The translations under genes were made by a program, and so were the position numbers. This document shows, piece by piece, positions 1 to 26,317 of a stretch of 26,317 bases of DNA. Under the pieces are notes generated by a model that saw nothing but the letters and a program-made list of their open reading frames with translations, did no database searches and was not told where the DNA came from. This DNA comes from a virus, in IMG/VR virus record IMGVR_UViG_3300014501_000061, positions 1-26,317 of that record; one strand, 5' to 3'. The stretch's first letter is position 1. Every line of letters begins with the position of its first letter.

Positions 1-215
1 AATAGGAATATTCTCTGAAGGAATACGAGTACCTGTAAATATCCTTACTAGTGAATCAGTAGAAATAGGAATATTATCTGATGGGTTACGGACTCCTGTG
101 AATATCCTTACTGGTGAATCAGTTGGAATAGGAATATTCTCTGAAGGAATACGAGTACCTGTAAATATCCTTACTAGTGAATCAGTTGGAATAGGAATAT
201 TATCTGATGGATTAC
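1..215 (-). repeat. Tandem repeat, 63-bp unit, about 3.4 copies
   Basis: The string AATAGGAATATT recurs at 1, 64, 127 and 190, an exact 63-bp period (21 codons in the minus-strand reading frame). Units 1 and 3 are almost identical, differing only in the last bases. Unit 2 differs from them, and the partial fourth copy begins like unit 2. This gives an A-B-A-B order, a 126-bp higher-order period. The array continues past the window edge. No spacers of variable sequence are present, so it is not a CRISPR array. Confidence 0.95.
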
Positions 216-477
216 CAAAATATTGCCCATAACCGGTTCCCCCACCAGCTTCCATTGCAAGAACATCCCAATCTCCTTCTCGTTCTACTAACCACCCAGA
301 GAATCCAGATTGATTCCATACAGAACTATTAGGCCATGACCATGATGAAAGTCCTATTTGTGGTCTATATGAAATTGGGGTATCAAATGGAAGTGTATCA
401 ATTAAACCGCATGGTATTAGATATTGAAAACGGCCACCATTAATACCTACTGCAAATGATCTATGTTGGATTAACAT
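1..477 (-). CDS. Tail fibre or virion surface protein with 63-nt tandem repeats (partial)
   Basis: The gene starts with ATG at 477, overlapping the TAA of the upstream gene by one base (TAATG), and stays open for 159 codons to the window edge, so its C-terminus is missing. Residues 1 to about 90 are unique and rich in Trp, Gly and Ser. From about residue 93 a 21-residue unit repeats, with a core like NIPIPTDSLVRIFTG. Short repeats in the last gene of a baseplate and surface-protein operon suggest a fibre or adhesin-like virion part, but I do not recognise a named family. The call rests on position, repeats and composition only. Confidence 0.55.
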   Translation of the reverse strand, partial: MLIQHRSFAVGINGGRFQYLIPCGLIDTLPFDTPISYRPQIGLSSWSWPNSSVWNQSGFSGWLVEREGDWDVLAMEAGGGTGYGQYFGNPSDNIPIPTDSLVRIFTGTRIPSENIPIPTDSPVRIFTGVRNPSDNIPISTDSLVRIFTGTRIPSENIPI

Positions 478-917
478 TATCTTTCATCCCATACACAATA
501 AAATGATGTAGGACCATTTGCAGCAATATTCCATAGTACTATACTGTTTTGTACTGGAATTATTAAACCTTTTGGAAAAGACCAAATTATTCCAGAGCCA
601 CCAACTGCCGGAAGGTTTATTCTTCTAAAAAAATTTATTGGTATTGTTGGTGCTGTTCCCCATGCTGTTGCTACTTTACCACTTCCAGCAGGACCATTTC
701 CATCTTCTGCCAAACCAGTTATTGGAGATGTTTGAGATTGACCAATAACAACTGGTCTACCTAAACCAAAAGTACAACTTACTCCTGTTGGATTAAATAT
801 ACTAATGCTTATTACAAGAAGACTTACTTGTGATGAAAATAATTCAAATGCTGCTGAATTAGCAGATACAGTAACTGTATTTGATGTTATAGAATATCTT
901 GATGGGGAATTTAACAT
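477..917 (-). CDS. Virion surface protein, tandem paralogue 1
   Basis: This 146-residue protein is a clear paralogue of the next gene upstream (927-1358). Both share, in order, FGLGRP near residues 50-55, GLAED, FFRRI-LPA, GIIW-FP-GLI-P and a C-terminal VWDE. The composition (small and beta-branched residues, few charges) suits a beta-rich virion decoration or fibre-tip protein. It lies between baseplate genes and a repeat-bearing fibre-like gene and is coupled to that gene by TAATG. Function is inferred from context; I do not recognise a named family. Confidence 0.6.
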   Translation of the reverse strand: MLNSPSRYSITSNTVTVSANSAAFELFSSQVSLLVISISIFNPTGVSCTFGLGRPVVIGQSQTSPITGLAEDGNGPAGSGKVATAWGTAPTIPINFFRRINLPAVGGSGIIWSFPKGLIIPVQNSIVLWNIAANGPTSFYCVWDER

Positions 918-926
918 TTTTCACGG

Positions 927-1358
927 TTACTCATCCCATACTACATATACATCACTAGCTACAGTTAATGTTATATTCCATATGACTATATTACCAGATA
1001 TTGGAACTATTAGTCCTCTAGGAAAGGTCCATATTATTCCTGTTCCTACTGTTGCAGGAAGATCAATTCTTCTAAAAAATTGTGTTGGTGCTGTAGGATA
1101 TGTTGTTGTCCATGCTAGACAAGATGTTGTAGAAGCTGCTGGTGCCGATGAATCTTCGGCCAATCCTGCAACGGCTGATGTTGCACCAACACCGACTGCT
1201 GCGGGTCTTCCTAAACCAAAAGTTTGAGTTGTTGCAGATGCAGAAAAAATACCAACTTCAAGAATAGTTGCTCTAATTCCTGATGTTGTTATAATTGTAA
1301 AACATGCATTAGCAGCAGTAAAGATTGATGTTCTTCCTGCAATTGAATAAATTGACAT
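927..1358 (-). CDS. Virion surface protein, tandem paralogue 2
   Basis: This 143-residue protein starts MSIYSIAGRTSIF and shares the FGLGRP, GLAED, FFRRIDLPA, GIIWTFPRGLIVP and VWDE blocks with the gene at 477-917, so the pair arose by tandem duplication. The N-terminal 45 residues diverge most. It lies in the same operon, with 9 nt between it and its paralogue and 9 nt to the gene before it. It has no signal peptide or membrane segment. It is probably a beta-rich virion component; its exact role is unknown. Confidence 0.6.
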   Translation of the reverse strand: MSIYSIAGRTSIFTAANACFTIITTSGIRATILEVGIFSASATTQTFGLGRPAAVGVGATSAVAGLAEDSSAPAASTTSCLAWTTTYPTAPTQFFRRIDLPATVGTGIIWTFPRGLIVPISGNIVIWNITLTVASDVYVVWDE

Positions 1359-1367
1359 ATCAAACCT

Positions 1368-2198
1368 TTAGTTTATAGTAATTGTTACAGTTTGTGTTAA
1401 CTGATCTCCAGAAATTAATGTTGGGGGAGAAGGTTCTGCCGATTCGAAAGGCATTACACCACCACCAACTGATAATCCAGAACCAAATACAGCTTCAACG
1501 TTAATTGTATCTGTTCCTGTAGCAGAGAATACTTTTTGTAAAGTATATGTTGTTGCTGCTGCTGCATGAGCAAATGTTCCTAGAGCACGAGTAAATCCGT
1601 TAGCTGCAAGTTCGTTTGCAAGTACAGTGTCTGCTGATGTAGGTGCTGTTGTATTTGCTGTAACAGCTAACCACATAGCAGGTGCCTGTCCTGGAAGAAC
1701 TTGATATTGTGTTAAAGCCGCTGGTGTTGTTGCAACTCCTAAGTTGTTTGCATAATACCATTGATCAACAAGCAATACTGTTGTATTAGATGAAAGAATT
1801 ATTCCAAATGCAATTGATCCACCACCAGTCGAATTGGCCCCTGCTGCTACAATTGCTCCAGCAATACCTTTTACAGTAGCATTTGATACAGGAAATGTAG
1901 CTCCTGTATTAATTAGTGCTGTAGAATTACAAGATGTAGCAATACCCAACATAGATGTTACTGCTGCTGGACCTCCACCCATTGCTGATGATTGCCAATC
2001 TCTACGATTAGTTGGTGGTGTTGCAGTATCAGTAGTTAGATTTTTACGCCAACCAGATGTATAAATTAATGTGTCACCATCTCTAGTAATTTCAGCAAGA
2101 AAATGAGAACGAACTGATGGAGTATCATATCCTACAAAAGAACTTATTTGAGTTTTATCTGAATGTTTATATTGTGGAAGGTCTTTATATGTTAACAT
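1368..2198 (-). CDS. Predicted virion structural protein, unknown family
   Basis: A 276-residue protein rich in Ala, Thr, Gly and Ser. The N-terminal 70 residues are polar; a low-complexity, beta-prone region follows (about 75-240), ending in a short TQTVTITIN tail. No catalytic motif is visible. ATG at 2198 overlaps the preceding TAA (GGAATAATG), with a GAGG ribosome binding site inside the end of the preceding gene. Its place in the baseplate and surface-protein operon makes a virion role likely. No known family is recognised. Confidence 0.55.
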   Translation of the reverse strand: MLTYKDLPQYKHSDKTQISSFVGYDTPSVRSHFLAEITRDGDTLIYTSGWRKNLTTDTATPPTNRRDWQSSAMGGGPAAVTSMLGIATSCNSTALINTGATFPVSNATVKGIAGAIVAAGANSTGGGSIAFGIILSSNTTVLLVDQWYYANNLGVATTPAALTQYQVLPGQAPAMWLAVTANTTAPTSADTVLANELAANGFTRALGTFAHAAAATTYTLQKVFSATGTDTINVEAVFGSGLSVGGGVMPFESAEPSPPTLISGDQLTQTVTITIN

Positions 2199-2563
2199 TA
2201 TTCCTCTACCTTGAAAAATTCTTTTAATGCCTTTTCTATTTCTGGTTCTCCAAGGACAGATATATCTGTAAAATTATCTGGATGGGCACAATGAGTGAGA
2301 GTTTTTGTAGCAAGATACCATGCTACTACTTGTTCACGAGTTCTAGGCCATACTTCTCCCTTTCGTTCGAAATGAGCCTGAACATCAACAATTTCTGATT
2401 CTGGAAGATTTACAGTTACTGTGGTAGCTTTATCAAGTTGAACCTTTCTCAACCAAGTTCCATCATGAGAAAGTTTAACAGAACTACCAGTTTTCTCTTC
2501 CTCTGTAATATTTGGGTATTTTTCCCAATCATAATAGGCTTTGGTATGTATAACTATAAGCAT
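2198..2563 (-). CDS. Small protein of the baseplate operon, unknown
   Basis: A 121-residue soluble protein with mixed charge, an acidic C-terminus (KEFFKVEE) and no recognised motif. It starts at ATG 2563, 13 nt downstream of the predicted late transcription start, with GAGG at the very 5' end of that short leader. It sits just downstream of the gp5-like spike gene (stop at 2585) and is coupled by TAATG to the next structural gene. A tail-assembly or virion role is inferred from location alone. Confidence 0.5.
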   Translation of the reverse strand: MLIVIHTKAYYDWEKYPNITEEEKTGSSVKLSHDGTWLRKVQLDKATTVTVNLPESEIVDVQAHFERKGEVWPRTREQVVAWYLATKTLTHCAHPDNFTDISVLGEPEIEKALKEFFKVEE

Positions 2564-2576
2564 TAATTTAATCCTC

Positions 2577-2589
2577 TTATATATTTATG
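2577..2589 (-). promoter_or_regulatory. Late promoter motif CATAAATATATAA
   Basis: Minus strand CATAAATA (2589 to 2582) matches the T4 late promoter TATAAATA at 7 of 8 positions. With T4 geometry (last A at -6) transcription would start at 2576, exactly at the GAGG ribosome binding site of the gene starting at 2563. The motif overlaps the stop codon of the gp5-like gene. The same CATAAATATA string occurs upstream of the gene starting at 6899. Confidence 0.55.
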
Positions 2590-3541
2590 ATTGAATCACA
2601 CTTGGAATAACAAGAACATTCCCGTTATCTTGTGGAATTTCTACCGTAAATGATGTATCGGTGTTTGGATTTCCTTGTTGTACCTGTACTCCGGGAGGAT
2701 TTTCTTGTATAATTGGAGCAGATAAAATAATCTTAATTGAAGAAATTAAACTTAGAACTCCAGTTGATATAATATTCATAAATCCTTTAACTATCAATTG
2801 ACAATTTTGTTTAACAGTAATATTACAATCTTGGTTTACTGTCATATCACAATTTCCATTAACATCAATTTTTGCATTTCCTATAACTGTTACATTAAGA
2901 TTTCCTTTAACATATAAAGTTTTATCTTTTACAACAATTTCAAAGCTTTGATCAACACATTTATCTACCTTTTGCCCATCTTGATTGATTTCTGTATAAG
3001 TTCCTTTTTGATGATATATCCTTATTCTTTCATGACTAGGTGTATCATCAACTTCAATTACATGTCCTTGTGTAGAAGTTAAAACTTTATTATGAGGATA
3101 TTTTGCCTGATATGAAGAAGGCGGTTCTGGACCAACTAAATCATCTTGGATAGTATTAGTTCCGGTTGCAAGCTGACTTACATCAGAATTTCCTTGTGTC
3201 ATAGCAGGAATGCTACCCATAATAACAGGCATCTGGGCCTCATGTCCATCTGCAAAGAAACCAAATACAGTAGTTCCTAAAAGTATGCCGGTAGGAGATA
3301 TTCCGATACCACCATTCTGACTTGTTCCCTGACCCATTACAGGATAGAGAGTTCCACTATTAACTGGTTGAATAATCCATGCCCATACTAACATATCAGT
3401 AGGTAACATGGTCATATCTTGGGTATGCCAATTATATGCTCTAACCTGAAGTCTTCCTAACTGCATAGGATCATTGATGTTTTCAACAACACCAATAAAC
3501 CAAGCAAATCCTTCCATTCCTGCTTTTTTTGTAGTAGCCAT
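2585..3541 (-). CDS. 5: Baseplate central spike, gp5-like, without lysozyme domain
   Basis: A 318-residue protein. Residues 10-120 look like the gp5/VgrG N-terminal OB fold (GFAWFIGVVENINDPMQLGR, then VFGFFADGHEAQMPVIMGSIP). Residues about 195-290 are short beta-strand repeats with periodic V and N residues (LYVKGNLNVTV, AKIDVNGNCDMTV, CNITVKQNCQLIV), typical of the triple-stranded beta-helix needle. T4 gp5 is about 575 residues because a lysozyme domain lies between these parts; it is absent here. The start overlaps the stop of the gp27-like gene (TAATG), and gp5 sits on gp27 in the T4 hub, so the neighbour supports the call. Confidence 0.85.
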   Translation of the reverse strand: MATTKKAGMEGFAWFIGVVENINDPMQLGRLQVRAYNWHTQDMTMLPTDMLVWAWIIQPVNSGTLYPVMGQGTSQNGGIGISPTGILLGTTVFGFFADGHEAQMPVIMGSIPAMTQGNSDVSQLATGTNTIQDDLVGPEPPSSYQAKYPHNKVLTSTQGHVIEVDDTPSHERIRIYHQKGTYTEINQDGQKVDKCVDQSFEIVVKDKTLYVKGNLNVTVIGNAKIDVNGNCDMTVNQDCNITVKQNCQLIVKGFMNIISTGVLSLISSIKIILSAPIIQENPPGVQVQQGNPNTDTSFTVEIPQDNGNVLVIPSVIQS

Positions 3542-4887
3542 TATTGATAGGTTCCTCTAGCAACAGTAGGAATAGCAGTATATTTTGTTCCCGATGCTGA
3601 TATCATGATAATATGTTTCATTCTAGTGATTAAGTAATTTCCATTGGTTAATGGTTCTGGTGTACTAGCTGGTGTTCCAGTTAATCCTGTTACCTGAATC
3701 ATATTAATTCCAATTATATCACCACAACATACTGCCGAATCACCAAAAATATAAAGGTCATAGGAAGAGGTTATATTAGGTGCAAGAAATCCAAATTTAT
3801 TAGGAAGAAATTGCTGGATAAAAGTATCTGGTTTTGTTTTATCTGATATATTATATCTGTTATCTCCAACATCTTGACCGTATAGTTGTAAATCAGCATT
3901 AGGAATTGAACGAACATTATCTGAACCAGATGTTCCGAGATTAACAAATTCTGGAAATGAACTTCCAACATAGGATGTTGGAGTCAGAGTTTTGGTACTC
4001 CATTCATATGATTCAAGCGTTCCTTTATAAGCACCTGTTTTAATAGCATCCATGACATTAAACTGTTGATTAACTACATAATCTTCTATCTGCCATGGAG
4101 CAAGTACCGATTCAAGAGTATCAGTTATAGCTGTTCTTTTCCAATATTGTCTTGGAGAAGGAGTATTTAAGAATAGGTCTTCAATAGTAAGAAAATTGAA
4201 TCCACGTTTATTTTCAAAAAATACAAATGAAGATGATAGCTGATTAAGAGAAGATGCTCGACAACGAAGTATATCAATCATAGTAAACGGATTTACTCTA
4301 GGACACATGATTTGTTGTGGACCCTGTGTAGGATAGATATTTTTTGACTTAGTAGTTTTAAGATTATTTTTTAAGATATCAATTATCATTTGGTCTATAG
4401 TTGTTTGATAACCTTTTTCAACTGTGGTTGTCAGATTAATTAAGAATTCTTGAGAACAACATTTCAATGTATATCTCTGTTTTTGATTCTGAACATCTAT
4501 CTTAAGGTCTGTAACTGCATAAACATACATTCTACAGTTAAACGACTCTGATTCCCCTGGAGTTTGAAATGAAATATCAATGTATTCCTTACCAACAATC
4601 GGAAATGTTTTTAATAGATTTAATCCATCAATCATATGAATATCAGCAATCATGGTAGGACGGAAAAGGTCTTCCATTATAATCATGGTTTCAACTTGGG
4701 CAGCTATACCAATTTGAGCAGATTTATCAATAGCAGTCATCTGCAATTTGGTTATAGTTACATCACCAACTTGAAGTGATGTACTTCCTGTTTGGGTAAC
4801 AGTAGTTGGTATTGATGGTGGTGGCGATTGTGGTGTAAGTACACCAACAGGCGTCTGTGGTATGTTTAACGGAATTGTAATTGCCAT
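3541..4887 (-). CDS. 27: Baseplate hub protein, gp27-like
   Basis: A 448-residue protein. After a Pro- and Thr-rich N-terminal 35 residues comes a region typical of tail hub proteins (IIMEDLFRPTMIADIHMIDG, then PIVGKEYIDISFQTPGESES), consistent with the tube-like domains of T4 gp27 (391 residues). It lies between gp53 and the gp5-like spike and is translationally coupled to gp5. It would form the trimeric ring joining spike and tail tube. The T4 number is inferred from domain style and context rather than a full alignment. Confidence 0.65.
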   Translation of the reverse strand: MAITIPLNIPQTPVGVLTPQSPPPSIPTTVTQTGSTSLQVGDVTITKLQMTAIDKSAQIGIAAQVETMIIMEDLFRPTMIADIHMIDGLNLLKTFPIVGKEYIDISFQTPGESESFNCRMYVYAVTDLKIDVQNQKQRYTLKCCSQEFLINLTTTVEKGYQTTIDQMIIDILKNNLKTTKSKNIYPTQGPQQIMCPRVNPFTMIDILRCRASSLNQLSSSFVFFENKRGFNFLTIEDLFLNTPSPRQYWKRTAITDTLESVLAPWQIEDYVVNQQFNVMDAIKTGAYKGTLESYEWSTKTLTPTSYVGSSFPEFVNLGTSGSDNVRSIPNADLQLYGQDVGDNRYNISDKTKPDTFIQQFLPNKFGFLAPNITSSYDLYIFGDSAVCCGDIIGINMIQVTGLTGTPASTPEPLTNGNYLITRMKHIIMISASGTKYTAIPTVARGTYQ

Positions 4888-4891
4888 AATA

Positions 4892-5764
4892 TTAAGATGC
4901 TAATGCTTGTGATATTAGAGTTTGTATTGCCTGTGTATACGTATTACTTAGTAGTTTAATATATGATTTATTTTGATTAATTAATTGTTCATAATCATAT
5001 GCAGTTGTAGGAGAATAATAGATTAATTGATCTGCTGGTATTACAGGTGTTTCCGAAATAACAATTATAGAAGATGCTGTATTACCAGTAAAGTCTGTTA
5101 TACTTTGGATAGTATAATTATTACCAACACTAAAATCCCCACCAACACTAATATTCTTTATATTAATCTGAGTGGTATTTGCATAACATACCTCGGCTGT
5201 AGATGCTGAATCATTTGTATCATAAATGATATCACCAACCGCAAATGGAGTAACATTTGAAGTATATACCAATTGTTGGTACATATTAGTTGTTACTTCA
5301 ATATCTTTCTGCTTTCTAGTATAACCTATAATCATATTTCCTGGTTGAATAATAGGAGTCCAGAATTGTTTTACATCTTCAGAATAACTATTATATGTAC
5401 TTACACTTATTCCATTGGAACTATTATACCAATTAGTAGACCAGTTAATTATCTTAGTCTGGGCAAATGCAAGAGAGCCATATTTTTCTGTAATATATTC
5501 TATAAGTCTATCTTGATTCAATGGCCAACCATAATAAGGATCAACTATATCATTAATCAAATAAATGATGATGTCACAAGTAGGATCACCATAATAATCT
5601 TGGGCTAATTTCTGGGCAGTTAATCCATCTGGAATAGTATAGGGAAAGTAATCTTCGAATTGTTCTTTTATCTGATTCTTAAAGACTACTCTAGTCAATA
5701 AGTTTATTGATGGATAACCTTCATAGGTAATTTGAGGAAATTTTGTAAAATAAAAGTTACTCAT
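4892..5764 (-). CDS. 53: Baseplate wedge protein gp53
   Basis: A 290-residue protein starting MSNFYFTKFP. Residues about 20-105 carry the gp53 signature: YFPYTIPDGLTAQKLAQDYY followed by GDPTCDIIIYLINDIVDPYY and GWPLNQDRLIEYITEKYGS, the LysM-like fold of the wedge protein. T4 gp53 is 196 residues; the extra C-terminal part (about 145-290) looks beta-rich and may be an added domain. A longer open frame to 5794 exists, but ATG 5764 overlaps the upstream stop by 8 nt (ATGAGTAA) and starts the conserved region, so I use it. Confidence 0.85.
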   Translation of the reverse strand: MSNFYFTKFPQITYEGYPSINLLTRVVFKNQIKEQFEDYFPYTIPDGLTAQKLAQDYYGDPTCDIIIYLINDIVDPYYGWPLNQDRLIEYITEKYGSLAFAQTKIINWSTNWYNSSNGISVSTYNSYSEDVKQFWTPIIQPGNMIIGYTRKQKDIEVTTNMYQQLVYTSNVTPFAVGDIIYDTNDSASTAEVCYANTTQINIKNISVGGDFSVGNNYTIQSITDFTGNTASSIIVISETPVIPADQLIYYSPTTAYDYEQLINQNKSYIKLLSNTYTQAIQTLISQALAS

Positions 5765-6899
5765 TTTGTGTTCCTGTTCCATCAAATAATACATTAGAAT
5801 CGTCAGCAGTACTCAATGATCCCTCGGCAGTTGTTGCTTCATCAATACTGATAAATGCTATATTTCGTTGTGAAGAATAAACTGAACTTCTCAAAAATAA
5901 TTCTGTTTCAAGTAATTGAATTGTTATTTGGATATGTGTAGGAGCCTTAGTTCCAACGAAGAATGCTGGTTGTCCTGCACCAACTGGAACAGCAGCAAAT
6001 CCAGTTATAACACATGGTTTAAAAGTGTATAGGTATTTTTGGGTTCCAATAAATTCAGGAAAAACTATATCAGGATATTTTAATAGAACTCCGCCATCTG
6101 TATCTGGAAGCATATGAAATTTAAATTCATTTACAATATTCATTATAAGATTACTATCTTTAGCAGATTTGGGGGCAACCATCCATGAAAAATTATGTGA
6201 TCTAAGTGCTGGTGCTTTGAATGCAACTGTAGTATTTGGGTTTAATATTGTTCCAAATATATTTTGAACAGAATCAGCAGCAAGACCAGCTTCAAATAAT
6301 CCTCCAATTTTTGATAATGCTGAAGCAGCAAAATAAGCTGCGGTTCTTGTTTTTAGTTTTGCTATATCATCTATTGATAAAGATTTTGCATATGGTGTAA
6401 GTGTCCCTGGATTCCAAGCATTATTAACAGCAGATGAAATACCATTTTTTATATCATCCCACCAACCACCAACTGTCCAATCCGAACGTGATGCAACACT
6501 ATTTTGTTCTTGTGCAATTTGATCGGCCATAAATCCGGGTTGATATTGATCATATCCAATAGTATATTGATCAATAATTCCATCTGGAATAGGCATGAAA
6601 ATAGTATTACCAGTTGATTGAAATTTAGTAGGAACAGACAAAGACTCTTTATGATATTCATAAAATGAAAAGGCAATTCTAATTTCACCAGTAGCTAATT
6701 CTGGAGGATAAACTAAAACACCACCAGCCCCGCCGGTTATTGAAGGTGGAATAACAGAAGGAACAACTGATGGAATTTCAGTTACACCACCACCGGGTGG
6801 GGTAGTATCAACAGGATTGCTAGGTCCAAATGGATTTGGAGTAACAGGATTGCTAGGTCCGGTAGTTTTTGGAAATGTAATTGGGTCTACTAGTGACAT
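5757..6899 (-). CDS. 48: Baseplate tail-tube cap or junction protein, gp48-like
   Basis: A 380-residue protein. Residues 1-60 are Pro, Gly and Thr rich. Residues about 215-345 read like a tail-tube-fold domain of the gp48/gp54 class (FKAPALRSHNFSWMVAPKSA, NIVNEFKFHMLPDTDGG, FKPCVITGFAAVPVGAG, PTHIQITIQLLETEL). T4 gp48 and gp54 start tube polymerisation on the baseplate. It is first in the minus-strand baseplate operon, just upstream of gp53. Whether it corresponds to gp48 or gp54 cannot be settled by eye; a second tube-fold protein is at 8087-8857. Confidence 0.7.
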   Translation of the reverse strand: MSLVDPITFPKTTGPSNPVTPNPFGPSNPVDTTPPGGGVTEIPSVVPSVIPPSITGGAGGVLVYPPELATGEIRIAFSFYEYHKESLSVPTKFQSTGNTIFMPIPDGIIDQYTIGYDQYQPGFMADQIAQEQNSVASRSDWTVGGWWDDIKNGISSAVNNAWNPGTLTPYAKSLSIDDIAKLKTRTAAYFAASALSKIGGLFEAGLAADSVQNIFGTILNPNTTVAFKAPALRSHNFSWMVAPKSAKDSNLIMNIVNEFKFHMLPDTDGGVLLKYPDIVFPEFIGTQKYLYTFKPCVITGFAAVPVGAGQPAFFVGTKAPTHIQITIQLLETELFLRSSVYSSQRNIAFISIDEATTAEGSLSTADDSNVLFDGTGTQNE

Positions 6900-6907
6900 A
6901 TTTCTCT

Positions 6908-6922
6908 CTAAATATATTTATG
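6908..6922. promoter_or_regulatory. Divergent late promoter on palindrome TAAATATATTTA
   Basis: Only 20 bp separate the divergent genes starting at 6899 and 6920. They contain a perfect 12-bp palindrome (6909-6920). On the plus strand CTAAATA (6908-6914) ends 6 nt before the gp4 ATG, so T4-type initiation would begin at the start codon itself. On the minus strand CATAAATA (6922 to 6915) predicts a start at 6909 and a 10-nt leader AGAGAGAAAT before the gp48-like ATG. One symmetric element may serve both operons. Confidence 0.55.
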
Positions 6923-7360
6923 AAAACATACAAGGGGTTCTTTCAACCAGTCCATCCTGAAAAATATAAAGGAAATGTACATAATATTGTTTATCGGTCA
7001 GGATGGGAAGCACGTTTTATGTTATGGTTGGATAAAAGAGATGATGTATTAGAATGGTCTTCGGAAGAAATAATCATTCCTTATCGAGACCCTACTGATG
7101 GCCGTTTACGTCGTTATTTTCCTGATTTCCTTGTAACAAAAAAGGGTAAAGAAGGGAATATCGAGACAGTTCTTATTGAAATAAAACCAGATAAAGAAAC
7201 CAAAATGCCAGATAAGCCAGCAAAGATAACTAAACACTATTGGAATAAAGTTGCCATCTATGCAATTAATCAAAAAAAATGGGAATCGGCTGATAAATGG
7301 TGTAAAGAAAAAGGTTATAAATTTATCATTATGACTGAACATGATCTTTTTGTTAAATAA
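6920..7360 (+). CDS. 4: Head completion nuclease gp4
   Basis: A 146-residue protein matching T4 gp4 (also called gp50): HNIVYRSGWEARFMLWLDKR, then VLEWSSEEIIIPYRDPTDGR and RRYFPDFLV, and VLIEIKPDKETKMP. The PDF...EIK arrangement is the TnsA/PD-(D/E)XK nuclease core, with Asp and Glu-X-Lys present. In T4 the protein completes the DNA-filled head before tail joining. The start at 6920 is chosen because the conserved protein begins there; an upstream in-frame ATG (6881) lies inside the divergent gene. No ribosome binding site is visible, consistent with a leaderless late mRNA. Confidence 0.9.
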   Translation: MKTYKGFFQPVHPEKYKGNVHNIVYRSGWEARFMLWLDKRDDVLEWSSEEIIIPYRDPTDGRLRRYFPDFLVTKKGKEGNIETVLIEIKPDKETKMPDKPAKITKHYWNKVAIYAINQKKWESADKWCKEKGYKFIIMTEHDLFVK

Positions 7361-7363
7361 ATA
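7356..7363 (+). promoter_or_regulatory. Late promoter motif AATAAATA
   Basis: AATAAATA matches TATAAATA at 7 of 8 positions and overlaps the end of the gp4 gene. Its last A is 7 nt upstream of the A of the ATG at 7370, so the predicted transcript has essentially no leader. Short AT-rich motifs are common in this genome, so a chance match is possible. Confidence 0.4.
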
Positions 7364-7369
7364 CTATTA

Positions 7370-7513
7370 ATGGATTCAAATAAACATGTTGGTAAGCCAT
7401 GTGCTAAGTGTGGTGGAAATATAATTCCTCTAAGCAAAGGCGGAAAACATCATCCATCTAATTTACAAATTTTAACTGCTTACGAAAACCTTTCTAAAGG
7501 GGATTCATTATAA
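7370..7513 (+). CDS. Mini HNH-endonuclease-like protein or remnant, 47 aa
   Basis: ATG at 7370 opens a 47-codon frame; its TAA overlaps the next ATG (TAATG at 7511-7515). The protein has a CAKC knuckle and then IIPLSKGGKHHPSNLQIL and ENLSKGD, which matches the second half of HNH nucleases (consensus DHIIPLSKGG...NLQ.L...N.SKG). The catalytic Asp-His pair is replaced by Gly-Asn (CGGNIIP), and the usual N-terminal part is absent. It is therefore probably inactive as a nuclease: either a decayed homing endonuclease kept as a zinc-binding peptide, or a pseudogene. Confidence 0.65.
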   Translation: MDSNKHVGKPCAKCGGNIIPLSKGGKHHPSNLQILTAYENLSKGDSL

Positions 7514-8085
7514 TGGCGCATGATTTCATGTCTCAGTTTATCAAACGTGCAACAAATGCAGAAGTACGAAAAGTAGCTGAAGAAGGACGGCAATGGTTAA
7601 CTACGGCTGCTAATAAACTTGATAAAATTAAAGATAAAGTTTTGGCTGATAGACCAAGGGATTTATCTATTGGATCAATGTATTTGTTTATCTATGACGC
7701 TAAACTAAAAATGACTTTAAAATATTATGATCTTCATCCTCTTATTTTTCCTATCTCTGTAACAAGAGATCGATTCATGGGATTAAATTTCCATTATCTT
7801 CCAATGGGAGCTAGAATCAAACTGATGGATGCTCTTTATGATTTTGCCAGCAAAGAAAAAGATGAACGAGATATTAGTTTGAATATTTCTTATCAACTTT
7901 TGAAGGGTATTGCTAAGTATCGATACTTTAAACCTACAGTTCATCTTTATCTAAACAATCATGTAAGATCACGTTTTGTCTGGATACCAGCTACTCAATG
8001 GAAACAGATGCTTTTTCTTCCTCTACAATCATTTAGAGGAACCCATCCCAATGCTGTATACACCGATTCTGTCAATAAATACTAA
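7513..8085 (+). CDS. Conserved T4-type virion protein, possibly gp2-like DNA end protector
   Basis: A 190-residue protein. Residues about 50-110 hold the most distinctive block: IGSMYLFIYDAKLKMTLKYY, then PLIFPISVTRDRFMGLNFHY and LPMGARIKLMDALYDF, followed by HLYLNNHVRSRFVWIPA. I recall this pattern from T4-like marine phages, where it is annotated as DNA end protector gp2 or as structural protein, but I cannot verify it here. In T4, gene 2 neighbours gene 4, which fits the gp4 gene just upstream. There is no membrane segment. Translation is coupled to the 47-residue gene (TAATG). Confidence 0.5.
   Translation: MAHDFMSQFIKRATNAEVRKVAEEGRQWLTTAANKLDKIKDKVLADRPRDLSIGSMYLFIYDAKLKMTLKYYDLHPLIFPISVTRDRFMGLNFHYLPMGARIKLMDALYDFASKEKDERDISLNISYQLLKGIAKYRYFKPTVHLYLNNHVRSRFVWIPATQWKQMLFLPLQSFRGTHPNAVYTDSVNKY
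8074..8081 (+). promoter_or_regulatory. Late promoter motif AATAAATA
   Basis: AATAAATA at 8074-8081 ends exactly 6 nt before the A of ATG 8087. With T4 late geometry, +1 coincides with the start codon. The motif overlaps the last codons of the upstream gene. The spacing is the same as for the genes starting at 6920 and 14495. Confidence 0.45.
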
Positions 8086-8086
8086 T

Positions 8087-8857
8087 ATGGCATTTCAAAT
8101 CGGAGACATTACAGCTACACTAGACCTATTAAATGGTATCCAGAAAACTTCATTGTTTTCTGCTGTTATAACTATACCATCTTCATTAACCCCATTCTAT
8201 AATATAGCTACTGCTAACAATCTTCAATTCCTGTGTATGGAAGCTGATATTCCATCACCGGAAATGCAGGTAATGCCAATTAGAAGATATGGATATGGTA
8301 TGAGCGAAGATATGCCATTCAATGCAGGATTTGCTCCAAAGGTATTTACTTTCATTGCTGACGGACAGGGATTTGTTACTAATTTTTTCAGAGATTGGCA
8401 GCGTTCTATATTTGAATATTCATCAGAAAGTGATCCTAATGCTCCAGCCAAGTCTAGTCCTAATATAGCTTCTGCTGGCGGACCTCTGTTACCATATTTG
8501 GTTAATTATAAAAATAATTCTCAAGGTTCAGATGGTTTATCGGTAGGATATTCTTCAACAATTAATATTCAGGCATGGACTCCAATTGGAAATATTGATG
8601 GTTCTATGGTTGATACAGCAACCTATATGGAAGTGTTTCCAATTAATATTGAAGACCTTCATTATTCATGGGCCGATACTGATAAGTTATCTGTAATTCA
8701 AGTAACTATGTCATTCAGAGATATCATGTATAATTATAAAACCAGACCATCTGCACCAAATCCAAATAATGTCGTAACAATTACTCCATCAGTAATTTCA
8801 TTGGTAACATCATCAGTATCAGGAACAGCAGCTAAATTAGTACAAATGACCATATAA
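8087..8857 (+). CDS. Tail-tube-fold protein (gp19/gp54-like)
   Basis: A 256-residue protein starting MAFQIGDITATLD, one base after the previous stop. Residues about 45-110 show the tube-protein pattern: FLCMEADIPSPEMQV, RRYGYGMSEDMPFN, then FTFIADGQGFVTNFFRDWQR, as in gp19-type tubes. Later, a strand pair (TYMEVFPINIEDLHYSWADT, then LSVIQVTMSFRDIMY) completes the fold. It lies in the plus-strand cluster just before gp26, as expected for a baseplate-proximal tube or tube-initiator component. A longer frame from 7976 overlaps the upstream gene and lacks support. gp19 and gp54 cannot be separated by eye. Confidence 0.65.
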   Translation: MAFQIGDITATLDLLNGIQKTSLFSAVITIPSSLTPFYNIATANNLQFLCMEADIPSPEMQVMPIRRYGYGMSEDMPFNAGFAPKVFTFIADGQGFVTNFFRDWQRSIFEYSSESDPNAPAKSSPNIASAGGPLLPYLVNYKNNSQGSDGLSVGYSSTINIQAWTPIGNIDGSMVDTATYMEVFPINIEDLHYSWADTDKLSVIQVTMSFRDIMYNYKTRPSAPNPNNVVTITPSVISLVTSSVSGTAAKLVQMTI

Positions 8858-8873
8858 TATCGGAGATTAAATT

Positions 8874-9602
8874 ATGCTTCCAAAAATCGAACATCCAATC
8901 AGTACTTTTATTATTCCTTCAACTAAGAAATCAGTAAGAGTTAGACCATATGTTACCAAAGAGGAAAAGATTCTTCTTATAGCTAAGGAATCTGGTAATA
9001 GCAAGGAAATCCTTGAGGCTGTAAAACAGATTATCAATAATTGTATGATTGATTCAGATGTTAATGTGAATAAGTTGACTACCTTTGATATCGAGTATCT
9101 TTACTTGAAACTTTATGCTATCTCAGTATCTAATATGGTTCATATTGAATATACTGATTATGAAGATAAGGAAGATGAGAAAGGAAATAAAAAACTGTAT
9201 AAGTTTAATATAGACTTACTTGGTATTGAGGTAACTTATCCAGAACATGTTAATAATCGTATCAAGATAAACAATGATATGGGTATAGTTATGAAGTATC
9301 TTACTATGGATATACCTGAATCATTATATAAAAAGGAATCTAAAGTTGAAGTTCTTTTTTCATTAATTAATTTATGTATTGATAAAGTATGGAAGAATGA
9401 TGAGCTATTTGATTTTGCTGAACAGAGCGAGCAAGAAAAATTAGAGTTTGTAGAGAATCTTCCTAATCATACTCTTGAAGATATATCAAAGTTTTTCAAA
9501 CATATGCCTAAGATTTTGTATGTTATTCATTATAAAAATCAGCAAAATAATGATAGACAGATAAGGCTGGAGAAATTAGACGATTTTTTTTCGTTTCGCT
9601 GA
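8874..9602 (+). CDS. 26: Baseplate hub assembly protein gp26
   Basis: A 242-residue protein, mostly helical and charged. Its opening (LPKIEHPISTFIIPSTKKSV, then RPYVTKEEKILL) and the ILEAVKQIINNCM and FDIEYLYLKLYAISV blocks match the T4_baseplate/gp26 family. In T4, gp26 acts in hub assembly. CGGAG lies upstream of ATG 8874. The frame ends in DDFFSFR just after a run of eight T (9584-9591); a -1 slip there would enter the gp51 frame, which is open through the junction, so a gp26-gp51 fusion is likely made as well. Confidence 0.85.
   Translation: MLPKIEHPISTFIIPSTKKSVRVRPYVTKEEKILLIAKESGNSKEILEAVKQIINNCMIDSDVNVNKLTTFDIEYLYLKLYAISVSNMVHIEYTDYEDKEDEKGNKKLYKFNIDLLGIEVTYPEHVNNRIKINNDMGIVMKYLTMDIPESLYKKESKVEVLFSLINLCIDKVWKNDELFDFAEQSEQEKLEFVENLPNHTLEDISKFFKHMPKILYVIHYKNQQNNDRQIRLEKLDDFFSFR
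9584..9591 (+). promoter_or_regulatory. Putative -1 programmed frameshift site, T8
   Basis: In the gp26 frame the reading is GAT TTT TTT TCG, so T TTT TTT (9584-9590) is a canonical X XXY YYZ slippery heptamer. It lies four codons before the gp26 stop (9600-9602). In the -1 frame the codons from 9584 through 9608 contain no stop and run into the gp51 frame. Paired gene products made by -1 slippage are established for tail assembly chaperones such as lambda G/GT; applying that here is inference. Confidence 0.6.
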
Positions 9603-9607
9603 GCCAT

Positions 9608-9802
9608 TTGTCGTTAGTCGGAATGTACATGACTAACTTTTCATTGGTCCAGCATCACGATTATACATTTGCCGATATTGATAACATGTATCCTTTTGAA
9701 AAAAAGGTCTATATCGATTTAATAAATAATGAAATGAAGAAGAAACAGCACGTTGCAGCGCCCGAAGAAGTAATCAGAGGAATGGAACCTCAGTTTAAAT
9801 AA
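9608..9802 (+). CDS. 51: Baseplate hub assembly catalyst gp51
   Basis: The frame encodes up to 64 residues, with the core FSLVQHHDYTFADIDNMYPF and EKKVYIDLINNEMKKK, resembling gp51, which follows gp26 in T4 and is needed for hub assembly. Possible independent starts are TTG 9608, ATG 9623 and ATG 9629, none with a good ribosome binding site. The missing initiation signal and the T8 slippery site upstream suggest it is made mainly as a gp26-gp51 frameshift fusion. The stop is directly followed by the next ATG. Confidence 0.65.
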   Translation: MSLVGMYMTNFSLVQHHDYTFADIDNMYPFEKKVYIDLINNEMKKKQHVAAPEEVIRGMEPQFK

Positions 9803-11314
9803 ATGATTTTTAAATCACTACTAAATGACCTAAAAACCGGCAATCCTTTAGGTAAAACAGCCATGGATACTGGAAAAGAGAAGCTAATGACTCCTTTATA
9901 CAGTCTTCCTTTAGGCATTGGTTCAACCATAGCAAATTTACGTGGTAAAGACCAAGATCAAGCCGGATATATCCCTTCCATGGATAACGACAAAAAACAA
10001 CTTGATGCCTCTTATAAAATAATTGATAAGTTAGATGGTCTAAATCGTACTATGATGGGTATTCAAGATACCTTGAAACAACAAAGTACTGTTTATGATG
10101 AATTACTAGATGATGCTGAGAAACAACAAGATTCTTTAGGAAATAAAAAACCAGAATCAACTGCTGAAACTAAAGTATTAGATGCCGAACCTGTTGATAA
10201 ACCTAAAGATGGTATACTAAAAACAATAGAAGATTTGGGAGTTGCTTTACTTGGTATTGAAGGAATTATTGGTGTAGTTGGTGGGGCCGGTCTTCTTGGT
10301 TCTCTAGCTGCATTAGTTGCTCCTATTGCGGCACTTGCAGTAGGACTTGGGGCAGTTACAATCGGTGCAGTTGCATTTGGTAAGTGGATGGAAGATCATG
10401 GATTTTTGAAACCTGAACATGGTCCTGAAGCAATGGGTCCAGACCCAGATGCAGGAACCATGGCTCATAATCCTGCTCCCTATGTTCCATTATCTGATGA
10501 TTCTTCAAAACCTGATGATTCTTCAAAATCTCCTTCTAGAACAAAACCAACTAGTGATGCAGAACCAATAAGTCCTACTGAATATGTAACAGGTCCAGAT
10601 GGTAACCTAGTAAAGAAAAGTGGTGGTTCACATTCTTGGAGAAATAATAATCCAGGTAATATTAAAGGTGGTCATTTCGCAAAAGAACATGGAGCAACCG
10701 GAGAAGATACTTCTGGATTTGCAGTTTTTCCTTCTGAAGAGACAGGAGATTCTGCAAGAAGAGATTTATTATTTGGACCTAATTCAAAATATAGAAACCT
10801 ACCAGTATCAGACGCTATAGCAAGATATACTAGTGGTGATTCACCAGAAGAAGTAAAGGCATATCAAACGGCTATATTAAAAGCTATTAATAATGATGAT
10901 ATTCCATTAAAAGATTTACCAGAAAATGAAAAGACTGCTATGTTAGATGCTATGAAAAATCATGAAGGTTGGAAAGTTGGTACAGAAGAGGTTGTAAATC
11001 ATGCATCATATGCGGCACCTCCTGGTCCATCAGAAGATGGAAGTCATATTGCTACTGATGGGGCAGCACCTGATTTTGTACCACCAGGTGAATTTGTACC
11101 ACCAAAAATTGACAGTGGTGTAAAATTTCATGTTGATTCTAAAGAAAAGGCTGCAACTGCTTCCGCTCCTATTGTTATTCCAGTACCTATGCCATCTGGC
11201 GGTGGAAGTGGCGGCGGTGGCGGAAGTAGAACAACTGTAACTTCTGCACCATCTGTAGTTTCTCTTGGTAGTTCACCACCACCAAATTCTGTTGATATAA
11301 ACGGCGGACATTAA
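9803..11314 (+). CDS. Tape-measure or hub-like tail protein with peptidoglycan-acting domain
   Basis: A 503-residue protein. Residues 1-135 are charged and partly coiled-coil. About 140-192 is a long hydrophobic Gly/Ala segment (VALLGIEGIIGVVGGAGLLG onward) like membrane-spanning parts of tape measure proteins. About 205-270 is a Pro/Ser/Asp linker. About 275-395 starts SWRNNNPGNIKGG, then GFAVFPSEETGD and KYRNLPVSDAIARYTSGDSP, a domain I recognise from phage structural proteins linked to murein breakdown. The C-terminus is Gly/Ser/Pro rich. Directly after gp26-gp51 it occupies the gp27-28-29 slot of T4. Tape measure is plausible, the enzymatic role likely but unproven. Confidence 0.6.
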   Translation: MIFKSLLNDLKTGNPLGKTAMDTGKEKLMTPLYSLPLGIGSTIANLRGKDQDQAGYIPSMDNDKKQLDASYKIIDKLDGLNRTMMGIQDTLKQQSTVYDELLDDAEKQQDSLGNKKPESTAETKVLDAEPVDKPKDGILKTIEDLGVALLGIEGIIGVVGGAGLLGSLAALVAPIAALAVGLGAVTIGAVAFGKWMEDHGFLKPEHGPEAMGPDPDAGTMAHNPAPYVPLSDDSSKPDDSSKSPSRTKPTSDAEPISPTEYVTGPDGNLVKKSGGSHSWRNNNPGNIKGGHFAKEHGATGEDTSGFAVFPSEETGDSARRDLLFGPNSKYRNLPVSDAIARYTSGDSPEEVKAYQTAILKAINNDDIPLKDLPENEKTAMLDAMKNHEGWKVGTEEVVNHASYAAPPGPSEDGSHIATDGAAPDFVPPGEFVPPKIDSGVKFHVDSKEKAATASAPIVIPVPMPSGGGSGGGGGSRTTVTSAPSVVSLGSSPPPNSVDINGGH

Positions 11315-11348
11315 AGAAAAGGCCCATGGGTTTTGCAACCCACAGGCC
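11313..11348 (-). terminator. Rho-independent terminator after gp32
   Basis: Read on the minus strand, 11348 to 11321 folds as GGCC-UG-UGGGUU, loop GCAA, AACCCA-UG-GGCC: a 12-bp stem including two G.U pairs, capped by a GNRA tetraloop and followed by UUUUCUUU. On the plus strand the same positions give C.A mismatches and no U tract, so the terminator mainly serves the minus-strand gp32 transcript. It lies between convergent operons. Confidence 0.85.
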
Positions 11349-11375
11349 CATATAACACGTATATTTACTTTTATT

Positions 11376-12245
11376 TTAGTCTTCTGCTAGATTAGCAAAA
11401 AATTTTTCATTTTCTGGATCAACCGTTTCGCTCAATCCGGCTGGTGTCTCTGTATTTCCACTAGCTGGTTCTTTTGAAGGTGAAGCTGTTCCAATAACAG
11501 AATTTTCAATTCCAAAAACCTTATTGAAACGTTCCTTCAACTTATCATAACTCTTGAACTGGTCAGGAGCTAGATAAGGAAGCAAAGGATATTCTGCTTC
11601 ATAAACAACCTTCATCTTACCATCATCTTTAAATAATGGACCCTGCTTTCCGAATGTTGACTTATTGTAACTACGATTACCGTCTACAATACATGCAGTC
11701 AAATTGAAATTTGCTCCGTTGAACAAATCAAATGGATCAATTGCATCAATTGATTCATCAGGTGGAAACATAATAGCTTCCTGTTTTTCAAAAATTCTCT
11801 TTCCATATTTGTAAATGAAGTTCTTTCCTTCACATTCAGGCTGAGCAGCATCCTTTACTACAAAGATATTTGCAACATAGGTCTTTTTACGAGAACGTTT
11901 TTTTGCAATATCCTTGTTTGAGTCTATACCAGATTTCCATAATCTTGTATTCTCTTCTGCCATAGGGTCAGGCTGATTGAATGTAGTTGGTGAATTCTCA
12001 ATATACCAACCATTCGGACCTTCTACAGCATATCTGTAGAACATCTGAAATGCAACTTCTTCATCCTTATGTGGAGGTAAAAATCGAATAATGGCGAAAC
12101 CATTACCCGCAGAATCTGTCTTGAGAGTCCATTCACGTTCATCTTTTTGAAAAGAAGAACCTTTCTTAAGCTTCTCAATTTCTGCTACTTGTCTTTCGAA
12201 ATTTTTCTTGGAATTTTTTCTGAGTGTACTAAAATCTACTGCCAT
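11376..12245 (-). CDS. 32: Single-stranded DNA-binding protein gp32
   Basis: A 289-residue protein, close to T4 gp32 (301). Residues 1-20 include a basic stretch (STLRKNSKKNFER) like the cooperativity segment. The OB core carries REWTLKTDSAGNGFAIIRFL, NGWYIENS, YVANIFVVKDAAQPECEGKN and KYGKRIFEK. The C-terminus is acidic (ENEKFFANLAED), the protein-interaction tail. The region holding His and three Cys zinc ligands in T4 here reads TTFNQPDPMAEENTRLWKSG with no Cys, so the zinc subdomain is reorganised. It coats ssDNA in replication, recombination and repair. The ribosome binding site is GGGAG before ATG 12245. Confidence 0.95.
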   Translation of the reverse strand: MAVDFSTLRKNSKKNFERQVAEIEKLKKGSSFQKDEREWTLKTDSAGNGFAIIRFLPPHKDEEVAFQMFYRYAVEGPNGWYIENSPTTFNQPDPMAEENTRLWKSGIDSNKDIAKKRSRKKTYVANIFVVKDAAQPECEGKNFIYKYGKRIFEKQEAIMFPPDESIDAIDPFDLFNGANFNLTACIVDGNRSYNKSTFGKQGPLFKDDGKMKVVYEAEYPLLPYLAPDQFKSYDKLKERFNKVFGIENSVIGTASPSKEPASGNTETPAGLSETVDPENEKFFANLAED

Positions 12246-12310
12246 TGTCGTATCTCCCTTGTTCTTTGTTGTTAGAGTAACTTGTTACTTGTTCTTGTAT
12301 ACGTGTATTC
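12246..12310 (-). promoter_or_regulatory. A-rich gp32 mRNA leader, possible autoregulatory site
   Basis: The 65 nt between the upstream stop and the gp32 ATG are rich in A and ACAA repeats and poor in structure apart from one small hairpin (AGTAA-CAAG-TTACT, 12289 to 12276). T4 gp32 represses its own translation by binding an unstructured A/U-rich leader nucleated at a pseudoknot. The composition here fits the same control, but no pseudoknot can be assigned by eye. Confidence 0.4.
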
Positions 12311-12571
12311 TTATTTAGACTTTCTTGATTTTGATTTCTTAACTGGTGTTAATCGTTTAGGTTGATTATTATTATCTTCTTTAAGTATAGCAATTTGTTC
12401 TGTAACAGGAGTTGTTTCTTTTTCTACATAATAATCAGTATAATCTGATTCACCAAAAAGAAAAGCTTTATATTTTCTAGCAACTTGTAGAATATAACGT
12501 TCATTTGAGTAAAGAGGAGCGGCCAAGTTTAGAGCTAGCATTCTAGCTTCGAGTTGTTCTGAATCTGTCAT
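12311..12571 (-). CDS. Small basic-tailed protein upstream of gp32, unknown
   Basis: An 86-residue protein with an acidic-neutral N-terminal half (residues 1-50) and a basic tail (KRLTPVKKSKSRKSK) that may contact nucleic acid. AAAGGAG precedes ATG 12571, and a sigma70-type promoter lies just upstream. It lies between gp59 and gp32 in the same direction, so a replication-linked role is possible. No family is recognised. Confidence 0.6.
   Translation of the reverse strand: MTDSEQLEARMLALNLAAPLYSNERYILQVARKYKAFLFGESDYTDYYVEKETTPVTEQIAILKEDNNNQPKRLTPVKKSKSRKSK
12312..12318 (-). promoter_or_regulatory. Late promoter motif CTAAATA before gp32
   Basis: Minus strand CTAAATA overlaps the stop codon of the 86-residue gene. 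The predicted start near 12306 gives a 61-nt leader to the gp32 ATG. The same CTAAATA form is seen upstream of genes at 6920, 14495 and 17790. gp32 may therefore be expressed late as well as from the upstream sigma70-type promoter. Confidence 0.35.
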
Positions 12572-12599
12572 AATAAATCTCCTTTGTGATGATTTGTAT

Positions 12600-12628
12600 A
12601 GTCTACACTATTCTTTGAACTTTGTCAA
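12600..12628 (-). promoter_or_regulatory. Sigma70-type promoter TTGACA-17-TAGACT
   Basis: On the minus strand TTGACA (12628 to 12623) is followed by a 17-nt spacer and TAGACT (12605 to 12600). The -35 box lies inside the last codons of gp59. The transcript would start about 22 nt before ATG 12571 and cover the 86-residue gene and gp32. Confidence 0.65.
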
Positions 12629-13186
12629 TACTATCTGCTTCATTTTATTCTTATCATATTTAATAAATGGTTTAATTTTCTCGCATCTTAGTCTAACTGT
12701 AGGCCATATAGGATCATTAATCTTACTATCCCAAAATGGAAAGAAATTACATAGGTCATTTAAAATAATGATAGTCTCATAAGATATTCTATTACCTAGT
12801 AATTCTTTTAATAGAAAGGGATGTTCTATGCCATTAGTTTTTAGATTATCATCAAAGACAGGACGTAGTTTATCAAGTTGCTCACTAAAGAAATATGTTA
12901 AACTTTGTTGACGAGCTATCCAGTTAGTGTATGTCTTATTAGATTCTTCATCCTTAACTAATCCACCAATCCACTTGGCCCTGTCACTATCGACAAGATT
13001 TGCTACTATGTAATTAACAAGGTCTGGTTTTTTAGAAAGCTTCTCATAGAAATATTTGTCTTTACGTCTGTCATAACTGGCCGGTGTACAACGGACCTTA
13101 CCATCATACTTAAAGAAATCATATTGCTCTGAAATAAAGTGTAATTTTAACGCATTATATAAATGATAGGTTTCATATGAATTCAT
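12608..13186 (-). CDS. 59: Loader of gp41 helicase, gp59
   Basis: A 192-residue, mostly helical basic protein that resembles T4 gp59 (217 residues): YHLYNALKLHFISEQYDFFK, then ASYDRRKDKYFYEKLSKK, IVANLVDSDRAKWIGG and NRISYETIIILNDL all have counterparts in order. gp59 binds forked DNA and gp32 and loads the replicative helicase. Its place next to gp32 is conserved in T4. The start overlaps the previous stop (TAATG at 13186). Confidence 0.85.
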   Translation of the reverse strand: MNSYETYHLYNALKLHFISEQYDFFKYDGKVRCTPASYDRRKDKYFYEKLSKKPDLVNYIVANLVDSDRAKWIGGLVKDEESNKTYTNWIARQQSLTYFFSEQLDKLRPVFDDNLKTNGIEHPFLLKELLGNRISYETIIILNDLCNFFPFWDSKINDPIWPTVRLRCEKIKPFIKYDKNKMKQIVLTKFKE

Positions 13187-13821
13187 TATTTATCCTTACA
13201 TAGATAGGAGTTCAATAGAGTTCTGGAATTTGGAAATAACTCTGGATTAAAATGACCATCTTGTTCAAAATAATCAACACCATTGAATTTAACAGCAAAT
13301 AACTCTGCCCATGCTTCTGATGGATTTTGTAGATATTTGTTATGATCACTTTCTTCTGGTGTCATTAATTTAAAATCTCTTTTAACAGCATTTTGAAATT
13401 CTGGTAATCGTGAAATATCTCCCTGTTCCCAATCATATTGATGACCTACTTCATGAACAAATTCATTATCAATAGGGCGATGAAATTTAAAATAATGATG
13501 AAGTAATTCAGACCAGATATTTTCATCTCTTACTTCTATTACTGTAAATCCAAATCTATAAGACTCGGCATTTATAGGATATTCTTCAAATCCTCTTCTA
13601 ACTGCTACTTTTTTAAGCCTTTTATTAACTACTTTTTGAATACATTTTGGGAGTGCTTTAAAATCATCAGTAAGTTGGTCTTCAAATTTTGAGGCATCAT
13701 TATCTGAAAGTTCATTGTCCATATATGAGTAGTACCATGCATGGGCCTTTTTTGGAGTTAGTATGAATCCTATTATAATGAATACAATAATAGTTACCGT
13801 TAATAGAATTTTATCTTTCAT
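13186..13821 (-). CDS. Exported zinc metallopeptidase (HExxH)
   Basis: A 211-residue protein. Residues 1-28 form a signal peptide (basic start, hydrophobic ILLTVTIIVFIIIGFIL, AHA before a possible cleavage site). The zincin motif is HEVGH at 123-127 and a downstream NPSEAWAELFAV (Glu169/Glu173) can supply the third ligand, a gluzincin arrangement also seen in lethal-factor-like and SprT-like peptidases. It would act in the periplasm or at the membrane. It is inserted between gp33 and gp59, which are adjacent in T4; ATG 13821 lies 11 nt inside the gp33 end. Its target is unknown: host envelope proteins or a lysis role are guesses. Confidence 0.75.
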   Translation of the reverse strand: MKDKILLTVTIIVFIIIGFILTPKKAHAWYYSYMDNELSDNDASKFEDQLTDDFKALPKCIQKVVNKRLKKVAVRRGFEEYPINAESYRFGFTVIEVRDENIWSELLHHYFKFHRPIDNEFVHEVGHQYDWEQGDISRLPEFQNAVKRDFKLMTPEESDHNKYLQNPSEAWAELFAVKFNGVDYFEQDGHFNPELFPNSRTLLNSYLCKDK

Positions 13822-14056
13822 CTGGTAACCTTACAATTTTCTTGAGGATATTAAGATTTTCACCTTCAATACGAACTTTAGCTTTTGCTTTAGGTGAGGT
13901 TTTTATAATTGAAGCGGCTGATTCTATTTCGATGTTATTTTTCTTACAATAACTAACTACAGCGTCGATATAATTATATCCACACTCTACTAATTGTTCT
14001 ATTTCTTGGAGAAATTTGATAGAAGTCTTTTCGAGGTCAAATTTTATTTTATTCAT
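13811..14056 (-). CDS. 33: Late transcription coactivator gp33-like
   Basis: An 81-residue protein. The block EIEQLVECGYNYIDAVVSYC, then KKNNIEIESAASIIK and a C-terminal NILKKIVRLPDE, matches my memory of gp33-family proteins in T4-like phages. gp33 bridges RNA polymerase to the sliding clamp and works with gp55 at late promoters. T4 gp33 is 112 residues; this one lacks part of the N-terminus. T4 gene order (59 next to 33) supports it, as do the late promoter motifs in the window. ATG overlaps the SleB stop by 8 nt (ATGAATAA). Confidence 0.7.
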   Translation of the reverse strand: MNKIKFDLEKTSIKFLQEIEQLVECGYNYIDAVVSYCKKNNIEIESAASIIKTSPKAKAKVRIEGENLNILKKIVRLPDER

Positions 14057-14495
14057 TAGACACCCTATAAAAATAATGTTGTCCTATTTTAACCTTACTC
14101 TTTATTCGATGAAGCCAAGGAAAGTGTTCACTTAATCTACAATAATAGGTTGCACCATGAGTAGGATCATTGTGAGTATTATACTCTTTATAGACACTTA
14201 ATGCAATACGTCTAGACCCGTACCAGACTGAATTTTTATGTATAGGCTTATTTAAACGTGTCCAACCATATTGTGACTTCTGATAGACAACATCACAGAC
14301 AGTTGAGGGCCATCTGTTAGAAAAAACTCGATTCATGGTAACATAGCCGACTGCCATTTTACCAATTTTTGGTTGATTTCCAGCCTCGAAATATATGGTT
14401 TTGGTTAGACAGTCAAGTTGTCTATCATCCGCCCTAACAACTCCAACAACAAAGACAATACTCAACATCACAAGCAACATTATTTTGTTGAACAT
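14049..14495 (-). CDS. SleB-like cell wall hydrolase with signal peptide
   Basis: A 148-residue protein. Residues 1-22 are a signal peptide (MFNKIMLLVMLSIVFVVGVV, RA before DD). Residues 27-145 match the SleB/Hydrolase_2 domain: DCLTKTIYFEAGNQP with the putative catalytic Glu37, then VGYVTMNRV, TVCDVVYQKSQYGWTR, DPTHGATYYCR and IGQHYFYR. This family cleaves peptidoglycan glycan strands. An exported endolysin would reach the wall without a holin pore. ATG lies 6 nt after a CTAAATA motif, suggesting a leaderless late mRNA. It is followed by gp33 and a second exported enzyme. Confidence 0.85.
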   Translation of the reverse strand: MFNKIMLLVMLSIVFVVGVVRADDRQLDCLTKTIYFEAGNQPKIGKMAVGYVTMNRVFSNRWPSTVCDVVYQKSQYGWTRLNKPIHKNSVWYGSRRIALSVYKEYNTHNDPTHGATYYCRLSEHFPWLHRIKSKVKIGQHYFYRVSNE

Positions 14496-14500
14496 AATGT

Positions 14501-14507
14501 TATTTAG
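14501..14507 (-). promoter_or_regulatory. Late promoter motif CTAAATA before SleB gene
   Basis: Minus strand CTAAATA is followed by ACATT and then ATG 14495. The last A is 6 nt upstream of the A of ATG, so T4-type initiation would fall on the start codon. The motif overlaps the stop codon of the kinase gene. The geometry is the same as at gp4 (6908-6920). Confidence 0.5.
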
Positions 14508-15019
14508 GATTTTTTGGGATTAATTGCCTTTGAAACTTTTAACATATTACCGTTATGATCATAATGATGAATCTCATCAAACCCTTCATCATGAGTAGGT
14601 TCTTGATAAGAAGCTGTAAAGTTTTTCATAACATGTTCTGGAATAGTTTTACCGGGTCTAGAAGAAAGTCGTTTCATATGTTCTTCATGAGGCGGTGTAT
14701 TTACATTTATTGCAATCTTTTTATAATTCTTAGGGACCATAGCTAGCTTAGGGGCGCGAGACTTCTTTGAAAGATTAGTTTGATCAGAAACTACATCTTG
14801 ACCAGCTTTAAAATGCTTTGCTGCCATATGTTTCGATAGTGTGCCAGCATACTTAATTGAATGATCAAATACATCATCATAAGTTGTTTCGGCACCCTTA
14901 GCAATTCCTTCTATAATAGCATCAGAAGAAACTACTTTAGCACCTGCTGACCTAAGTTTTTCTACTAATGTAGACTTTCCAGATGCTGGAACTCCTACCA
15001 TCATATGATAATTAGGCAT
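14504..15019 (-). CDS. Polynucleotide 5'-kinase (kinase domain only)
   Basis: A 171-residue P-loop kinase: GVPASGKST at 9-17 (Walker A), SSDAI at about 31-35 (acceptor-site Asp), VVSDQTNLSKKSR at about 76-88, and a lid with RLSSRPGKTIPEHVMKNF. It matches the N-terminal kinase half of T4 Pnk (301 residues); the C-terminal 3'-phosphatase (DxDGT) half is missing. It overlaps the RNA ligase gene by 8 nt, so the pair is probably a tRNA repair cassette. Without the phosphatase it could add 5'-phosphate but not remove a 2',3'-cyclic phosphate. Confidence 0.8.
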   Translation of the reverse strand: MPNYHMMVGVPASGKSTLVEKLRSAGAKVVSSDAIIEGIAKGAETTYDDVFDHSIKYAGTLSKHMAAKHFKAGQDVVSDQTNLSKKSRAPKLAMVPKNYKKIAINVNTPPHEEHMKRLSSRPGKTIPEHVMKNFTASYQEPTHDEGFDEIHHYDHNGNMLKVSKAINPKKS

Positions 15020-16220
15020 AGACTAACTCCTTAAAGAATTCATCCTTTACTTTAGCAAAACTCTTATTATTAGTTGAACCTTTTTTAATAATTGTTGCAA
15101 TAGCATTCATGACAGTCATCTTATCTGTCTTAGCCATATCCTTATCCCATAAAGTGAATACTAATGAACGGTTTAATGGTTTCATTATATTTTTCAAAGC
15201 AAAGTCCTTTCTTGATACTCCCTCTGTATGAAGTGCAGCCAAACAAGCACCCAATTCCTGTGCTTCGGCCTGCAAAACTTTCCAGAATTCTTTTGCATAT
15301 TTCTGGACTCTTATTTTATCATCTTCCAAGATATCAGGAATACTAATAACATCATCAAGCTGTCCATTTATGATAATATTGACAACATTTGATTCTGAGC
15401 TAATCAAATTTTTAAATGAATGAATTCTCATATACCAATCCGCCTTTACTTTTAACATATGACCATCATCGAATCTTATTACATAGCCTTCCATATTAAC
15501 AAGATTACGAGTATGGGAAATAAATGAATCTATGTCATTTGCAGACATATCAAATACTTTAACTACTGGAACAGCATGAGCATCAGCTATAGCCTGCATT
15601 GCAGACAATGGCCAATACATTCCATTCCAATTGTTTCTTATAGCTGTAAGAACAAGCTTATCTTCTTCATGATCTATAACAACTCTGTTCTGACGTGAGC
15701 ACCATTCAAATATTGGTGTTGAATCATTACTAATCACTTCTGCTGCAAAATATTCATAGGAAATCTTTTTTACAGATTTTAGATAGGCTTGTGCCTGTGC
15801 AGAGATATCTGTCTCACCCATTTTGGTTGCCCAACGGATACTACCTATATCACCTTCTCCCTCACCATAATTAGTCCAATTGGTTATAAATGGAGTAACC
15901 ATTGAACCATCAAGTTTTTCTAAAATGTAATGATGCTGATTGAAATCAATATCATCCTGTAATGTTTCAGGACGTTCGTTTATATTGAAAAATTTGTGAT
16001 AAGGACGGCGGATAACCTGACCATCCATGTCAAACATAATACCACGGCATTCACGAAGCAAAGCTGCTTTATTATTTTCTACAATAGGGAATGTATCATC
16101 TGTATTGTATACATAATTTACAACCTTATAGTCACCTTTATCAACCAAAATAAATTCATCCTTGCCTTCTATGGCATTCAGAATATCATCTATATGAGTT
16201 ATTTTAGGGAATTTATACAT
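15012..16220 (-). CDS. rnlA: RNA ligase 1 (Rnl1 family)
   Basis: A 402-residue protein (T4 Rnl1 is 374). Nucleotidyltransferase motifs appear in order: RECRGIMFD at 56-64, KFFNINE, motif I EKLDGS with the AMP-accepting Lys102, YEYFAAEVIS and RNRVVI-like strands, motif IV MEGYVIRF and motif V MLKVKADWYMRIH. The C-terminal helical domain (about 270-402) fits the Rnl1 tRNA-specificity domain. In T4 it reseals host tRNA cut by anticodon nuclease. It overlaps the kinase gene downstream and is coupled to a 76-residue gene upstream. Confidence 0.9.
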   Translation of the reverse strand: MYKFPKITHIDDILNAIEGKDEFILVDKGDYKVVNYVYNTDDTFPIVENNKAALLRECRGIMFDMDGQVIRRPYHKFFNINERPETLQDDIDFNQHHYILEKLDGSMVTPFITNWTNYGEGEGDIGSIRWATKMGETDISAQAQAYLKSVKKISYEYFAAEVISNDSTPIFEWCSRQNRVVIDHEEDKLVLTAIRNNWNGMYWPLSAMQAIADAHAVPVVKVFDMSANDIDSFISHTRNLVNMEGYVIRFDDGHMLKVKADWYMRIHSFKNLISSESNVVNIIINGQLDDVISIPDILEDDKIRVQKYAKEFWKVLQAEAQELGACLAALHTEGVSRKDFALKNIMKPLNRSLVFTLWDKDMAKTDKMTVMNAIATIIKKGSTNNKSFAKVKDEFFKELVYA

Positions 16221-16450
16221 TAATTAAAATCAGTATCAATGAAGTCAACCGTAGTCTTTCCATCATGACCATGAACTGCAACTGCATCAGGAAGACTTTG
16301 ATAAATTACAATAGAGGCAACTTTAATTTTATGTGATAGACACCAGTTAATTACAACTCTACCATCAGAAAATAAAATTCCCTCGGCAACATGTCCTGTT
16401 CCAGAAACACCCGATGCATCTTCTTTTCTTACTAAATGAAATCGTCTCAT
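16220..16450 (-). CDS. Small conserved protein, unknown function
   Basis: A 76-residue protein starting MRRFHLVRKEDASGVSGTGH, then VAEGILFSDGRVVINW and AVAVHGHDGKTTVDFI. The pattern VSGTG-VAEG-FSDG-HGH-G occurs in small proteins of phages and bacteria whose function I do not know. The start at 16450 is chosen for its GAGGAG ribosome binding site. A longer frame to 16504 would start inside the sigma70 promoter and is rejected. It is the first gene of the ligase-kinase operon and overlaps the ligase start (TAATG). Confidence 0.75.
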   Translation of the reverse strand: MRRFHLVRKEDASGVSGTGHVAEGILFSDGRVVINWCLSHKIKVASIVIYQSLPDAVAVHGHDGKTTVDFIDTDFN

Positions 16451-16475
16451 AAATCTCCTCACGTACTTACAATTA

Positions 16476-16504
16476 ATTATATCTGACCTAATCAAATAAG
16501 TCAA
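16476..16504 (-). promoter_or_regulatory. Strong sigma70 promoter TTGACT-17-TATAAT
   Basis: On the minus strand TTGACT (16504 to 16499), a 17-nt spacer and a perfect TATAAT (16481 to 16476) lie upstream of ATG 16450. The transcript would carry the 76-residue gene, the RNA ligase and the kinase, and possibly beyond. This host-type promoter suggests early expression of the repair cassette, in contrast to the late motifs of the virion genes. Confidence 0.85.
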
Positions 16505-16513
16505 GAGGAATAT

Positions 16514-16690
16514 TTAAATAAATGTATCGATTTTCTGGGCTGGTTTATCGCTCTTTTCTATCTTAATTACTTTCTTTTTGCTTTTTTTAGAGTCTTTTGG
16601 TGATAGGGAAAGCATTCCCGGTCCTGATGGGGATGGATTACATGCAATTACAGTTGGAAGGTCTTCACAGAATAATCTAAAAGATTTCAT
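16514..16690 (-). CDS. Small basic protein, candidate internal head protein, 58 aa
   Basis: ATG 16690 overlaps the upstream TAA (TAATG) and the frame runs 58 codons to TAA at 16514-16516. The N-terminus MKSFRLFCEDLP resembles the T4 capsid-targeting pattern (MKTYQEFIAE-like). The rest contains a strongly basic stretch (KDSKKSKKKVIKIEKSDK) that could bind DNA. It is last in a run of four genes sharing this kind of N-terminus. Packaging in the head is inferred. Confidence 0.65.
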   Translation of the reverse strand: MKSFRLFCEDLPTVIACNPSPSGPGMLSLSPKDSKKSKKKVIKIEKSDKPAQKIDTFI

Positions 16691-16980
16691 TATCTTCTAT
16701 AGAATCCAGTAGAACCAGTTGCCCCGCCCAGACGATTAGCAGCATCATGGGTAGATAATTTCTTTTTTTCAATGTGAACACTCTGTCCACCGCGCATACC
16801 AGAACCATGAATATAACCAGTTCTCTCACGTCCACCAGCCTCTTCTTCTGACTCTCTTCCACAATCTGAGCATTGATCAATAAAACCATGAACAGTTGGT
16901 TTTTTAGTAAATTCATCCCCACAACTTCTACAAATTCTTGGTTTTAATTCTTCAGCTAAAAACTGTTTAAATGTTAGCAT
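16690..16980 (-). CDS. Zinc-ribbon protein with capsid-targeting-like N-terminus
   Basis: A 96-residue protein. Residues 1-10, MLTFKQFLAE, match the T4 capsid-targeting sequence in length and pattern and end in L-A-E, the L/I-X-E type recognised by the T4 prohead protease gp21. A zinc ribbon follows: Cys17-x2-Cys20 and Cys37-x2-Cys40 (CRSCGDEF and QCSDCG). The C-terminus is basic and Gly-rich. AGAGGAAC precedes ATG 16980. Candidate internal head protein; its function after ejection is unknown. Confidence 0.65.
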   Translation of the reverse strand: MLTFKQFLAEELKPRICRSCGDEFTKKPTVHGFIDQCSDCGRESEEEAGGRERTGYIHGSGMRGGQSVHIEKKKLSTHDAANRLGGATGSTGFYRR

Positions 16981-17032
16981 GTTCCTCTAAATAAGAAAGC
17001 ATATTTTCTAATATATTGCTTGAATGATTTCA

Positions 17033-17323
17033 TTAATATTCTCTACCTTTACCTTCATTACGATGAGGATAGGCTGCATCAGCTTCCATTTTATGTTCTA
17101 TATGAGTTCTAGTTGATACTTTAACATGATGATTATCTTCATTGGCATAATGATGAATTATTAATTCTTGATTCTGTCTAGTAGAATGAGTATACTTATA
17201 CCCATGGACTTTAAGATTCTTGTGATATGGAGTTTTTGTATGAGATGCATCATATGTAGCATTGTGAGACGGCCATACAGCAGTCTTTGAGCTAGATGAT
17301 AATGATTCTTTAAAGGTTAACAT
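17033..17323 (-). CDS. His-rich basic protein, candidate internal head protein
   Basis: A 96-residue protein starting MLTFKESLSSSSKTA, related to the MLTFKQFLAE start of the next gene but without a clear L-X-E cleavage site. The rest is rich in His, Lys, Tyr and Thr, with HHYANEDNHHVKVSTRTHIE near residues 56-75. ATG 17323 overlaps the upstream stop (TAATG). It has no membrane segment. Assignment as an internal protein rests on the N-terminus and on position. Confidence 0.6.
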   Translation of the reverse strand: MLTFKESLSSSSKTAVWPSHNATYDASHTKTPYHKNLKVHGYKYTHSTRQNQELIIHHYANEDNHHVKVSTRTHIEHKMEADAAYPHRNEGKGREY

Positions 17324-17790
17324 TATTCTGTAGGCATTGCATGAGCATGAGCAAGAGCAGCTTTCTTAGCCCCTCGTTTATCATCACGCTGTTTCTTGAA
17401 AATTTTAACATCGGCACTAAAGTCTTTATGTTTGCCAAGAGAATTTAATAGACTTCCGGCTTGTGGACCAGCAGTTACTTTTCCTTCTGGAGTACGATGA
17501 ACATATCCTTTACGATTAATAATTATATGATGACCAGGGAATGAAGGATGTTCCATGTGATGATTTGGATGATTTTCTCCGTTAGTAGACCCTTGGCTAA
17601 CTTGAACACGGCGAAACCCTAATTTCTGAGAAGTTTTAAATAATTTTGCAGCAGGATTATATGTTCCCCAAGTTTTACTCTTTGGAGTATGAATCTTTTT
17701 TAATTCTTTAGATATCTTCTTAGATGGTCCAGAAGCCGACCCTTTATCATATAATACGGTTGCTTCTAATAGTTGTTTGATTGTTTTCAT
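17323..17790 (-). CDS. Basic protein with capsid-targeting-like N-terminus
   Basis: A 155-residue, strongly basic protein. The N-terminus MKTIKQLLEATVL resembles the T4 MKTYQEFIAE targeting peptide and contains L-L-E before Ala, a plausible prohead protease site. The body holds many Lys, His and Arg residues. The segment GFRRVQVSQGSTNGENHPNH, then PGHHIIINRKGYVHRTPEGK looks like a small alpha/beta fold, possibly toxin-like. GAGGATT precedes ATG 17790, with a late motif directly upstream. It is the first gene of the internal-protein-like run. Confidence 0.65.
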   Translation of the reverse strand: MKTIKQLLEATVLYDKGSASGPSKKISKELKKIHTPKSKTWGTYNPAAKLFKTSQKLGFRRVQVSQGSTNGENHPNHHMEHPSFPGHHIIINRKGYVHRTPEGKVTAGPQAGSLLNSLGKHKDFSADVKIFKKQRDDKRGAKKAALAHAHAMPTE

Positions 17791-17803
17791 AGTAATCCTC
17801 GCC

Positions 17804-17812
17804 TATATTTAG
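17804..17812 (-). promoter_or_regulatory. Late promoter motif CTAAATATA
   Basis: Minus strand CTAAATA (17812 to 17806) predicts +1 at 17800, the first base of the GAGGATT ribosome binding site, giving a 10-nt leader to ATG 17790. It lies just downstream of the tmRNA terminator, so the four following genes form their own late unit. Confidence 0.55.
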
Positions 17813-17825
17813 GAAATGCAAACGC

Positions 17826-17857
17826 AAAAAAGCCTCATTGGAGTAATCCAATGAGGC
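17826..17857 (-). terminator. Rho-independent terminator of the tmRNA locus
   Basis: Minus strand: GCCTCATTGGA, loop TTAC, TCCAATGAGGC, a perfect 11-bp stem (17857 to 17832) followed by six T (17831 to 17826). It separates the tmRNA locus from the downstream protein genes. Confidence 0.92.
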
Positions 17858-18215
17858 TAATTCAACTCTTCCTGTTGCCAAGATTGGTTTTTCTCCGCTG
17901 ACCTAATCAGCAGGCGTTCATTTGGTATTTAAAATACCAAACTCCGTTGAAATGTGATGCAATATTATCCCCCATTTTTAAAATAACTATCCCTTTTTAT
18001 CCTGTTGCTAAGAAAAAAGGGTAAAAACTCCGGTCTGCTTACGCAGCCATTGCAAAGCCTTGAGCTTCGTCTTTTGAAATAGTAGTAGTCTACTAACCGT
18101 GTAATCTCTACCGTTTTATTGCCCAAAAATCGATAACCAATTCATCCCCTCTGTGGTGGAGATGAGGGGATTTGAACCCCTGTCTTTCTGGTTTTATTCC
18201 AGTGTCAACAATTAC
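17858..18215 (-). ncRNA. ssrA: Candidate circularly permuted (two-piece) tmRNA precursor
   Basis: Order on the minus strand: late promoter TATAAATA; acceptor piece with T arm AGGGG-TTCAAAT-CCCCT (18181 to 18165), acceptor strand CATCTCC and encoded ACCA ending at 18154; a 4-nt linker CAGA (18153-18150); coding piece starting GGGGATG (18149 to 18143); tag frame; terminator. GGGGATG pairs with CATCTCC over all 7 bp with G.U at the third pair, the alanine identity element of tmRNA. TTGGTTATCGAT after the acceptor strand resembles the conserved CUGGAUUCGAC. The UUUUUGG and CCAGAAAG segments can form a helix 2. About 358 nt in all. The 3' end of the coding piece is not defined; several hairpins (17897-17945) may be the pseudoknot region. 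Confidence 0.82.
18039..18077 (-). other. tmRNA proteolysis-tag reading frame
   Basis: Minus-strand codons after UAUU read Ser-Lys-Asp-Glu-Ala-Gln-Gly-Phe-Ala-Met-Ala-Ala, then UAA (18041-18039). The tag ends in Ala-Ala after a hydrophobic residue, as ssrA degrons do (E. coli ends LAA, alphaproteobacteria VAA). The exact resume codon is uncertain: it could be UCA at 18077 or AAA at 18074. The stop sits in the GUAA loop of a CTGC-GTAA-GCAG hairpin, similar to helix 5 placement in other tmRNAs. A short hairpin (TAGTAG-CTACTA) precedes the tag. Confidence 0.72.
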
Positions 18216-18220
18216 AAACC

Positions 18221-18228
18221 TATTTATA
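18221..18228 (-). promoter_or_regulatory. Perfect T4-type late promoter TATAAATA for tmRNA
   Basis: The minus strand carries the exact T4 late consensus. T4 spacing puts +1 at 18215, giving a 62-nt RNA up to the encoded CCA at 18154, a reasonable acceptor-piece length. It is the only exact match on the minus strand that I found ahead of a gene in this window. Confidence 0.7.
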
Positions 18229-18243
18229 CATTCCTAGTATAGT

Positions 18244-18411
18244 TTATAATCCTCGTTTAATCCTGCCTTGGGTTGTATGTTCCCTACAATAATCGGTCCA
18301 ATTTCCATATTGTTTTGGATTATTACAACCATCTTCTCTACATACTTTTCTTTCTGATAGACCTTTATTTCTAGCATTGGCCATGGCCTCATAATCTTCA
18401 TCAGATGGCAT
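18244..18411 (-). CDS. Small zinc-finger-like protein, 55 aa
   Basis: ATG 18411 follows the previous stop by 2 nt and the frame runs 55 codons to TAA at 18244-18246. The protein (start MPSDEDYEAMANARNKGLSE) carries CREDGCNNPKQYGNWTDYCR followed by EH: Cys-x4-Cys, then Cys-x2-His, a plausible zinc site. The stop lies 16 nt before the tmRNA late promoter. Its function is unknown; the basic end suggests nucleic acid contact. Confidence 0.7.
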   Translation of the reverse strand: MPSDEDYEAMANARNKGLSERKVCREDGCNNPKQYGNWTDYCREHTTQGRIKRGL

Positions 18412-18413
18412 GA

Positions 18414-19370
18414 TTATGCAGCCTTTGCAAATTCAAGTGCAGTATTAAAAGCCTTCAATTTCAAACTCTTATTAAGGCCATACCATGCTGATACAAGTCG
18501 ATTATCTACACTTCTTCCAATTACATGATCGGTCAAATAGGTAACTGCGTTATAGGCATTCCACCATGATTTAGGTGCAAATTCATGACCGGGCTGAGTA
18601 TCAATAATAGAATATGCCAATGCCGCAGATTTTGAAATAGTCTTGATAGAATCTTTCTTTGTAGTAAGAACAGGCCAAATCTGATTAAAATACTCAGAAA
18701 GAGTCTGATTAGTATACTTCTTTGAAGCCAATGCTTGGGCACGAACCTTATAATCAGAAAATTTGGTTGAAGCTAGTCCCATAATTTCCTTAACTTCATC
18801 TGCATCAAACTTCCTACGATGAGAAACCTTAACCATATTAGAAGATTTAGTAGTAAGTGAAAGAGTTAGAGTATTATGACATACTACTCGAATAGGAGTG
18901 AAACGAACGTCAATTGCCTTACCAAACATATGAGGATTAGTAAACAATAGATAAGAATCAATCTGATCTTTCTTTCCAATCTTGAAAGACTCATGGGTCT
19001 TAGCAAGCGCCCATACAATCTGTCCACCTTTAAGTGAACCGGCTGTATGCATTTCCATATCACCGGCTTTTACAAAATCAGTGAAAAACTCAAAGGCATC
19101 AATGTTCTGTGTTGGATTCCATTCATTTCCAACTACATCAAGAACCTTATTATCAGAAAGGCGAACAAGAGCAGAACGATCAACAGCAATCTTCTTTCCC
19201 CCAACAGTAGCGAAAGCAGGAAATTTTGCTACTTCCCAATCAACTCCAGCGGCCTTACAAGTCTCGGCGGGAGTCAAATTTGGCGAAATTTCCGTTCCTT
19301 TTCCATGCCAAGGAACTTCACCAACATATACCATCTGAGCCTTTCCAGCAATTACTTCAACTAAATCCAT
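18414..19370 (-). CDS. DUF932 phage/plasmid-like protein
   Basis: A 318-residue protein matching the DUF932 family common on phages and plasmids: VGEVPWHGKGTEI near 16-28, AAGVDWEVAKFPAF, then VVGNEWNPTQNIDAFEFF, GGQIVWALAKTHE, YLLFTNPHMFGKAIDVRFTP and RVVCHNTLTLSL. The molecular role is unknown; the family is often near DNA metabolism genes. A good sigma70 promoter lies upstream and GAGGAG precedes ATG 19370, so it is probably expressed early. Confidence 0.85.
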   Translation of the reverse strand: MDLVEVIAGKAQMVYVGEVPWHGKGTEISPNLTPAETCKAAGVDWEVAKFPAFATVGGKKIAVDRSALVRLSDNKVLDVVGNEWNPTQNIDAFEFFTDFVKAGDMEMHTAGSLKGGQIVWALAKTHESFKIGKKDQIDSYLLFTNPHMFGKAIDVRFTPIRVVCHNTLTLSLTTKSSNMVKVSHRRKFDADEVKEIMGLASTKFSDYKVRAQALASKKYTNQTLSEYFNQIWPVLTTKKDSIKTISKSAALAYSIIDTQPGHEFAPKSWWNAYNAVTYLTDHVIGRSVDNRLVSAWYGLNKSLKLKAFNTALEFAKAA

Positions 19371-19401
19371 GATAATTCTCCTCGTTCGTTATGATAAAAA
19401 T

Positions 19402-19430
19402 AGTATATCATTATTTTGAAATAAAGTCAA
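19402..19430 (-). promoter_or_regulatory. Sigma70 promoter TTGACT-17-TATACT
   Basis: Minus strand TTGACT (19430 to 19425), a 17-nt spacer and TATACT (19407 to 19402) lie in the 69-nt gap upstream of the DUF932 gene. It shares the TTGACT -35 box with the promoter at 16476-16504. Confidence 0.8.
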
Positions 19431-19439
19431 GCGGTGATT

Positions 19440-19742
19440 TTATCGATGTGGATTAAATAAACGTTTATTATCATAGATAAAACGTTCATCTAGTTCATGA
19501 ATTTCAGCGGTAATTAAAAGATTATGTACAATATCAGTAAAATATTCTAAATCTTGATAAGTAATTCCTATAGCAGTTTTAAAATAAGTATCTTCTCCAG
19601 TATAAACATCTTTAGCCAGTCTTTGGGCTTTAATAGTAATTACATCATCATAACTTGTTCCATAATAAATTGAAAATTCCCAAGGTGGACACTGTAATAA
19701 AGAAAGTTTATATTTAATTTCTTTGACAAAATTCATAATCAA
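19440..19742 (-). CDS. Hypothetical protein, 100 aa
   Basis: A 100-residue soluble protein with no recognised motif, overlapping the upstream gene by 4 nt (ATGA), so it is translated from the same operon. It has an N-terminal helix, a central aromatic region (WEFSIYYGTSYDDVITIKA) and an acidic helix near residues 75-90. The start could also be the second Met (residue 3). It is the last gene of the desaturase operon before the DUF932 promoter. Confidence 0.65.
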   Translation of the reverse strand: MIMNFVKEIKYKLSLLQCPPWEFSIYYGTSYDDVITIKAQRLAKDVYTGEDTYFKTAIGITYQDLEYFTDIVHNLLITAEIHELDERFIYDNKRLFNPHR

Positions 19743-20218
19743 TCACCCTTCAATAATGCATTAAACTTTTTTCGGTATGGGTCAGTAGAACGACCTCGAT
19801 AACAATCATCATGATTCCATACAATCTTATATTTTTTCTTATTTGATACTTTCCAACTTTTTAATACTTTATCAATTGCCTTGAGAGCGACATTTATATT
19901 ATCAAATTTCTCTTCCCATCGTCGCCCTTCTATTCCTCTAATCTCATATGATTTCCATGGTTCTGTCCATGCCCATGTAATTGTACCATTAAATTCATCC
20001 CAAGACCAGATAGGATTTCTTTCCTCTTTTATATCACAATAATAATGATTATTAGAACCAATGCATCCTGCATAGGTCATGATATGAACATGAATATTTC
20101 TTGGTTTTTTACATGCAGGAAACATAAAGATATATGGTTTCCACATATCTGCAACATGTCCACCTAGACGTGAACTACCACTTTCATAATCAGGTTCTAT
20201 GAATTTAATTTTAGACAC
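19739..20218 (-). CDS. Hypothetical protein of the desaturase operon, GTG start
   Basis: A 159-residue protein starting at GTG 20218, overlapping the desaturase stop by 8 nt (GTGTCTAA). It is aromatic and Trp-rich (NPIWSWDEFNGTITWAWTEP, then SYEIRGIEGRRWEE) with Cys and His residues in HVHIMTYAGCIGSNNHYYCD that might bind metal. It has no signal peptide. Tight coupling to the desaturase suggests a linked role, but I recognise no family. Confidence 0.65.
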   Translation of the reverse strand: MSKIKFIEPDYESGSSRLGGHVADMWKPYIFMFPACKKPRNIHVHIMTYAGCIGSNNHYYCDIKEERNPIWSWDEFNGTITWAWTEPWKSYEIRGIEGRRWEEKFDNINVALKAIDKVLKSWKVSNKKKYKIVWNHDDCYRGRSTDPYRKKFNALLKGD

Positions 20219-21134
20219 TGGCTTCCCTCATCACTTCCATATAATTTTTAGAAAAATGTGCATCAGCAAATTCAGGCTTGGTCATAAGAATCTTATGTAA
20301 CTCCGGTAGTCTATAAAAAGGAACCGAAGGATATAGATGGTGTTCAAGATGATAATTTACATTCTTAGGAGCCAAAAATATCTTTGATATGATACCAGCA
20401 AATGTAGTACGGGTCTGGGCATATATCCAAGAATTTTTCTCTGGAATTGAAAAATGCTCTGCAATGCTTCGAATACGCATTATCATAACCAACCAAGTGA
20501 ATAATGGAACAATCCAGTAAAGCAGAAATACTTCAAGTAATCCTAGACTGTATAACATACAGAATAGTATACTATAAAAAGAATATCTTATCAAGGTAAA
20601 TCCAAGAGGCGGTTTATCAGCATTAGATGATAGTTTAAATATTAGCTTTACTAAAGCCATAGTATTGATACCAACAAAATCAAAAGTTAATAACTTAGTT
20701 AGCTTGGTCCTAGTCATTGGAAATACCCAAGCGGGGTCTCCCATTCGTCGTTTCATATCAGGGTCATCAGCCGTATTCAAATATTTGTGATGGGGAAAAT
20801 GATTTTGTCTATAGAATTGAGCAGAGGTAAAGCATGGCCATGCAAGAAATAGTTCTGCTACCCAATCATTAAGTTTTCTGTTATTAAAAAGTCGATAATG
20901 AGTACCATCATGCATTAAAATAAGCAATGCATGTTGTCTTGCTCCTATAAACGCTACTGCTAGGATATAAAAGAATGGATTATGAACAAATATACTAATA
21001 GCTATCATTACAATAATAGCAATCCACTCCATGGCAATATGAAAAATTGCCTTCCAAGGTTTAACCTGAGAAAGAGAAATTAATTCTTCCTTGGATAACT
21101 TTACTGGAATACGACCTGCATATTCTGCGTTCAT
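20211..21134 (-). CDS. Membrane fatty acid desaturase
   Basis: A 307-residue integral membrane di-iron enzyme. All three histidine boxes are present: HDGTH (75-79), HFPHH (112-116) and HLEHH (262-266, in YHLEHHLYPSVPF). Hydrophobic segments lie at about 35-65 and 175-225. The family desaturates or hydroxylates acyl chains or carotenoid-like substrates using an electron donor, here presumably the host's. No cytochrome b5 domain is fused. The gene overlaps an acyltransferase-like gene by 4 nt (ATGA). It may change host membrane fluidity or make a specific lipid; the substrate is unknown. Confidence 0.9.
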   Translation of the reverse strand: MNAEYAGRIPVKLSKEELISLSQVKPWKAIFHIAMEWIAIIVMIAISIFVHNPFFYILAVAFIGARQHALLILMHDGTHYRLFNNRKLNDWVAELFLAWPCFTSAQFYRQNHFPHHKYLNTADDPDMKRRMGDPAWVFPMTRTKLTKLLTFDFVGINTMALVKLIFKLSSNADKPPLGFTLIRYSFYSILFCMLYSLGLLEVFLLYWIVPLFTWLVMIMRIRSIAEHFSIPEKNSWIYAQTRTTFAGIISKIFLAPKNVNYHLEHHLYPSVPFYRLPELHKILMTKPEFADAHFSKNYMEVMREASV

Positions 21135-21736
21135 CGAATGAAACTCCTGAATTCTATCGCTGATAAATCAGCCTTTGATTTATCTACCTTGTTAATATAC
21201 TTATTATGAATGGCATCAAATTCATCTCCACTAAGTAGAAATGGAGCAGCCTGAAATGGTAATCCATTGATAGTTTCAAGAAATGGATACCGTATTGGAC
21301 TACTCATCTGTTTGAAACCAATCTTTCTATAGAATTTTGTATTGTTAAATGGTTCAAGTGCCAAATAAATTAAAATAGCCTCTATACTCATTTCCCATCC
21401 AAGAATCATCATTCCAATACGAAGTTCAGAACCTGCTCCTAATGAAGAAGTCCATAGTTCACTTATTTCCCATACTTTATTTGGAGTATAATGTGTAAGG
21501 TCTGGTTCATGAAGAGTCTGAGGCATCATTTCAAGATTATGGGCGGCGAGACCGGCAATCATATGATTAGACCGGTTAAAAAGTCCGTAAAGACGACCAT
21601 GATTAAGATGAATCTGTTCAAGACGAGAATCTGGTTTATCACGAAAACCAGCACCAAACTTAATTCTTGCTTTATGAAGTTCTTTAGCAAATGTATCAAC
21701 AGAACATTTACCATTATCTAAAAGTCTAATTATCAT
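21131..21736 (-). CDS. GNAT-like acyltransferase
   Basis: A 201-residue protein with a GNAT-like layout: a central strand region (YGLFNRSNHMIAGLAAHNLE), KVWEISELWTSSL, a helix (LRIGMMILGWEMSIEAILIY) and the typical late motif NTKFYRKIGFKQ near residues 137-148. The arrangement, including a conserved-looking WEISEL and a C-terminal PFLLSGDEFDAIH, also recalls acyl-homoserine-lactone or N-acyl amino acid synthases of the GNAT superfamily. With the overlapping desaturase it may build or modify an acyl product. No catalytic residue can be named with certainty. Confidence 0.6.
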   Translation of the reverse strand: MIIRLLDNGKCSVDTFAKELHKARIKFGAGFRDKPDSRLEQIHLNHGRLYGLFNRSNHMIAGLAAHNLEMMPQTLHEPDLTHYTPNKVWEISELWTSSLGAGSELRIGMMILGWEMSIEAILIYLALEPFNNTKFYRKIGFKQMSSPIRYPFLETINGLPFQAAPFLLSGDEFDAIHNKYINKVDKSKADLSAIEFRSFIR

Positions 21737-21852
21737 TTTTCAAACATCCAGTTCAAATATCCCAATTCTCCAAGAAATACATAAATGGTTATGGCAAACA
21801 TAATAACCAATACCAGATGATTATCATCATCAATCCATTTCAATAGTTTCAT
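21733..21852 (-). CDS. Single-pass small membrane protein, 39 aa
   Basis: ATG 21852 opens 39 codons ending in TGA that overlaps the next ATG (ATGA). The protein has a short polar start (MKLLKWIDDDNH), one transmembrane helix (LVLVIMFAITIYVFLGELGY) and a short tail LNWMFEK. It is first in the GNAT-desaturase operon. The upstream promoter (-10 at 21865-21860) places +1 at about 21853, so the mRNA may be leaderless. It could anchor or partner the acyltransferase or desaturase; this is inference. Confidence 0.65.
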   Translation of the reverse strand: MKLLKWIDDDNHLVLVIMFAITIYVFLGELGYLNWMFEK

Positions 21853-21859
21853 TATAAAA

Positions 21860-21888
21860 ATAATAGCAAAATTAGGAAATTATGTCAA
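21860..21888 (-). promoter_or_regulatory. Sigma70 promoter TTGACA-17-TATTAT
   Basis: Minus strand TTGACA (21888 to 21883), a 17-nt spacer and TATTAT (21865 to 21860). Transcription is expected near 21853, one base before the ATG at 21852, so the first gene is probably translated from a leaderless or nearly leaderless mRNA. The -35 box overlaps the end of the Nudix gene. Confidence 0.8.
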
Positions 21889-22391
21889 TCGTGAGAACCA
21901 TCTCCGACTGCATTGAAAAACCAGACTGGTTTTTGTAGATAGGCACAATTCATAGCAAGTGGAATAAGGAAAGTTAAATTGGGCATTACTGGAATTTCAT
22001 GATATGAAGGACGTGGATAAACATCTAGCTCTTGAACAATAAAGGATTCTTGTTTGGTGGAAAATATGGATACCTTTTGTTCTTCTGCTTGAATATATTT
22101 GTTCAAATCATCATAATGAGTAAAGAAACAATATACATCATAATCATCACCAGCAAGAACAGCAAATTCAGTCCAGTCTTCGGGATTAGTTTTTATACCT
22201 GCTTCTTCTTCAAATTCACGAGCCATACATACAGCCGGTGTTTCGCCTTCCTCAATATGTCCACCGACACCATTCCATTTACCAGCCATCCATTCAAGTT
22301 TTGGTTTGCTTTTACGTAGAAGCAAAATAACTTCGCTCATGTCATTATTAAACATGAATCCTACTGTATAACCTGTTATCAATTTTTTCAT
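21885..22391 (-). CDS. Nudix hydrolase
   Basis: A 168-residue protein starting MKKLITGYTVGFMFNN. The Nudix box GX5EX7REUXEEXGU is complete at residues 44-66 (GHIEEGETPAVCMAREFEEE, then AGI). Family members hydrolyse nucleoside diphosphates linked to another moiety, for example oxidised dNTPs, NAD-like compounds or mRNA caps; the substrate cannot be read here. ATG 22391 is preferred because AAGGTGA lies upstream and the previous stop is 1 nt away. An alternative start at 22445 lies inside the previous gene. Confidence 0.88.
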   Translation of the reverse strand: MKKLITGYTVGFMFNNDMSEVILLLRKSKPKLEWMAGKWNGVGGHIEEGETPAVCMAREFEEEAGIKTNPEDWTEFAVLAGDDYDVYCFFTHYDDLNKYIQAEEQKVSIFSTKQESFIVQELDVYPRPSYHEIPVMPNLTFLIPLAMNCAYLQKPVWFFNAVGDGSHD

Positions 22392-22392
22392 A

Positions 22393-22593
22393 CTAATCAC
22401 CTTTTTTAGCAGATATCCATCTAGACACACTTCTTGGCATGACATGTTTAAATGGACCCTTCATTCCACATTCATAACAAACACGACACAAAATTTTTGG
22501 ATTTTCTAGATTTGAACCTTTCTTTATAGCAAGTTTTGAACTACCATAAGAATTCCATGTTCTATGTCCTAATATAACACATTTTAAATTCAT
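22393..22593 (-). CDS. Small zinc-binding protein, 66 aa
   Basis: A 66-residue basic protein starting MNLKCVILGHRTWNS, with a second pair in CRVCYECGMKGPFKH. Cys5 and His10 with the later CxxC can form a zinc site. Such CxLGH...CxxCG small proteins are common in phages, with unknown role. It ends 1 nt before the Nudix ATG, so the two are translationally linked. Confidence 0.7.
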   Translation of the reverse strand: MNLKCVILGHRTWNSYGSSKLAIKKGSNLENPKILCRVCYECGMKGPFKHVMPRSVSRWISAKKGD

Positions 22594-22600
22594 TGTTTTC

Positions 22601-22926
22601 TCACTTATAATGAGGGGTTTTAATTGCTACTCCATCAATTTTAAAAAATTCATTTATCTCATGCAATTCTATTCCAACTATCTTATCATAAATTACATTA
22701 GCAAATCTATCAAATGGTCCTGTGATATCATCTTTATGAAAAATAATACCACCCCTTAATGGACTATAATCACCAGTATTTGCATCAATAACATTTTTAG
22801 TTAGATATATCCCAACATAATCACCATGAACTGGACAAACTTCATAATTATAGAAACCACATTTAATTCGGCTAAGTTTTGAAAATAATTCTTTTTTTTA
22901 ATTTTAAATTTTCTTTCATCACTCAT
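22601..22926 (-). CDS. Gene split by a -1 frame change at A8 (108 aa if joined)
   Basis: No single long frame exists here. ATG 22926 starts MSDERKFKIKKK and reaches ATT AAA AAA AAG (A run at 22899-22892). Read at -1 after A AAA AAG, the frame continues ELFSKLSRIKCGFYNYEVCP, VHGDYVGIYLTKNVIDANTG to KTPHYK and stops at TGA 22601. A second ATG at 22919 has better ribosome binding site spacing (GGAG) but needs a +1 change. The downstream protein looks real (ordered composition, CxxH pair). It is either programmed -1 frameshifting (A AAA AAG is the dnaX-type slippery site) or an indel in the A8 run, natural or from sequencing. Confidence 0.6.
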
Positions 22927-22936
22927 TCTCCATTCA

Positions 22937-24052
22937 TTATGTAAATCCCATTTTACGTTTAACTACTGTCTTATTAAAAACCTTTTTCTTACTATTAGGT
23001 AAAGTAGAATATAAGTCAGACAAAGTTCTTGATGCTGGTATAGTTCCATCATGACCATGATTTTTAAGCCATACTCCAGCTTCCTCTAGAGTAAATGAAG
23101 GAAATTCTAAATTCGAAAGGCAGCGGCCCTGTCTGCTTATAGCCGGATTAATATCATCCAATGCTTGGTTAGTAGTAATCAAAATCAAAAGGTTCATTCC
23201 CTGTCCAAGAAGACCATCACCAATATTAAGAAGTTTAGTTAATGCTCCAGTCTTGTTCTCAGTTGAAACATAATCACCAGCATCTTCACAAATTAACAGA
23301 TTCCACTTATTCTTAGCTACCTTTGGTGTATGAGTTATAAGAATATTATCGTCGTCATCATCTTCTTCATTTATATGAAGCTTAGTTACTACATTCAACA
23401 TATAATTAACAGACGAACCAAAAAAATTCTCCAAGTCAATTATATAATGGGCAGTACACCATCCTTTCCATGCATTAGTCAGAGAACGAATTCCCCATGT
23501 CTTTCCTGTTCCAGGTTCTCCACGCCATAAAATTATTTTTCCACCACTTAAATCATCTGGATTTAATTCCATCAAATCTTTTAAATCATCATGTAGATTA
23601 GAAGGATAATTCTGAGTAATGTCTTCCCACTTTGGAGTTTCAATATCCTTAATAGTTCTTTTTGGAGCCTTGGCTAGATGCCAAAAATGAATAGGTGTTA
23701 TACCAAGTTTTTCTTTTGGAGTTGGTTTATGTTTAATTAATTCAGCATAAACTGCTTCGGCCTCTTCTACTGTTTTGTAGAATCCATAAAGGTCATAGAC
23801 CTTTTCATTTTGGTCTCCACGATGGGTTAATAAATGTCCGTTTCTAAATTCTTTTACTTCACGATGAGAATCACTATCAACAGAAGATGCAATAGTCCTT
23901 GCCCCTATAATTAAATCAGGAAGTTTTTCTATATTTGTATATTCTATATGAAATGTATGTTTGTAATCTTGATCAAGAATTAATTGTGATGCTACTCCGC
24001 TATAATAGTCCCAAATAGCCGACTCTGCATAGTGGTTTAAAACTGAATGCAT
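22937..24052 (-). CDS. AAA-family ATPase
   Basis: A 371-residue protein. The N-terminal domain (1-165) contains no motif I can place. The ATPase core has Walker A GEPGTGKT (178-185), Walker B LLICED (252-257), sensor 1 ITTNQ (292-296) and a likely arginine finger in AISRQGRC (307-310). An acidic loop EEDDDDDN lies at about 229-236. The arrangement resembles AAA proteins with an N-terminal DUF5925-like region, but I am unsure of that. AAAGGTG precedes ATG 24052, just after tRNA-Leu. Its role in the phage is unknown; remodelling of a protein complex is the general expectation. Confidence 0.8.
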   Translation of the reverse strand: MHSVLNHYAESAIWDYYSGVASQLILDQDYKHTFHIEYTNIEKLPDLIIGARTIASSVDSDSHREVKEFRNGHLLTHRGDQNEKVYDLYGFYKTVEEAEAVYAELIKHKPTPKEKLGITPIHFWHLAKAPKRTIKDIETPKWEDITQNYPSNLHDDLKDLMELNPDDLSGGKIILWRGEPGTGKTWGIRSLTNAWKGWCTAHYIIDLENFFGSSVNYMLNVVTKLHINEEDDDDDNILITHTPKVAKNKWNLLICEDAGDYVSTENKTGALTKLLNIGDGLLGQGMNLLILITTNQALDDINPAISRQGRCLSNLEFPSFTLEEAGVWLKNHGHDGTIPASRTLSDLYSTLPNSKKKVFNKTVVKRKMGFT

Positions 24053-24067
24053 TCAACACCTTTACTT

Positions 24068-24151
24068 TGGTACAGGCTGAGAGAATCGAACTCTCACTGC
24101 TTTCGCAACTGGTTCTTAAGACCAGCGGGTCTACCGTTCCCCCAAGCCTGC
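24068..24151 (-). tRNA. tRNA-Leu (anticodon UAA)
   Basis: 84 nt with encoded CCA. Acceptor GCAGGCT pairs with AGCCTGT (G.U first pair). Anticodon stem CTGGT/ACCAG encloses CTTAAGA, with anticodon TAA. A long variable arm (TTGCGAAAGCAGT) marks a type II leucine tRNA. The T arm is GAGAG-TTCGATT-CTCTC. It reads UUA, a codon favoured in AT-rich genes like those here. Confidence 0.95.
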
Positions 24152-24172
24152 ACATTTGAAGTAATACTATCA

Positions 24173-24700
24173 TTATTTAGCCTGTTTTAATAGTCCCATA
24201 ACTTCACAAGCTAATTCACCCTGCCGCCTATATGCCTCTTTCTCCCATGGATATTCTTGATATTTTTCATGATTTTCGATTGATTCTAATTGATCAACCA
24301 AATCATATTTTTTTCCTTTCCAATATGGTGTCAATCCTTTAAATTCAGTTTTGCCCAATCTTTTTTGTTCTGAATGAACTAGTTCATGACATAAACATTG
24401 CAAAAATAATGTTCTACCTCTCAATCGTTTTATATCAAGTTCTAAAAAATTAGCTTTTCCATAATCAGTATATTGACCAAGTAGGGAAATATTTCCATTC
24501 TTTGGTAATACTCCAAATTTAAAAATGATCGAAGGTATAAATTTTATTATATGATGTTTTTCAATAATATCAACTGCTTCAACTAAAAGTTTTGTACATT
24601 TTTTAACTTTATCGGATAGATTATCATGATAATGTTTTGAAACAATTAGCATATTATTATGGTCAATAAAATTATGAATAACAATATCACTCTTGTTCAT
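24173..24700 (-). CDS. SprT-like zinc metallopeptidase (HExxH)
   Basis: A 175-residue protein without a signal peptide. The zincin motif is HELVH (105-109, in LCHELVHSEQ), with downstream acidic residues in YPWEKEAYRRQGEL (Glu153/Glu155) as candidates for the third ligand. This resembles SprT-like and other phage-borne zincins that act in the cytoplasm. The substrate is unknown. ATG 24700 has weak TAGGAT upstream. The gene ends 22 nt before tRNA-Leu. It is unrelated in sequence to the exported peptidase at 13186-13821. Confidence 0.75.
   Translation of the reverse strand: MNKSDIVIHNFIDHNNMLIVSKHYHDNLSDKVKKCTKLLVEAVDIIEKHHIIKFIPSIIFKFGVLPKNGNISLLGQYTDYGKANFLELDIKRLRGRTLFLQCLCHELVHSEQKRLGKTEFKGLTPYWKGKKYDLVDQLESIENHEKYQEYPWEKEAYRRQGELACEVMGLLKQAK
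24174..24180 (-). promoter_or_regulatory. Possible late promoter CTAAATA before tRNA-Leu
   Basis: Minus strand CTAAATA overlaps the stop of the metallopeptidase gene. Predicted +1 near 24168 lies 17 nt before the tRNA 5' end. It would allow late expression of the tRNA and the AAA ATPase. Chance occurrence at a stop codon is possible. Confidence 0.35.
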
Positions 24701-24714
24701 ATAAATATCCTATC

Positions 24715-25026
24715 TCATTTTGGTTTACTTTGCAATAGTCTCTTGGCATTCTTTTTTTCTATAAGAATACTAAGTGCTCGTTTAACGACTAAAATCATTT
24801 CACCTATTTTCAATTCTTTAGGAAAAGCTGGTGTAGTTCGAACTCGGTAAAAGGTCTTTACTCCATTTCCATAGAAACCAAGCTTTTGAATCCAAAATTC
24901 TCCCGGAATCATTTTATCAAGAGTTTCGGCCTTTACATAAGGTTCAAGTTGTTCAAGTGGAAGAGGAAAAAACTTCTCAAGCTTTTCCGCCCCACCCATA
25001 TCTTGAATAATTTTATCTACATCCAT
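24715..25026 (-). CDS. Hypothetical protein, 103 aa
   Basis: A 103-residue soluble protein with an N-terminal helix (MDVDKIIQDMGGAEKLEKFF), a central beta region (EFWIQKLGFYGNGVKTFYRV) and a basic tail (KKNAKRLLQSKPK). It has no known motif. The start overlaps the preceding stop (TAATG). It forms a small operon with the genes at 25026-25374. Confidence 0.65.
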   Translation of the reverse strand: MDVDKIIQDMGGAEKLEKFFPLPLEQLEPYVKAETLDKMIPGEFWIQKLGFYGNGVKTFYRVRTTPAFPKELKIGEMILVVKRALSILIEKKNAKRLLQSKPK

Positions 25027-25211
25027 TACATCTCTTTCATTTTCTTTATATCTTTCTTGTTAACTATATGGATAGACTCACTATACTTACCATCAGATAA
25101 AACATTACCATTCTTATCTGTTTCTATACCAATAATAGTATCAGGACTATCTCGCTCTAATTTGATATAGAATGATTTAGGAATCTTCCTAACTTTCAGT
25201 TTGTATATCAC
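25026..25211 (-). CDS. Hypothetical basic protein, 61 aa, GTG start
   Basis: A 61-residue basic protein starting at GTG 25211 with AGGTGA just upstream. The start lies 23 nt inside the preceding gene. The sequence suggests a small beta-rich fold (IYKLKVRKIPKSFYIKLERD, then TIIGIETDKNGNVL) and a Lys-rich end. No family is recognised. Confidence 0.6.
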   Translation of the reverse strand: MIYKLKVRKIPKSFYIKLERDSPDTIIGIETDKNGNVLSDGKYSESIHIVNKKDIKKMKEM

Positions 25212-25374
25212 TCTTCACCTGATTCTTAAATCCAAATGCCTTTCCAATTCCCATACGGAACTTGGATGCCTGTCTAGCAGTATTAGGTGTGTTAGATAGT
25301 TCACAGCATTTAGTAAATAAATCATTCTTAGCTGCAAACTGTTTATTAGTTAGTGGTACATTTTCTTCCGACAT
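25189..25374 (-). CDS. Hypothetical protein, 61 aa
   Basis: A 61-residue protein (start MSEENVPLTNKQFAAKNDLF) with CC at residues 23-24 and a basic middle. AGGAG precedes ATG 25374. It is the first gene after a 165-nt structured non-coding gap, which would be its 5' leader if transcription starts upstream. No family is recognised. Confidence 0.6.
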   Translation of the reverse strand: MSEENVPLTNKQFAAKNDLFTKCCELSNTPNTARQASKFRMGIGKAFGFKNQVKSDIQTES

Positions 25375-25539
25375 ATATTCTCCTATATTAGTGGGATTTG
25401 TGGAGACCTAGCTCGCATCAAAATCTACGCTACCACCATCGCGACTCTTAACGGCGAGTGACCGTTGTTTCGTTTGGGTGGACAACCCAATTCATATCAT
25501 GGAGTGTCATCTCCACTAGCTGTGCCTAATCAGCGTGGC
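25375..25539 (-). ncRNA. Structured non-coding gap, possible leader element or small RNA
   Basis: No plausible gene fits in these 165 nt, in a genome where genes usually overlap. A 7-bp long-range pairing GTGGAGA/TCTCCAC (25516-25510 with 25406-25400) encloses about 100 nt. Inside are a TTGGGT/ACCCAA hairpin with 5-nt loop (25474-25490) and an AACGG/CCGTT hairpin with 7-nt loop (25450-25466). The GC content is visibly higher than the surroundings. The strand is inferred from neighbouring genes. No T arm is present, so it is not a tRNA. No known RNA family is recognised. Confidence 0.45.
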
Positions 25540-25722
25540 TTATAAAAATTCAGGTAATATATTAAACCTTAAAGCAAAAGCCTTTTTTAATTCATCAGCC
25601 CATATCGATGAACTCACCGCATATGCTGCTACAGCAAGAAGTTGAATATCAGATAGAGATTCCCAATTTTTAAGAATCTCCTCTTTCGTAACTTTAGGAA
25701 CAGATTTTTTAAACCATGACAT
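25540..25722 (-). CDS. Hypothetical protein, 60 aa
   Basis: A 60-residue protein starting MSWFKKSVPKVTKEEILKNW, with a helical hydrophobic middle (IQLLAVAAYAVSSSIWADEL) that may be amphipathic rather than membrane-spanning. ATG 25722 overlaps the preceding stop (TAATG). It is the last gene before the structured gap. No family is recognised. Confidence 0.6.
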   Translation of the reverse strand: MSWFKKSVPKVTKEEILKNWESLSDIQLLAVAAYAVSSSIWADELKKAFALRFNILPEFL

Positions 25723-25856
25723 TACTTTTTCACCGTGGCCTTTAATTTTTTATCAAGACGTTTCAATGCTTCTCTAGTAGCCAGCTTTGCATCACCTGGA
25801 ATTACTGCTCGATTAAGAAGAATTAAAATTTCATTCTTACTTAGATTTATTTTCAT
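25722..25856 (-). CDS. Hypothetical basic protein, 44 aa
   Basis: A 44-residue protein, MKINLSKNEILILLNRAVIP followed by a basic helix (GDAKLATREALKRLDKKLKA). I chose ATG 25856 over the longer frame to 25910, whose N-terminus is Cys-rich and shares its DNA with another small frame. The end overlaps the next start (TAATG). No family is recognised. Confidence 0.55.
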   Translation of the reverse strand: MKINLSKNEILILLNRAVIPGDAKLATREALKRLDKKLKATVKK

Positions 25857-25924
25857 GGTGTTGATGTATGAGTAGCAACAACCATTGCAGCCCAAAAGAA
25901 TACTGCCCAAACAATGATTATCAT
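25853..25924 (-). CDS. Possible 23-aa membrane peptide
   Basis: ATG 25924 opens 23 codons, almost all hydrophobic (MIIIVWAVFFWAAMVVATHT then STP), ending in TGA that overlaps ATG 25856 (ATGA). The coupling resembles that of the 39-residue gene at 21733-21852. Against it, the start overlaps a possible -10 box (25925-25920), and there is no ribosome binding site. It may be a real micro-protein or only a chance frame. Confidence 0.35.
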   Translation of the reverse strand: MIIIVWAVFFWAAMVVATHTSTP

Positions 25925-25948
25925 AACATAATGCAATATTAATTTCAA
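25920..25948 (-). promoter_or_regulatory. Possible sigma70 promoter TTGAAA-17-TATGAT
   Basis: Minus strand TTGAAA (25948 to 25943), a 17-nt spacer and TATGAT (25925 to 25920). The transcript would start near 25913 and serve the gene at 25856, but it would exclude the start of the 23-residue frame. The boxes are less ideal than at the other sigma70 sites. Confidence 0.4.
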
Positions 25949-26142
25949 TCTAGGTTCATCCCTTCATGATACATCCAATGTACTCCACCAAAATGAGAAC
26001 GTGGAAAATATGGTCCGGTTGAATACTCTACTCCAAGACCACCAAAAGTGGAACATTGACAACACTTATGCAAACTACCATTACATTTAGCTGGTTTATC
26101 TCGCTCAAATTCAATTGCCGCAATAGTACATTCTTTTGACAT
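25945..26142 (-). CDS. Small Cys/His-rich protein, 65 aa
   Basis: A 65-residue protein starting MSKECTIAAIEFERDKPAKC. The cluster CNGSLHKCCQCSTFGG and later His residues (RSHFGGVHWMYHEG) suggest zinc binding. ATG 26142 follows the upstream stop by 1 nt (TAATATG), so it is preferred over the longer frame to 26184, which overlaps the upstream gene. Its function is unknown. Confidence 0.65.
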   Translation of the reverse strand: MSKECTIAAIEFERDKPAKCNGSLHKCCQCSTFGGLGVEYSTGPYFPRSHFGGVHWMYHEGMNLD

Positions 26143-26143
26143 A

Positions 26144-26314
26144 TTACTTCTTGTTTGCTGCCGGATTACGGACGTTTTGATCACTTACCTTAGTTCCGCA
26201 GACCGTACAAACACGCTGAGAGTTACCCAAGGTAAATACTCTCATATTCTTTCCATAACGTTTATCCTGAAAAGGATGGACGCATGAACACTTATATATT
26301 ACACTGTTTTCCAT
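26144..26314 (-). CDS. Zinc-ribbon protein, 56 aa
   Basis: ATG 26314 opens 56 codons to TAA at 26146-26144. The protein has YKCSCVHPFQDKRYGKNMRV and RVCTVCGTKV, i.e. Cys-x-Cys and Cys-x2-Cys knuckles about 27 residues apart, like the small YKC-C-H-FQD-YG...CTVCG proteins I recall from T4-like and other phages. It is probably a complete gene. Its function is unknown. Confidence 0.7.
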   Translation of the reverse strand: MENSVIYKCSCVHPFQDKRYGKNMRVFTLGNSQRVCTVCGTKVSDQNVRNPAANKK

Positions 26315-26317
26315 TTA

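Follow-up and report, generated by a model that had tools for sequence, protein, structure and literature searches.

Here we describe a tmRNA gene on the minus strand of a viral contig, IMG/VR record IMGVR_UViG_3300014501_000061, the whole 26,317-nt stretch of which is called the window below. A tmRNA is an RNA by which stuck ribosomes are released and unfinished proteins tagged, and the reason why phages carry one is an unsettled question. With near certainty, the locus is a tmRNA gene of the circularly permuted (two-piece) kind, complete and carried by a T4-like phage. The first-pass annotation, made from the sequence alone, had identified it as such, and all of the elements that it listed are found on this strand: the T arm, acceptor strand, CCA, CAGA, GGGGATG, Ala-Met-Ala-Ala-stop, terminator and upstream TATAAATA (Table 1). 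The coding piece follows the piece that carries the T arm and CCA, and the ends of the two pieces form a 7-bp acceptor helix (GGGGATG/CATCTCC) with a G-U at pair 3, the G3-U70 alanine identity pair.

Table 1 Features of the permuted tmRNA locus, in order of transcription, and the gp33-like gene of the window.
Feature	Positions	Strand	Basis or remark
Predicted T4-type late promoter TATAAATA; predicted +1 about 18215	18228-18221	minus	same position in relatives
Acceptor piece (5' strand of piece-joining helix, T arm, acceptor 3' strand, A + CCA)	about 18216-18154	minus	RF04321 alignment
T arm AGGGG-TTCAAAT-CCCCT	18181-18165	minus	
Acceptor strand CATCTCC	18164-18158	minus	
Discriminator A	18157	minus	
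Encoded CCA	18156-18154	minus	
Intervening sequence (linker) CAGA, 4 nt, predicted to be removed	18153-18150	minus	
Coding-piece 5' end GGGGATG	18149-18143	minus	pairs with CATCTCC
Coding piece to tag stop codon (tRNA-like part and tag frame)	18149-18039	minus	RF04321 alignment
Tag frame encoding SKDEAQGFAMAA; putative resume codon UCA 18077-18075	18077-18042, stop UAA 18041-18039	minus	
Conserved hairpin 3' of tag, loop CUUAGCAACAGGA	18022-17991	minus	
Second copy of hairpin-loop sequence	17870-17883	minus	13/14 identical to 18000-18013
Intrinsic terminator with a 12-bp stem and a 4-nt loop, followed by a T run	17858-17831	minus	
T4 gp33-like late-promoter transcription coactivator, 81 aa	13811-14056	minus	phrog_254, E = 1.7e-12

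The first-pass annotation had also proposed a comparison with tmRNA covariance models. In a cmscan search of the whole 26-kb window, RF04321 (tmRNA_permuted, Rfam 15) matched positions 18216-18039 of the minus strand at full length, with 78.3 bits against a cut-off of 47 and E = 1e-13. Every modelled base pair of the alignment is standard, with none non-standard, and on these four grounds a chance match was dismissed. The older clade models fit more poorly. The best of the three, beta_tmRNA (RF01850), was matched over the whole model with 37.8 bits (E = 3e-10 in a 601-nt stretch), which lies under its own cut-off of 84, the score required for assignment to that clade form. No open reading frame of 60 aa or more covers the tmRNA region, and 18149-17826 folds far more stably than shuffled sequences (z = -5.2), with the terminator accounting for part of this. 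ARAGORN, run on the window, did not call the tmRNA and reported solely a tRNA-Leu at 24068-24151. The miss is a sign that counts of such genes in phage genomes may be too low.

The T4-like assignment is based on core proteins encoded in the window, which include gp32, gp59, gp33, the baseplate hub/lysozyme, a baseplate wedge protein, the tail-tube cap, head closure and DNA end protector proteins, and Rnl1. Gp32 is nearest to cyanophage gp32 (44-50% identity), Rnl1 is nearest to that of Caulobacter phage Cr30 (41% identity), and the tmRNA is nearest to the betaproteobacterial form. The T4 Rnl1-type RNA ligase (15012-16220) adjoins a polynucleotide-kinase-like ATPase (14504-15019), a pair that resembles a tRNA-repair system and lies about 2 kb from the tmRNA. 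The window also encodes a fatty acid desaturase (20211-21134; PF00487, E = 1.8e-37), which in this T4-like phage may be an auxiliary metabolic gene. No SmpB was found among the window proteins scanned with Pfam, nor did 14 long phage contigs that carry a permuted tmRNA yield one. Relatives of the window were sought in IMG/VR through the neighboring DUF932 protein, and none were confirmed. A blastn search against phage records gave just short matches to the T arm and acceptor, some of them in tRNA-Ala.

The tag frame ends in GCA-ATG-GCT-GCG-TAA, giving the tag a ...GFAMAA terminus, a degron-type end followed directly by the stop codon. Among 169 distinct viral tags, 104 end in ALAA and five in AMAA, and by this comparison the AMAA end is a minor but normal variant. 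Redirected tagging, which had been suggested from the first reading of the sequence, finds no support here, as the tag has an ordinary degron-type xLAA/xMAA end. The E. coli resume site is GCA-AAC-GAC-GAA, and the UCA-AAA-GAC-GAA of the phage gene aligns with sites of this type. The UCA is atypical, where GCN is usual, and position -4 has no A, so we predict the exact resume point from that alignment. Relative to the RF04321 consensus, Ser replaces Ala as the first encoded tag residue, and the linker is 19 nt shorter (cmscan alignment). The motif in the loop of the post-tag hairpin is found at roughly this position in 62 of 189 viral and seven of 36 bacterial permuted tmRNAs among the matches listed. 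Its sequence occurs twice in the 3' part of the transcript, with the copies 130 nt apart, and loci L005 and L254 likewise have a second loop motif further downstream.

Phage tmRNAs of the two-piece kind have been described before. In a published survey, 53 of 133 distinct phage tmRNAs were two-piece structures; 50 of these were marine or aquatic, and the T4-like phages Melnitz and Mosig were among the carriers (PMC9004378). The current database holds 79 unique phage tmRNAs, and RF04321 is the general Rfam model covering all permuted forms (PMC11915505). The two-piece ssrA of Melnitz and of Pelagibacter phage Mosig (PMC9004378; MT647606) shares with the gene described here the permuted order, a T4-like marine phage as carrier, a tag frame and the lack of any reported dedicated SmpB. 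The linker of Mosig is far longer (a hairpin of about 46 nt) than the 4 nt found here, and Mosig has no TATAAATA before the acceptor piece, where the window has one. Melnitz is reported to have an early promoter upstream of its tmRNA and a glutamine riboswitch in the 3' domain, and early expression was proposed for it (PMC9004378). An Rfam scan with permissive thresholds found no such riboswitch in 17700-18300. The betaproteobacterial permuted tmRNA (RF01850), for example in Rhodocyclaceae/Accumulibacter loci L368 and L362, has the same gene order and 4-nt linker class, and some copies have a post-tag hairpin. It differs in that the phage copy scores under the RF01850 cut-off and has TATAAATA at its start, which the bacterial genes do not. 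Cyanophage S-SSM7 (GU071098) is also T4-like and carries a permuted tmRNA with a short spacer, but that RNA is of the cyanobacterial form (RF01851, 109 bits), with no encoded CCA and a longer cyanobacterial-type tag. It is un-annotated, lying under hypothetical protein SSSM7_025 (L002:2480-2758; GU071098.1 about 21008-21286). Alcaligenes phage vB_Af_QDWS595 (Schitoviridae; OK149171.2, L153:971-1224) likewise has a permuted tmRNA of 111 bits that is un-annotated in its record.

The first-pass annotation had further considered a permuted tmRNA in a T4-type phage, with so short an intervening segment, to be unusual. The permuted identity itself held, whereas the form was already published for T4-type phages, and the 4-nt linker was rejected as a novelty, being common in both viral and bacterial permuted tmRNAs. 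Pattern scans of IMG/VR within set linker ranges yielded at least 252 viral permuted tmRNA records, and among the matches listed the linker measures 3-5 nt in 39 of 252 and 0-1 nt in two. A comparison of linker length within one bacterial order gave few permuted genes, only three of 60 above cut-off, so the bacterial figures rest on a pattern scan that covered linkers up to 30 nt and found at least 36 permuted genes. Exactly 4 nt was the commonest length (20 of 36 among the matches listed), with examples in Rhodocyclaceae, Accumulibacter and a Leptolyngbya. Of the acceptor pairs, three were not set by the search pattern; they form in 28 of 30 short-linker relatives, compared with a mean of 9.8 and a maximum of 15 for shuffled partners.

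What stands out here is the promoter layout, which recurs in many related viruses; the rearranged phage tmRNA itself was already known. TATAAATA is not enriched in the window (two found, five expected), so its count was rejected as evidence and its position relative to the tmRNA was tested instead. In the window, TATAAATA stands 4 nt before the first modelled tmRNA base. In a sample of 172 distinct viral permuted tmRNAs, chosen without regard to promoters and each with 190 nt or more of upstream sequence, exact TATAAATA occurred 18 times in the 11-nt zone 40-50 nt before the T-arm motif and seven times in about 170 other positions (172 sequences listed). When gaps of 28-56 nt were allowed in the scan, real tmRNAs were found only at 40-46. 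In 21 of 22 cases TATAAATA lies 3-7 nt before the first base of the Rfam model, as expected for a T4 late start site, which has a spacing of about 5 nt from its promoter. Among the bacterial permuted tmRNAs listed, none of 36 has NATAAATA within the 200 nt upstream. We found no published report of TATAAATA placed before a permuted tmRNA in the open-licence literature.

Structural genes of the window that were checked have near matches only (CATAAATA upstream of 2198-2563 and 5757-6899). Since these are near matches and TATAAATA itself occurs only twice in the window, the promoter is predicted from its position. The spacing from the first modelled base and the presence of a gp33-like gene are both consistent with a T4-type late promoter, and the start site is likewise a prediction. 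A gp33-like gene is present in seven of 11 records with the promoter layout, most of which are fragments, but also in four of nine comparison records, and thus gp33 alone does not predict the layout. The position of TATAAATA strongly suggests late timing of tmRNA expression.

With a probability of roughly 70%, we read this gene as a late-expressed, two-piece replacement tmRNA of a T4-like phage that would depend on the SmpB of its host. Its transcription timing, processing, charging and function during infection we infer as follows. Transcription would start at the late promoter, no more than about 2 nt from the 5' end of the acceptor piece, and would end at the intrinsic terminator. Host RNase P would cut before GGGGATG (18150/18149), and a host 3' nuclease would trim CAGA back to the encoded CCA. 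The acceptor helix and a long-range helix would then keep the two pieces paired, and the RNA would be charged with alanine (G3-U70). With host SmpB, stalled proteins could be given the tag (A)SKDEAQGFAMAA. Late in infection, ribosome rescue may in this way be sustained while host transcripts are gone and cut mRNAs accumulate. Ribosome rescue during takeover had been offered as an idea in the first-pass annotation, and we likewise infer it as a reasonable role.

Some features count against this reading. The UCA in place of the usual GCN resume codon, the missing A at -4, an RF04321 score of 78 bits below that of several relatives (up to 144) and the ARAGORN miss would all suit a decaying passenger, a host-derived tmRNA that is recognizable but no longer functional and has TATAAATA before it by chance. 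We consider such decay unlikely, as helices would break first and all modelled base pairs are intact; the tag frame also ends correctly, and neither the post-tag hairpin nor the terminator nor the promoter is missing. The retained tag frame, with its normal degron-type end and stop codon, argues against a decoy role, in which the phage RNA would compete with the tmRNA of the host for SmpB or alanyl-tRNA synthetase, since a decoy would need none of these. An inhibitory phage RNA of this sort is on record, namely the tag-less tmRNA-like RNA of phage DS6A that interferes with the host system (cited in PMC11915505), and for the gene described here we regard such a role as highly improbable.

The remaining alternative is about timing. 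The gene could serve in early infection, as proposed for the Melnitz ssrA with its early promoter (PMC9004378). No sigma-70-type site was found near the gene on the minus strand, and TATAAATA recurs in relatives at the exact predicted start point, which makes an early role improbable here, at about the same level as decay. Mosig lacks TATAAATA before its tmRNA, and phages may therefore differ in this respect. For late expression of a host-SmpB-dependent tmRNA, the fixed TATAAATA gives a concrete and testable prediction that departs from the early expression proposed for Melnitz: the RNA should appear late, with its start at the acceptor 5' end.

We lean slightly towards a broader reading, in which the gene would belong to a widespread class of T4-like phages that place a permuted tmRNA under a phage late promoter. 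Transcription in this class would begin at the mature acceptor 5' end, leaving just a short linker to be processed, and late rescue could be renewed via host SmpB.

Linkers also differ between near-identical phages, at 3 nt in L143 and 53 nt in L330, and at 5 nt in L146 and 45 nt in L325. The sets L143/L330, L146/L325/L131 and L135/L254 are at least 96% identical over the 60 nt upstream and the acceptor piece, with linkers of either 3-12 or 45-63 nt. Together with the 3-5 nt linkers above, these phages, some with a linker hairpin and some lacking one, lend themselves to a natural experiment on the minimal intervening sequence for two-piece processing. In these near-identical phages the long linkers form a self-complementary hairpin, as if the hairpin had been gained or lost.
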